Below are positions 1-64,000 of a DNA stretch of 64,000 bases, piece by piece. This DNA comes from Burkholderiaceae bacterium (lineage in GTDB: Bacteria; Pseudomonadota; Gammaproteobacteria; Burkholderiales; Burkholderiaceae_A). Where the stretch lies: contig JAGYKN010000008.1 of NCBI GenBank assembly GCA_018401615.1, forward strand, positions 1 to 64,000, given 5' to 3'. The notes below the pieces were generated by a model. The model worked only from the letters and a program-made list of their open reading frames with translations. It did no database searches and was not told the origin of the DNA. Position 1 is the first letter of the stretch. Each line of letters begins with the position of its first letter. Made by a program: the position numbers and the translations under genes.

Positions 1-190
1 GCTAACCTGTGTCACGGGTGGCATCGGCATCCTGCTCACCGGCACGGTTGTAGACAACTGGTACCTCTGGGCCGTCAAGCATCATGTGGCGCCAGCCTAC
101 CCCGCCATCTGGGGACCAGTCCTAGACCCACTTGCCCTTCCAGCTGTGGCACCATCTGCAGCCATGTCCACCCTCGCCCCTGCCCAATAA
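1..190 (+). CDS. pufM: Photosynthetic reaction centre M subunit, C-terminal fragment
   Basis: Open from the left edge; the reading frame with codons from base 2 gives about 62 residues before TAA at 188-190. The visible part contains [14 protein letters not shown] followed by YLWAVKHH, matching the last transmembrane helix and C-terminus of PufM, the membrane subunit that binds the quinone, iron and half of the special pair of the type-2 reaction centre. A proline/alanine-rich tail follows. It lies 11 bases upstream of pufC, the usual pufLMC order. The rest of puf (pufB, pufA, pufL) should lie left of the window. Identification rests on a short stretch plus context. Confidence 0.85.
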
Positions 191-201
191 AGGAGCCTCT
201 T

Positions 202-1248
202 ATGTTCTCTTCAAAAGTAGCACGTGCGGCACTGGCTGGAATTGGCGTCTCGCTCCTGCTCACCGGATGTGAGCGTCCACCGGTCGATGCTGATCAGATC
301 GGTTATCGCGGCACCGGGATGGAGCAGGTCGTCAATCCGCGAACCGAGGCCAAGCTCGTCTCACTCAATCAGGCGCCCACTGCCCTGCCGCCTGCCGAGC
401 CTGGTGGGCCATTGGCAAAGGATGTCTATAAGAATGTCCAGGTCCTTGGCAACCTAACGGTCAATGAGTTCAACCGCCTCATGGTGGCCATGACCGCCTG
501 GGTCTCTCCGGAGCAGGGCTGCGCCTACTGCCACAATGTTGCGAACTTCGCAGAAGACGGCCTCTACACGAAGATTGTCGCGCGTCGCATGACCCAGATG
601 ACGCAGACCATCAACGGCAAGTGGCAGTCTCACGTGGGCAACACGGGTGTGACCTGCTACACCTGCCATCGCGGCCAGAACCTGCCCACCCAACGTTGGT
701 TCACCGAGCCCGATGCCAAGATTGCAGGACGTCTGCTTGGAGATGATGCCGGTCAGAATCGGGCGGGGGTGGAGGCAACTGCGAACTCATCCCTTCCCTA
801 CGACCCGTACACATCCTTCTTGCTTCAGGATAAAGAGATTCGCATGGCGGGCACCACGGCCCTGCCAACCGGGAATCGCCAGTCCATCAAGCAGACCGAG
901 TGGACATATGCCCTCATGATGCACATGTCTGATGGCCTTGGGGTGAATTGCACCTATTGCCACAATACGCGTGCCATGCACGATTGGTCGCAGAGCCCGC
1001 CCCAGCGGGTCACGGCCTGGTATGGCATTCGAATGGTTCGGGAGGTCAACAACGAATACATTGCGGGTCTCGCGCCCATCCATCCGCCCAACCGACTCGG
1101 CCCAACCGGCGACATCTCCAAGGTCAACTGTGCGACCTGCCATCAGGGCGTGAACAAGCCCCTCTACGGCGCACAAATGCTCGCAAGTCATCCGGAGCTC
1201 GCTGGTGGAAGCGGTGGGTCGCTCGCGAGTGCACTCGTCAAGAAATAA
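202..1248 (+). CDS. pufC: Reaction-centre tetraheme cytochrome c subunit PufC
   Basis: 348 residues. An N-terminal signal peptide ends in a lipobox (LLTGC, Cys23), so the mature protein is predicted to be a lipoprotein on the periplasmic side of the reaction centre. Four CXXCH heme motifs are visible: CAYCH (107-111), CYTCH (152-156), CTYCH (250-254) and CATCH (310-314), as expected for PufC, which re-reduces the photo-oxidised special pair using electrons from soluble cytochromes or HiPIP. The start is supported by an AAAGGAG element 7-8 bases upstream. It is the last gene of the puf operon and is followed by a hairpin terminator before the convergent tspO gene. Confidence 0.96.
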   Translation: MFSSKVARAALAGIGVSLLLTGCERPPVDADQIGYRGTGMEQVVNPRTEAKLVSLNQAPTALPPAEPGGPLAKDVYKNVQVLGNLTVNEFNRLMVAMTAWVSPEQGCAYCHNVANFAEDGLYTKIVARRMTQMTQTINGKWQSHVGNTGVTCYTCHRGQNLPTQRWFTEPDAKIAGRLLGDDAGQNRAGVEATANSSLPYDPYTSFLLQDKEIRMAGTTALPTGNRQSIKQTEWTYALMMHMSDGLGVNCTYCHNTRAMHDWSQSPPQRVTAWYGIRMVREVNNEYIAGLAPIHPPNRLGPTGDISKVNCATCHQGVNKPLYGAQMLASHPELAGGSGGSLASALVKK

Positions 1249-1255
1249 GAATGAA

Positions 1256-1287
1256 GGGGGGCCTTTAAGCCGGGCCTTCCCTCCTTT
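1256..1287 (+). terminator. Probable Rho-independent terminator of the puf operon
   Basis: An eight-pair stem, GGGGGGCC with GGCCTTCC (two G-U pairs), around a nine-base loop is followed by CTCCTTTT. It sits just after the pufC stop and right at the end of the convergent tspO gene. The stem is imperfect, so confidence is moderate. Confidence 0.55.
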
Positions 1288-1766
1288 TAGTTGAGAACGA
1301 CGACCCCAAGGTTGATGGCTGCGGCAAGGGTCACCCAGATCAGATACGGCCAGAGCAACTTTGCGGCCTTGGGGGCGTAGGCCTGCTTGTGCAGGATCAG
1401 CATCAAGACAGAGGCCCAGAGCAACGGCACCTCTAGGAGGGCAAGACCGGGGCGCTGAAGAAGAAAGAACAAGAGGCTCCAGCCAAGGTTAAACACCGCA
1501 TTGGCGACCCACAACCAGATGAGTTGCCGGCGGCGACTCACCTGGCCCTCACTGGCAGCCCAGCCGAGGGCACCAGACCATGCCATCAGGCCAAACAGGA
1601 TTGTCCAGGCGGGGCCAAAGGCCCAGTCAGGCGGCTTGAACCAAGGCTGCTCAAGGCCAAAGTACCAGTCGTCTAGGATGGTGAGCGATCCGCCAGCACC
1701 CGCCACAGCGATGGCGAGGAGGGCGGCAATGAGGAGTTGTTTTCTGCTGGCCTGTGGTGATGTCAT
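1287..1766 (-). CDS. tspO: TspO/MBR family tryptophan-rich sensory protein
   Basis: 159 residues, the typical length of bacterial TspO (also called CrtK). Motifs include EQPWFKPPDWAFGPAW and FGLMAWSGALGW, with five hydrophobic segments and many tryptophans, as in this family of porphyrin/cholesterol-binding membrane proteins. In phototrophic proteobacteria TspO modulates pigment-gene expression in response to oxygen, probably by affecting tetrapyrrole export or breakdown. It overlaps the bchP stop by four bases (ATGA), so it is the last gene of a leftward bchG-bch2-bchP-tspO unit. Direct involvement in pigment regulation here is inferred from family and location. Confidence 0.93.
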   Translation of the reverse strand: MTSPQASRKQLLIAALLAIAVAGAGGSLTILDDWYFGLEQPWFKPPDWAFGPAWTILFGLMAWSGALGWAASEGQVSRRRQLIWLWVANAVFNLGWSLLFFLLQRPGLALLEVPLLWASVLMLILHKQAYAPKAAKLLWPYLIWVTLAAAINLGVVVLN

Positions 1767-2975
1767 GCGCGAACAAAGCCAAGCAGGTGCGCGACATCTT
1801 TGAGGAAAATCCGAAGGTGGGCCATGGGCTTGCGGCGGACCAGTCGCTTGTTCATATAAGACTCAAATGTGATTTGTTGTACGTCTTTGTCTTTGCAGAT
1901 TTTAACGAATTGTTCCCGGCGCTTGTCGCTGCCGTACCAGAATCGTTGGAGCAGGCCCAGGACCCAGAAGACCCGGCCATGCTCTTTCATGAAGCGCCTG
2001 CGCGCACTGGCCAGTGCCTTTGGCCGATTGGTCTGAAGGGCCTCCTCGACTGCATCGGCAGCAAGCCGGCCACCAAGCATCGCGTAGTAGATTCCATAAA
2101 ACTTCACCAGCCACCACGCCGGCAGCATCTCCCGCCAGAATGATTTGTCGGCCGTTGTCCCATATTGGGAGTGGCTTGAGGGGAATCGGTGCCCCCTCCT
2201 GTCGGATGGTCTCTGCGCCCGAGAGGCCGGCCATGGCCCTTAATGCGGTCGTGGCGGTGCGCAGCGAGAAGCCCTTGTCCATGCTGCCCGTGCCCACACT
2301 AAGGTGGTCTCCATGGGGGAAGACCCAGCCGTAGAAGTCTGGTGAGATGGTGCCGTTATAGATGACATCGCATCGGATGGGGTCGTAATCGATTCCCTGG
2401 TTGCGGCAGACAATTGGGTCTGGCGTTTTAAGGATCTCGTGATACGCATAGACAAAGCGGCCTTCGCCTGACCTTGGGATGTGGCGTTGGGCAATCTTGG
2501 AGCGGGCCCCATCGGCCCCAATGATGTAGCGGGCTCGAACCTCATGGGGATGTCCCTCATGGGCCTCAGATGGGGTGGCGTTCAGGGAGATTCTTGTGTA
2601 TCCGTCTGCATCTGCCGCATCGACAAGGCTTGAGAACTGCCCGGAGAAACGTTCGGCGCCGTTGGAGGCAGCCCGCTCGCGCAGCCATTCATCGAAGTGC
2701 TCGCGATCAACCATGCCAACAAAGCCATTTTCAATGGGGATGTCCACCTTCTTGTCTGTGGGAGAGACCATCCGCGCGCAGGCAATCTTTGCCGTCAGGA
2801 GCTCGTCTGGTATCTCAAAGTCAAGGATGGCCCGAGGCGGAATGGCGCCGCCACAGGGCTTGATCCGACCGGCCCGATCGACGAGCAGCACACGATGCCC
2901 TCGGCGTGCAAGGTCATCGGCGGCAGTGGCACCAGCAGGGCCTCCTCCAATCACAACAACATCGTAGTCAGACAT
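1763..2975 (-). CDS. bchP: Geranylgeranyl reductase BchP, interrupted by a frameshift
   Basis: Start chosen at 2975: AAGGAG lies 8 bases upstream and the protein begins MSDYDVVVIGGGPAGATAAD, a classic FAD-binding GxGxxG fold; the longer reading from 3068 runs into bch2. BchP reduces the geranylgeranyl tail of bacteriochlorophyll a to phytyl. The N-terminal frame is good to AGDAAGVVA near 2115. The family then has a PASGEG-type flavin motif followed by GIYYAM; here GIYYAMLGGRLAADAVEEAL and the rest of the C-terminus (to 1763) continue in another frame. Removing one base (for example from the T run near 2099-2102) or adding two restores the frame. This is either a real lesion or an assembly indel. 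Confidence 0.85.
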
Positions 2976-4320
2976 GGCAGGCCTCTCCTTCGGGGGTTTG
3001 CGCGGGTATTGAAGACGGGGTGGCCTGTTCCCTGGGAATGCTGCGTGCGAGTTGGGCGGCCACCACAAAGAGCATTGCTTCTAACAAAAAGACGAATCCG
3101 TAGGCGGTCCCGAGGTCGTTGACCACAAGCCGTGCGAGGTCAGATAGCCCCGTTCCAAGGAGGCCACCAAGGCCAAATGCGATGGCCTGTGCGGCACCCC
3201 AGATGCCCATGCGTGTGCCCTCTCGGCTGCCTGCGCCCTCGCTGGCAAGGCGCATCATGGAGGCAATGGCGGCAATTGAGAAAGCGCCGTTGGCGGCACC
3301 GAGCAGAAAGACGTTGGCCTTGAGTGGCCAGGCTGGGGAAAATTGGCCGGCAAGCGTGAGCCCGAGGAGGGCCAGGCCCGAGACCAGGCATCCTGAGACG
3401 GTCCAGAAGGTGAGGGAACCAAGGCGTCGGCCAAAGAGGCGGCCGCTGCCCGCAGCCGCCACGATGAGCATGCCGCAGAGCACGCCAGCATGCTGCAGGC
3501 CTGATAACTGGGTGGTGGCCCCGGGTGTCATGCCAAATACATGGCCAGCAAAGGGCTCGAGGATGAGGTCCTGCGCGCTAAAGGCCAGCATGGAGATGGC
3601 CACAAACCAGGTGAACTGCCGAGTCGATGGTTCGCGCAAGACCTCACCAAGGGCATCTCGGAATCGAACCTTGGGTGTGATGTCAATGGCGGCCTCGGGC
3701 TGCGGTTGGCCCATTTGGGAGGGCCGTTTCTCAAGGCCCAGCAGGGTCACCGCTGTGATGAGGCTTGCCAGCAGGGTCACGCCGGTGGCCACTGCCACGA
3801 GGCGCTCGGGTGAGAAGGGATCGAGCAACTTACCAGCCACCCCCGCGGTGATCGCAAAGCCGGCGATCATCATCATCCAGACCAGCGTGGCAGCGCCGGC
3901 TCGTCGTTGGGCGGAGGTTCGCTTGGCCAGGAGGGTTAGAACAGATGTGCCGCAGGCGCTCACCCCGACGCCAATGAGCAGAAATCCCAGGGTCACCACC
4001 ATCAAGCCAGTGCCGTGTGCGCTTGCAATCGCGGCTGTTCCCCAGGCCGCCAGCCAGCCGCCAAGGCTCAGCAGCAGCATGCCGCCGAGAATCCAGGGGG
4101 AGCACCAGCCGGACGTGTCTGCACCAAAGCCCATGCGCGGGCGCAGCAGCTGCACGAGGTAGTGCATGGCCACCAGAAGCCCCGGGATGACGGCAGCCAG
4201 GCCGAGTTCCACGACGAGGATGCGGTTTAAGGTGGAGGTGGCCAACACCACAACGCCACCAATACAGGCCTGAATCAGCCCAAGCCTGGCGATCGAGAGC
4301 CAGCCAAAAGTCGGGCTCAT
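2968..4320 (-). CDS. PucC/LhaA-family transporter-like protein (bch2/ORF428 type)
   Basis: 450 residues, about 12 hydrophobic segments, beginning near SIARLGLIQACIGGVVVLAT and containing STLNRILVVELGLAAVIPG, the signature start of the BCH2/PucC branch of the major facilitator superfamily. Members lie between bchG and bchP in many photosynthesis clusters (orf428) and are thought to help deliver bacteriochlorophyll or assemble light-harvesting complexes. It overlaps the bchG stop by four bases (ATGA) and its own stop overlaps the bchP start region, so it is translationally coupled to both. The paralogue lhaA lies at 22030-23460. Substrate and exact role are not established. Confidence 0.9.
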   Translation of the reverse strand: MSPTFGWLSIARLGLIQACIGGVVVLATSTLNRILVVELGLAAVIPGLLVAMHYLVQLLRPRMGFGADTSGWCSPWILGGMLLLSLGGWLAAWGTAAIASAHGTGLMVVTLGFLLIGVGVSACGTSVLTLLAKRTSAQRRAGAATLVWMMMIAGFAITAGVAGKLLDPFSPERLVAVATGVTLLASLITAVTLLGLEKRPSQMGQPQPEAAIDITPKVRFRDALGEVLREPSTRQFTWFVAISMLAFSAQDLILEPFAGHVFGMTPGATTQLSGLQHAGVLCGMLIVAAAGSGRLFGRRLGSLTFWTVSGCLVSGLALLGLTLAGQFSPAWPLKANVFLLGAANGAFSIAAIASMMRLASEGAGSREGTRMGIWGAAQAIAFGLGGLLGTGLSDLARLVVNDLGTAYGFVFLLEAMLFVVAAQLARSIPREQATPSSIPAQTPEGEACHV

Positions 4321-5210
4321 GGGCCGACCTCCAGCCCCCGCAGGGCGAATGCGCTGATCATCATGCCGCTCACATAGAGGGGGATGCCAACCCCACTGTA
4401 AAAGAGCGCGCGCTCAATTGGGGCCACCAGAAACCGGCGCATGAGCAGGAGTTGCAAGACAACAAGCACCGCCACGGCCAGTGCGTGGATCGGGGCACCC
4501 CACCACATGAGCAGGCCCACCACGCAGACTTGAGGGATGGTCATGGCCCAGCAGGCCAGTCGGGCCGCGGCATCGGCTCCGAGTTGCACCGGAAGAGAAC
4601 GGACGCCCATCTGCTGGTCACCGCGTATGGATTTAAAGTCATTGAGGGTCATGATGCCGTGGGCACCAAGGCTATAGAGAACCGCCAAGACAACGCTCCT
4701 TGCCTCTGGCATGGCGCCGCCCGCCATGACTGCAGCGCCGGTGATCCAGGCCAGGCCCTCATAGGACACCCCACAGGCCAGATTTCCCCACCAGCCATTC
4801 TGTTTAAGGCGCACAGGCGGCATGGAGTAGGCCCAGGCCAGCAGCAGGCCGACTGCAGCTGCCGCAAAGCCCCAGGGGCCCAGCAGGCTTGCAACGGCCA
4901 GGGAGAGGATGGTCCAGATGATGGCGATGTAGAGACCCCACCGGCCGGGGATGCGCCCCGACGGGATGGGCCGGCCGGGCTCATTGATGGCATCGACGTG
5001 GCGATCGAACCAGTCGTTGACCGCCTGACTCGTGGCGCAGACCATTGGCCCGGCCAGAAAGACACCAATTGCAATGAGCAACCAGTTCTCGCCCAGGGCG
5101 ACTCCGGAGGCAATCACGCCACAGGAAAAGGCCCACATTGGCGGGAACCAGGTAATCGGCTTGAGGAGTTCCGTGATTGCAAGGAACGGTGGGCGAACAA
5201 TCACACTCAT
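4317..5210 (-). CDS. bchG: Bacteriochlorophyll synthase (UbiA prenyltransferase)
   Basis: 297 residues, polytopic membrane protein. It carries the UbiA-family aspartate-rich motif within NDWFDRHVDAINEPGRPIPSG, diagnostic of BchG/ChlG, and a second acidic region, NDFKSIRGD. It esterifies bacteriochlorophyllide a with geranylgeranyl diphosphate, the step before BchP. It is the first gene of the leftward bchG-bch2-bchP-tspO unit and is divergent from crtI across a 72-base region with PpsR-like half-sites. The residue before the ring-binding motif was not used to separate BchG from ChlG; the operon makes BchG certain. Confidence 0.95.
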   Translation of the reverse strand: MSVIVRPPFLAITELLKPITWFPPMWAFSCGVIASGVALGENWLLIAIGVFLAGPMVCATSQAVNDWFDRHVDAINEPGRPIPSGRIPGRWGLYIAIIWTILSLAVASLLGPWGFAAAAVGLLLAWAYSMPPVRLKQNGWWGNLACGVSYEGLAWITGAAVMAGGAMPEARSVVLAVLYSLGAHGIMTLNDFKSIRGDQQMGVRSLPVQLGADAAARLACWAMTIPQVCVVGLLMWWGAPIHALAVAVLVVLQLLLMRRFLVAPIERALFYSGVGIPLYVSGMMISAFALRGLEVGP

Positions 5211-5226
5211 GCCCTGATTTTGGACT

Positions 5227-5257
5227 TGACAAATTGAATCGTCAATTGCAAGTTACA
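5227..5257. promoter_or_regulatory. PpsR/CrtJ-like sites in the bchG/crtI divergent promoter
   Basis: Two overlapping matches to the TGT-N12-ACA operator: a weak TGA-N12-TCA at 5227-5244 and CGT-N12-ACA at 5240-5257 with CAATT/AAGTT interior. A TTGACA (-35-like) lies at 5226-5231. PpsR is encoded nearby (10914-12323) and normally represses bch and crt genes under oxygen, so control of both bchG and crtI is plausible. Neither match is perfect. Confidence 0.5.
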
Positions 5258-5282
5258 GCTTCTAGGGGAGAACAGAGCTGCC

Positions 5283-6806
5283 ATGACACGTCCGTTTCCG
5301 GATCAAGGCCTGCCGAGCGCAATTGTGATCGGCAGTGGATTTGGTGGTCTTGCCGCAGCCATTCGGCTGGCGGTCAAGGGATACCGGGTCACCGTGCTTG
5401 AACGTCTCGATCAACCTGGCGGCCGGGCCAGTGTCTTCGAACAAGACGGCTTTACCTTCGATGCTGGCCCCACCATCATCACGGCCCCATTCCTGCTCGA
5501 GGAACTCTGGACCATCTGTGGCGAGAAGATGGCCGGAGATGTCGATCTAAGGCGGATGTCGCCGTTTTACCGCATCCGATTCGATGACGGATCTCATTTC
5601 GATTATCACGGAGAGAGCCAGCAGATGCGGGCCGAAGTGGCGCGCCTCTCGCCAGATGATGTCGCGGGCTACGACGCCTTCATGAAGGATGCCGACCTCT
5701 GCTACCAGCTTGGCTATGTCGACCTTGGCACCGTCCCCTTCGAGACCCTTGGTTCTCTGTTTGCCGCCATGCCGGCCATGGTTCAGATGCGTGCCTGGAA
5801 GAGCATTTATCAGATGGCCAAGCGCCATTTTAAAAGCCCGAAACTCCAGCAGGTCTTTAGCTTTCATCCCCTCCTGATTGGCGGAAACCCACTCAAGGTC
5901 ACCAAGGTCTACAGCCTGATCCTCTCTCTCGAGCGGCAATTTGGGGTGCATTCCGCAATGGGCGGCACCGGGGCGGTTGTGGCTGCAATGGTGCGCCTGC
6001 TCGAGCGCCAGGGCGGGGCGATCCGGTATGGGGCAGATGTGCGACAGATCCTCAGCAAGGCTGGCCGCGTCACCGGGGTGGAACTCCAGTCGGGCCAACA
6101 GATCGAGGCCGACCTCGTGGTCTCCAACGCCGATGCCGCCTGGACCTATCAACAGGCCATGTCGAACCAGCCCAGGCGCGTCTGGACGGATCGCAAGCTG
6201 GCCAAGACCCATTATTCAATGAGCCTCTTCGTCTGGTATTTCGGCACCAAGAGGGTCTACGACGACATCCCACACCACATGATTCTGCTGGGGCCTCGCT
6301 ACGAGGGATTGCTGCGCGACATCTTTGAACACAAGCGCCTGAGCGACGACTTTAGCCTCTACCTGCATCGGCCAACTGCAACAGATCCATCGTTGGCCCC
6401 GCCAGACCACGATGCCTTCTATGTCTTGTCGCCAGTGCCTCATCAAGACTCAGGAATCGACTGGTCTGTCCAGGCTGAGCCGTATCGCCAGCGAATCGAG
6501 GCCTACCTTGAGGCCTCGGTTCTGCCTGGCCTTGGCGCAAGCATCGTCACTTCCAAATGCATGACGCCCGATGACTTCGCCACCCGGTACCTGGCCCACA
6601 AGGGCGCTGCCTTTGGGCTCGAGCCCATCCTCCTGCAGAGCGCCTGGTTTCGCCCGCACAACCGCAGCGAAGAACTTCAGGGCCTGTTCATGGTCGGGGC
6701 GAGCACCCACCCGGGCGCGGGCATCCCCGGTGTGCTGACTTCTGCCAAGGCGCTCGACACCCTCATTCCAACAGCCGCACATCGGCACCTCACAGGAGTC
6801 GCCTAA
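5283..6806 (+). CDS. crtI: Phytoene desaturase CrtI
   Basis: 507 residues, normal for the family. The N-terminus carries the dinucleotide-binding motif IGSGFGGLAAAIRLA followed by VTVLERLDQPGGRAS, and the C-terminus has the second flavin signature around LFMVGASTHPGAGIPGVL. CrtI introduces double bonds into phytoene to give neurosporene or lycopene in the cytoplasmic membrane. The ATG has GGGGAGAAC upstream at the right distance. crtB follows one base later, so crtI and crtB are co-transcribed. Because crtC, crtD and crtA follow, the three-step product neurosporene is the expected intermediate; desaturation number cannot be read from sequence. Confidence 0.96.
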   Translation: MTRPFPDQGLPSAIVIGSGFGGLAAAIRLAVKGYRVTVLERLDQPGGRASVFEQDGFTFDAGPTIITAPFLLEELWTICGEKMAGDVDLRRMSPFYRIRFDDGSHFDYHGESQQMRAEVARLSPDDVAGYDAFMKDADLCYQLGYVDLGTVPFETLGSLFAAMPAMVQMRAWKSIYQMAKRHFKSPKLQQVFSFHPLLIGGNPLKVTKVYSLILSLERQFGVHSAMGGTGAVVAAMVRLLERQGGAIRYGADVRQILSKAGRVTGVELQSGQQIEADLVVSNADAAWTYQQAMSNQPRRVWTDRKLAKTHYSMSLFVWYFGTKRVYDDIPHHMILLGPRYEGLLRDIFEHKRLSDDFSLYLHRPTATDPSLAPPDHDAFYVLSPVPHQDSGIDWSVQAEPYRQRIEAYLEASVLPGLGASIVTSKCMTPDDFATRYLAHKGAAFGLEPILLQSAWFRPHNRSEELQGLFMVGASTHPGAGIPGVLTSAKALDTLIPTAAHRHLTGVA

Positions 6807-6807
6807 C

Positions 6808-7851
6808 ATGACCAACCAAGCCCTCATGCGGCAAGGCTCAAAGTCGTTCTTCGCAGCCTCACGTCTGCTGCCGTCTCGCTTTCAGCAGGCGGCCGTCGAC
6901 CTCTACGGATTTTGTCGGGTCACCGACGATGCGGTCGATGAATCCGGTGCCACGCCGCAGGTCATGGCCGAACTCCATCGCCGACTCGATGCAATCTATC
7001 GCGGCCGCCCAATGCCCATCCCCGAGGATGAATGCTTTGCCCAGGTCGTGACCACCCACCGTCTGCCCAAGGCCATTCCGCTCGCATTGCTCGAGGGCTT
7101 TGAGTGGGACGCACAGGGGCGCACCTACGAGACCCTCGATGACCTCTGCGACTACGGGGCACGGGTGGCTGGAACGGTTGGCGCCATGATGGCCCTGGTC
7201 ATGGGTGTGCGCGAGGCACGGCCCATGGCGCGGGCCTGCGAGCTTGGGGTGGCCATGCAACTCACCAACATTGCCCGCGATGTGGGCGAAGATGCCCGAA
7301 TGGGTCGGCTCTATCTGCCTCGGGCCTGGATGCGCGAGGAGGGCCTCGATCCCGACGCCTGGCTGGCTGCGCCGGCTCATGGCCCAGAGATCAAGCGTGT
7401 GGTGGCGCGGCTGCTTGCCGCAGCAGACCAGTTGTATCGAAAGGCCGAGGAGGGCATCTGGTTTCTTCCCCGCGGCTGTCGGCCGGCCATCCTTGCTGCT
7501 CGGCACATCTATGCAGACATCGGCCACGAGATTGGCCGGTCTGATTTCAATCCCATCGATCGACGCGCCGTTGTCGGCGGCCGTCAAAAGATCTGGCGAC
7601 TCATTCAGTCTCTACCGGCACTGATCCTTGCGCCCCGGCTTCCTCGGGGCCACAAGCCTCTGGCAGCCATCGAGTTTCTTGTCGAGGCCACTGGCATTAG
7701 CATGGCCCAGATTCGCCCACGCTCCGTGGCCGAGAAGGCCGGCTGGATGGTCGACCTCTTCATCACCGTGGAGTCTCGTCATCAGGAGATACGCGGCATG
7801 CGCCAGGGCAGCATGAGCCGCACGATTCTGGAGCGCAGCCGAGGGGCATAG
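6808..7851 (+). CDS. crtB: Phytoene synthase CrtB
   Basis: 347 residues. Both aspartate-rich prenyl-diphosphate motifs are present: DDAVDES near residue 39 and NIARDVGED near residue 155, with the family stretch RLYLPRAWM right after. It condenses two geranylgeranyl diphosphates to phytoene, the first committed carotenoid step. The start is one base after the crtI stop, with AGGAG in the end of crtI. The last 70 bases overlap the 3' end of the convergent crtC gene, a compact arrangement with possible antisense interference. Confidence 0.96.
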   Translation: MTNQALMRQGSKSFFAASRLLPSRFQQAAVDLYGFCRVTDDAVDESGATPQVMAELHRRLDAIYRGRPMPIPEDECFAQVVTTHRLPKAIPLALLEGFEWDAQGRTYETLDDLCDYGARVAGTVGAMMALVMGVREARPMARACELGVAMQLTNIARDVGEDARMGRLYLPRAWMREEGLDPDAWLAAPAHGPEIKRVVARLLAAADQLYRKAEEGIWFLPRGCRPAILAARHIYADIGHEIGRSDFNPIDRRAVVGGRQKIWRLIQSLPALILAPRLPRGHKPLAAIEFLVEATGISMAQIRPRSVAEKAGWMVDLFITVESRHQEIRGMRQGSMSRTILERSRGA

Positions 7852-8734
7852 AGGCTCTCGTGCATGGCCGTCACGCGCTCGCCCAGCAGGCTGGTGCGAA
7901 TCTCTGAGCGGGCATAAAAGGGCGTGTCCTCAAGGGTCTTAACGAGCCGCGGGCGACGCCCGTCTGCATCGATTCGAGTCGCCCGGCTCACGCCCCAGCC
8001 GCTTGACTTCAAGAGCAGGCGGTCGCTCACCTCGAAGGGCGCCACCGAGCCATCTGTCCCGAACCGCAGGGCCAGCAGCCGATCGGTGCCTCGAATGGGC
8101 TCGACATCGTAGAGCACGGCAGCGCTGCCATCTGAGAGGGGCGCCCGCAGCCAGTCCCACCGATGGAAGGCATTGGTCAGCGGTTCGTCACCCTCATTTG
8201 AATCAAGGTAACCGCTGCCCTGCCAACGCAGTTTTGGTGCATCGAGATCCACCTCAATGTGGGCCGACGGGGCCAGTGGGCCCCAGCGGTGGTGACCAGC
8301 CTCATCGAGCGGCGACTGGTGGGAAAAGAAGCGATCTGCCGACAGACGGACCTGGCCCCGAATGGGAAAGGGAATGGGCATGCCGCGCTCTTGAATGTTG
8401 ATCACCAGCTGCCGACCATCCCAGCTCAACTGGCTCTGCTTGATCTGAAACACGGTGCGAGACCGAGACACCGAGTTTGCTCCCCGCTCTGTCATGGCCC
8501 AGCGTTTCTGACCGGGGCTGTAGATGGCAACATTAAGGGCACAGTGGTCGTCTGCTGCGACTGGTCTGCCGCGTCGAAGACCGCCTGCCTGCGCCCAGTG
8601 GTAGTAGGGCGAGAAGACGCTCCCCACGAAGGCAATCAGGGTGATGCCGTGCTCACCGCAGTCGCTCAGGCCGTCGACATACCACCAGAGATAACCACCC
8701 GATGGGACCGCCTGGTCGAATCGAGGTGTGCCAT
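7782..8734 (-). CDS. crtC: Hydroxyneurosporene synthase CrtC, start unresolved
   Basis: CrtC adds water across the terminal double bond of neurosporene/lycopene (1,2-hydratase). The clear family sequence begins at TPRFDQAVPSGGYLWWYVDG and continues ITLIAFVGSVFSPYYHWAQ to the stop at 7782, about 310 residues. The frame stays open upstream to an ATG at 8942 deep inside crtD, but that extension is unlike CrtC. Between 8942 and the conserved region there is no in-frame ATG, GTG or TTG. An ATG at 8734 lies where the start is expected but in the crtD frame; one extra base between it and about 8727 would join it to crtC. The coordinate given assumes that start. crtC overlaps the end of crtD. Confidence 0.8.
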
Positions 8735-10210
8735 CAGGGTTGCGGCCGCCAGTCGACCCGAGAGGGCCGCCATGGGCACCCCCGCCCCCGGGTGGGCGCT
8801 GCCGCCCGCCAAGAAGAGCCCCGGAATCGGTGTCTCGGCCGAGGGCCTCTGAAAGACAGACATCCAGCCGTGGGGGGCTCGGCCATAGAGCGCTCCCCCA
8901 GTGGCTGGGAATCGCTGGTGGAAATCCGAGGGGGTGGTGCATCTGATGTCCTCCTGCTCAATGTGAAGCCCCACGCCACACGCCTGCATGTGGTTGTGAA
9001 CATCGCGGAGCGCTCGTTGAATGGTCTCATTTGTGAATCGATCTGGCGCATCGCCGGTGGCAGGCGCATTGATGAGGATGAGCATCCTCTCTTGGATCTG
9101 GGGTGGTAACCCACCAGGCCCACGGTCTTGGGCGCAGAGATAGATGGTCGGCGTCTGCGGCAGGGTCTGTCGGCCAAAGACATCTTGAAATTCAAGCTCA
9201 TAGTGGGGCCTGAAAAACACATTGTGGTGGTCAAGCTCACGGCCCTCGAGCCGCCCCACCACCGACCATGTCATGGCCGAGAGGGACCGTGGTGAGATGC
9301 CTTGCGGCTCGACCGCCTTGACCACATCGGGCCCCAGGAGGCCTGCCGAGAGAGCGGCGGCATCGCCGTTGAAAATCACTGCATCGGCCAGGAATGTGGC
9401 ACCGTCACGGCGCCGAGCGCCAATGGCGCGGCCATGCTCAGTGAGAATGGATTCGACGGCCTGCCCCGAGTGGATCACCACCCCGAGCCGTTGGGCGGCC
9501 GAGGTCATGCCCTGGGCCAATGCCTGCATGCCGCCCTTGGCCCGCCAGACGCCGCAGGTCTCCACAAATGCAATCAGGCTCAAGGTGGCTGGGGCCATCC
9601 ATGGAGACCCCCCGCAGTAGGTGGCGTATCGGGCAAAGAGTTGTCGCAGCCGGGGGTCGGAGAAGTGACGGCCCAGGCTCGTCCAGAGGCTCTGCATGGG
9701 CCCAATTGAGGCGAGCAATGCGAGCCCACGAGGCCCGAGTGAGCTGCCCATCGAGACGATTGTGGGGCGGCTGCTTCGCATGTAGGCCGCCTCCAACCTA
9801 AGGTAGAGCGACCTGGTCTCGGCCATAAATTGGGTGAATCGTCTTGCAGCATCTGCCCCTGAGAACTGGCCAATTGCCTGGGCACTCTCGCGGGGGTCGG
9901 CGTGAAGGTCGAGCCACTCGGCATCGGACCAGGCATGCCGGGCCAGGATGGGAAGTGCCTCAAGGCTGACGAGATCCTCAAGCCTGAGGCCAGCCGCCTG
10001 GAGGAGGTCTTCGAAGACCCAGGACATCGTGATGACCGTGGGCCCGGAGTCGATGCCCTGGCCAGCAATCGTCCGTTGATGAATCTTGCCGCCTGTCTGT
10101 GGCTGTGTCTCGAGCAGCGTGACCTCAACGCCTCGGGCTGCAAGGTCGACGGCCGCTGCAAGGCCCCCCATTCCCGCCCCAATGATGACAACCCGCCTGG
10201 AATGGCTCAT
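8666..10210 (-). CDS. crtD: Hydroxyneurosporene desaturase CrtD
   Basis: Start taken at 10210, giving MSHSRRVVIIGAGMGGLAAA, a CrtI-type FAD-binding N-terminus; upstream codons to 10276 overlap crtA and look non-homologous. About 514 residues. The C-terminal flavin motif is GLFLAGGSAHPGAGVPMAAL. CrtD performs the 3,4-desaturation of hydroxylated or methoxylated neurosporene. Its start overlaps the crtA stop by four bases (ATGA) and its 3' end overlaps crtC, giving a coupled leftward crtA-crtD-crtC series. Distinguished from CrtI by the operon position and the SGPTVITMSWVFEDLLQAAG region. Confidence 0.92.
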   Translation of the reverse strand: MSHSRRVVIIGAGMGGLAAAVDLAARGVEVTLLETQPQTGGKIHQRTIAGQGIDSGPTVITMSWVFEDLLQAAGLRLEDLVSLEALPILARHAWSDAEWLDLHADPRESAQAIGQFSGADAARRFTQFMAETRSLYLRLEAAYMRSSRPTIVSMGSSLGPRGLALLASIGPMQSLWTSLGRHFSDPRLRQLFARYATYCGGSPWMAPATLSLIAFVETCGVWRAKGGMQALAQGMTSAAQRLGVVIHSGQAVESILTEHGRAIGARRRDGATFLADAVIFNGDAAALSAGLLGPDVVKAVEPQGISPRSLSAMTWSVVGRLEGRELDHHNVFFRPHYELEFQDVFGRQTLPQTPTIYLCAQDRGPGGLPPQIQERMLILINAPATGDAPDRFTNETIQRALRDVHNHMQACGVGLHIEQEDIRCTTPSDFHQRFPATGGALYGRAPHGWMSVFQRPSAETPIPGLFLAGGSAHPGAGVPMAALSGRLAAATLMAHLDSTRRSHRVVISGGMSTA

Positions 10211-10902
10211 GAGGGCGCCGCGAGGCTGCTCAGGTGGCCCATGTCTCGGAGGATTCGAAAACGGATGAAGGCCCATTCTGAGAAATAACCATCGCTGTAA
10301 GCCGCCTCAATGGCGGCCCGATGTCCGCCGCAATGGGCGTAGTTGGTCATGGCGGCCTGGCTCTCCCAGATGCTAAAGGTGGCCTGCCGCACGAGCGGGG
10401 CCTCGCCCAGACCAACGGCAAACTGACAGCCCGGCGCAGCCGCAAGGCCCTCCTCGGCTGCGGGCGACCGAGACCAGAAGGCCCTTGCCTTGCGCCATCG
10501 TATCGAGGCGCGGGTGATCGATGCGATGCGCTCGCCCTCGGGTGGTGGATCTGTGGCCACGGCCAGGTCGTTTCCGGACCAGGCGCCCCTGCTCGAGAAG
10601 GCCTGCAGGCTCAGAATGCGCATCTCCGCTGCCTGCTGGCGATACGACTGCAGCTGTGGGGATTCTTCAATGAATTGATTGGCCTCGGTCTCGGATGCAA
10701 AAAGCCCAAGGTAGCCAAAACGGTCAAGGCCTGGGGTGATCCCAAAGCCGCCCCCTTGGCCGCTGCCCAGGAAACGCTCAAAGCGAAGCCCGGCAGGACG
10801 GGAATGGGGGAGGGCACCTCGAACCAGCTGCATCAACCCCCATGGAAGCCGATGCGGCTGCCAACGAGTCAGTGCCAGAACAGCCGTCTCACGACCCGCC
10901 AC
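10207..10902 (-). CDS. crtA: Spheroidene monooxygenase CrtA
   Basis: 231 residues, matching the family length. Characteristic stretches are FGITPGLDRFGYLGLF, ATFSIWESQAAMTNYAH and YFSEWAFIRFRIL. CrtA is a heme-dependent oxygenase that inserts the C2 keto group of spheroidene, making spheroidenone when oxygen is present, which fits an aerobic phototroph. It lies 11 bases downstream of ppsR and overlaps crtD by four bases. crtF and crtE, needed for the same pathway, are not in the window. Confidence 0.93.
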   Translation of the reverse strand: MAGRETAVLALTRWQPHRLPWGLMQLVRGALPHSRPAGLRFERFLGSGQGGGFGITPGLDRFGYLGLFASETEANQFIEESPQLQSYRQQAAEMRILSLQAFSSRGAWSGNDLAVATDPPPEGERIASITRASIRWRKARAFWSRSPAAEEGLAAAPGCQFAVGLGEAPLVRQATFSIWESQAAMTNYAHCGGHRAAIEAAYSDGYFSEWAFIRFRILRDMGHLSSLAAPS

Positions 10903-10913
10903 GGCTTTAAGAA

Positions 10914-12323
10914 TCAGTTGCCTGCATCGCCGTCTGACCCATCGATTCCGAAGCGCCGAAGCTTGACATAGAGGCTCTGCCGGGAGAGTCCCAACATTTC
11001 TGCCGCCGATGCTCGATTGTTTTTGGTGAGCTTGAGGGCGGCCTCAATGCAGAGCTTTTCGATGAGATCAACCGTCTCGCCAACGATCTCTTTTAAGGGC
11101 AGCCGGCCCACCAGCGCGGTCAGGTCGGCCCCGCTTCGGCCCACCGGACTCGAGGTCTCCGGCGTGGATTCGAGTCGGCGATTGACGTCTCTCACCACAA
11201 ATCCCAGCAGGGTCTCGGGGCCAAGGGTAAAGCTCACACCCGAGAGCTCAACCGGCACGCTCAGGCCCGACTCACTGATCAACTGGGTGGAAAAGAGTCG
11301 CACGCTGCCGCCTTGGGCAAGGCTATTGATCATGACCAGCAGGTCGGTGTTGGCCCGACCCAGCCAGCGGTTGAGCGATTCGCCGATGATCTGACCAGTG
11401 TGTGCGGCCTGGATCTGCTCTGAGAAGGCGGGGTTTGCATGACGGATCACACCCTTTGAATCGGTGATGACAAGGCCATCGCTGACACGGCGCAGGGCCT
11501 CGAGCACCGAGGCATCCTCCGGGGAGGACGGCAGCCCATTGGGCGGCTCGATTCGGATGAGAAAGACCGTCTCGGATTCCTGACGCAGACACGAGACGGC
11601 GGTTCGTGCGCGGGTCTGCCCCTGAGAGAAGGTGATCTCGGTCTCGCTTGCCCGGCCTGACCCGCTGACCTGCTGCAGGAGCATCTGGCAGGCACCCTGG
11701 GCCCCTGCGTCGACGAGGTGGTCGAAGGATTCGCCCTTCAGGGATGCAAGCTCTTGCCCAAAGAAGAGGCCTGCGGCGCGATTACACGCGATGATGGTGT
11801 GGTCGCGGGCACGAATGATCAGGATGGGGTCTCGAACGAGGTCAAAGAGGGTGCGATATTCATTCTCAATCCGACGCAGCCTGCTGTAATCGCGCTCCAT
11901 GAGTTGCTGGGCTTCAATGAGTCGGCCCTGCAAGGCAGCCAGCGGGCGAAGGTCGCGGCCGATCGCGACCATGCGGCCATCTGGCCCGACCTTGACCAAC
12001 GAGAAGAGAATTGGAACCTCGACGCCGTCGGGCTGGATCTGGTTGATATGACGCCAACGCGCATTCGGCTCTCCACCGGTGACCAGCGAGAGCATCTCGC
12101 GAACCTTCGGCCGGCTCTCAGATGTGACGAGGCTCTCCCAGCTGCGACCAATCCAGGCCCGATAGGAGGCCGAGGCCCATGCCTCGGCGCTCGCCGCGAC
12201 ATCTTGAACCTCTCCCTTTGCGTCTAAGATCAGTGCGACGTCTGCAGCTGCCTCGACAAGGGCAGCCGTGGCCTGGGCATCAAGGCCAGACATCTCTCCT
12301 CTTGCGCCCTCAATGCGACCCAT
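10914..12323 (-). CDS. ppsR: Redox-responsive photosynthesis repressor PpsR/CrtJ
   Basis: 469 residues. An N-terminal PAS-like region and two further PAS domains (about 155-265 and 270-385) precede a Fis-type helix-turn-helix at 436-457 (ASAAEMLGLSRQSLYVKLRR). Two cysteines sit where the redox pair of PpsR/CrtJ is known: Cys245 in the central PAS region and Cys425 just before the helix-turn-helix (KLCIEAALKL). The protein represses bch, crt and puc-type genes by binding TGT-N12-ACA; such sites occur at 5227-5257 and 13226-13259. Its start lies inside the end of ppaA in another frame. An internal ATG at 12293 with AGGAG upstream is an alternative start. Confidence 0.95.
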   Translation of the reverse strand: MGRIEGARGEMSGLDAQATAALVEAAADVALILDAKGEVQDVAASAEAWASASYRAWIGRSWESLVTSESRPKVREMLSLVTGGEPNARWRHINQIQPDGVEVPILFSLVKVGPDGRMVAIGRDLRPLAALQGRLIEAQQLMERDYSRLRRIENEYRTLFDLVRDPILIIRARDHTIIACNRAAGLFFGQELASLKGESFDHLVDAGAQGACQMLLQQVSGSGRASETEITFSQGQTRARTAVSCLRQESETVFLIRIEPPNGLPSSPEDASVLEALRRVSDGLVITDSKGVIRHANPAFSEQIQAAHTGQIIGESLNRWLGRANTDLLVMINSLAQGGSVRLFSTQLISESGLSVPVELSGVSFTLGPETLLGFVVRDVNRRLESTPETSSPVGRSGADLTALVGRLPLKEIVGETVDLIEKLCIEAALKLTKNNRASAAEMLGLSRQSLYVKLRRFGIDGSDGDAGN

Positions 12324-13175
12324 GGTGACCTCTATTTAGAAAGTAATGTTGAGCGGCTTTCACCGCGTCGGGGGCGTCGCCCGTGATGAGATCTGCCCCA
12401 GCAGCCCTTGCCTGGTTCGGGAAGACCCCGACGCCGGGCCCACCAATCATGACGGCGGGTTTCATGGCTCGGCAGCCCCTGCGCAGCCGCGTGACCCCCT
12501 GAAGCAGAAGTGTGCCCCTGACCTCGACGAGTGCCTCGGCCAGTTCGGGCGAGACCGTCCTCAGCCCTCCCAGGCACAGGCTGCCTCGAGGAGCTGGATT
12601 CGCTGGCTGATTGGGTGGACGGTGACCCGCCAGCCTGCCTGGGCGAAAAATGCCGCCACCATTCGCAGGCCGAGTCGATGTTGGCTACCAGGGGTGGTGC
12701 AGAGAAAGAGGCCAGGCAGGCCAGGGGTGCCCTGCTCAGGCCTGGCCTGGGTGTAGAAAGACTCGACGTGTTCAGAGAAGATGCCCTGAAGGGTCCAGAG
12801 CCCAACCGTGACATCGGTGAAGCTGGCGGTGTCTGCCACCCAGCGCTCCCCGAGCAGCCTGGCGGCCGGTTGAATCAGGGACAAAAAGAGGGACTCGGTC
12901 CGCAGTCCTGCAGACAGCTGGGCTTGAACCAGTGCCCGACAGGACTCAAGGTCGCCTGCGGCGGCAAGTGTTGCAAGGGCGTCGGCCTGGTCTCGGACCG
13001 CCCCCCCCACGGGCGCAAGCGGCTGGGCGTCTTCCAATGGGCTTGCGACTCTCGCGAAGGCGTCAGGGCCATGGGGCTCTAACTGCTCGAGCAAGACGAG
13101 CCGAGGGATGACCTCCTGCGTGAGCAGACTCAAGAAGGTTTCAGGTTCGGACTTTTGGGATGAACTAGACGACAT
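12310..13175 (-). CDS. ppaA: PpaA/AerR-type cobalamin-binding antirepressor, frameshifted
   Basis: The first frame (12561-13175) gives 204 residues resembling PpaA/AerR, the B12-binding light-responsive partner of PpsR, with the helical domain around ERWVADTASFTDVTVGLWTL and the start of the Rossmann-like domain (LFLCTTPGSQHRLGLRMVAA). It stops at EAACAWEG. Shifted by one base, translation continues RTVSPELAEALVEVRG, then PAVMIGGPGVGVFPNQA and ADLITGDAPDAVKAA, the expected C-terminus, ending at 12310 and overlapping the ppsR start. One missing base near 12565-12570 (a GGGAGGG tract) explains it. The start has GGCAAGGAG upstream. Without repair the C-terminal third is lost. Confidence 0.85.
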
Positions 13176-13225
13176 GGGAACTCCTTGCCCCGGTGTCAGA
13201 CGACTATGCAGGACGCATTTGCGTT

Positions 13226-13259
13226 TGTCAATCTAAATTGATGTCAAATAAAATTGACA
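13226..13259. promoter_or_regulatory. Tandem PpsR/CrtJ operator between ppaA and bchF
   Basis: A perfect TGT-N12-ACA palindrome (TGTCAAATAAAATTGACA) at 13242-13259 and a near match with the same CAA/TTG arms (TGT-N12-ATG) at 13226-13243, start-to-start spacing 16 bases. Two closely spaced sites are typical for cooperative PpsR binding. They lie 65-100 bases upstream of bchF and 50-85 upstream of ppaA, so they could control both directions, including the 14-kb bch-puh superoperon. Confidence 0.8.
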
Positions 13260-13324
13260 TTCTTTTGGGGCCGTTTTAGAGTCAGTCCCTATAAGAGCAG
13301 TCACAGACCAGTGGAGCAGCAACT

Positions 13325-21323
<7,999 letters not shown>

Positions 21324-21334
21324 GGGCAAAAGCC

Positions 21335-22033
21335 ATGAGAGAGACAGCGTACCTGGCGCGTCGGGGTGAGATTGAGGAGTACTTCGATCGAACCGCAGCA
21401 GACGCATGGGCACGGCTCACCTCGGATGTCCCCGTGAGCGGCATCCGCAAGACGGTCCGCGAGGGCCGCGACACCATGCGGGCCCTCATCGGCTCGTGGG
21501 TCGCACCCCAGAAAGGGGTCACTGTGCTCGATGCGGGCTGCGGAACGGGACTCCTGGCCACCGATCTGGCGCGGGCGGGGGCCATCGTCACCGCCGTCGA
21601 TCTCTCCCCGACCCTCGTCGAACTTGCCCGCCAGCGCATGCCCGCCGATCTCCCCGCCGGCTGCATCACCTACCATGCGGGCGACATGCTCGAGCAAGGC
21701 CTGGGGGAGTTTGATCACCTGGTGGCCATGGACTCCCTCATCCACTACGGCCCTCATGAGGCCGTCAGCGCCCTCGAGGCAATTGCGCCACGGGTCCGTC
21801 GCTCCATGGTGGTCACCTTTGCGCCCAGCAACCCCTTGCTCATGCTCATGATGTGGGCCGGGCGGCTCTTCCCGCGGGGCGACCGTTCACCGTCCATCGT
21901 GCCCGTGCGTGCGAGCTGGCTCATGGAGCGCCTCGGTGATTCCATTGCCAGCACCGACTGGCGGATTGGCCGCACCCAACGCGTCTCCCGAGGCTTCTAC
22001 ACCTCGCAGGCCTTGGAGTTGGTGCGCAGATGA
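21335..22033 (+). CDS. bchM: Mg-protoporphyrin IX methyltransferase BchM
   Basis: About 232 residues. Start set at ATG 21335 because GAGGG lies 8 bases upstream; a TTG at 21320 overlapping the bchL stop would add five residues. The S-adenosylmethionine-binding motif is VLDAGCGTGLLATDLAR, with VTAVDLSPTLVELAR after it; the C-terminus has SRGFYTSQALELVRR, typical of BchM. It methylates the ring C propionate of Mg-protoporphyrin, giving the substrate of AcsF. Overlaps lhaA by four bases (ATGA). Confidence 0.95.
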   Translation: MRETAYLARRGEIEEYFDRTAADAWARLTSDVPVSGIRKTVREGRDTMRALIGSWVAPQKGVTVLDAGCGTGLLATDLARAGAIVTAVDLSPTLVELARQRMPADLPAGCITYHAGDMLEQGLGEFDHLVAMDSLIHYGPHEAVSALEAIAPRVRRSMVVTFAPSNPLLMLMMWAGRLFPRGDRSPSIVPVRASWLMERLGDSIASTDWRIGRTQRVSRGFYTSQALELVRR

Positions 22034-23460
22034 TCTGGCTCGATCTCCTCTCGCCTCGGAAGTGGGCTCAGATAGACCCACGCCTCCTGCCGTTTGCAGA
22101 TCTCACCAGCGACGATCTTCCCCTCTGGAAGCTCTTTCGGCTCTCACTCTTTCAGGTCTCGGTCGGCATGGCCACGGCCCTGATGGTGGGAACGCTAAAC
22201 CGGGTCCTCATTGTTGAGCTCGGCGTGGCGGCCTGGCTGGTTGCCACCATGGTGGCGCTGCCCGTCTTGGTTGCACCGTTTCGGGCCCTGATCGGCTTTC
22301 GGTCCGACACGCACCGCTCTGCAATTGGCTGGCGTCGTGTGCCCTTCATCTGGACGGGAAGCATCCTGCAATTTGGTGGCTTGGCCATCATGCCCTTTGC
22401 CCTCATCTTGCTCTCTGGCGATACCCATTGGCCAACCTGGATCGGTCCTGCGAGCGCCGCCCTCTCATTTCTCCTGGTGGGCCTGGGCATGCAGACGGTC
22501 CAGACCGCTGGGCTCGCGCTGGCAACGGATCTGGTTGCAACAGACAAACGACCGCGCATGGTGGCACTGATGTACACGATGCTCCTGGTTGGCATGCTGG
22601 TGTCTGCCCTTGTCTTTAGCCTCGTGCTTGAAGACTTCTCAAAGTTTCGCCTGATTCAGGTGGTGCAGGCTGCCGCCTTCGTGGCCCTTATGCTCAATCT
22701 GATCGCACTCTGGAAGCAGGAGCCTCGGCGCCCCTCGGGTCGCCAAGCTGCCACGGAGCAGCCTGTCTTCTGGAAGACATGGCGCCTCTTTGTGCGTGCG
22801 CCTGGCAACCTTCGTTTTCTGGTTGCCCTCGCATTTGGCACCATGGCCTTTGCCATGCAAGACATCATCCTTGAGCCCTACGGCGGGGAGGTCCTTGGGC
22901 TCACCGTGGCCGAGACAACCTCTCTGACTGCACTCGTGGCGATCGGTGCCCTTGTTGCATTCCTGGGTGCAGCCGCCTCCATACAGCGAGGCGTCTCCCC
23001 AACCCTTGTGTCCTCCGTTGGAGCACTCGTGGGCGTGGTGGCCTTCTCCATGGTCATCTTTGCCCAACCGCTTGAGTCGGAGGGGGTCTTTCGGGTCGGC
23101 ACGTTGCTGATTGGATTCGGAGGAGGCCTCTTCTCAATCGGCACCCTGACGGCCGCACTCAGCCTTGAAGAAAATGGTCTCTCGGGCCTCGCAATCGGTG
23201 CCTGGGGCGCAGTCTTTGCAACGAGCACGGGCATTGCCATTGCCGCGGGGGGCATCATCCGAGATCTGGTGGCGCAATTGGCCGTGAGTGGGGCCCTGGG
23301 GCCTGCCCTGAGCTCACCCGCAGTGGGCTATGGGGCTGTCTATCACATCGAGATTGTTTTGTTGTTTGTCACGCTGGTTGCGATGGGTCCGCTGGTCTAT
23401 CGGCGAGAACTGGTTGGTCGTCGCGATTCAAAATTCGGACTTGCTGAATTCCCCAGCTAG
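22030..23460 (+). CDS. lhaA: Light-harvesting complex 1 assembly protein LhaA (PucC family)
   Basis: 476 residues, about 12 hydrophobic segments. The N-terminal part contains GTLNRVLIVELGVAAWLVA and GFRSDTHRSAIGWRRVPFIW, diagnostic of the PucC/LhaA branch of the major facilitator superfamily. LhaA (F1696) supports assembly of LH1 around the reaction centre, perhaps by handing over bacteriochlorophyll. Its place between bchM and puhA is the conserved one. A second family member, the bch2-type gene, is at 2968-4320. Confidence 0.94.
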   Translation: MIWLDLLSPRKWAQIDPRLLPFADLTSDDLPLWKLFRLSLFQVSVGMATALMVGTLNRVLIVELGVAAWLVATMVALPVLVAPFRALIGFRSDTHRSAIGWRRVPFIWTGSILQFGGLAIMPFALILLSGDTHWPTWIGPASAALSFLLVGLGMQTVQTAGLALATDLVATDKRPRMVALMYTMLLVGMLVSALVFSLVLEDFSKFRLIQVVQAAAFVALMLNLIALWKQEPRRPSGRQAATEQPVFWKTWRLFVRAPGNLRFLVALAFGTMAFAMQDIILEPYGGEVLGLTVAETTSLTALVAIGALVAFLGAAASIQRGVSPTLVSSVGALVGVVAFSMVIFAQPLESEGVFRVGTLLIGFGGGLFSIGTLTAALSLEENGLSGLAIGAWGAVFATSTGIAIAAGGIIRDLVAQLAVSGALGPALSSPAVGYGAVYHIEIVLLFVTLVAMGPLVYRRELVGRRDSKFGLAEFPS

Positions 23461-23486
23461 TCTTTTAACCTGTAAAGGAGAACAAC

Positions 23487-24278
23487 ATGGGAACCGGAGC
23501 CATTACGTCTTATATCGATGTTGCGCAAGTTGTCTTGTATCTTTTTTGGGTCTTCTTCTTTGGCCTCGTCTATTACCTGACCGTCGAGGGCAAACGGGAG
23601 GGCTTTCCACTCATCACGGAGCGTCCAGATGGCACGGTGCAATATGCCACTGGTGTGACCGAGATGCCAAAGCCCAAGGTCTACAAGACTGCCTTTCATG
23701 GCGACTTTACCGCCCCACATGACCGTGACTTCTCGGATCAGGAGGTGGCCGGCAAGCCCCTTGTGAAGATCGCAGGCATGCCGCTTGAGCCCACCGGCAA
23801 CCCAATGACCGACGGAATCGGTCCCGGGGCATTCACGCGCCGCTCAGACACCCCAGATCGCACCTACGAGGGCGCCACACGAATTGTTCCACTTCGAATT
23901 GCCTCGGCTGAGGGGTTTGGCCTGGCCGAACAAGACTTAGACCCCCGCGGCCTGCCGGTCATGGGCATTGATGGTCAGGTTGGGGGCAAGGTCTCTGAAG
24001 TCTGGATTGATCGCTCCGAGCACCTCATTCGGTATCTTGAGATCACCACACAGGGGGGGCGTCAGGTGATGCTGCCCATGAATTTTTCTCGGGTCCGACG
24101 CGATCGCATTCGAGGCAATCGGGTCACGGTGGAATCCATCCTCGGGGGTCAGTTCGAGGGTGTGCCAGCGATAAAATCCGCAGATCAAATCACCCTCTTT
24201 GAGGAGGAAAAGGTCATGGCCTACTATGGGGCTGGTACCCTGTTTGCAACGCCGGAGCGACGGGATCCGATGATTTGA
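23487..24278 (+). CDS. puhA: Photosynthetic reaction centre H subunit
   Basis: 263 residues. One N-terminal transmembrane helix (about 11-31, VVLYLFWVFFFGLVYYL) followed by YYLTVEGKREGFPL and a soluble cytoplasmic beta-rich domain, including GGKVSEVWIDRSEHLIRYLE. The H subunit caps the L/M core and conducts protons to QB. The 26-base gap after lhaA holds a strong AAAGGAGAACAAC ribosome binding site, stronger than its neighbours, consistent with the higher expression this subunit needs. Confidence 0.97.
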   Translation: MGTGAITSYIDVAQVVLYLFWVFFFGLVYYLTVEGKREGFPLITERPDGTVQYATGVTEMPKPKVYKTAFHGDFTAPHDRDFSDQEVAGKPLVKIAGMPLEPTGNPMTDGIGPGAFTRRSDTPDRTYEGATRIVPLRIASAEGFGLAEQDLDPRGLPVMGIDGQVGGKVSEVWIDRSEHLIRYLEITTQGGRQVMLPMNFSRVRRDRIRGNRVTVESILGGQFEGVPAIKSADQITLFEEEKVMAYYGAGTLFATPERRDPMI

Positions 24279-24288
24279 GGAGGATGGC

Positions 24289-24987
24289 ATGAGCAGCGTT
24301 CATCACCACGGACACGAACACGAGTTCGAGCCAGAGTACGGGCTTCCAGAGACACTCCCAGTCGGCGAGCGCATCCTCTGGCAATCAGGGCCCTCGGCAG
24401 CCCTGATCTTCTGGTCCGTCTTCTGGGGCCGACTGCTGCTGGCCTATCTCGGCCTCATGCTGGTGTTGCGTGGAAGCTTCATCTGGTCAGACACCGGCTC
24501 GGTGGCACAGACCCTTGCGGCAGTGAGTTGGCTGGGCGCGCTGTTTGCCGTGGCGCTCACCCTCTTTGGGTGGTTGTCTTGGCTGATCGCCAAGACAACG
24601 GTCTACACGCTCACCAACGAGCGCCTGGTGCTGCGAATCGGGATTGTCCTGAACCTGAGCTTTAACATCCCGCTGCGCCGCATTCAGGCTGCCGATGTCA
24701 GGCAGCTTGCCAACGGTTCGGGTGAGATCGCGATCTCACTGCACCCAGACGACAAAATCGCCTATCCTCACCTCTGGCCCCACGCGCGGCCCTGGCACCT
24801 TGCCAACCCGCAGCCCATGCTGCGCGGCCTCGCGCAGGTTGCGCCTGTTGCAAAGCTCCTCGAAGACGCGTGGCGAATCAGCCGCGCTGAGAACGAGAGG
24901 GGAAATGAGCATGCGGACCAGGCCAGGTCGGTTGATCAGCCTCAATCTGTTGAGGCTCCCATGGGATTGGTGCCGCACCATGAGTGA
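24289..24987 (+). CDS. puhB: Photosynthetic complex assembly protein PuhB
   Basis: 232 residues. A histidine-rich N-terminus (HHHGHEHEFE) precedes LPVGERILWQSGPS, two or three hydrophobic segments (about 35-105), and a PH-like (YdbS-type) domain, TNERLVLRIGIVLNLSFNIP. PuhB assists reaction-centre assembly in Rhodobacter. GGAGG lies 7 bases before the ATG. The end overlaps puhC by eight bases. The histidine run could bind metal, but this is only inferred. Confidence 0.93.
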   Translation: MSSVHHHGHEHEFEPEYGLPETLPVGERILWQSGPSAALIFWSVFWGRLLLAYLGLMLVLRGSFIWSDTGSVAQTLAAVSWLGALFAVALTLFGWLSWLIAKTTVYTLTNERLVLRIGIVLNLSFNIPLRRIQAADVRQLANGSGEIAISLHPDDKIAYPHLWPHARPWHLANPQPMLRGLAQVAPVAKLLEDAWRISRAENERGNEHADQARSVDQPQSVEAPMGLVPHHE

Positions 24988-25462
24988 CCGACTCGTCTCT
25001 CGGCCCAAGGTCGAGGGATTCCCGCTCATTGGCATCGGTCTGCTCATTGTGGTGACACTCGTGCTGGCTGGCTACAGCGCCCATCAGAAGCGGGAGCAGG
25101 CCCGACTGGAGCAGGTCAATATTGCGACATCCACACCCGTCATGGCTCGGCTGCTCGTCTTTAAAGATGGTTTTGCAGGAGATGTTGATGTCATCGATGC
25201 CTCCTCTGGCGAGCGGCTCAAGCCGATCACCGGAGAGGCCGGCTTTGCCCGGACTGTCCTGCGAACACTCGCACGCGAACGCATTCAGAAGGGGGGGTCA
25301 CCTGATGAGCCGTTCCAACTCTCTCGCACCCAGAGCGACACCCTTGAATTGCTCGACCCCATCACCGGCCTGCGCCTCGACCTTGGCGCATTCGGACCCG
25401 ACCAGGCAAAGGCATTTCTGCCTTACCTCCTACAAGCGAACGATAAAAAGGGCACCCCATGA
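24980..25462 (+). CDS. puhC: Photosynthetic complex assembly protein PuhC
   Basis: 160 residues from ATG 24980 ([20 protein letters not shown]); longer readings of the same frame run through puhB and are spurious. One N-terminal membrane anchor (about 16-37) and a periplasmic domain with [20 protein letters not shown] and [20 protein letters not shown], as in PuhC. It helps organise the RC-LH1 core. It overlaps puhB by eight bases and acsF by four (ATGA). Confidence 0.92.
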
Positions 25463-26580
25463 GAGAGTTTGAGGAGACATTTGCCACTGCCGAGGCAGCG
25501 GCCACCCAGAATCGGCAGTCCGTCTCGGCCAGGGAGCGAAGCCCCAATGAGGCCACCAAGATGGCCCAGGTCGATACGCTGTTGACACCTCGGTTCTACA
25601 CCACCGACCATGCTGCAATCGATGCGGCCTCGGTCGAGCCGGTTCGTCGGGAGTGGGAGGGCCTCATGGCTGAATTCGAGGCGGACAACAACGACGAGCA
25701 TTTCACCCGCCCCCCTGACATGGCGAGCAAGGTCTCCGAGTTGCCGCCGGCGCTCTACCAGGAATTCAACGAGTTTCTCATCAGCTCCATTACCTCGGAA
25801 TTCTCGGGCTGCGTGCTCTACGCAGAGTTAAAGAAGAAGGTAAAAAACAAAGACATGAAGGATGTCTTTGGATACATGGCCCGAGACGAGTCTCGCCATG
25901 CTGGCTTTATCAATCAGTGGCTCAAGGATTTCGGCGTCGGGGTCGACCTTGGCTTTCTCACCAAGGCAAAGAAGTACACCTTCTTTCAGCCCAAATTCAT
26001 TTTCTATGCAACCTACCTCTCCGAGAAGATTGGATACGCCCGATACATTGCAATCTATCGACAGATCGAGAAGCATCCCGAGTTTCGCTTTCACCCAATT
26101 TTTCTCTGGTTTGAGAAGTGGTGTAACGATGAGTTTCGTCACGGTGAGGCCTTTGCATTGATCATGCGGGCCAATCCAAAGCTCCTCGAAGGCCGCAACC
26201 TCCTCTGGATTCGTTTCTTCCAGCTGGCTGTTTTTGCCACCATGTTTGTGCGCGATCACACCCGCCCCGAGATGCACAAGGCCCTTGGCCTTGATCCAAC
26301 GGCCTACGACCTGCGCGTCTTTGAGATCACCTCCGAGATCGCCAAGCAGGTCTTCTCGGTCACCCTGTCGTGGGATCACCCAGACTTCCTCGCGGGACTG
26401 CGCCGACTCTGTGTCATTCAGGATGAGGCAAATGCAGCCAAGGCCCGGGGAGGCGTTGTTGGTCGACTCCTTCAGGGCGTGGCTGCCGCCAAGGCAGCCT
26501 GGGTCTTTGGCAGGCTCTATCTCTTGCCGGTCAAGCGAGCCCCCCTTCCAAGCCAGATCAGGATGCAGCCGAGTTGGTGA
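25459..26580 (+). CDS. acsF: Aerobic Mg-protoporphyrin IX monomethyl ester cyclase AcsF
   Basis: 373 residues. Diiron-protein ligands are visible: acidic [11 protein letters not shown] near 72-82, DESRHAG near 143-149, and [10 protein letters not shown] further on. AcsF forms ring E of protochlorophyllide using O2, so it needs air; the radical-SAM alternative BchE is not in view. The ATG overlaps the puhC stop; homology becomes strong from [10 protein letters not shown] (41-50), so an internal start at Met35 is possible. Placement between puhC and puhE is typical of proteobacterial aerobic phototrophs. Confidence 0.96.
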
Positions 26581-27347
26581 TGCAGGTTGTCATCGCCATC
26601 ACGGTCAGCCTGCTGGTCTGGTGGTTGGCAACCGGCCTGATTCTGCGAGCCTTGCGATCTGTCTCGACCTCGCGAACCGGAGAGCGGTGGGTCTTCCTGG
26701 GGGCCACGGTTGGTCTTGTTGTGGGGATCATTGGGGCAGCCCTCACCCCCCAGATGCAGACGGTTACCGGTGCCTACCTTGGTTTTGCCTCGGCCCTCCT
26801 CATCTGGGTCTGGCAGGAGGTTGCGTTTCTGCTTGGCCTGCTGACCGGTCCAAATCGCTCGCCATGCCCTGGTGTGGGGGGGTGGCCGCGCTTTTGGCTG
26901 GCCGTTAAAACCGTGGCGTATCAGGAGATGGCCCTCCTTGCCCTTGCCATTGCGGTGGTCGTGCCGGCCTGGGATGCCCCAAATCAGACGGCTGCAGGCA
27001 CCTACCTTGTGCTGTGGCTGATGCGACTCAGTGCAAAACTCAATATCTATGTCGGCGTGAAGAATTTCTATGAGTCCTTCCTGCCGAGCCGACTCCATTA
27101 CCTGCTCACCTACTTTAGGCGGCGGCAATTCACCTATTTTTTCGTCCTGAGCATGGTCTGCGCGGGCGCGGCGTTGTTCTGGGTCTGGGGCATGGCCTCC
27201 ACCCCTGGCGCAGACGATTTCATTGTCGTGGGGTTTAGCCTGGTTGGTGCGATGTTGGCACTGGCCATGATTGAGCACCTCATGCTCATGCTCCCCTGCG
27301 ACCCGAGCCGGCTCTGGCGCTGGGCGCTCGGCAGCCCCTCGAAGTAA
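26580..27347 (+). CDS. puhE: Photosynthetic complex assembly protein PuhE
   Basis: About 255 residues, eight or so hydrophobic segments, a DUF3623-type membrane protein found at the end of puh operons. Family stretches: LMRLSAKLNIYVGVKNFYES and FLPSRLHYLLTYFRRR. The start is ATG 26580 overlapping the acsF stop (TGATG); in-frame TTG 26574 and GTG 26577 lie just before. PuhE influences reaction-centre assembly and bacteriochlorophyll amount in Rhodobacter. The stop codon lies inside an 18-base tandem repeat, so the C-terminus (GSPSK) may vary between relatives. Confidence 0.9.
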   Translation: MQVVIAITVSLLVWWLATGLILRALRSVSTSRTGERWVFLGATVGLVVGIIGAALTPQMQTVTGAYLGFASALLIWVWQEVAFLLGLLTGPNRSPCPGVGGWPRFWLAVKTVAYQEMALLALAIAVVVPAWDAPNQTAAGTYLVLWLMRLSAKLNIYVGVKNFYESFLPSRLHYLLTYFRRRQFTYFFVLSMVCAGAALFWVWGMASTPGADDFIVVGFSLVGAMLALAMIEHLMLMLPCDPSRLWRWALGSPSK

Positions 27348-27364
27348 GGCAGCCCCTCGAAGTA
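27330..27364. repeat. 18-base tandem duplication across the puhE stop
   Basis: The 17-mer GGCAGCCCCTCGAAGTA occurs at 27330-27346 and again at 27348-27364, separated by one A. The puhE stop TAA uses the first copy. It looks like a recent slippage duplication. Confidence 0.9.
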
Positions 27365-27387
27365 GAGCAACCCCCAGGCTGGGCGTG

Positions 27388-28086
27388 TCAGCTGAGTGTT
27401 TCTGCCAGGTGAACGAGGGTCTGGCCGCGAGCCCTCAGTGCGGTCTGCTGGTGCCAGGCGGGGCGCCGCCAGCAATTGAAGCCGTGGTCCACCCCTGGGT
27501 GGGTGATGATCCTCGTCGAGGGGTGCTTGTCAAGTGCCTGGGAAATCAAGTTAACCGACGTTGCCGAGATATAAGCGTCTTTTTGAGCGAAATGAAGCAA
27601 GATCGGGCAGGTGATGTCTTCGGCCAAGTCTAGGTGCTGGTCGATGCCCCCGCCGTAGTAGCAGACGGCTGTGTCCACGCCTGCGCGGGCTGCTGCCACG
27701 TAGGACAGCAATCCGCCCATGCAAAAACCCACGGAGCCCACAAGGCCGCTGCAGGAGTCCAGGTGCTTGACGGCCTCGACGCTGCGCTGAAGGTCACTGG
27801 CCGAGCGAGCAATGTTGAGCCGGTTCATGAGGCCCAGCCCCCGTTCAAAGCCAGCTGTGTCGTAGGCGAGCTCGACCCGGCGGGATTCCCGCCAGAAGAC
27901 ATCGGGGGCAATGACCACAAAACCGTCTGCTGCGTATTGGTCTGCCACCGCACGGATATGTTCGTTCACGCCGAAAATCTCTTGGATAATCAAGAGCCCT
28001 GGTCCCCGGCCAGCGGGTGGATGACTCACATAGGCATCGAACTGATGACCGTCGGAACTGGTCACAAGAATCCATTCGCTGTTCAT
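27388..28086 (-). CDS. Dienelactone hydrolase family protein
   Basis: 232 residues, alpha/beta hydrolase. The nucleophile elbow is GFCMGG (Cys nucleophile, as in true dienelactone hydrolases), the aspartate is in HFAQKDAYI, and the histidine in GVDHGFNC; FGVNEHIRAVADQYAADGF is the typical N-terminal part. The ATG has AAGGAGGTGC just upstream. It converges on puhE and is not pigment related by sequence. Real substrates of such paralogues are usually unknown; carboxymethylenebutenolide is only the family namesake. Confidence 0.88.
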   Translation of the reverse strand: MNSEWILVTSSDGHQFDAYVSHPPAGRGPGLLIIQEIFGVNEHIRAVADQYAADGFVVIAPDVFWRESRRVELAYDTAGFERGLGLMNRLNIARSASDLQRSVEAVKHLDSCSGLVGSVGFCMGGLLSYVAAARAGVDTAVCYYGGGIDQHLDLAEDITCPILLHFAQKDAYISATSVNLISQALDKHPSTRIITHPGVDHGFNCWRRPAWHQQTALRARGQTLVHLAETLS

Positions 28087-28133
28087 GGCGCACCTCCTTG
28101 GAAAGGAATTCTGGCATGCATCGACGTTCCCGA

Positions 28134-28159
28134 CCAGATCTGCGAGATCTGGCGTTTTT
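28134..28159 (+). terminator. Perfect hairpin with T run upstream of the dienelactone hydrolase gene
   Basis: CCAGATCT, three-base loop, AGATCTGG, then CGTTTTT on the plus strand. This fits a Rho-independent terminator for rightward transcripts leaving the photosynthesis superoperon; as a palindrome it could equally be an operator for the leftward gene that starts 48 bases away. Confidence 0.55.
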
Positions 28160-28300
28160 CAGTCTGGCCGTGACGCCGGGGAATGGTTCCCCTTGCGCAA
28201 CGCGGCCTCATCCCGCGAGCAGCCGAAAAGACATGGGGTTGGCGTATATTGAAGGGCTTTCCGGTCGTCAATTTTTCCCCATCAGAGTCACATCTCCCAT

Positions 28301-29416
28301 ATGAAAATCCGTCTGCCTGAATCCCTCTGGGCCCGGCTGGCCCTGGTCGTCGGTCCACTGCTGCTCGTCTGGGTCATCGTGAGGGTCGCCGCGCCAGTCG
28401 AGGTTCAGAGCACGCCGGTTGTCTCCGTCTTTCCGTCACAGACGCTCTCGCTGCTCAATTCGAGCGGCTATGTGGTGGCGCAGCGAAAGGCGGCCATCTC
28501 CACCAAGGCCAGTGGTCGGCTGGAGTGGCTCGATGTCACTGAGGGGTCGCGTGTGAAAAAGGGCCAACTCCTCGCAAGGCTCGAGAGCGACGAGCTGGCG
28601 GCTCAACTGCGCCAGTCTGAGGCGCAGGTGGGGCTCTCGGTTGCCGAGCGCGATGATGCACAACGCGAGTTCAACCGGGCCCAGAGCCTCCTGCAGCGAA
28701 ATTACATCTCCCAGGCAGCCTTCGACTCATCGAAGGCGCGGTTTGAGAAGGCCGCTGCCCAGCTCAGGGCCACCCAGGCGGCTGCCCAGGTCTCTCGGGC
28801 TGCGCTTGCGCAGGCCGAGATCCGTGCGCCCTTCGATGGGGTGGTCCTCACCAAGAATGCCAACATTGGAGACAACATCACGCCGTTCTCCTCGGCTGCC
28901 GACTCCAAAGGGGCGGTGGTCACCATGGCGGACATGTCGACCCTTGAAGTCGAGGCCGATGTCTCCGAGTCCAGCATGGCCAAGATCTCTGTCGGCCAGC
29001 CCGTGGAGATTGGGCTCGATGCCATTCCCAACGAGCGATTTGCTGGCCGAGTTGCTCGGATGGTTCCCACCATCGATCGAGCAAAGGCCACGCGGCTCAT
29101 CAAGCTGCAGTTCGACCAGATTGATCCGCGAATCCTTCCTGACATGTCGGCAAAGGTCTCATTCCTAGAGCGGCCCCTTGCGGCGGCAGAGCGCAAGCCC
29201 ATGGTGGGTGTCAACCGCGCTGCAGCAGCTGAGACAGCCAAGGGCTGGGTGGTCTGGGTGATCGAGTCTGACCGCATCAGGGCCATCGCACTGGCTGCTG
29301 CGCCAGGCGCCTCTGAGCTCGTTCTGACGCCGGGGCTGGCCCCGGGTGCCCGCGTGGTGCTGCGGCCAACTCCTTCACTTCGAGAGGGTGCTCGGGTGAA
29401 GGTGGTTGCGCCGTGA
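28301..29416 (+). CDS. MacA-like periplasmic adaptor (membrane fusion protein)
   Basis: 371 residues. N-terminal membrane anchor (about 12-30), a lipoyl/barrel-sandwich half motif (SGRLEWLDVTEGSRVKKGQL), a coiled-coil hairpin rich in Ala/Gln/Arg (about 103-165), the second lipoyl half (AEIRAPFDGVVLTKNANIGD), and beta-barrel domains. Such adaptors link inner-membrane ABC or RND pumps to an outer-membrane channel. It overlaps the ATPase gene by four bases (GTGA), so it belongs with the following ABC genes. No outer-membrane factor gene is adjacent. The transported substrate is unknown. Confidence 0.9.
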   Translation: MKIRLPESLWARLALVVGPLLLVWVIVRVAAPVEVQSTPVVSVFPSQTLSLLNSSGYVVAQRKAAISTKASGRLEWLDVTEGSRVKKGQLLARLESDELAAQLRQSEAQVGLSVAERDDAQREFNRAQSLLQRNYISQAAFDSSKARFEKAAAQLRATQAAAQVSRAALAQAEIRAPFDGVVLTKNANIGDNITPFSSAADSKGAVVTMADMSTLEVEADVSESSMAKISVGQPVEIGLDAIPNERFAGRVARMVPTIDRAKATRLIKLQFDQIDPRILPDMSAKVSFLERPLAAAERKPMVGVNRAAAAETAKGWVVWVIESDRIRAIALAAAPGASELVLTPGLAPGARVVLRPTPSLREGARVKVVAP

Positions 29417-30075
29417 TTCGAATACGGCAGCTCTGCAAGTCGTATCACCGCGGAGGTCAGGAGGTCAGGGTCCTTCAGGATCTCAACCTCAGGGTTGAGG
29501 AGGGAGACTTTCTCGCACTCATGGGCCCCTCTGGGTCCGGCAAGAGCACCCTCTTGAATCTCATCGCAGGCATCGATCGGCCCACATCTGGGGACATTGA
29601 AATCAATGGCGTGGACATCTCTAGCCTCGATGATGCTGCACTCGCCCGATGGCGGGCAGCCCACGTTGGATTCGTCTTTCAGTTTTACAACCTGATCCCG
29701 GTCCTCACGGCCTTTGAGAATGTCGAACTCCCGCTTCAACTCACATCCCTGGATCGTTCAACCCGCAAGAGGCGGGTGGAGGCTGCCCTCGCATCAGTGG
29801 GCCTGTCGGACCGGCTGCACCACATCCCCGGTGAGCTCTCGGGCGGCCAGCAGCAGAGGGTTGCAATTGCCCGAGCCCTCATCACTGGCCCGAGCATCAT
29901 CGTGGCAGATGAGCCCACCGGCGACCTCGATCGGCAGGCGGCATCCGAGATCCTGGGAATGCTCCAAGAGCTCAATCGAGAGCAGCACAAGACCATCATC
30001 ATGGTGACCCACGATCCCAAGGCAGCCGAGTACGCCCGGGCCATCGTGCAACTCGAGAAGGGTCAACTCTCCTAG
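29413..30075 (+). CDS. LolD/MacB-type ABC transporter ATPase
   Basis: 220 residues, start GTG overlapping the adaptor stop. Walker [11 protein letters not shown]-loop [20 protein letters not shown], signature [15 protein letters not shown], Walker [14 protein letters not shown]-loop MVTHD. The sequence [12 protein letters not shown] and length are typical of ATPases that pair with FtsX-like permeases (MacB, LolCDE, Ybb systems), which use ATP to drive conformational work on the periplasmic side rather than classical import. The next gene begins right at the stop. Confidence 0.95.
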
Positions 30076-31233
30076 ATGCTGATCGCAAGACTCCTCTTTC
30101 TCAACATCTGGCGCAATCGGGGCCGCTCCCTCCTGACCTTTCTCGGGCTCACCACATCGGTCCTGGCCTTTGGCCTGCTATCGACCGTGGTGGAGGCCTG
30201 GTATTCGGGTGCTGAGTCTGCGAGCAAGGCCCGGCTCATCACCCGAAGTGCAATCTCCCTGATCTTTCCCCTGCCTGTCTCGCACGGTGAGCGGATCCGT
30301 CAGATCGACGGCATCGAGGCCATGACCGTCTCGCGCTGGTTCGGTGGCGTCTACAAAGACTCCCGAAATTTCTTCCCCCAGTTTGCTGTGGACCCCGTGT
30401 CGTATTTCATCATTTATCCGGAGTACATCCTCACCGAGGAGGCACGCGACCGCTTCTACCGAGATCGGCGCAGCGCCATTGTTGGCCGCCGCCTGGCGCA
30501 GGAGCATGGCTTTGAGGTGGGAGACATGGTCACCCTCAAGGGCCAGATCTTTCCGGGCCAGTGGGAATTTCTCATTGCGGGCATCTATGACGGGAAGGAA
30601 GAAAAGACAGACACCGGGAAGATGTATTTCCATTGGGCTTATCTCAATGAAGAGGTCAAACAACGCAAGATCTCCAGAGATGCCGATTCGGTGGGCGTCT
30701 TCATCACGAGCCTGCAGTCACCAGATCGGGCTGCCGAGGTGAGCATGGCCATCGACACCCTCTTTGAGAATTCCGCCAAGGAGACGCACACCGAGACAGA
30801 GCAGGCCTTCCAGCTTGGCTTTGTGGCCATGACCGAGGCCATCGTGGTGGCCATCCGGGCGGTCTCCTTTGTGGTCATCCTCATCATCATGGCTGTCCTG
30901 GCCAACACCATGTCCATGACAGCCCGTGAGCGCACCTCTGAATACGCAACCCTCAAGGCCCTGGGCTTTCCACCCTGGCAGGTCTCTGGCATGGTGCTCG
31001 GGGAGTCCATGCTGCTTGCCCTCTTGGGAGGGGTAGCCGGAATCCTCCTGACCTATCCGGTTGCAGCCATCTTTCACGACGCCACGGGCACGCTCTTTCG
31101 GAGTTTCTTTGTCTCAACGCAGACCAATCTCCTGCAGATTGCCGCTGCGCTCCTGACTGGCCTTGTGGCTGCGGCCGCCCCGATGGTCAAGGTCTATCGG
31201 ATTCGAATCGTCGAGGGCCTTCGGGCCATCTGA
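30076..31233 (+). CDS. FtsX-like ABC permease 1
   Basis: 385 residues, MacB/FtsX topology: one N-terminal helix (LLFLNIWRNRGRSLLTFLGL), a large periplasmic core domain (about 45-255), and three C-terminal helices with ANTMSMTARERTSEYATLKA, the coupling-helix region that docks on the ATPase. It starts immediately after the ATPase stop. With the following two permeases it could form heterodimers. Confidence 0.9.
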   Translation: MLIARLLFLNIWRNRGRSLLTFLGLTTSVLAFGLLSTVVEAWYSGAESASKARLITRSAISLIFPLPVSHGERIRQIDGIEAMTVSRWFGGVYKDSRNFFPQFAVDPVSYFIIYPEYILTEEARDRFYRDRRSAIVGRRLAQEHGFEVGDMVTLKGQIFPGQWEFLIAGIYDGKEEKTDTGKMYFHWAYLNEEVKQRKISRDADSVGVFITSLQSPDRAAEVSMAIDTLFENSAKETHTETEQAFQLGFVAMTEAIVVAIRAVSFVVILIIMAVLANTMSMTARERTSEYATLKALGFPPWQVSGMVLGESMLLALLGGVAGILLTYPVAAIFHDATGTLFRSFFVSTQTNLLQIAAALLTGLVAAAAPMVKVYRIRIVEGLRAI

Positions 31234-31245
31234 TCCGTTGCGGCC

Positions 31246-32415
31246 GTGAATCCCTTTGCCATCCCGCTGTCCTATAGCCTGCGCAACCTCTGGGTCCGCC
31301 GGATGACGACCTTCCTCACGGCCATGGGCATGGCATTGGTGGTCTATGTCTTTGCCGCGGTGCTCATGCTCGACGCGGGTCTGCGCCATACCCTGGTGAG
31401 CACGGGCGAGCACGACAACATGGTGGTCACCCGCCAGGGTTCGGCAACCGAGATCCAGAGCTCGATTGACCGTGGCCAGGCAGCAATCGTCTCGGCCTTC
31501 CCGGAGGTGGCCAGCGAACTCGAGCCTCAGGCCTCTCGAGAGACTGTGGTCCTGGTCAATCTGCGCAAGCGTTCAACGGGTAAGGCTTCGAATGTGGTGG
31601 TACGAGGACTCGACTCCACCGGCATTGCAATGCGTCGACAGGTGCGGGTCATCGAGGGGCGCCAGTTTCGTCCTGGCTCTGAGGAGATCATGGTTGGCAT
31701 TGCGAGCGCCCGACAGTTCGAGGGGCTGGGGCTGGGAGAGTCGGTCCGCTTTGGTGGGCGTTCTTGGACGGTGGTGGGCTACTTTGATGGGGGCCGAAGC
31801 GGATTCGACAGCGAGGTCTGGTCCGATGGTGAGATCCTGCGGCAGTCCTTTCGGCGCACGAACTATTCCTCTCTGGTGGTGAGGCTCATGGACCCCTCGG
31901 CGGGCGATCAATTTGCACAGCGTCTGGCCGACGACCCGCGCCTGCCTCTTAAGGCCAAATCCGAGCGCCTCTACTACGAAGAACAGTCCGAGACACTCTC
32001 GCGCTTTATCAAGATCCTCGGCCTCACGCTCACGGTTATTTTTTCAATCGGTGCGGTCATTGGGGCCACCATCACCATGCAGTCGGCTGTGGCCACTCGG
32101 GTTGGCGAGATTGGAACCCTTCGGGCCATTGGTTTTCAGCGGCAGGCCATTCTTCTGGCATTCCTGGCCGAGGCAGTCTTCCTATCGTTGGTCGGCGGGG
32201 TGGTGGGACTGGCCATGGCCAGTCTGATGCAGGCCTTCGAGTTTTCCACCACGAACTTTCAGAGCTTCTCAGAGCTCTCGTTTGGCTTTGTTCTCACGCC
32301 TGGAATCGTCCTCCAGGCCCTTGGTTTCTCCATGGTGATGGGCGTCCTAGGGGGCATGCTCCCGGCCTGGAGAGCCTCTCGAATCGCAATTGTGGAGGCG
32401 CTCCGTGCGGCATAG
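31246..32415 (+). CDS. FtsX-like ABC permease 2
   Basis: 389 residues from GTG 31246. N-terminal helix around MTTFLTAMGMALVVYVFAAV, periplasmic MacB-core domain, then three helices including VIFSIGAVIGATITMQSAV and TRVGEIGTLRAIGFQRQAIL, the coupling helix. Clearly a paralogue of permease 1 but distinct in sequence, so the pair probably acts as a heterodimer like LolC/LolE. Its end overlaps the next gene by 11 bases. Confidence 0.9.
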   Translation: MNPFAIPLSYSLRNLWVRRMTTFLTAMGMALVVYVFAAVLMLDAGLRHTLVSTGEHDNMVVTRQGSATEIQSSIDRGQAAIVSAFPEVASELEPQASRETVVLVNLRKRSTGKASNVVVRGLDSTGIAMRRQVRVIEGRQFRPGSEEIMVGIASARQFEGLGLGESVRFGGRSWTVVGYFDGGRSGFDSEVWSDGEILRQSFRRTNYSSLVVRLMDPSAGDQFAQRLADDPRLPLKAKSERLYYEEQSETLSRFIKILGLTLTVIFSIGAVIGATITMQSAVATRVGEIGTLRAIGFQRQAILLAFLAEAVFLSLVGGVVGLAMASLMQAFEFSTTNFQSFSELSFGFVLTPGIVLQALGFSMVMGVLGGMLPAWRASRIAIVEALRAA

Positions 32416-34903
32416 GAGCAGGTTTTTCTGGTCCATGGCATGGCGAGACCTGCGCTCGGGTGCCATGGCCTTGATGGCCGTGGCCATCGTGATTTCAGTC
32501 TCCGCGATCACCGCGGTGGGGTTGCTTGCGAACCGAGTCGAGCAGGCCCTCTTTCGGGATGCTCAGTCAAGTCTTGGGGCCGACCGGCTCCTGGTGTCGG
32601 ATCGGGCCATCCCGGTCGGCTGGCGAGAGGCTGCCGCAACAGCCGGGGTTCAATCGGTCGAAGGGATTCAGTTCCCGACCATGGTCCTGCACGAGGAGGG
32701 CGCCTTGCTCGCTGCCCTCAAGGCGGTGGGGCCGGGGTATCCGTTGCGAGGGCGGCTTGAGCTCGAGACCGAGCAGGGCCGAGGGGCAGTCGCCACGCTT
32801 GAATCAGGAGAGGCGTGGGTTGATCCGAGCCTGCTCGCAAGGCTCTCACTGAAACTGGGCGACACCATTCAATTGGGTGGCCGGCCCTTTGTGATTCGTG
32901 CGGCCATTCTCTATGAGCCTGATCGAGGCGTGAATTTTGTGAACCTCTCTCCTCGGGTCATGGTTCGAGTGGAAGACCTCGACCAGACCAATTTACTGGG
33001 TGCGGGCAGCCGCGTGAGCCATCGATTCTGGGTCTCGTCAGATCAGCCCGACTCGCTCGAGGCCTTCGATGCGCTGGTCACCAAGACCATCTCGGCGGGC
33101 CAGCGGGTGGAGACGATGGACGATGCGCGCCCAGAGCTTCGCCAGGCGCTTGACCGTGCGAATGGGTTTCTCGCGCTCACCGGCATGGTCTCTGTCCTCA
33201 CGGCCTGTGCTGCCATGGGCCTGGCGGCCAGGCGACTGGGCCGACTCTACCGGCAACGGCTGGCGGTCATGAAGGTCCTTGGCGCCACCCGCAGCACCCT
33301 GCGGCGGTATTGGTTTTCAGCCCTCATGCTCATGGCGGGATCATCGACGCTGGTGGGATTGATCCTGGGCCTCATGGTGCAGTTTGGACTTGCCGCGCTC
33401 CTGGTGTCACTCTTGGCAGCGCCGCTGCCGGGCCTTGACTCACAGGCCCTGGTGGTCGTCCTTCAGGCTGCCGGCATGGCCTTTCTCATGACCATGGTCT
33501 TCGCATGGCCTGCCCTGCTGACAGCCAGCGGGGCGTCTCCGGTGGAGGCGTTGCGTGACCGAGTGATTTTTTCAAAACGACGCTCCCCAGTCTGGATCGT
33601 CCTGGCCTGGGTGGGGCTTGCGGGGCTCCTCTGGCTGGGCAGCGGGGATCTCCTCATGGCGGGTCTGGTGGCGTTGCTCTTCGGGGTGGCTGGGCTGCTC
33701 ATTGGCCTGCTGTTGTGGCTTGGGTTTCGAAGCCTCGGCCAACTCCTTCCCAGCGGGGGAATGCGCTGGGAGTGGGTGAGCCTGTGCCGCGCCTGTCGGC
33801 GTCGAACCACTGGCCTGGTGAGCCAGGTCTTGGGTCTTGGCCTGGCGCTGTCTGCACTTTTTTTATTGTCCTTTGTTCGAACCGATCTCATCGAGGCCTG
33901 GGGCCGAAGCATCCCGCCGGATGCGCCCAATCGATTCCTTCTCAACATCATCCCGGGCGATGAATCCGGGGTCTCGAGCAGGCTCACGGGGCTCCTGGGC
34001 CGCCCGGCTGAGCTCGCCCCGATGGTGCGCGGACGATTGGTTGCCATCAATGATCTGAAGGTCGAGCCGCAGCAGATGCAAGACGAGCGGGCGCGTCGGC
34101 TCCTCGACCGTGAGTTAAACCTCTCTTATGCCGAAGAACTGCCGCCCCACAATCGAATTGTGGAGGGCAGGCCGCTTCAAGGAAATGTGCCAGAGGTCTC
34201 GGTCGAGCAGGGCATTGCCACGACACTCGGAATTGGCCTTGGCGACACACTCGTCTTTGATGTCTCTGGTGAGGCGGTCTCCGCGCGTGTCACCAGCATC
34301 CGGGTCTTGCGCTGGGATTCCATGGCCGTAAACTTCTTCATGATCCTCTCGCCTGCAGCACTCCAAGAGCTTCCGAAGACCTTTATCTCGTCGTTTTATT
34401 GGAAGCCAGACGATGCGGCACGCCTGGAGCGATCCCTCCTGCCTGCATTTCCGAGCCTCACGCTGATCGACCTCGACAGCATCCTGGCCCAGGTGCGCCG
34501 CATCGTGAACCAGGTGGTCACAGCCATACAGGCTCTCTTTGTCTTTAGCCTCGTGGCTGGCGGGCTCGTCTTGGTTGCAGCCCTCCTGGCCACCCGCGAG
34601 GAGCGAATGCGCGAGGCGGCCTTGCTCAGGGCACTTGGGGCCAGTCGCAAGGCGCTCTGGCGGGCACAGATGTTGGAGTTGCTCATGGTCGGCGGCCTCT
34701 CTGGCCTGCTTGCGGCTGCCCTGGCGCAGGTGGTGGGCATTGCAGTGGCCACGCAATTTTTTGAATTGCCTGTGCAATGGCGTTGGCTGCCGCTTCTGAT
34801 CGGAACCACACTCGGTGCTGGCATCGCGCTGGTGGCGGGGCGATTGGCCCTTCGGGCTGTGTTGGACCAGCCCGCCATTGCGGCACTTCGACAGCACGGA
34901 TGA
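32405..34903 (+). CDS. YbbP-like large FtsX permease
   Basis: About 832 residues, two FtsX permease repeats with some ten helices. Start set at GTG 32405, with GGAGG 6 bases upstream; ATG 32435 (MAWRDLRSG) is the alternative. The N-terminal pattern WRDLRSG...AVAIVISVSAITAVGLLANR and RGVNFVNLSPRVMV resemble E. coli YbbP, which partners with the ATPase YbbA and is encoded beside the lysophospholipase TesA. Here it shares one ATPase with two smaller permeases. Substrate unknown; a lipid or lipoprotein role is only a family-based guess. Confidence 0.85.
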   Translation: MRHRSRFFWSMAWRDLRSGAMALMAVAIVISVSAITAVGLLANRVEQALFRDAQSSLGADRLLVSDRAIPVGWREAAATAGVQSVEGIQFPTMVLHEEGALLAALKAVGPGYPLRGRLELETEQGRGAVATLESGEAWVDPSLLARLSLKLGDTIQLGGRPFVIRAAILYEPDRGVNFVNLSPRVMVRVEDLDQTNLLGAGSRVSHRFWVSSDQPDSLEAFDALVTKTISAGQRVETMDDARPELRQALDRANGFLALTGMVSVLTACAAMGLAARRLGRLYRQRLAVMKVLGATRSTLRRYWFSALMLMAGSSTLVGLILGLMVQFGLAALLVSLLAAPLPGLDSQALVVVLQAAGMAFLMTMVFAWPALLTASGASPVEALRDRVIFSKRRSPVWIVLAWVGLAGLLWLGSGDLLMAGLVALLFGVAGLLIGLLLWLGFRSLGQLLPSGGMRWEWVSLCRACRRRTTGLVSQVLGLGLALSALFLLSFVRTDLIEAWGRSIPPDAPNRFLLNIIPGDESGVSSRLTGLLGRPAELAPMVRGRLVAINDLKVEPQQMQDERARRLLDRELNLSYAEELPPHNRIVEGRPLQGNVPEVSVEQGIATTLGIGLGDTLVFDVSGEAVSARVTSIRVLRWDSMAVNFFMILSPAALQELPKTFISSFYWKPDDAARLERSLLPAFPSLTLIDLDSILAQVRRIVNQVVTAIQALFVFSLVAGGLVLVAALLATREERMREAALLRALGASRKALWRAQMLELLMVGGLSGLLAAALAQVVGIAVATQFFELPVQWRWLPLLIGTTLGAGIALVAGRLALRAVLDQPAIAALRQHG

Positions 34904-34995
34904 TGTCGGATTCGTCCACGGCCGCACTGCGTGGGTCCACCGAAGATGAGCAGTTCTTCGAGGATCCAAAGCCAGCGATGAAGAGAGTCGCCTAG
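34903..34995 (+). CDS. Possible 30-residue small protein
   Basis: ATG overlaps the stop of the YbbP-like gene (TGATG) and the frame runs 30 codons to TAG, giving an acidic/polar peptide beginning MSDSSTAALRGSTEDEQFF. It fills the gap before rlmJ and overlaps its stop by four bases. Stop/start coupling supports translation, but no family is recognised and such a short frame can arise by chance. Confidence 0.3.
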   Translation: MSDSSTAALRGSTEDEQFFEDPKPAMKRVA

Positions 34996-35924
34996 GCAGG
35001 CCGATGCGGGGGAGTGCTCCGAGATCTCGGATTGCGGGGCATGACAGGACGGGGGGGCCTTGGTCCCCCCGCTTCTTGCTGCGTGATGTCAAAGCGAGCG
35101 GTGGCATCTTGGCCCAATTGCTTGACGAGCCAGGGCATGGCCTCCTCAAGACTGGCCCTGAGGCCGAAGGGTGGGTTGAGGATCACGAGATGGCTGCCCA
35201 TGAGCCCGAGGCCATCCTTTAGAGGGCTGCGCACCTTCAGGCTCACCAGGAGGCGACTGGCCACGGGCAGTGCCATGGACTGGCGCAGGAATCGATCCAC
35301 CTCGTGGCGGGCGATCATCGGAATCCAGAGCACAAAACACCCTGTTGCGAACCGATCAATCGCCTCGCGCAGAGACTTGAGCGCCCGAGGGTAATCTGAT
35401 TTCAACTCATACGACGGGTCCATGAGCACCAGCGCTCGACGCGAGGCCGGGGGCAGCCACCCACGAAGGGCCTCAAAGCCGTCGGCCTGAATGATTTGTG
35501 CGCGTCGCCCAAACGGCGCGAGCGTGGCCTGGAGAAGCGGAACATCGGTGGGGTGGGCCTCACAACACCGAAGCCCGTCTTTGTCTCTCAGCCTTCTGGC
35601 CAGGAGCAGGGGTGAGCCAGCAATGAGATCGGGCTTTGCTGCATCCGGGCTGTTTCCTTCTCGCATGGCTGCGAGGTAGTCGCGAATCAGGGCTGGCATT
35701 TTCTCTGCCCGCATGCCCCACAGCCGGCCCAGGCCCGTGTGCCACTCGGATTTTTGTCGGGTGAGCGAACCATCTGGCACATAGGAGCCGGCGCCTGCAT
35801 GGGTATCGACCACCAGAATGGGCGTGGGTTTTTGTTGGAGGTGCGCCAGGCAGGCCATCAAGACCGAGTGCTTGAGCACATCTGCGTGGTTGCCAGCGTG
35901 AAAGGCGTGTCGATAGGCGAGCAT
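34992..35924 (-). CDS. rlmJ: 23S rRNA (adenine(2030)-N6)-methyltransferase RlmJ
   Basis: 310 residues. Begins MLAYRHAFHAGNHADVLKH, the family signature, with DTHAGAGSY (SAM binding) and the catalytic motif region LVLMDPSYE, where most homologues have DPPYE. It methylates A2030 of 23S rRNA. The C-terminus, about 25-30 residues longer than E. coli RlmJ, is rich in Pro/Arg and probably disordered. It is encoded opposite to both neighbours. Confidence 0.92.
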   Translation of the reverse strand: MLAYRHAFHAGNHADVLKHSVLMACLAHLQQKPTPILVVDTHAGAGSYVPDGSLTRQKSEWHTGLGRLWGMRAEKMPALIRDYLAAMREGNSPDAAKPDLIAGSPLLLARRLRDKDGLRCCEAHPTDVPLLQATLAPFGRRAQIIQADGFEALRGWLPPASRRALVLMDPSYELKSDYPRALKSLREAIDRFATGCFVLWIPMIARHEVDRFLRQSMALPVASRLLVSLKVRSPLKDGLGLMGSHLVILNPPFGLRASLEEAMPWLVKQLGQDATARFDITQQEAGGPRPPRPVMPRNPRSRSTPPHRPA

Positions 35925-35965
35925 GGCATCACTCTACAGGTGCTGCGGCGCGTCACTTTTATCGC

Positions 35966-36015
35966 TTGCACCAACCGGGGGATCTGGCACGATGGTGGTG
36001 CACCATGTTGCACCA
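35966..36015. promoter_or_regulatory. Possible operator upstream of the TRAP-Anbu operon
   Basis: In the 239-base gap between rlmJ and dctP, TTGCACCA occurs at 35966-35973 and again at 36008-36015 (42 bases, four helical turns apart), and the palindrome TGGTGCACCA at 35996-36005 carries the same half-site. The pattern suggests a dimeric regulator binding cooperatively. No regulator gene is adjacent. Confidence 0.4.
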
Positions 36016-36163
36016 GACTGGCGCAAACCCAGACGTCAAAACCCAGGGCCAACGATTGCAATGGGTTCCGAGCGTGGCATGCCTGTTGCTGCACTTGCAC
36101 CTGAAGACCGCTCTTGTTTTGAGGGCGATTCCATCAACGCGTGATAAACAAAGGGACATTCCC

Positions 36164-37258
36164 ATGACCATTCAAAGACGACGTTTCCTTCGGGCAGGAG
36201 CAGCAGGCGGTGTGGCAGCCGGTGCGCTGGCGTTCCCCATGATTGCAACGGCCCAGCAAAAGTTCAACTGGAAGATGACCAGCGCCTATCCGAAGGGTTC
36301 GCCCTTTTACATGGCCGGCCCAGGCAGCGCCACGGACCTCGCCAAGATGATCTCGGACATGTCCGACGGCCGCCTCAACATCCAGGTCTACGGGTCAGGC
36401 GAACTCATTCCGGCCTTTGAGGGCTTCGATGCTGTGCGGGCCGGCACGGTGGAGATGAACCATGCGAACAGCTACTTCTGGACGGGCAAGACCTTTGCAG
36501 CCCAGTACTTCACAGCCGTGCCCTTTGGCATGAATTTCCAGGGCATGAATGGCTGGTTCTACGACGGTGGCGGCATCGACCTCTGGAACGAGGTCTACGC
36601 ACCTTTTGGAATGGTCGCCTTTCCCTGCGGCAACACTGGGGTCCAGATGACGGGCTGGTTTCGCAAAGAGATCAAGACAGTGGCAGACCTCAAAGGCCTC
36701 AAGATGCGCATCCCGGGCCTGGCCGGCAAGGTCTATGCAAGCCTCGGCGTGGACGTCAAAGTGCTGCCGGGTGGAGAGATCTTTCCCGCCCTTGAGCGCG
36801 GCGTGATCGACGCAGCAGAGTTTGTTGGCCCCTTCCAAGATCGCCGCATGGGCCTGCAGAAGGCGGCAAAGTTCTACTACACCACTGGCTGGCACGAGCC
36901 CGCCACCGTCTCTGAGTTGTTGATCAACAAGGCCGCATGGGAAAAGCTTCCCAAGGACCTCCAGGCAATCGTGCGGACAGCGTCAGCCGCCTGCAATGTG
37001 ATCAGCGAGGGTTGGTGCCAGAAGAACAACTCAGAGGCCATGGATGACCTGGTGAAGAATCAGAAGGTCCTCGCCCGGCCGCTGCCAGACGGCGTGATCA
37101 AGGCCCTTCGAGCGGAGACCAAGAAGATTTTGGATGAGGCCATTGCCAAAGACCCAATGACCAAGAAGGTCCATGACTCCTACTTTGCATTCAAGAGAAA
37201 GTACGATGCATGGACCCGGGTGAGCGAGGTCCAATATCACAACAAGGTTAATGTCTAA
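36164..37258 (+). CDS. dctP: TRAP transporter substrate-binding protein DctP
   Basis: 364 residues from ATG 36164, with AAAGGGA 6 bases upstream; longer readings are spurious because the signal peptide starts here. A twin-arginine signal (QRRRFLRAG) leads to a cleavage region near IATAQQK, so the protein is exported folded. The mature part is the DctP fold, with GTVEMNHANSYFWTGKTFA and the ligand-carboxylate arginine region LKGLKMRIPGLAGK. It captures an organic (often carboxylate) ligand for the DctQM permease. It heads an eight-gene operon with gaps of at most 10 bases. Confidence 0.93.
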   Translation: MTIQRRRFLRAGAAGGVAAGALAFPMIATAQQKFNWKMTSAYPKGSPFYMAGPGSATDLAKMISDMSDGRLNIQVYGSGELIPAFEGFDAVRAGTVEMNHANSYFWTGKTFAAQYFTAVPFGMNFQGMNGWFYDGGGIDLWNEVYAPFGMVAFPCGNTGVQMTGWFRKEIKTVADLKGLKMRIPGLAGKVYASLGVDVKVLPGGEIFPALERGVIDAAEFVGPFQDRRMGLQKAAKFYYTTGWHEPATVSELLINKAAWEKLPKDLQAIVRTASAACNVISEGWCQKNNSEAMDDLVKNQKVLARPLPDGVIKALRAETKKILDEAIAKDPMTKKVHDSYFAFKRKYDAWTRVSEVQYHNKVNV

Positions 37259-37267
37259 TCGAGGGGA

Positions 37268-37783
37268 TTGTTAGTGTTGCTTAGGCTTGCCGACCAGATC
37301 GACGTTGGCGTGAGGCGAATCGGCCGGGTCTTTTCCTGGCTGGTCTTTGCCATCATTCTGCTGATGGCAGTCAATGTCATCCTTCGGTATAGCCTGAGCC
37401 TTGGCAGCGTCTGGGCCCAGGAATTGGAGTGGCACCTCCTGGTGCCTCTCATTTTGTTGGTCATGAGCTGGGGCGTGCAGTCCGGTGACATCGCGAGGAT
37501 CGATGTCTTCTACGCAGACTTCTCACCGGCCAAGAAACTGATGGTCGACCTCCTGGCCAGTGGCCTAACAGCCATGGTCTGCCTGCTGGTCATCTGGTTC
37601 TCGTTTGGCTATGTGGGGCAGTCGTTCTCCATCATGGAGCAATCCCCAGACCCCGGGGGAATCCCCTATCGGTGGGTCATCAAGGCGTTCATCCCACTTG
37701 GCTTTTTCATCCTCCTCCTTCAAAGCGCGGCCTCGTTTGTCCGCGATATCCACCGCCTGCGGTCTCTGGGCGTCCAGCCATGA
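37268..37783 (+). CDS. dctQ: TRAP transporter small permease DctQ
   Basis: 171 residues, four hydrophobic helices, with the family motif VILRYSLSLGSVWAQELEWH. The start is not a clear ATG: TTG 37268 or GTG 37274 are available, with GAGGGG upstream. It forms the small membrane subunit that contacts DctP and DctM. Its stop overlaps dctM by four bases (ATGA). Confidence 0.9.
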   Translation: MLVLLRLADQIDVGVRRIGRVFSWLVFAIILLMAVNVILRYSLSLGSVWAQELEWHLLVPLILLVMSWGVQSGDIARIDVFYADFSPAKKLMVDLLASGLTAMVCLLVIWFSFGYVGQSFSIMEQSPDPGGIPYRWVIKAFIPLGFFILLLQSAASFVRDIHRLRSLGVQP

Positions 37784-39105
37784 GCTTTAACGAATGGATG
37801 GCGCTGGCCATGCTGGCCGGCTTCTTCGGGATGCTCATGCTCGGAATACCAATTGCCATCTCCCTGGCCGTCTCGGGATTTGTCTTTGGGTTTATTGGAT
37901 TCGGCTCGGGCCTCTTTAACCTCGTTCCAGCTCGGATCTTCGGGGTGGTGGCCAACTACCAGTGGCTTGCCATACCGTTGTTCGTCTTCATGGGCATGAT
38001 GCTTGAGAAGTCCCGACTTGCAGATGACCTTCTCGATGTGGTGGGACACCTGGCGGGTGGTCTGCGAGGCGGAATGGCCATTGGGATCATCGTCGTTGGT
38101 GTGTTGCTTGGCGCCACCACGGGCATCGTTGGGGCCACCATCATCACCCTTGGAATGCTCACCCTGCCAACCCTATTGCGGCGAGGATACGATCCAGGCG
38201 TGGCCTGTGGGTCCATCTGCGCCTCTGGAACACTTGGTCAAATCATTCCCCCAAGCCTGATCCTCATCGTCCTCTCCGACATCATGCAGTTGTCGGTTGG
38301 AACCCTCTTTGCCGCCGCAGTTGGTCCGGGTCTCCTCCTGGCCGCGGTCTATTGCATCTACATCGTGATCCTCGGAATGGTCTCCCCCGAGAAGGTCCCA
38401 CCCCTGCCGAAGGACGAGCGTGATCTTGTCTCCCGACGGCAGCTCTGGCTGCGGTTCGTGAGGGTGGTTGTGCCGCCACTGCTGCTCGTCTTCTCGGTGC
38501 TTGGGTCCATCATTGGTGGCGTGGCTGCGCCAACAGAGGCCGCCGCAATGGGGGCAATCGGTGCAATCTTGGTGACCATCGGGGCTCGGCGCTTTAGCAT
38601 GAAGGCACTGCTCGAGACGGTTGAGTCGACTGCGAAGATCACGGCAACCATGATGTTCATCTTGGTCTGTGCCCAGATTTTTGCGCTGGCCTTTAGGGGG
38701 CTCAATGGTGAGGACCTCATCCACGATCTCTTTGAACTCGTCCCGGGTGGCGTCAACTCAGACATCTTGTTCCTGATGGTTCTGATCTTTGTGCTGGGAT
38801 TCTTTCTCGAATGGATTGAGATCAGCTTTATCGCGGTGCCGCTGTTTCTGCCAATCTTTATTGCCCAGGATGTCAATCTGGTCTGGCTGACCATGCTCAT
38901 CTGCCTGAACCTGCAGTCGTCGTTTCTCACGCCGCCCTTTGGATGGGCCCTCTTTTTCCTGAAAGGAGTTGCGCCGCCAGAGGTCAAGACGATTCACATC
39001 TATAAGGGTGTGGTGCCGTTTATCGCGATGCAGTTTGTCGCCATTGCCATCGTCTTCGTGGTGCCAGACATTGCCCTCTGGCTGCCCAAGTACATCGGTT
39101 GGTAG
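37780..39105 (+). CDS. dctM: TRAP transporter large permease DctM
   Basis: 441 residues from ATG 37780 (MSFNEWMALAMLAGFFGMLM), about 12 helices. Family marks: AIPLFVFMGMMLEKS, GATTGIVGATIITLGMLTLP, CGSICASGTLGQIIPPSLIL, and EWIEISFIAVPLFLPI. It couples solute import to the Na+ gradient. The gamma-glutamyltransferase-like gene starts four bases after its stop. Confidence 0.94.
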   Translation: MSFNEWMALAMLAGFFGMLMLGIPIAISLAVSGFVFGFIGFGSGLFNLVPARIFGVVANYQWLAIPLFVFMGMMLEKSRLADDLLDVVGHLAGGLRGGMAIGIIVVGVLLGATTGIVGATIITLGMLTLPTLLRRGYDPGVACGSICASGTLGQIIPPSLILIVLSDIMQLSVGTLFAAAVGPGLLLAAVYCIYIVILGMVSPEKVPPLPKDERDLVSRRQLWLRFVRVVVPPLLLVFSVLGSIIGGVAAPTEAAAMGAIGAILVTIGARRFSMKALLETVESTAKITATMMFILVCAQIFALAFRGLNGEDLIHDLFELVPGGVNSDILFLMVLIFVLGFFLEWIEISFIAVPLFLPIFIAQDVNLVWLTMLICLNLQSSFLTPPFGWALFFLKGVAPPEVKTIHIYKGVVPFIAMQFVAIAIVFVVPDIALWLPKYIGW

Positions 39106-39109
39106 CAGC

Positions 39110-40723
39110 ATGACCCAGTCGTTCCTCGGGCGACGTGGCATGGCCGTCGCGCCCCATAGCCTGGCCGCCGAGTCCGCGGTGGCGGTGCTGCGCGAGGGGG
39201 GAAACGCGATCGAGGCCATGATTGCCGCTGCCGCCACCATTGCGGTTGTCTATCCGCACATGAATTCCATCGGTGGTGATGCCTTCTGGGTGATGCGGGG
39301 ACCAAATGGAATTGCGGGTGGAATCGATGCGAGCGGACCAAGCGCGGCGGCTGCAAGCCTGTCGGCCTATCAGGCGCGGGGGATCCGGGGCGCCATACCC
39401 TTTCGTGGAGGTGACGCTGCCCTGACCGTTGCGGGGACGGTGGGAGGGTGGGGCCTGGCCCACCGTGTTGCTGCGTCTGTGGGTGGCCGCCTGCCCCTGT
39501 CTCGCCTGCTGTCGGATGCGACCTTGGTATGCCGGATCAGGGGCATCCCGGTGACCGCCAGTCAGTCGCTCAGCACGGCCGAAAAGCTCGACGAACTGCG
39601 GGATTTGACTGGCTTTGCCCAGACTTTTCTGATCGATGGCGCGCCGCCCGCCATAGGAGAACTCTTTAGGCAACCGCGCCTGGCTGCCAGCCTCAGGCGC
39701 ATTGCCATGCATGGCACGCAAGACTTCTACCGGGGAGAACTTGCCAGGTCCAATGCGCTGGAATTGGAGGCCCTTGGAAGTCCGCTGCGATTCGACGATC
39801 TTGCAGCCTATGAGGCCCGACTCGTCAATCCACTGGTGACGTCCGTTCGCGGGGCGACCCTTCGGAACATGCAGCCGCCCTCGCAGGGAGTGGTCTCGAT
39901 GATGATCCTTGGAATCATGGATCGGGTCCTCAGGCGATATCCCAAGGCCATTGGGGGGCCGACTTCTCCATCATTCGTCCACCTGCAGGTCGAGGCCACC
40001 AAGCTGGCATTTAAGGTTCGAGACCAGCACCTCACGGACCCAGCCTTCATGACGATATCGGCCCAGGCTCTCCTCGATGACCAGAGGCTCGAGGGTCTTG
40101 CAGCTGAGGTCCGACTCGACCGCGCTGCGCCATGGGGGGCACGCTCAGACCCAGCCGATACCGTCTGGATGGGCGTGATCGACGAAAGTGGCATGGCGAT
40201 CTCCTTTATTCAGAGCATCTATCACGAGTTTGGGTCCGGCCTGGTCCTTCCCACGAGTGGCGTGAATTGGCAGAACAGGGGATGTGGGTTTAGCCTTGAT
40301 CCGGCCCACATCAACCGCCTTGAGCCTCGTAAGCGGCCGTTTCACACCCTAAATGCCGGCCTTGCTGAGCTCGATGACGGCACCACCATGGTCTACGGGA
40401 CCATGGGCGGCGATGGCCAGCCCCAGACACAGGCCACCGTGTTCACTCGGATCCATCACTTTGGACAGGCACCCCAAGACGCCATCGAGGCCCCGCGCTG
40501 GCTGCTCGGGCGAACCTGGGGAAATGCAAGTGACACCCTCAAGCTTGAATCACGATTTCCCCCCGATCTCGTGGCGGCCTTGGGCGACATGGGCCACGAT
40601 GTCGAGGTCATTGGTGCATGGGACGAGGCGGTGGGTCACGCAGGTGCCATCCTTCGACGGCCCAACGGTGTCTTTCTTGGTGGATTCGATCCGCGCTCGA
40701 ATGGGGCGGTCTGCGCCCTATAG
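39110..40723 (+). CDS. Gamma-glutamyltransferase-family hydrolase
   Basis: 537 residues from ATG 39110; the reading from 38969 overlaps dctM and is not used. NTN-hydrolase fold of the Ggt family: N-terminal GGNAIEAMIAAAATIAVVYP and GGDAFWVM, and the putative autocleavage site before the nucleophilic Thr in ADTVWMGVIDESG, with SFIQSIYHEFGSGLVLP and TMGGDGQPQTQ after it. No signal peptide is seen, so it is probably cytosolic, like the YwrD branch, acting on an imported gamma-glutamyl compound or amide. It lies between dctM and the ATP-grasp gene, with gaps of four and three bases. Confidence 0.9.
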   Translation: MTQSFLGRRGMAVAPHSLAAESAVAVLREGGNAIEAMIAAAATIAVVYPHMNSIGGDAFWVMRGPNGIAGGIDASGPSAAAASLSAYQARGIRGAIPFRGGDAALTVAGTVGGWGLAHRVAASVGGRLPLSRLLSDATLVCRIRGIPVTASQSLSTAEKLDELRDLTGFAQTFLIDGAPPAIGELFRQPRLAASLRRIAMHGTQDFYRGELARSNALELEALGSPLRFDDLAAYEARLVNPLVTSVRGATLRNMQPPSQGVVSMMILGIMDRVLRRYPKAIGGPTSPSFVHLQVEATKLAFKVRDQHLTDPAFMTISAQALLDDQRLEGLAAEVRLDRAAPWGARSDPADTVWMGVIDESGMAISFIQSIYHEFGSGLVLPTSGVNWQNRGCGFSLDPAHINRLEPRKRPFHTLNAGLAELDDGTTMVYGTMGGDGQPQTQATVFTRIHHFGQAPQDAIEAPRWLLGRTWGNASDTLKLESRFPPDLVAALGDMGHDVEVIGAWDEAVGHAGAILRRPNGVFLGGFDPRSNGAVCAL

Positions 40724-40726
40724 ACC

Positions 40727-42199
40727 ATGGCCCCGCCCCCGCCTCCTTCGCCCCCTCCGGTCCCCACCCTTCCTTTCGATGAGTCGCTGCTGAGCTATGG
40801 GTCCGCTCCCAGTGCGTCCATTCCAAGAGACCACCTTGTGGGCTTCTGGCGATGGCTGGCAGCCCAGCCGCCCGGCGCCCTTGAGCGGGCGCAGCAAGAT
40901 GCCGACCTACTCTTTCGTCGGGTTGGCATCACCTTTAATGTCTATGGGGATGAGGCCGGTGCGGAGCGGCTCATTCCCTTCGATCTCATTCCACGGGTCC
41001 TGTCTGGGTCGGAATGGGCAAGGCTCGAGGATGGTCTGCGCCAGCGAGTCCAGGCCCTCAACGCCTTTCTCGAGGATGTCTACTGTGAGGGTGGACGCAT
41101 CATTCAAGCGGGGCTCATTCCGGCTGAATTGATCTATCAGAATGCCCAATATCGGCCGGAGATCGCTGGAATAAACCTTCCCCATAAGGTCTGGTCTCAC
41201 ATCAGTGGCATCGACATTGTCCGAGCGGGTGAGGGCGAGTTCTTTGTCCTCGAAGACAATCTCCGCGTGCCCTCGGGCGTCTCCTACATGATTGAAGATC
41301 GTCGCGTCATGATGCGGCTCTTTCCGGAGCTCTTCTCTCAGTATGCGGTCGCACCGGTGGAGCACTACCCAGATCTACTCCTTGAGCACCTCCGTTCGGT
41401 GGCGCCTCAGGGAGTTGATGATCCGACTGTGGTGATTCTCACCCCGGGTGTCCTCAACAGTGCCTACTTCGAGCATGCCTATCTCGCCCAGCAGATGGGG
41501 GTGGAGTTGGTTGAGGGCTCCGACCTCTTCGTGACAGATGGCCGTGTCTTTTCCAAGACCACTCGAGGGCCTCAGCGGATCGATGTGATCTATCGCCGAA
41601 TTGATGATGATTTTCTTGACCCCTTGGTCTTTCGATCGGACTCAGCCCTGGGGGTTGCGGGGCTGGTGTCGGTCTTTCGGTCTGGTCGCGTCTCCATCTG
41701 CAATGCAATCGGAACAGGCATTGCTGATGACAAGGCGGTCTATCCCTTCGTGCCCGACATGATTCGGTTTTATCTCGATCAGGATCCCATCCTGAGAAAT
41801 GTCCCCACCTACCTCTGTCGTCGTCCCAGCGACCTATCGTATGTCCTTGCGAATCTCAAGGACCTCGTGGTCAAGGAGACCCACGGTGCGGGGGGCTACG
41901 GCATGCTGATTGGGCCAGCGGCATCCGCGGCCGAGATTGAAGTCTTTCGCGGTCGTATCCTCGCCGCGCCAGAGACCTATATCGCGCAGCCCACACTGGC
42001 CCTCTCGACCTGCCCGACCATGGTGGCAGAGGGCATTGCACCTCGGCATGTGGACCTGCGTCCATTCGTCTTGAGTGGCCGAGAGACATCGATCGTGCCC
42101 GGCGGCCTCACCAGGGTGGCCCTCAAGAAGAATTCACTCGTTGTGAATTCCTCCCAGGGGGGTGGAACGAAGGACACCTGGGTGCTCCACGATGCTTAG
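40727..42199 (+). CDS. Circularly permuted ATP-grasp protein (DUF404/407, COG2308)
   Basis: 490 residues. After a proline-rich N-terminus the core shows FNVYGDEAGAERLIPFD, ENLRVPSG-type segment EDNLRVPSGVSYMIEDR, VVILTPGVLNSAYFEHAYLA and VVKETHGAGGYGMLIGP, characteristic of the permuted ATP-grasp family associated with alpha-E proteins. ATP-grasp enzymes join a carboxylate to an amine, so a peptide- or amide-forming role is predicted, substrate unknown. It overlaps the alpha-E gene by eight bases and belongs to the known four-gene Anbu module. Confidence 0.92.
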   Translation: MAPPPPPSPPPVPTLPFDESLLSYGSAPSASIPRDHLVGFWRWLAAQPPGALERAQQDADLLFRRVGITFNVYGDEAGAERLIPFDLIPRVLSGSEWARLEDGLRQRVQALNAFLEDVYCEGGRIIQAGLIPAELIYQNAQYRPEIAGINLPHKVWSHISGIDIVRAGEGEFFVLEDNLRVPSGVSYMIEDRRVMMRLFPELFSQYAVAPVEHYPDLLLEHLRSVAPQGVDDPTVVILTPGVLNSAYFEHAYLAQQMGVELVEGSDLFVTDGRVFSKTTRGPQRIDVIYRRIDDDFLDPLVFRSDSALGVAGLVSVFRSGRVSICNAIGTGIADDKAVYPFVPDMIRFYLDQDPILRNVPTYLCRRPSDLSYVLANLKDLVVKETHGAGGYGMLIGPAASAAEIEVFRGRILAAPETYIAQPTLALSTCPTMVAEGIAPRHVDLRPFVLSGRETSIVPGGLTRVALKKNSLVVNSSQGGGTKDTWVLHDA

Positions 42200-43142
42200 T
42201 CGGCTTGCAGATCACCTCTTCTGGATGTCGCGCTACATTGAGCGTGCGGAAAATACGGCCCGCCTCCTCGATGTCCAGCACCAGTCCTCGATGCTGCCCG
42301 GTGGCCACGATCTGGTGACCGAGTCGTGGCGGGCATTGCTGACCCTCTCGGAGCTCGAAGACCGATATTGGGCCTCCCGTGACAAGCTCTCAGCCGAAGG
42401 CGTTCTGACCTTCATGGTGGCCGACCCGAGCAATCCGTCGAGTATTGTGAGCTGCCTCCGATCGGCTCGAGAGAATGCGCGGGCCGTGCGAGTGGTTCTG
42501 GCCCCCGATCTCTGGGAGGCTGTCAACAGCTCATGGCTGGAGTCTCAGTCCCTGCTGCGAAACCCCGGATGGATTCGAGATCCGAGTCGCTTCTTTGAAT
42601 GGGTCAAGCTGCGGTCTCATCTCTGTCGGGGCGTCATGATCGGCACGATGCTCAAAGACGAGGCCTACTTCTTCTCGAGGATTGGGACCTTCCTAGAGAG
42701 GGCCGACAACACGGCGAGGATTCTTGACGTTAAATACGTCTCTCATGCAGCGGGTGAGGCATCGTCGCATCTTGGTCGGACAGAATTTTATTTCTGGGCC
42801 TCTGTGCTTCGGTCTGTCTCTGCATTTGAGATCTATAGGAAGGTCTACCGTGATGTGGTCACGCCACTTCGCATTGCAGAGCTCCTCATACAGCGGGCAG
42901 ACCTGCCGAGATCGCTGCTTGCCTGCATGAACGAGCTCACCATAAACCTCCAGGCAGTCTCTGGGGGTCAGCAGGGGGGAGCCCTGCGCATCGCAGGTCG
43001 AATGCAGGCTGAGCTCCGTTACCTCTCAGTCGATGCAGCCTTTGCCCCAACAATTCATCAGTTTCTAACGGCATTCCTAGAGTCGACCCACCGGCTTGGG
43101 CTCAGGATCAGTGAAGATTTTCTGGTCCCCATTGATGCATAA
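42192..43142 (+). CDS. Alpha-E domain protein (DUF403, COG2307)
   Basis: 316 residues from ATG 42192. All-helical alpha-E fold beginning MLSRLADHLFWMSRYIERAE and containing IGTFLERADNTARILDVKY, the signature repeated E/R-rich helices. Function unknown; members nearly always sit beside the ATP-grasp protein above, suggesting a joint enzyme. The transglutaminase-like gene follows five bases later. Confidence 0.92.
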   Translation: MLSRLADHLFWMSRYIERAENTARLLDVQHQSSMLPGGHDLVTESWRALLTLSELEDRYWASRDKLSAEGVLTFMVADPSNPSSIVSCLRSARENARAVRVVLAPDLWEAVNSSWLESQSLLRNPGWIRDPSRFFEWVKLRSHLCRGVMIGTMLKDEAYFFSRIGTFLERADNTARILDVKYVSHAAGEASSHLGRTEFYFWASVLRSVSAFEIYRKVYRDVVTPLRIAELLIQRADLPRSLLACMNELTINLQAVSGGQQGGALRIAGRMQAELRYLSVDAAFAPTIHQFLTAFLESTHRLGLRISEDFLVPIDA

Positions 43143-43147
43143 GGCAG

Positions 43148-43951
43148 ATGCGACTCATCGTTGAGCATCAGACTCACTACGAGTACAGCGAGGTTGTGCG
43201 GTATGCCATCGAACGCATCTACCTGAGCCCAATCGAGTCGCCCAGTCAGCGTGTCATTCGATGGGAGCTGTCCGGGACGGGCGAGATCTGGACGCAGGCC
43301 GATGGCCATGGCAATCAGGTCTCGATGATGGTCATCAGCAAGCCCACGCAACAGATCTCCATCTCGGTCAGCGGTGAGGTGGAACTCCACCCGCGGTATC
43401 AGGAGATTGGCCCGTCTCTCATGCGTCAGGCCGGGGCAGTGCCCGTCGAGCATTTCCTGCGATCCACCCCACTGACACGGGGCTCTGCCGATCTCCAGGC
43501 CTTTGGTCGGACCCACCTCCTGGCCCTCACACGTGACGGCCTGGTGGCGCTGGCCTCAGCCATCGAAGATCGCCTGGTCTATACGCCGGGAGCAACCCAT
43601 GTGGGCAGCTCTGCGCTCGATGCATGGGCCAGGGGAGCGGGCGTCTGTCAGGATCATGCCCATGTCATGCTCGCGATCTGCCGAAGCCTCGGGGTCCCGG
43701 CCCGGTACGTCAGCGGCTACCTTGCGGGGGAGGCCCGTGCAAGCGAGGCGACACACGCCTGGTTGGAGTGCTGGGCCGAGGGTCGATGGATTGGAATCGA
43801 TGTCACGCATCGCTGCGAGGTCGCAGACCGATGGATTCGTCTTGCGGTCGGGTCTGACTATGAGTCCGTCTCGCCGATCCGAGGTGTGCGCAGGGGCGGT
43901 GGCATTGAGTCAATGCGGGTCCTGGTCTCAGTCCGACAGGCTTCGGTTTAA
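43148..43951 (+). CDS. Transglutaminase-like cysteine protease family protein
   Basis: 267 residues. An N-terminal bacterial transglutaminase-associated beta domain (about 1-90) precedes the catalytic domain with Cys in AGVCQDHAHV, His in EATHAWLECW and Asp in WIGIDVTH, so the papain-like triad is complete. Members cleave or transfer amide bonds. In this context it probably acts on the product of the ATP-grasp/alpha-E pair. Gap to anbu is 10 bases. Confidence 0.92.
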   Translation: MRLIVEHQTHYEYSEVVRYAIERIYLSPIESPSQRVIRWELSGTGEIWTQADGHGNQVSMMVISKPTQQISISVSGEVELHPRYQEIGPSLMRQAGAVPVEHFLRSTPLTRGSADLQAFGRTHLLALTRDGLVALASAIEDRLVYTPGATHVGSSALDAWARGAGVCQDHAHVMLAICRSLGVPARYVSGYLAGEARASEATHAWLECWAEGRWIGIDVTHRCEVADRWIRLAVGSDYESVSPIRGVRRGGGIESMRVLVSVRQASV

Positions 43952-43961
43952 ACTGGCCGCC

Positions 43962-44741
43962 ATGACATATTGCGTTGCCACTCGTCTCCAACAGGGACTG
44001 GTCTTTCTGTCGGACTCCCGAACAAATGCCGGCATGGATCAGGTATCGACCTTTCGCAAGATGACAGTCTTTGAGAGGCAGGGCGACCGCGTGCTGGTGC
44101 TCATGAGTGCTGGAAACCTGGCCATCTCCCAGAGCGTGCGAGAGATGCTCCAAGAGGCTGTGGAGTCAGAGTCTCTCTGGTCAGCCACATCCATGGCCGA
44201 GGCTGCAGCCCGAGTTGGGGCGGCAGTGCGCAGAGTCCACCAGCGGGACCATGCCGCGCTGACGCAATTCGGCATCGAGTTTGGCTGCAGTTTTATCCTG
44301 GGTGGCCAAATCCTTGGCGAGCCCTGTCGGCTCTTTCAGATCTATGCGGCGGGAAACTACATCGAGGCGCAGGCCGAGTCGCCCTACATGCAGATTGGTG
44401 AATCGAAATACGGCAAGCCCATTCTGGACCGTGTGATTGCGCCAGAAACAGAGCTCGATGATGCTGTGAAATGCCTCCTGATCTCCATGGATTCCACCCT
44501 CAAGTCCAACATTTCGGTGGGCCTTCCGCTCGATCTGCTGGTCTACCGCGCCAATGAGTTGAAGGTGAACTGTTTCGTGTCAATCACTCAGAACAATCGG
44601 TACTTTGCCCTCATCCATGAGGCATGGGGTCGCCTCATTCGGGAAGCCTTTGCGGGGCTTCCGTCACCCGATTGGAATGCGATGGAGACCGAGGCCTCCC
44701 GGCCGGTCTTTGAGCGAATGATTCGGTCGATCGACCAATAG
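43962..44741 (+). CDS. Anbu, proteasome-like self-compartmentalising hydrolase
   Basis: 259 residues from ATG 43962, giving MTYCVATRLQQGLVFLSDSR; the conserved Thr2 follows Met1, as needed for an N-terminal nucleophile hydrolase. Other family marks are TNAGMDQVSTFRKM and the Ser-rich SAGNLAISQSV. Anbu is an ancestral proteasome beta-subunit homologue that assembles into open helical or ring-like particles; its physiological substrate is not known. It ends the eight-gene operon. The upstream frame to 43503 is inside the transglutaminase gene and spurious. Confidence 0.93.
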   Translation: MTYCVATRLQQGLVFLSDSRTNAGMDQVSTFRKMTVFERQGDRVLVLMSAGNLAISQSVREMLQEAVESESLWSATSMAEAAARVGAAVRRVHQRDHAALTQFGIEFGCSFILGGQILGEPCRLFQIYAAGNYIEAQAESPYMQIGESKYGKPILDRVIAPETELDDAVKCLLISMDSTLKSNISVGLPLDLLVYRANELKVNCFVSITQNNRYFALIHEAWGRLIREAFAGLPSPDWNAMETEASRPVFERMIRSIDQ

Positions 44742-44762
44742 AACTTGAACGTGCTCTTGAGC

Positions 44763-44782
44763 GGCAGGCCCTGGGGCCCGCC
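44763..44782. terminator. Possible bidirectional hairpin between anbu and the LEA14-like gene
   Basis: GGCAGGCCC and GGGCCCGCC around a two-base loop, one mismatch, lying between the stops of two convergent genes. There is no clear T run on either side, so its role as a terminator is uncertain. Confidence 0.35.
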
Positions 44783-44783
44783 A

Positions 44784-45260
44784 TCAGCGTCGGATCGCCT
44801 CGAGGCGACCAGTCTTCTCATAGCGCAGTGGGATGAGGCCGTTTGCGGTGGTGGCCGTGCCCACCACGCTGACCTCAAGCAGGCCGCTGACCAACGATAG
44901 TGACGCCCGCGAGAGTGCATCTGGAAGGCTCTTAAAGGTGACTCGCCCGGTGAGTGGAAGGCTCACTGTCGACTGGGCCGAGAGCTGATAGACCGGCTGA
45001 TTGGCCATCAGGAGCAAGACGGAGTGGCCTTCTATCCTGAGGTCTGCCTGGAGGTTCTCAAGTGGGATGGTCACCCCGTTTGGGTTGAAGACCCTGAGGG
45101 TCACCGTGACCTGGGCCCCCTCGCGGTCGAACCCGCCGACTCGCATGTCAACGGCCTCAATGGTCGGCGGCCTGCTCACGCCTGCCGGGCCAGCACACCC
45201 GACCAACAAAAGCAGGGGAAGCGCCAGCAAGAGTCCACGTTTCTGAAGCGAATTCACCAT
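44784..45260 (-). CDS. LEA14-like (water stress/hypersensitive response) lipoprotein
   Basis: 158 residues. Signal peptide with lipobox LLVGCAG (lipidated Cys near 22) and a single immunoglobulin-like LEA14/WHy domain: EGAQVTVTLRVFNPNGVTIP, then IEGHSVLLLM and SLPLTGRVTF. Predicted periplasmic-side lipoprotein. LEA14-type proteins are linked to desiccation or stress in plants; bacterial roles are poorly known. Divergent from yaaA over a very short region. Confidence 0.85.
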   Translation of the reverse strand: MVNSLQKRGLLLALPLLLLVGCAGPAGVSRPPTIEAVDMRVGGFDREGAQVTVTLRVFNPNGVTIPLENLQADLRIEGHSVLLLMANQPVYQLSAQSTVSLPLTGRVTFKSLPDALSRASLSLVSGLLEVSVVGTATTANGLIPLRYEKTGRLEAIRR

Positions 45261-45286
45261 GACTTCAGTATGGCATGATCTTTTTC

Positions 45287-46066
45287 ATGCTGATGTTGCT
45301 CTCGCCCGCCAAAACACTCGACTATGAGTCGCCCGTTGCTGTTGCGCCGGCATCTGTGCCGACGCTCATGACCGAGGCGGCCGTGCTCATCGAGACCCTG
45401 CGACAGAAGTCCTCCGCAGAGATCTCTGCGCTCATGGACATCAGCCCCAAGCTGGCCGATCTCAACCAGGCCCGCTATCGCGCCTGGTCCACCAAGCCGC
45501 CCAAGGGGACCACTCGGGCCGCGGTGCTCGCCTTCAATGGCGATGTCTACGAGGGCCTGGATGCGCGCAGCCTCGATCTGGCCTCGCTGGCCTGGGCGCA
45601 GTCGCACCTCATCATTCTCTCGGGCCTCTACGGCGTGCTGCGTCCGCTCGATGCCCTGCAGCCGTACCGCCTGGAAATGGGCACGTCCCTGACCAACCCG
45701 CGGGGGGCGAACCTGTATCGGTACTGGTCCGATCAGGTCACAACGGCCATCACACAGAGTGAGGCCATGCAGTCTGAGGCGTCATGGCTGTTGAACCTCG
45801 CCTCCGATGAATACTTCAAGGTGGTCGATGCCAAGCGGGTGGCAGCGCCCATCATCAGCCCGGTCTTTCAGGACGAGAAGGCTGGCCGCTACAAGGTCAT
45901 CAGCTTTTATGCCAAGCGGGCCCGCGGCCTCATGGCCCGCTATGCCGTCGAGCAGCGGGTCTCACACCCCGATGATCTCCTGGGCTTTGCAGCCGAGGGC
46001 TATGCCTTCGATGCCGAGGCTTCAGCACCACTCAAGCCGGTCTTTCGACGGGCGGAACAATCGTAG
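45287..46066 (+). CDS. yaaA: YaaA family peroxide-stress protein
   Basis: 259 residues from ATG 45287 (MLMLLSPAKTLDYES), the usual start of this family; ATG 45275 adds four residues. Motifs: LFAL-like AVLAFNGDVYEGLDA, GLYGVLRPLDALQPYRLEMG. In E. coli YaaA lowers free iron and DNA damage during peroxide stress, and binds DNA. Its last 35 bases overlap the 3' end of the convergent murB gene. Confidence 0.93.
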   Translation: MLMLLSPAKTLDYESPVAVAPASVPTLMTEAAVLIETLRQKSSAEISALMDISPKLADLNQARYRAWSTKPPKGTTRAAVLAFNGDVYEGLDARSLDLASLAWAQSHLIILSGLYGVLRPLDALQPYRLEMGTSLTNPRGANLYRYWSDQVTTAITQSEAMQSEASWLLNLASDEYFKVVDAKRVAAPIISPVFQDEKAGRYKVISFYAKRARGLMARYAVEQRVSHPDDLLGFAAEGYAFDAEASAPLKPVFRRAEQS

Positions 46067-47075
46067 GTTCGGGCTCGAGCCACACGCCGTAGCGGGCGAG
46101 GACCCGTTGTTGAATATCTCGGGCAAGCCAGAGCAGCTCCTCGGCGCTCGCACCACCATGATTGACCAGGACCAGGGCATGATGGTCATAGACTCCTGCC
46201 TGGCCATGCCGCGAGCCCTTGAGTCCAAGGCTGTCGATGAGCCAGCCCGCCGAGAGTTTCACCCCGTCGGCGCCGGGGTGGACGGGCATGCTCGGGTGTG
46301 TCTCCAGAAGGCTGGCCGCAACCGGGGCTGGCACCTGGGGATTCTGAAAAAAACTGCCCACGTTTGCGATCTGATCTGGATCAGGTAGTTTTTTCCGGCG
46401 CAGCGACATCACTGCATGGGCAATCTGCATCGGTGCCTCAGGGCCATTGGCACAGAGGCCCTCTAGCCCCGGGTAATGCACCACCCTGGGCGCCCGATGG
46501 GCGGGCCAGAGCGCAAAATCCACTGCTGTGATGAGGTAACGGGGACGATTCCATGGCCCCTGTCTTGAGGGATCCTTAAACCGGCTGCTTCGATAACCGA
46601 ATGCGCACTCGGTCAGACCAAATACCCGATGCGTGGCCGCCTCAAAATCCCATGCATGGACCGCCGACACGCGTTCGCTCAACTCGACGCCGTAGGCACC
46701 AATGTTTTGAATCGGTGCTGCACCAACCGTGCCGGGAATCAGGCTTAGGTTCTCGAGCCCTCCGAGGCCCTGTGAGAGCGTCCACATGACAAAGCGATGC
46801 CAATTCTCGCCGGCCGCGCAGCGAATGCCCACTGCGTTTCCATCGGCTGGCAGCCGCACAATCCCCCGGATGTCGTTGCGGATCACGGTGACATCGAGGG
46901 GCTCATTCTCGGTGCTGCGCACCACGAGATTGCTGCCACCCCCGAGGATGAGACGCGGTGATTGTCTGAGACGGTTTGTGAGCGAGGGCAGCTCGAGGGA
47001 ATGCTCAAGCCGAACAAGTTCTGTTGCGTGGCTGGGCAGCTGCAGGCTTGTGAGGTGCCCAAACGAGACTGGCAT
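46032..47075 (-). CDS. murB: UDP-N-acetylenolpyruvoylglucosamine reductase MurB
   Basis: 347 residues, type I MurB. FAD-binding LILGGGSNLVV and GLENLSLIPGTVGAAPIQN, the catalytic/binding FGYRSSRFK (type I feature) and the proton-donor serine in GSFFQNP. It reduces the enolpyruvyl group in peptidoglycan precursor synthesis. It abuts scpA at its start (shared base 47075), so the two are probably co-transcribed leftward. Confidence 0.96.
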   Translation of the reverse strand: MPVSFGHLTSLQLPSHATELVRLEHSLELPSLTNRLRQSPRLILGGGSNLVVRSTENEPLDVTVIRNDIRGIVRLPADGNAVGIRCAAGENWHRFVMWTLSQGLGGLENLSLIPGTVGAAPIQNIGAYGVELSERVSAVHAWDFEAATHRVFGLTECAFGYRSSRFKDPSRQGPWNRPRYLITAVDFALWPAHRAPRVVHYPGLEGLCANGPEAPMQIAHAVMSLRRKKLPDPDQIANVGSFFQNPQVPAPVAASLLETHPSMPVHPGADGVKLSAGWLIDSLGLKGSRHGQAGVYDHHALVLVNHGGASAEELLWLARDIQQRVLARYGVWLEPEPTIVPPVERPA

Positions 47076-47872
47076 CAGTGCGTCTGGTGGCCCAGCCGGA
47101 TGTAGATGGGGGCGAAGGGGGCGGCCTGGGTCACGTCCACGAGGCCCTCTCGCGCAAGCTCGAGGAGGGCCAGAAAGTGCACCACGATCGCGGGAATTCC
47201 TCCCCCCTCGCGAAGGGCCTGCAGGAAGAGGTCTGAGAACTCAACAAACTGATGTTCTTTTAACTGGCGAAGAATCTTGGACATGTGCTCTCTCACCGAG
47301 AGCGACTCTCGAGAGATCTGATGGTGTGCGACGAGCCTGACCTTCTTTAAGATCTCGCGCCAGGCAGCCTGAAGGTCGATGGGGCTGACCTCCGGAAGCC
47401 TCGGTGCCATGGACTCCTCGATCAGGACATGGACCACCGAGACATCACGCCCCACCTGAGGGAGTTGGTCAATCTGCAGGGCAGCCATCTTCATGCGCTC
47501 GTACTCCACGAGGCGCCGAACCAATTCAGCCCTGGGATCCTCTGGCTCGTCTTCTCCTGGCTGAGTCCGCACGGGCAGGAGCATCCGTGATTTGATCTCA
47601 ATGAGCATGGCCGCCATCAGCAGGTACTCGGCCGCCAGTTCAAGGTTGTGCTGCCGAACCTGATCGATGTAGACCAGGTACTGCTGAGTGACCTCGGCCA
47701 TGGGTATGTCGAGGATATTAAAGTTCTGTCGGCGAATGAGGTAGAGCAGCAGGTCGAGTGGCCCCTCAAAGGCCTCTAAGATGATCTCAAGCGCATCCGG
47801 CGGAATATATAAATCCCGGGGCAGGGTGCCGATGGGCTCGCCGTATAGGCGCGCTGCGACGGAATCAGGCAT
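47075..47872 (-). CDS. scpA: Segregation and condensation protein ScpA
   Basis: 265 residues from ATG 47872 (MPDSVAARLYGEPIG); longer reading to 48079 is antisense to or overlaps the DUF3460 gene in another frame. Core family stretch FEGPLDLLLYLIRRQNFNIL and EYLLMAAMLIEIKSRMLLP. ScpA is the kleisin that bridges SMC heads and works with ScpB in chromosome condensation. The start overlaps the end of the DUF3460 gene by eight bases. Confidence 0.94.
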   Translation of the reverse strand: MPDSVAARLYGEPIGTLPRDLYIPPDALEIILEAFEGPLDLLLYLIRRQNFNILDIPMAEVTQQYLVYIDQVRQHNLELAAEYLLMAAMLIEIKSRMLLPVRTQPGEDEPEDPRAELVRRLVEYERMKMAALQIDQLPQVGRDVSVVHVLIEESMAPRLPEVSPIDLQAAWREILKKVRLVAHHQISRESLSVREHMSKILRQLKEHQFVEFSDLFLQALREGGGIPAIVVHFLALLELAREGLVDVTQAAPFAPIYIRLGHQTH

Positions 47873-48098
47873 CTGGCTTGGCCGGCAGAGGGCCAGTGTA
47901 GACATAGGGTGTCTGCGAGACGCGGGCCAGGTCCTCCCGTGCAATCTCGTCGGGTGTCTTGGGGGGTTTGTCCCAGAGCATGGCCCGACCCGCCTGCTGA
48001 CGCTGCTCGAGGTCAGGCTCCTCTGCCTTGAGATGCTCGATGAACTGGGTGGCATCCGACACATAGTGTGGTCTGGCAAAACGAAAGATGATGGGCAT
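47865..48098 (-). CDS. DUF3460 family protein
   Basis: 77 residues, beginning MPIIFRFARPHYVSDATQFI and containing HLKAEEPDLEQRQQAGRAML, matching small betaproteobacterial proteins of this uncharacterised family. It lies 10 bases after metG and overlaps scpA by eight bases. GGAG lies just upstream of its ATG. Its presence supports a Burkholderiales origin. No function is known. Confidence 0.85.
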   Translation of the reverse strand: MPIIFRFARPHYVSDATQFIEHLKAEEPDLEQRQQAGRAMLWDKPPKTPDEIAREDLARVSQTPYVYTGPLPAKPDA

Positions 48099-48108
48099 GA
48101 GGTGCTCC

Positions 48109-49785
48109 TTAACGGTTGGCCAGAATCAGCCGGTCAATCGCGTCTCGATCGATCCTTGACATGAGGTGTCGGAACGCGTCGAGTCGAGAGATGGGTGGGT
48201 AATCGAGATCAGACCAGGTAAGAGACGCAGATTTAAAGATCTCCTCTTCAATCTGCGCAACAGTCAATGGGCAGATGGGCTTGATGAGGATGCTCAATCT
48301 GGCAAAACATCGCATGGTCGTCGAGAGCACACGGTGCAGGAGGGCCTCATCATCGGGCCGCTTTGCCATCTCCCAGGGCTTGTGTCGATCGACATATTCG
48401 TTGACTGCATCCATCAGTGCCACAACCTCACGGACCACCCTGGCGGTGTCCCGCTCCTCGTAGGCCAGCGCAATCGAGGGCCCGCCATCGACCAGTGACT
48501 GCTCCAGGAGGGCATGATCGCTCGAGGGGCTGCTGGCCCTTGCGTCATCGAGGAGCTGCCCATCAAAGCGCCTGGTGATGAATCCGGCTGACCGACTCGC
48601 GATATTGACATACTTGCCAACCAGGTCGCTGTTGACTTTGGCAATGAAGTCATTGAATTGAAGGTCGAGGTCCTCCATGCTGCCGTTGAGCTTGGAGGCG
48701 AAGTAATAACGCAGCCACTCTGGATTGAGTCCCTCGTCGATGTAGCTCTGGGCAGTGATGAAGGTGCCGCGCGACTTGCTCATCTTGGATCCATCAACCG
48801 TGAGGAAGCCATGGGCATAGACACGACTCGGGGTCCGCATCCCCGCAAAATGAAGCATGGCTGGCCAGAAGAGGGTGTGGAAATAGAGGATGTCTTTCCC
48901 AATAAAGTGAACCTGTTCGACTGTTGAGTCGGGGGAGATGAACCGCTCGAGGGTGTCGCCGTGTTCATCGCACCAGCGGGCCAGTGCTGCGTAGTAACCC
49001 ACAGGTGCATCGAGCCAGACATAGAAGTATTTTCCAGGCGCGCCGGGAATCTCAAAGCCAAAGTAGGGTGCGTCGCGTGAGATGTCCCAGTCGCTCAGAG
49101 ACTCATCTGTCTCAAGCCACTCTCGTAGCTTGTTGGCAGCCTCGGGCTGGAGTCGGTTCGAGTGCAGGGCCCAGTCGCGCAGGAAGGCCAGACAGCGGGG
49201 GTCGGATAGCCGAAAAAAGTGGTGATCGCTCTGCCGCGTCTCTGGGGTTGCACCGCTCACCGCGGAGACGGGGTTCAGGAGGTCGGTGGGCGAGTAGGTG
49301 GCTCCGCAGGCCTCACAGGAGTCGCCATACTGTTCCTTGGCGTGGCACTTTGGGCACTCACCGCGAATGAAGCGGTCTGGCAGGAACATCTTCTCAATGG
49401 GATCGTAGAGTTGTTCAATGTTGCGCACCTCGATGAGGCCGTCTCTCTTGAGTGCGGCATAGATCTGCTCGGAGAGGGCTCGGTTCTCATCTGAGTGGGT
49501 CGAGTGATAGATGTCAAAGCCCACTGCGAACGAGGCAAAGTCGCGCTTGTGTTCATGCCAGACGCGTTCAATGAGGGCCTCCGGGGTGACGCCCTCCTTC
49601 TGGGCCCGAAGCATGATGGGTGTGCCGTGGGTGTCATCGGCGCAGGCATAGACCACCTCATGCCCACTGAGCCGTTGAAAGCGGGCCCAGATGTCGGTCT
49701 GGATGTACTCCACCAGGTGCCCAATGTGGATGGCCCCGTTGGCATAGGGCAGGGCGGAGGTGAGAAAAATCGAGCGTTTGGGCAT
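48109..49785 (-). CDS. metG: Methionyl-tRNA synthetase, core form without C-terminal domain
   Basis: 558 residues. Class I signature [14 protein letters not shown] (HIGH), zinc-binding CPKC...CEAC near 146-161, [10 protein letters not shown] (KMSKS) and an anticodon-binding helical domain. Most betaproteobacterial MetG are near 690 residues because of a tRNA-binding (Trbp111/EMAP-like) C-terminal domain; here the protein stops at [13 protein letters not shown] and the DUF3460 gene follows 10 bases later, so the domain is truly absent locally. The catalytic core alone is active in related enzymes. Confidence 0.95.
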
Positions 49786-49805
49786 AACCAGTCATTTTAC
49801 TGGTT
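49786..49805. promoter_or_regulatory. Inverted repeat in the metG/dcd divergent gap
   Basis: AACCAGT and ACTGGTT separated by six bases, filling most of the 35-base gap between two divergent starts. It could be an operator or stem in a leader. No known regulator matches. Confidence 0.35.
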
Positions 49806-49820
49806 CGGTCATAATTGGGC

Positions 49821-51566
49821 ATGGCAATCAAGAGTGACCACTGGATCCGGCGCATGGCTGCCCAGCAGGCCATGATCGAGCCCTTCGAGGCGGGGCAGGT
49901 TCGCGAGGCCAATGGCCAGCGCATCGTGTCGTACGGCACCTCGAGCTATGGCTACGATGTGCGCTGCGCCAACGAATTCAAGATCTTCACCAACATCAAC
50001 AGCACCATCGTGGATCCGAAGGCCTTCGACCCGGGGTCCTTCGTCGATTTCAAAGGCGATGTCTGCATCATCCCGCCCAACTCGTTTGCGCTCGCTCGAA
50101 CCGTGGAGTACCTGCGCATTCCTCGAAGTGTGCTCACCGTCTGCCTGGGAAAAAGCACGTATGCGCGGTGTTTTCGCGGGGACACCCGCGTTGCGCTGGT
50201 CGATGGCTCCTCCCCCACGCTCGAGGAGATGGCTCTGCGCAGTGAGTCGGGGGAGATTTTCTTTGGCTATTCGGTCGGAGCCAACGGCCGAATCATCGTG
50301 GCCCAGCTCGAGGCGCCACGGCATGTGGGGCGCGACAACCTGGTGGAGATCACCCTGGACAACGACCAGGTCATCCACGCCACGCCAGATCATTTGTTCA
50401 TGCTAAGAGACGGCCGTTGGCTGCCGGCTGCAGAGTTGTCCCCCAACTCATCCCTGATGCCCCTGTACCGAACCTTCGCCAGGGGTTACGAGGTGGTCTA
50501 TCAGCCGATCAATGGGCATATGTTGGCAACGCACCGGTTGGCGGACGAGTGGAATCTGCGCCACGAGATCTACGCCGACCTGCCAGGTCAGCATCGACAC
50601 CACATCGATCATGACCGCCTCAACAACAACCCATGGAACATCGAGCGAATGGAGGCCAAGGCGCACCTGGCGCTCCATAACTCAGACACCTATGGGCATG
50701 ACTTCGACCCAATCGTTCACGGCGGAGCTATCCGCGCGGCCATCGCATCGCGAAAGCTCGATCCGGAATGGGCAGCCGCCTTCTCGGAAGGGCAGCGGGC
50801 CAAGGCCCATGCTTTTTGGAACGAAGATGATTACAAGGAGCGCCGCGAGGAGTTGCTCAGGCGCCGGCAGCACGTCTCAGCGCTATCCAGAGAGCGAATG
50901 AGGGCTGCGCAGTTGGCCCGGTATGCGTCTGAGACGGCGCGGGCCCAGCACTCCGAGCTCATGCGCCAAGTCTGGCTCAAGAGCTCCATGGAGCGCAGGC
51001 TTCAACAGGCCGATATTGCGCGGTCCATTCGCCTTCGCCCAGACATCACCGCGGAATCAGTTTACGCAGCCCTGCATCGAACAGGCTCCATTCGGGGAGC
51101 TGCACGGCTGCTGGATTGTGATCGATCTGCCTTTCGTCGCTTTCCGGATATCCTCGCGCTGTTTCGCGGACGTCCCACAAAGACTTGGAAGGTCGAAGAC
51201 CCCGCATCGCGAGGGTCGGCCGGGAGCGTGCACATCAACCACAAGGTGAGGTCGGTGCGCTCGTTGGGTGGGGAGCATGATGTCTATTGCCTGACCGTAC
51301 CCGAGGCAGGAAATTTCGCCCTGGAGAGCGGCGTCTTCACCCACAACTGCGGCATCATCGTGAACGTTACGCCCTTGGAGCCCGAGTGGGAAGGTCACGT
51401 CACGCTGGAGTTCTCCAACACCACGCCGCTGCCCGCCAAGATCTATGCCGGCGAAGGCTGTGCCCAGATGCTCTTCTTCGAGAGCGATGAAGTCTGCGCA
51501 ACGTCCTACAAAGACCGCGGCGGCAAGTATCAAGGCCAGACCGGCGTCACCCTGCCCAAGACCTAG
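49821..51566 (+). CDS. dcd: dCTP deaminase interrupted by an intein
   Basis: One open frame of 581 residues. Exteins 1-116 and 510-581 join to a 188-residue Dcd identical in layout to Burkholderiales enzymes ([54 protein letters not shown]). Dcd deaminates dCTP to dUTP for thymidylate synthesis, fitting the nearby thyA and folA. The interruption follows the Arg of GKSTYAR, equivalent to E. coli Arg115, and precedes the catalytic Glu of HVTLEFSN, so the precursor should be inactive until splicing. ATG 49821 starts [15 protein letters not shown] 49815 is in frame but not needed. Confidence 0.95.
50169..51347 (+). mobile_element. Intein (393 residues) with HNH-type homing endonuclease domain in Dcd
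   Basis: Starts at Cys1 ([13 protein letters not shown], block A), has block [10 protein letters not shown] with His75, and ends in block [21 protein letters not shown] with the terminal THN; the next extein residue is Cys, so a class 1 splicing set (Cys1, His75, His392, Asn393, Cys+1) is complete. Between them, [20 protein letters not shown] at 144-163 is an HNH_3-like nuclease motif, followed by a long basic helical stretch (about 200-290, NUMOD3-like) and a helix-turn-helix-like [19 protein letters not shown] near 307-325. It therefore looks capable of both splicing and homing. The F-block position that is often Asp is Cys374. Confidence 0.95.
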
Positions 51567-51622
51567 GCGAGCACCCCGGCCCTGCTCAGGGTCTCATCAA
51601 GCTGCCTGTGCAGCGTGCGCCG

Positions 51623-52135
51623 CTACGCCCTGCGCGTGTAGCGCACAAAGGTGTAGCCCAGGCCCTTCGATTCGCTGCGCTCCCCCGGGGTGCGAACCCA
51701 CTGCGCCGGGTCCAACGGCGGGAAGAATGCATCGCCCTCGGGCGAGGCCTCAATCTCGGTGGCCTCGATCACATCGAGCTGCGCCATGCACTGCCCATAG
51801 ACCTCTGCGCCGCCAATCACCATCAGCTCATCCAGGCCGCGCGCCCGGGCCATCTCCAGGGCATCGGCCAGGCTGCTCGCCCGCGTGATGGCGTCTGACC
51901 CCACCACCTCTGGTGCCCAGGCCGATGACCGGGTGAGCACCATCTGAGGGCGGCCTGGCAGTGGCCGGCCCAGCGAGGCCAGAATGGATTCGAAGGTCTT
52001 GCGGCCCATGAGCACCGTCTTGCCCATGGTCAGGGCCTTGAAGTGGGCCAGGTCCTCGGGAATGTGCCAGGGCATCTCGTTGTTGTGACCAATGCAATGA
52101 TTCTGGCCCAGGGCCACCACAGCAATGAGCTTCAT
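51623..52135 (-). CDS. folA: Dihydrofolate reductase
   Basis: 170 residues. [20 protein letters not shown] start, substrate loop MPWHIPEDLAHFK, NADPH-binding VLMGRKTFES and VIGGAEVYG. It regenerates tetrahydrofolate after thymidylate synthase. ATG overlaps the corrected thyA stop (TGATG), so the pair is co-transcribed leftward. Confidence 0.96.
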   Translation of the reverse strand: MKLIAVVALGQNHCIGHNNEMPWHIPEDLAHFKALTMGKTVLMGRKTFESILASLGRPLPGRPQMVLTRSSAWAPEVVGSDAITRASSLADALEMARARGLDELMVIGGAEVYGQCMAQLDVIEATEIEASPEGDAFFPPLDPAQWVRTPGERSESKGLGYTFVRYTRRA

Positions 52136-52946
52136 CAGATGGCCACCGGCGCCTTGATCGCCGGGTGCGACTCGTAGCCTTCAATCACAAAGTCTTCGAA
52201 CGCATACTCAAACAAACTGGTCGGCCTGCGCAGGATGCGCAGCTGCATCCCGAGGACGCAGAGGGCTCGCGCGCCAGCTGCAGCTGCGCCTGCTCCAGGT
52301 GGTTGTTGTAGAGGTGACAGTCGCCGCCCGTCCAGATGAAGTCGCCCACGGCCAGGTCCGTCTGCTGGGCCACCATGTGGGTGAGCAGGGCATAGCTGGC
52401 AATGTTAAAGGGCACACCCAGGAAGATGTCTGCACTGCGCTGGTAGAGCTGGCAAGAGAGCCGGCCGTCGGCCACATAGAACTGGAAGAAGGCATGGCAG
52501 GGGGCGAGTGCCATCTCGGGCAGTTGGCCCACATTCCAGGCACTCACGATCAGCCGGCGGGAATCCGGATGTCGGCGAATGTCGCGCACGACATCGGCGA
52601 GTTGATCAATCGCATGGTGGGGGTTCTCCGGCTGCGGTGCCGGCCAGGCCCGCCACTGCTTGCCATAGATGGGCCCGAGCTCGCCATCGGGCCGGGCCCA
52701 TTCATCCCAGATGCTCACGCCGGCCGCCTGCAGGCTCTTCACATTGGTCTGGCCGCGCAGGAACCAGAGCAGCTCATGGATGATGCTCTTGGTGTGCAGC
52801 TTCTTGGTGGTGACCATGGGAAAGCCATCTGCGAGGTTGAACCGCATCTGCCAGCCAAAGACCGAGCGGGTGCCCGTGCCGGTGCGGTCAGTCTTCTCCG
52901 TGCCACGCGCGAGCACATGGCGCATGAGGTCCAGGTAAGCCTTCAC
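52135..52946 (-). CDS. thyA: Thymidylate synthase, frameshifted near the 3' end
   Basis: The uninterrupted frame (52185-52946) gives 253 residues with the catalytic [47 protein letters not shown] and [19 protein letters not shown], then runs into non-homologous sequence after LAREPSAS. Shifted by one base, the true end follows: [19 protein letters not shown], then [17 protein letters not shown] to TGA at 52135. A single missing base near 52249-52262 explains it. ThyA makes dTMP from the dUMP that Dcd feeds. The conserved C-terminus closes over the active site, so the unrepaired product would be defective. Confidence 0.92.
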
Positions 52947-53731
52947 CCGTCAATCAAGCCCGAGGCCACCGTGGAGAAGCCGGCATCCACATAGGTGATC
53001 TCGCCCGTCACGCCGGCGGCCAGGTCTGAGAGCAAGAAGGCGCAGACGTTGCCCACATCCTCGGTGCTCACATTGCGCCGCAACGGCGCATTCTTCTCAA
53101 CAACCGAGAGGATGTTCCCGAAGCCTTTGATGCCGCTGGCTGCGAGGGTCTTGATGGGTCCAGCCGACACGCCATTGACCCGAATGCCCTTCGGACCCAC
53201 GCTTGAGGCGAGGTATCGCACCGAGGCCTCAAGACTCGCCTTGGCCAGGCCCATGGTGTTGTAGCCTGGAACCATGCGTTCTGCTCCCAGGTAAGTCAGG
53301 GTCAGCATGGCGGCTGCCCGCCCCTCCATCAGGGGCAGCAGGGCCTTGGCCAGCGCCGCAAAGCTGTAGGCACTGATGTCATGGGCCGTCCTGAAGCCCT
53401 CGCGTGTGAATCCCTCTAAGAAGTCGCCGGCGATGGCCTCCCGGGGGGCGAAGGCAATCGCATGCACCATGCCGTCTAAATACGGCCAGTGGCCCTGAAG
53501 GGCACCGACAAGCGCGTCAATCTGGGCATCCTCGGCCACGTCGAGTGGAAGGCAGATGCTGCTCTCGAACTCTGCAGCCATCTCTCGAACCCGGCCTTCA
53601 AAACGCTCCCCCTGATAGGTAAAGGCGAGCTCCGCGCCCTGAGCGAAGCAGGCCCTTGCAACCCCGTGGGCGATGGACCGGTTGGACAAAAGCCCGGTGA
53701 TGAGAATGCGCTTTCCACGAAGAAAGGACAT
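52943..53731 (-). CDS. fabI: Enoyl-[acyl-carrier-protein] reductase FabI
   Basis: 262 residues from ATG 53731 ([20 protein letters not shown]). Short-chain dehydrogenase fold; catalytic tyrosine and lysine in [28 protein letters not shown] region typical of FabI, and [14 protein letters not shown] near the substrate loop. It performs the last reduction of fatty-acid elongation. Its stop overlaps the thyA start by four bases, giving a leftward fabI-thyA-folA unit. Upstream frame extension to 54007 overlaps the yejA start region and is rejected. Confidence 0.95.
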
Positions 53732-53864
53732 GGCAGGTGGCTCCATGAAGGCAGATTGAAAGCGTCCTATTCTACGGTCCCGACTTTGAGAGCGGATCCG
53801 ACCGCGGGGCTGGTCCAAGATGGCAAGGGGATTCTTGCGCAGCCCTTCGGTACACTCCTGCCTA

Positions 53865-55694
53865 ATGAAATCAAGCAATTCGTGGAGGTGCTGGCCGCGG
53901 GCCCTGATCGTCCTGATCGGTGCAGCCGTCTTCACATCTGCCTGGGCCCAATCATGGCTGCCTGCCATGGCACTTGGGGGCTCACCGAAGTACGACAAGA
54001 CCTTCACCCACTTTGACTACACGGACCCAGCGGCTAAAAAGGGAGGCGAACTCCGTCTGGCAGCCATGGGGAGTTTTGACAAGCTCAATCCCTTTACCCT
54101 CAAGGGCATGCATGCCAGGGGTCTCATGGAGCTTGTCTTCGAGCCATTGGCCATTGGCAGCCTAGATGAGCCCATGAGCATGTACGGCCTGCTGGCCCAA
54201 GACATGCAGCTCGCCGAGGATGGTCTCTCGATTAGTTTTCGTCTCAATCCGCAGGCTCGATTCTCCAACGGTGCGCCAGTCTTGGCGGCCGATGTGAAGT
54301 TTTCCTTCGACACACTGCGCAGTCCCCAGGCAAGCCCGATCTGGCGCAACTATTGGGCAGATGTGAAGGAGGCCGTGGTGGTTGGTGAGCGAACCATCCG
54401 CTTTGATTTTCGGCGACGCAACCGCGAGCTCCACATGATTGTGGCGAGTGTGCCGGTCTTTTCAAAGGCCTGGGGGGCGGGGCTACCGTTTGACCAGTGG
54501 GTCCAACAGCCGCCCATCGGAAGCGGGCCTTACGCGGTGGGCCGAGTCGATCTCGGACGCCACATTGCCTACGAGCGCCGCGCGGATTACTGGGGTGCAG
54601 CCCTTCCAGTGAGGACCAATCAGTTTAATTTTGACCGCATTGGCTTTCGCTACTACAAGGATGTCTTTGCTCGACTGGAAGCCCTAAAGGCTGGCGAGTT
54701 CGACTTTATCCACGAAAATGCAGCCAAGAATTGGGCCCGGTCTTACTCTGGGCGCCCCTTTGACCGAGGCGAGCTCCTCAAGGCGGAGCTTGCCAATGCG
54801 AATCCTGCGGGCCTGCAGGCCTTCTTCTTCAATACCCGCCGGCCAAAGTTTGCAGATCGCAAGGTCCGAGCAGCCATTGAACTGGCCATGGACTTCGAGT
54901 GGATGAATCGACAACTCTTCTACGACCAATACAAGCGATCAAACTCTTATTTCACCAACACCGACATGGCAGCCTCTGGTCGGCCACCTCCAAAAGAAGA
55001 GGCAGTCCTGCGCAGCCTCTCTGCCCAGACCGGCCAGCCACTCCCCCCGGGTCTGCTCGACCCAGTCCCGGAACCGCCTCAGACCGCGCCGCCCGGGAGC
55101 CTTCGTGAGAACCTCCGCCGGGCCAAGGCCCTGCTTGCAGAGGCCGGCTGGACCATCCAAGACGGCATCCTAAAGAACGCCGACGGCGAGGCCTTTGTCT
55201 TTGAGGTCCTCATCAACCAACGGAGTTGGGAGAGAGTCGTTGCGCCCTTTGCAAGAAACCTCCAGAAACTTGGCATCGTCGCGACCACACGCATGACCGA
55301 TGCGTCCGTCTACAAAAAACGCGTCGATGACTTCGATTTCGACATGATTGTCCACTGGTACATGGCAAGCCAGAACCCAGGAAATGAACTCTTGTTTCGG
55401 TTCACCAGCAAGTCGGCCGGTGAGCCCGGGGCCGACAACTTCATTGGGGTCAATAGCCCACTGGTCGATGCCGCGATCGAGCGAGTCGTTGGGGCAGGGT
55501 CCCGAGAGGGTCTGGTGACGCACGCCCGGGTCCTGGATCGTCTCCTGAGGGTTGAGCATTACGCGGTTGCAAACTGGCACAACAGCGTCCATCGGGTGGC
55601 CTATCGCAGCGGGCTCTCGGCCCCCAAGACCCTGCCGCTGTTCTACCATTCTGAAGACTGGGCAATGGCCACCTGGTGGTGGGGGGCAAGATGA
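53865..55694 (+). CDS. yejA: YejA-like extracellular solute-binding protein
   Basis: 609 residues from ATG 53865 (MKSSNSWRCWPRALIVLIGA), the signal-peptide start; the frame is open from 53820. Cleavage is near SAWAQS. SBP family 5 with YTDPAAKKGGELRLAAMGSF and GMHARGLMELVFEPLA, and QQPPIGSGPYAV, typical of YejA. The system imports peptides and, in E. coli, microcin C. The stop overlaps yejB by four bases. Confidence 0.92.
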   Translation: MKSSNSWRCWPRALIVLIGAAVFTSAWAQSWLPAMALGGSPKYDKTFTHFDYTDPAAKKGGELRLAAMGSFDKLNPFTLKGMHARGLMELVFEPLAIGSLDEPMSMYGLLAQDMQLAEDGLSISFRLNPQARFSNGAPVLAADVKFSFDTLRSPQASPIWRNYWADVKEAVVVGERTIRFDFRRRNRELHMIVASVPVFSKAWGAGLPFDQWVQQPPIGSGPYAVGRVDLGRHIAYERRADYWGAALPVRTNQFNFDRIGFRYYKDVFARLEALKAGEFDFIHENAAKNWARSYSGRPFDRGELLKAELANANPAGLQAFFFNTRRPKFADRKVRAAIELAMDFEWMNRQLFYDQYKRSNSYFTNTDMAASGRPPPKEEAVLRSLSAQTGQPLPPGLLDPVPEPPQTAPPGSLRENLRRAKALLAEAGWTIQDGILKNADGEAFVFEVLINQRSWERVVAPFARNLQKLGIVATTRMTDASVYKKRVDDFDFDMIVHWYMASQNPGNELLFRFTSKSAGEPGADNFIGVNSPLVDAAIERVVGAGSREGLVTHARVLDRLLRVEHYAVANWHNSVHRVAYRSGLSAPKTLPLFYHSEDWAMATWWWGAR

Positions 55695-56797
55695 GTGTGG
55701 CCCTGATGCGGTATGTGATCAAACGCATCCTCTTCATGGTGCCCACCTTGCTGGGCATCCTGCTGGTGACGTTCACCCTTGTCCAGTTTGTCCCCGGCGG
55801 GCCAGTCGAGCAGATGGTGCAGGCACTCCAGGGCGAGCAGACCGGCCAGGGTGGGGCAGGAGCCTCCGTCCCGGGCATGGCCGCAGCAGCCGACATGGGC
55901 CAGACCGCCGGCGGCGTCTACCGCGGCCGCACGGGAATTGATCCCAAGCAGCTCGAAGAAATCAAGGCCCTCTATGGCTTTGACAAGCCAGTCTATGAGC
56001 GTTTCTTCGACATGGTGGTCGGCTTCATGCAGTTCGATCTCGGCAAGAGTTTTTTCTACAACAAGACGGTCTGGGAGCTGATTGTCGAGAAGCTGCCGGT
56101 CTCAATAAGCCTGGGCGTCTGGGCCTTTATCCTGACCTACGGCATCTCATTGCCACTGGGCATTGCCAAGGCCGTCCGCAATGGAACCCCCTTCGACTTC
56201 TACACGAGCCTTGCGATCCTCGTGGGTTATGCCATTCCGGGGTTTGTCTTGGGCGTGATCATGCTGGTCTTTTTTGGCGGGGGCAGTTTCTTCCAACTCT
56301 TTCCGCTCCGGGGCCTGACGAGTGATAACTTTGCTGAACTCAGCATCCTTGGACAGGTCCTTGACTACCTCTGGCACCTTGTCTTGCCCCTGACTTGTCT
56401 TGTCCTTGGCAGCTTTGCGGTCGTGACCATGCTCACCAAGAACACCATGCTCGAGGAGATTCGGCGGCAGTACGTTCTCACCGCCCGGGCCAAGGGCCTT
56501 CCTGAGAATGTGGTCCTCTGGCGCCATGTCCTGAGAAATGCACTCATCCCGATCGTGACGGGATTTCCGGCGGCCTTCGTTGGGGCGTTCTTCACCGGCT
56601 CGCTGCTCATCGAGACGCTCTTCTCGCTCGATGGGCTCGGTCTGTTGTCCTACGAGGCGGTGATGAAACGGGATTATCCGGTCGTCATGGGCACCCTGTT
56701 TTTCTTCTCGCTGCTCGGACTTGTGGCAAAACTCATCAACGACCTTCTCTATGTCTGGGTCGACCCGCGCGTGCAGTTCGGGGCCGACACACGATGA
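55691..56797 (+). CDS. yejB: YejB-like peptide ABC permease
   Basis: 368 residues from ATG 55691. Long periplasmic insert between the first and second helix (about 35-110), which is the YejB hallmark, and the coupling motif region RRQYVLTARAKGLPENVVLW. The BPD-type permease forms the channel with YejE. The stop overlaps the yejE start by four bases. Confidence 0.94.
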   Translation: MSVALMRYVIKRILFMVPTLLGILLVTFTLVQFVPGGPVEQMVQALQGEQTGQGGAGASVPGMAAAADMGQTAGGVYRGRTGIDPKQLEEIKALYGFDKPVYERFFDMVVGFMQFDLGKSFFYNKTVWELIVEKLPVSISLGVWAFILTYGISLPLGIAKAVRNGTPFDFYTSLAILVGYAIPGFVLGVIMLVFFGGGSFFQLFPLRGLTSDNFAELSILGQVLDYLWHLVLPLTCLVLGSFAVVTMLTKNTMLEEIRRQYVLTARAKGLPENVVLWRHVLRNALIPIVTGFPAAFVGAFFTGSLLIETLFSLDGLGLLSYEAVMKRDYPVVMGTLFFFSLLGLVAKLINDLLYVWVDPRVQFGADTR

Positions 56798-57816
56798 ATC
56801 CACAGTCACCATCGGCCCGGGCCTGGCTGCGGTTTCGGGCAAATCGTCGGGGCTGGTGGAGCCTATGGATCTTCCTGACGCTTTTTGGCCTGAGTCTGGT
56901 CGCCGAGGTCATCTCAAATGACCGCCCCCTGGTGGTGTCTTATCAGGGTCAGGTCTACTTTCCTGTCGTTCAAGATCTGCCCGAGACCGTCTTTGGTGGC
57001 GATTTTTCCACCACCACAGACTATCTCGACCCTTTCATCTCGGCCCAGCTGGAGGAGCCGGGAAACTGGGCCGTCTATGCCTTGAATCGTTACCAGCACC
57101 AGACCCTGAATTATTTCTCTCAGAGGCCCAATCCAGCCCCTCCCTCTGCCCAGAACCTGTTGGGCACCGACGACCGAGGCCGAGATATTTTTGCCCGGCT
57201 GCTCTACGGATTTCGTGTCTCGGTACTGTTCGGCCTGGCCCTGACCGCGATCGGGGTGATCCTGGGAATTTTTTTTGGCGCCCTACAGGGTTATTTTGCG
57301 GGCCGAACGGACCTCTTTTTTCAACGATTCATTGAGGTCTGGGGGTCGGTGCCAGAGCTCTACCTCCTGATTATTCTGGCGTCGATGTTCGAGCCCGGTC
57401 TGCTGATATTGCTGGTGATCCTCTCGGCCTTTGGCTGGATGGGACTCTCGGATTACGTGCGGGCAGAGTTTCTGCGCAACCGAGGCCTCGACTACGCCAC
57501 GGCGGCACGGGCCATGGGCCTGTCTCATGCTCGAATCATCTGGCGGCACCTCCTGCCCAATAGCCTCACCCCTGTCATTGCCTTTCTCCCATTTCGAATG
57601 TCCGCATCCATCTTGGCCCTGACAAGTCTGGATTTTCTCGGCCTGGGTGTGCCGGCCTCCACGCCGAGTCTTGGGGAACTGCTGGCCCAGGGCAAAGACA
57701 ACCTGGATGCATGGTGGATCACCGCCTCTACCTTCGGTGTCCTGGTGGGCCTGCTGCTGCTGCTGATTTTCATCGGCGAGGCACTCCGAGATGCATTGGA
57801 CACACGTCGTGGTTGA
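56794..57816 (+). CDS. yejE: YejE-like peptide ABC permease
   Basis: 340 residues. N-terminal helix plus periplasmic insert (ISNDRPLVVSYQGQVYFPVV) and LLGTDDRGRDIFARLLYGFR, then helices with the coupling motif DYATAARAMGLSHARIIWRH, all typical of YejE. The last 26 bases overlap the yejF frame. Confidence 0.94.
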   Translation: MNPQSPSARAWLRFRANRRGWWSLWIFLTLFGLSLVAEVISNDRPLVVSYQGQVYFPVVQDLPETVFGGDFSTTTDYLDPFISAQLEEPGNWAVYALNRYQHQTLNYFSQRPNPAPPSAQNLLGTDDRGRDIFARLLYGFRVSVLFGLALTAIGVILGIFFGALQGYFAGRTDLFFQRFIEVWGSVPELYLLIILASMFEPGLLILLVILSAFGWMGLSDYVRAEFLRNRGLDYATAARAMGLSHARIIWRHLLPNSLTPVIAFLPFRMSASILALTSLDFLGLGVPASTPSLGELLAQGKDNLDAWWITASTFGVLVGLLLLLIFIGEALRDALDTRRG

Positions 57817-59473
57817 GCGCGACCAGAATCCCCTGCTCGAGGTCCGAGGCCTGACAGTCAGCTTTAAGGGCCCCAACGGATCCACCAAAGAGGTGGTAAC
57901 CGACCTCGACCTCACGGTGGGGCAGGGGCAGCGCGTTGCCTTGGTGGGGGAGTCCGGCTCTGGCAAGACCCTCACGGCCCTGAGCATCCTGAGCCTGGTG
58001 CCAGACGCCCGCCTCAGTGGCCAGGTGCTCTGGCGGGGCGAGTCGCTTCTAGACGCACCTGAGTCCCGCCAACGCGCCATTCGCGGCCGGGAGATTGCAA
58101 TGGTCTTTCAGGAGCCGATGAGCGCATTGAACCCGCTGCTGACCGTGGGACGCCAGATCGGCGAGGTCCTTGAGAATCATGAGGGCCTGTCTCGTCCCCA
58201 GGCCCACGAACGGGCGGTTGAGCTGCTTGAGCGCGTGGGCATTGATGATCCACAGCGCCGCGCGTTGGCCTACCCGCACCAGCTCTCGGGCGGCCAGCGG
58301 CAGCGCGCGCTCATTGCCATGGCGCTGGCCTGTCGCCCCGCATTGCTGATTGCAGATGAGCCCACGACCGCACTCGACATGACACTGCGCCAGCAGGTGT
58401 TGGACCTCCTCCTGGCCCTGCAAGAAGAGACTGGCATGGGCATCCTGCTCATCACCCACGACCTCCCCATGGTCCGACGCTTTGCTCAACATGTGGGGGT
58501 CATGAGAGATGGTCGCCTTGTGGAGTGGGGCAGCGTGGAGACCGTCTTCACCAAGCCGCAGGAGGTCTACACAAAAACACTCCTAGAGGCCCAGCCAAAA
58601 AAGATGGTGGGCCCTCCCGGACCTCGGCAGGTCATGGTGGAGGTCCGGCGCCTCTCGTGTCAGTTTGCCATTGGGGGCAGCCTGCTCAAGACGCGACTCC
58701 ACTCGGCTGTGAATCGAGAGAGTTTCATTGCCACGCGCGGTGAGACCCTTGGCATTGTGGGTGAGTCCGGCTCGGGCAAGACAACCCTTGGCCTGGCACT
58801 GCTGAGGCTCTCGAGTGCCATGGTCGGTGGCGAGGTGCACTTTGATGGTGTTGATCTCTTGGCCCTCTCAGCGGCTCAGATGCGGGCGCGTCGGGCATCC
58901 CTGCAGGCGGTCTTTCAAGATCCGTTTAGTGCGCTCTCACCCCGGCTCACGGTGGGTCAGATTCTCGAGGAGGGCCTGCGCCTTCACCGCTCCGGCATGT
59001 CATCCTCCCAGCGGCTTGCCCGGGCCATCGAGTCATTGGCAGAGGTGGGGCTGCCCGAGGAGGCCATCAACCGTTATCCCCACGAGTTTTCTGGAGGCCA
59101 GCGTCAACGCATCGCGATCGCAAGGGCCATCATCTTTGAGCCATCTCTGCTGTTGTTAGACGAGCCAACGAGTGCACTCGATCTCTCGGTTCAGCAGCAG
59201 ATCCTCAGCCTACTTGTGCAGCTGCAGCAGACCAAGGGTTTGACCTATATATTCATCTCTCATGACCTCTCTGTTATTCGTGCGGTGGCGCACCGCACCC
59301 TTGTCATGCGCCAGGGCAGCATTGTGGAATTTGGTGCAACCGACGATGTGCTCGGACAACCCCGACAGCCCTACACGCAGCAGCTGCTCGACGCCGCCTT
59401 TCCTGAGGAGCGTCTGGCTGCGGCGGCTGCTCCCACCCCTGAGCTCTCTCGGGCTGCTCGCCTGCTCCTCTGA
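57791..59473 (+). CDS. yejF: YejF-like double ABC ATPase
   Basis: 560 residues with two nucleotide-binding domains: Walker A GESGSGKT in both halves (about 55 and 320), signature LSGGQRQRALIAMAL and FSGGQRQRIAIARAI, Walker B LLIADEPTTALD and LLLDEPTSALDLS. It powers YejBE. The start may be ATG 57791 or GTG 57809, both inside the end of yejE. Its 3' end overlaps the frame of the next gene. Confidence 0.94.
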   Translation: MHWTHVVVERDQNPLLEVRGLTVSFKGPNGSTKEVVTDLDLTVGQGQRVALVGESGSGKTLTALSILSLVPDARLSGQVLWRGESLLDAPESRQRAIRGREIAMVFQEPMSALNPLLTVGRQIGEVLENHEGLSRPQAHERAVELLERVGIDDPQRRALAYPHQLSGGQRQRALIAMALACRPALLIADEPTTALDMTLRQQVLDLLLALQEETGMGILLITHDLPMVRRFAQHVGVMRDGRLVEWGSVETVFTKPQEVYTKTLLEAQPKKMVGPPGPRQVMVEVRRLSCQFAIGGSLLKTRLHSAVNRESFIATRGETLGIVGESGSGKTTLGLALLRLSSAMVGGEVHFDGVDLLALSAAQMRARRASLQAVFQDPFSALSPRLTVGQILEEGLRLHRSGMSSSQRLARAIESLAEVGLPEEAINRYPHEFSGGQRQRIAIARAIIFEPSLLLLDEPTSALDLSVQQQILSLLVQLQQTKGLTYIFISHDLSVIRAVAHRTLVMRQGSIVEFGATDDVLGQPRQPYTQQLLDAAFPEERLAAAAAPTPELSRAARLLL

Positions 59474-60236
59474 CCCCCCACCGGTGTTGTTGCCGCCCCT
59501 GGTCGTGGTTGCGGCCGTGGGCCCGCTCAACAGCGCCGAGGTCGGCTCCTCTGCCACGCAGGTTGGCTCCCCGGGTCAACTGCGCTCTGAGGTGCGCGGT
59601 GAGGTCCTAGAAATCCTGGTCGCGCCGGGGCAGTCGGTGGTGAGTGGCCAGGCCCTGGTTCGGGTCAATCCAATCGATGCCAGGCTCTCCGATTCATCAG
59701 CTCGGATTCAGATCGAGGCCGCCCGCGCCCAACTGCAGTCAGCAGAGGCTGATTTCAAACGCTACACCGGCCTTCGTGATCAATCCTTTATTTCGGCTGC
59801 GGAATGGGAGCGTCGTCAGGCGGCATTGGCCGCGGTTCGGGCAGATTTCGAGGCCACCGTGGACCGACTTGGCCTCTTTAGCATTCGCGCGCCCCGATCT
59901 GCTGCAATTGCCTCGATCCATGCGCAGCCTGGCCAGATACTGGAGGCCGGCCAACTGGTGGTGTCACTTCGTGGTGGCGGCACCTCCCCGCCCGCCTTGA
60001 GTCCGAAGGTGGCCGCTGGGCTTCGGATTCCAACGCGGGCGATTCTCGATGGTCGGTGGGTTTTTCGTGTGGTGGGCCCGCCTGGGCAGGAGCGGGTGGA
60101 GCGGGTGGCCGTTGCGATCTCAGATGCCGATGAATCCACCGCGCGCCTGCTCCATGGGCTCGCACCGGGTGATCGTGTGGTTGCTGTGGGGGTGAGTCTT
60201 CTTGCAGATGGCCAGCGGGTAAGGGTCAAGCCTTGA
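59346..60236 (+). CDS. RND efflux adaptor (lipoprotein membrane fusion protein)
   Basis: About 296 residues; the start is uncertain. The frame is open from ATG 59262; ATG 59346 is the last in-frame ATG before the lipobox LGLLACSS (Cys about 50 residues further). The body has the lipoyl half QLRSEVRGEVLEILVAPGQ, a short coiled-coil (about 120-175) and the second half FSIRAPRSAAIASIHAQPGQ, ending without a long C-terminal domain. No ATG/GTG/TTG lies close to the signal peptide. It overlaps the RND pump gene by four bases (TTGA), and partly overlaps yejF. Confidence 0.8.
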   Translation: MCSDNPDSPTRSSCSTPPFLRSVWLRRLLPPLSSLGLLACSSDPPPVLLPPLVVVAAVGPLNSAEVGSSATQVGSPGQLRSEVRGEVLEILVAPGQSVVSGQALVRVNPIDARLSDSSARIQIEAARAQLQSAEADFKRYTGLRDQSFISAAEWERRQAALAAVRADFEATVDRLGLFSIRAPRSAAIASIHAQPGQILEAGQLVVSLRGGGTSPPALSPKVAAGLRIPTRAILDGRWVFRVVGPPGQERVERVAVAISDADESTARLLHGLAPGDRVVAVGVSLLADGQRVRVKP

Positions 60237-63200
60237 TCAATCTGTCGCGCTGGGCCATTGAGCATCCGGCGCTGATTCGCTACCTCATGGTGGTCTTGCT
60301 GCTCCTGGGCGTTGGGAGTTACTTCAAGCTTGGCCAGGATGAAGACCCACCATTTTATTTTCGAGCGATGGTGGTTCAGGCCCAATGGCCGGGTGCGACC
60401 CCACTGCAGATGGCCGATCAGGTTGCAGATCGACTCGAGCGAACGCTTCAGGATGTTCCGGATATCGATGTCGTGGTGAGTTTTTCAAAGCCCGGGGAGA
60501 CCACCGTCATCTTTCAAGTCCGAGACGACTTCGCCCCCAACGAGGTGCCCGACCGTTTCGATGCGGTCCGAAAAAAGGTCATGGACCGAGCCCATGAACT
60601 TCCCCCAGGGGTGCAGGGGCCCTTTTTCAACGACGATTTCGGTGACACCTTCGGGGTCATCTACGCCCTCTCCGCAGAGGGCTATTCGCAGTCTGAGTTA
60701 TCCGATCTCGCCAGGGGTGTCCGGGCACGACTCCTGCGCGTAAGAGATGTCGGCAAGGTTGAGGTCTTTGGCCTCCAAGACGAGCATGTCTTTCTTGAAT
60801 TGAGTCGCTCGGCCTTGGCCCGCTATGGCCTCACGGCTGCGGCAGTCTCGCAGCAAATCACAGAGCAGAATGCGGTGGTGTCGGCGGGCCGCATGGAGGC
60901 CGATGACTGGCAGATCCCGTTGCAACTGCGCACGCAATTTGAGTCTCTGGAGTCGATTCGCGCCATGCCAATACGGGCAGGGTCTGTCCTGCTGCGGCTG
61001 GGCGACCTTGCAGAGGTTCGCCGTGGCCTGCAAGACCCAGCCCGGCCCTCACTGAGGGTCAATGGTGTGGAGATGGCAGGCCTGGGGGTCTCCATGCAGA
61101 GGGGCGGTGATGTCATTGCCATGGGCAGGGCTCTCGACTCGGCCCTCGTCCAGGTGAGGCAGGACCTCCCGCTTGGTGTGGTCTTGCGCCAGATCCAAGA
61201 CCAACCAGCAATGGTCAAGGAATCGGTGGATGAGTTCCTGATTGTCCTTGGCGAGGCAATTGCAATTGTCTTGGCCGTGAGCCTGCTCGCCTTGGGCCTT
61301 CGTCGCAGGCCGCTGCGGGTGGACCCGCGGCCGGGCCTGATTGTGGCGATCAGCATCCCGCTTGTCCTGGCGGTGACCTTTCTCATCATGCACCTCTGGG
61401 GAGTCGGCCTGCACAAGATTTCGCTCGGATCCCTCATCATTGCGCTGGGGCTCCTGGTTGACGACGCCATCATTGTGGTGGAGATGATGGTGCGCAAACT
61501 GGAAGAGGGGGCCGATCGCATGGAGGCCGCCACAGCTGCCTTTGACCTCACGGCCTGGCCAATGCTCACGGGCACGCTCATCACCGCTGTTGGATTCCTG
61601 CCCATTGGCATTGCCAAGTCGGTTGTTGGCGAATACACCTTTGCGATCTTTGCCGTCACCGCGGCTGCGCTCATGGTGTCGTGGCTTGTCTCGGTCTTGT
61701 TTGTTCCAGCCCTCGGGTTCTGGCTCCTGCGCGTGCCAAGCCCGAGCGAGCGCGAGGCTCATCTCTCTGAGTCTGCTTTTTATGCCCGCCTGCGATCCCT
61801 GATCACCACCTGTGTGAACCGACCCGTCCTGACCCTCGGCCTGACTGTTTTGATTTTTCTCCTGGGCCTCGTGGGGATGAGTCGAGTCGAGCAACAATTC
61901 TTTCCAGACTCGTCTCGACCAGAGATCCTGATCGACGTCACCCTGGCAGAGGGGAGCAGCAGGGCTGCAACAGATCGCGTCGTGGGTCGCCTCGAGGGGG
62001 TCATTCTAGAGACCGACGGGGTGGGGACCGTTGCGAGCTGGGTTGGCTCTGGTGCACCGCGATTCTTTCTTCCCCTGGACGTCATTTTTCCACAGCCCAA
62101 TGTGGCCCAACTGGTGGTGCTGCCTGCCCCTGGTGCCTCTCGAGCCTCTATTTTGGAGGCCCTGCAGCGCACGCTGCAAGACCAGGCCCCAGAGGCCCGT
62201 CTGCGCATTAAATTGTTGCCCAATGGGCCGCCGGTCCCTTATCCAGTCGCCTTTCGGGTGATGTCTGATCGACCTGAGGCAGCCCTCGAGGCAGCACGGC
62301 AGGTGGAAGGGGTGATGCAGTCACATCCCAACCTCCAGGTCGTTCACAGCAATTGGCAATCCAGGCGGCCGGTGGCCCAGGTGCAGGTTGACCTTGGCCG
62401 CGCAAGAGAGCTTGGTGTCCCGCCCTCCGTCATTGCGCAGACGCTTGAGGCCCGTTTCTCTGGGGTCTCGGTGGGAGAGTTTCGGGAGGCTGACAAGCGG
62501 ATTCCCCTCACACTGCGCCTGCCGCAGTCAGAGCGCGATGAGGGGTTGAGGGGCCTGAGGGGCTTGATGTTGCCGTCGGTGACAGGCCTTCAAGTCCCCC
62601 TTGAAAAAGTCGCCCAGGTGGAGTTGGTCTGGGAGCCGGGTCTCATCTGGCGTCGCAACAGAGAGTACGCGGTGACGGTCCAGGCTGCCATTGCTGGCGA
62701 CCGTCAGGCACCGAGCATCAGCTCAGAGGTCAAGGCAAGCCTGGCTGCCATTGAGGGTGGTCTGCCGATCGGAACCAGGCTCGAAGAGGGTGGCGAGGTC
62801 GAGGAGAGCAGCAAGGGCCAGGCGTCTATTTTTGCAGGCATGCCGATCATGCTGTTCCTCACCCTGACCCTCTTGGTGATTCAACTCAAGAGCACGCCCA
62901 GGAGTCTCATGGTGTTGGCCACCGCACCGCTGGGGCTGGCAGGCGTGGCGGCAGCATTGCTCTTGCTTGGGCGCCCATTTGGCTTTGTGGCCATGCTCGG
63001 TGTCATTGCACTCATGGGCATGATCATGCGCAATGCCGTGATCCTGATTGACCAGATTGAAAAAGAGCGCGCAAAGGGATCTGTCCTTGATGTGGCCATC
63101 GTCGAGGCCACCATCGGACGCTTTCGCCCCATTGTGCTCACGGCCGCCGCAGCCATCCTGGCCATGATCCCCCTGCAGGGCTCGGTGTTCTGGGGCCCCA

Positions 63201-63307
63201 TGGCGGTGGCCATCATGGGAGGCCTGGTTGTGGCAACCGGATTGACGATCCTCTCACTGCCCGCACTGGTGGCGCTCACGGGCCGCTGGGGCAAGCCTCT
63301 GGGGTAA
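60233..63307 (+). CDS. RND-family efflux pump permease
   Basis: 1024 residues from TTG 60233, MINLSRWAIEHPALIRYLMV. AcrB-type architecture: helix 1, porter domain, helices 2-6 (LGEAIAIVLAVSLLAL to GFWLLR), second porter region, helices 8-12. The proton-relay motif LLVDDAIIVVEMM carries the two key Asp residues in helix 4. Its short lipoprotein partner is directly upstream; no outer-membrane channel gene is adjacent. Sequence features resemble the small-substrate/ acriflavin-type group; the true substrate is unknown. It ends before a strong terminator. Confidence 0.93.
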   Translation: MINLSRWAIEHPALIRYLMVVLLLLGVGSYFKLGQDEDPPFYFRAMVVQAQWPGATPLQMADQVADRLERTLQDVPDIDVVVSFSKPGETTVIFQVRDDFAPNEVPDRFDAVRKKVMDRAHELPPGVQGPFFNDDFGDTFGVIYALSAEGYSQSELSDLARGVRARLLRVRDVGKVEVFGLQDEHVFLELSRSALARYGLTAAAVSQQITEQNAVVSAGRMEADDWQIPLQLRTQFESLESIRAMPIRAGSVLLRLGDLAEVRRGLQDPARPSLRVNGVEMAGLGVSMQRGGDVIAMGRALDSALVQVRQDLPLGVVLRQIQDQPAMVKESVDEFLIVLGEAIAIVLAVSLLALGLRRRPLRVDPRPGLIVAISIPLVLAVTFLIMHLWGVGLHKISLGSLIIALGLLVDDAIIVVEMMVRKLEEGADRMEAATAAFDLTAWPMLTGTLITAVGFLPIGIAKSVVGEYTFAIFAVTAAALMVSWLVSVLFVPALGFWLLRVPSPSEREAHLSESAFYARLRSLITTCVNRPVLTLGLTVLIFLLGLVGMSRVEQQFFPDSSRPEILIDVTLAEGSSRAATDRVVGRLEGVILETDGVGTVASWVGSGAPRFFLPLDVIFPQPNVAQLVVLPAPGASRASILEALQRTLQDQAPEARLRIKLLPNGPPVPYPVAFRVMSDRPEAALEAARQVEGVMQSHPNLQVVHSNWQSRRPVAQVQVDLGRARELGVPPSVIAQTLEARFSGVSVGEFREADKRIPLTLRLPQSERDEGLRGLRGLMLPSVTGLQVPLEKVAQVELVWEPGLIWRRNREYAVTVQAAIAGDRQAPSISSEVKASLAAIEGGLPIGTRLEEGGEVEESSKGQASIFAGMPIMLFLTLTLLVIQLKSTPRSLMVLATAPLGLAGVAAALLLLGRPFGFVAMLGVIALMGMIMRNAVILIDQIEKERAKGSVLDVAIVEATIGRFRPIVLTAAAAILAMIPLQGSVFWGPMAVAIMGGLVVATGLTILSLPALVALTGRWGKPLG

Positions 63308-63310
63308 ACA

Positions 63311-63345
63311 CTAGGGTCGGATCCGCGCCGACCCTAGGTCGTTTT
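63311..63345 (+). terminator. Rho-independent terminator after the RND pump gene
   Basis: Perfect 10-base stem CTAGGGTCGG/CCGACCCTAG around a 7-base loop, followed by GTCGTTTT, four bases after the stop of the pump gene. It separates the pump operon from the TRAP gene. Confidence 0.9.
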
Positions 63346-63373
63346 GGGTACACTCAGCAGGTCTAAGACTATC

Positions 63374-63388
63374 GACCGTCGATCGGTC
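63374..63388. promoter_or_regulatory. Short palindrome upstream of the second TRAP binding-protein gene
   Basis: GACCG-TCGAT-CGGTC, 30 bases before the start codon, with further ATCGA copies around it. It could be an operator; evidence is limited to symmetry. Confidence 0.3.
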
Positions 63389-63417
63389 AGACCAATCGAT
63401 TTTTCCAAGGAGATGAA

Positions 63418-64000
63418 ATGAAGCAATCCCAGACCGAAGTGGCGCAAGTCGAAGCCACTGCCGAGCAAGCACAAGTCGGCCGCCGCAGGTTTGTTTACGG
63501 AGCTACAGCAGTGGCTGCGACCGGGTTTTTAGCCGCTTGCAGCAAGAAGGATGATGCAGCACCCTCTGTTGGGGCACCCGCAGTGATCGTCCCGGGAGAT
63601 GCCATCGTTCTCAAGATGCAGGGCTCTTGGGGGCCAAACCAGATTTTTTCGGAGATGGCCCAGCAGTATGTGACGCGCGTCAATGAAATGGCCGGCGGTC
63701 GTCTCAAATTGGAGTACCTGCCAGCAGGTGCAGTGGTCAAGCCCTTCGAGATCATCGATGCCGTGAGCAAGGGTGTCCTCGACGGCGGCCATCACGTGTC
63801 GGGTTATTGGTATGGCAAGAACAAGAGCGCCTCGCTCTTTGGCACGGGCCCTGTGAGCGGCGCCACCCCAGAGATCGGTCTGTCTTGGATTCACGCTGGT
63901 GGCGGCCAGGAACTCTGGAACAAGCTGACCCAGAAACTCAACCTCAATGTGGTGGGGTTCTTCTCCTTCCCAATGCCATCGCAGCCCCTGGGATGGTTCA
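63418..64000 (+). CDS. TRAP transporter substrate-binding protein (Tat lipoprotein), partial
   Basis: Open at the right edge; 194 codons visible. ATG 63418 is 4 bases after AAGGAG. A twin-arginine region GRRRFVYGATAVAATG is followed by FLAACS, a lipobox, so a Tat-exported lipoprotein is predicted; that differs from the soluble DctP at 36164. The mature part QGSWGPNQIFSEMAQQYVTR and GGRLKLEYLPAGAVVKPFEI is DctP-like. Related to the alpha-keto acid/TakP group by pattern only. Permease genes should lie to the right. Confidence 0.88.
   Translation, partial: MKQSQTEVAQVEATAEQAQVGRRRFVYGATAVAATGFLAACSKKDDAAPSVGAPAVIVPGDAIVLKMQGSWGPNQIFSEMAQQYVTRVNEMAGGRLKLEYLPAGAVVKPFEIIDAVSKGVLDGGHHVSGYWYGKNKSASLFGTGPVSGATPEIGLSWIHAGGGQELWNKLTQKLNLNVVGFFSFPMPSQPLGWF

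Follow-up and report, generated by a model that had tools for sequence, protein, structure and literature searches.

The ppsR-adjacent gene of this Burkholderiaceae bacterium, a putative ppaA/aerR, is divided between two reading frames in the deposited sequence, which raises the question of whether the organism has lost a B12-dependent regulator or whether the sequence is at fault. The window, that is, the whole stretch of 64,000 nucleotides that was analyzed, corresponds to contig C77 of a draft genome of 1.62 Mb in 78 contigs (86% complete), of which 1,097,336 of 1,623,014 bases were inspected. The nearest relatives of the draft are Burkholderiales and Betaproteobacteria, mainly represented by metagenome-assembled genomes but including the isolate LSUCC0115 (G002). 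The features discussed are listed in the table.

Features of the ppaA-ppsR locus and of frameshifted genes in the same draft; positions are those of the window unless another locus is named
Feature	Position	Strand	Remarks
bchP, frameshifted	1766..3239	-	break 2109-2095
ppsR/crtJ repressor	10914..12323	-	469 aa, intact frame, TIGR02040 434 bits
family C-terminus (MIGGP...GDAPDAV)	12310..12498	-	-1 frame, stop ends at 12310
stretch showing no clear similarity to the family, whatever the frame	12465..12577	-	coding-like composition, downstream frame
ppaA/aerR-type gene, 5' part	12561..13175	-	204 aa; TGA stop 12563-12561
site of frame change	12564..12577	-	net -1 mod 3; contains GGGAGGG 12571-12565
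palindrome TGTCAAATAAAATTGACA	13242..13259	.	perfect; fits TGT-N12-ACA; between ppaA and bchF
bchF, divergent neighbor of ppaA	13325..13810	+	
thyA, frameshifted	52135..52949	-	break about 52263-52245
icd, frameshifted	L174 (G000:C1) 12365-13623		

Identity of the gene beside ppsR

The assignment of the split gene to the PpaA/AerR type, already proposed in an earlier note on this DNA, is supported because an AerR chain (7te2_A) is the sole PDB sequence match of the 204-aa product (E 8.5e-5), because the adjoining gene encodes a TIGR02040 PpsR, and because the same neighborhood is kept in 10 of the 11 genomes of the genus. The intact PpaA of G009 matches the same PDB chain with an E value of 1.2e-14, and the two ppaA products are 47% identical. 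As in known PpaA/AerR co-regulators of PpsR/CrtJ, the gene lies directly beside ppsR and overlaps it: the 3' frame of ppaA shares 14 nt with ppsR from its ATG at 12323, as is the case in G009, the closest intact relative. One scan of viral contigs yielded no relative.

The divergent bchF is separated from ppaA by a region that includes the palindrome TGTCAAATAAAATTGACA, which we take to be a predicted PpsR-type site of the form TGT-N12-ACA. This pattern is no commoner in the window than in shuffled sequences. In D. shibae, bchF and ppaA are described as divergent genes flanking PpsR sites, in the available part of the source (PMC10890935).

According to the accessible text on the structure of SAerR, cobalt has His145 as its lower ligand, Trp94 and Phe101 cap the upper side, and the cofactor tail is held by Thr189 and Gly220 (PMC9144470). 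Residues of the present protein were matched to AerR numbering by eye, and the counts refer to 28 aligned relatives, from which L029, judged by eye to be a CarH/MerR-like protein, was excluded. The lower-ligand position is H, and the Trp94- and Phe101-like positions of the four-helix cap are W and F, in the present protein and in 28/28 relatives, all three positions lying inside the 204-aa product. Unlike in PpaA/AerR proteins, the frame breaks ahead of the Thr189/Ser- and Gly220-like positions, both of which are absent from the 204-aa frame. The product scores 19.8 bits with the Pfam B12-binding profile, below the cut-off of 32.1, and the match ends at profile position 47 of 121, whereas the intact G009 copy scores 43.5. 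A complete B12-binding (Rossmann-type) domain is thus not contained in one frame, the rest being encoded in another, and the proposal that the truncated product stops within this fold was supported.

The break and the extent of the lesion

A net shift of -1 mod 3 in ppaA is certain. In the 204-aa frame, the TGA stop comes shortly after the GGGAGGG tract, and the neighboring -1 frame reads ...PAVMIGGPGVGVFPNQARAAGADLITGDAPDAVKAAQHYFLNR... as far as its own stop. This 3' frame matches residues 229-294 of G009 PpaA with 57% identity (E 4.9e-12). The frame of codon usage switches at approximately 12590-12565, and a frameshift-aware alignment against a profile of 18 intact relatives places a single -1 shift at 12567. 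At equal penalty, a 17-nt skip (+17) scores 115.0 compared with 106.3 for the -1 shift.

The DNA from approximately 12577 to 12465 has no convincing alignment to G009. When cheap shifts are allowed in this stretch, 14 of 60 shuffled sequences score equally well, and a search for multiple small shifts that would restore the GLSxxSE motif within it found none. Around GLS, the G is conserved in 27/28 and the S in 28/28 aligned relatives; in the present sequence even the best reading gives a blurred version of this motif. In the downstream frame, the composition of the unalignable stretch is that of coding DNA (GC3 0.80, +0.34 bits/codon). The earlier note had attributed the split to a one-base deletion after which the neighboring frame continues directly to the end of the gene. 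The split itself, the family C-terminus and the terminal stop stand. A single-base deletion is unproven as a full account, given that the +17 model scores slightly better and that no frame of about 12577-12465 shows resemblance to the family; a direct continuation is likewise unconfirmed.

A mobile or repeated element was also considered for this stretch and rejected: its only other match in the same genome spans 39 bases at 82% and is taken as chance. That match lies in another gene, whose reading frame there is the same and gives ELAEAL. Among 9-mer repeats near the break, no template for an insertion was found.

The view that ppsR is left intact holds for its reading frame, but not for its context, since a ribosome that terminates at 12561 no longer reaches the overlap of the ppaA stop with the ppsR start. 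If the split is real, the two genes would be uncoupled at this overlap.

Cause of the split

Both ppaA and PpsR are present in 10 of the 11 genomes of the genus, the present one included, with neither found at family strength in G008, and the other nine ppaA copies are open across the break site. Across the family, 24 of 26 genomes (again including this one) have a good ppaA match, G025 having none and G008 a weak one only. A check of these relatives for intact copies, as the earlier note had proposed, showed that 22 of the 24 well-matched genes are intact and two are split, the present one and that of G018 (L025), in which the frame shifts at eight consecutive A, at nearly the same protein position, and the 3' part lies in another frame. 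The 3' part of the present gene still has an open frame, the residues typical of the family and the same 14-nt overlap as G009, so that ppaA does not appear to have been inactive for long.

The same draft also has breaks in unrelated core genes. Under a strict test, seven frameshifted genes were detected in about 319 kb, namely thyA and bchP in the window and, on other contigs, ligA, icd, ilvD, maeB and an amgK-like kinase (the last three at L259, L260 and L263); ppaA is not among them, its 21-residue gap between pieces exceeding the 15 allowed. In thyA, residues up to about 228 are in one frame and the C-terminal 36 in another. Neither a second thyA nor a thyX was found in this draft, which at 86% completeness may be missing rescuing copies. 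The ligA gene (L180, G000:C8, 13261-15274), matched at a single place, is broken into three frame pieces, of which one contains an internal TGA, and bchP loses a conserved stretch after GDAAGVV, the APASGEG of its relatives being replaced by unrelated bases. Short, badly aligned stretches accompany the breaks in icd, thyA and bchP, as in ppaA.

The strict test gave one site in 261 kb for G002, three in 229 kb for G003 and none in 86 kb for G009, or four in about 576 kb for the three relatives pooled. The excess in the present draft is no more than suggestive, with p about 0.055 against the pooled relatives and 0.064 against the isolate. With looser settings there were five sites in the present draft (on fewer of its bases), three in G002, six in G003 and one in G009. 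The G009 site arose from the broken bchP of the present draft used as a query, and for this reason the strict test of the controls did without query proteins from the present draft. LigA and ThyA are normally essential, and for this reason the identity of the broken genes is a stronger argument than their rate.

We infer that the cause is an assembly or consensus error, and the split in the deposited sequence is probably of this kind: with core, normally essential genes of the same draft cut likewise, an error in the sequence is likelier than the real loss of a regulator. The resemblance to consensus indel errors in draft metagenome genomes lies in several core genes of a single draft being frameshifted; the breaks seen here differ in that not all are single-base homopolymer changes and several include short unalignable stretches. 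Counting against an error, the unalignable stretch in ppaA has a good coding composition, a property that garbled sequence would not be bound to show. If an error is the cause, the locus holds an ordinary ppaA/aerR that runs in the same direction as ppsR and shares 14 nt with its start, and a short faulty stretch with a net -1 shift breaks this gene in the deposited consensus. In the living organism ppaA would most likely be intact, and its native product may be a normal cobalamin-binding PpsR co-regulator working like AerR/PpaA.

A real, recent frameshift, by deletion or short insertion, that inactivated ppaA is the second most likely explanation, although less probable than an error. The net -1 shift and the open, conserved 3' part are compatible with it, and there is a precedent in Rhodospirillum rubrum, where a PpaA-like gene spontaneously lost one G in a run of seven, as far as the accessible part of the report shows (PMC10734443). 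Reduced expression of photosynthesis genes in darkness is described, in the portion available, for a ppaA::Tn mutant of D. shibae (PMC10890935). In the present organism, PpsR without its B12-dependent partner would be expected to repress photosynthesis genes more tightly, and ppsR translation might also drop with the loss of the stop/start overlap. Yet the similar breaks in thyA, ligA, icd, ilvD and maeB show that the draft consensus is unreliable, and the stretch 12577-12465 is left unexplained by a simple one-base deletion. A biological one-base deletion, as originally suggested, was not borne out, given these breaks and the one in bchP.

It is highly improbable that the 204-aa protein is itself a functional form, a PpaA trimmed down to its four-helix cap plus the initial Rossmann unit that acts on PpsR free of cobalamin, the B12 sensor being either an intact paralogue encoded on contig C34 or missing altogether. 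That intact PpaA-like gene (C34:56447-57211; L096 7424-8239, minus strand; 271 aa), distant from ppsR, would fit such an arrangement, as would the C-terminal split of ppaA in G018 and, by the available account, R. rubrum HP1, which has 181 aa without the B12 motif and still controls pigment synthesis (PMC10734443). However, the abandoned 3' frame keeps family residues, which is unexpected if it had long been dispensable, nearly all well-matched family copies are intact, and G018 is broken at a run of A, a kind of site that is prone to errors. Programmed -1 ribosomal frameshifting, which would join the two frames into a full-length protein, was rejected and has a very low probability. Collinearity of the two frames and the -1 direction of the shift favor it, but there is no in-frame X-XXY-YYZ heptamer near 12567. 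The sole such heptamer in the ORF is GGGGGGG at 13008, a stop at about 12687 in the -1 frame separates this heptamer from the break, and the intact family copies need no shift.

Expected consequences if the truncation were genuine

If the split were real, the 204-aa product would retain the residues of the cap and the His that serves as lower ligand, though not the rest of the cobalamin fold, and from its sequence it would likely not bind cobalamin. The PpaA-like protein encoded on C34 could then cover part of the function. As an analogy, according to the accessible part of one source, loss of AerR in R. capsulatus leads to constitutive repression of photosystem genes, while R. sphaeroides is hardly affected by losing PpaA (PMC5362033). 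The one-G deletion in the R. rubrum PpaA-like gene abolished pigment in microaerobic culture, according to the available text (PMC10734443). The gene with this 7G6 frameshift, encoding HP1 (Rru_A0625), is, like the present one, PpaA-like and adjacent to ppsR, and is truncated by the loss of one G. It differs in that wild-type HP1, as described there, itself lacks the B12 motif, and in that the 7G6 mutation was confirmed by resequencing and knockout, whereas the present split is read from a draft consensus (PMC10734443).

There is a very small chance that the split is both real and tolerated, which would make this an aerobic Burkholderiales phototroph with a cobalamin-independent, truncated PpaA next to ppsR, for which R. 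rubrum HP1 offers a possible parallel, and in which the unlinked, intact C34 protein provides the B12-dependent light or redox input. A natural ppaA-negative, ppsR-positive phototroph would be useful for testing the role of the B12 partner. As a caution, regulator loss read from one draft needs to be checked against the essential genes of the same draft.

Approximately 5 kb from the second ppaA-like gene, a single-PAS protein of 136 aa is encoded (L096 13336-13746, minus strand). Its GKSPKLLQG segment is presumably LOV-like but without the photoactive Cys. Second PpaA-like copies similar to that on C34 are present in G001 (contig C31) and G019 (contig C28).
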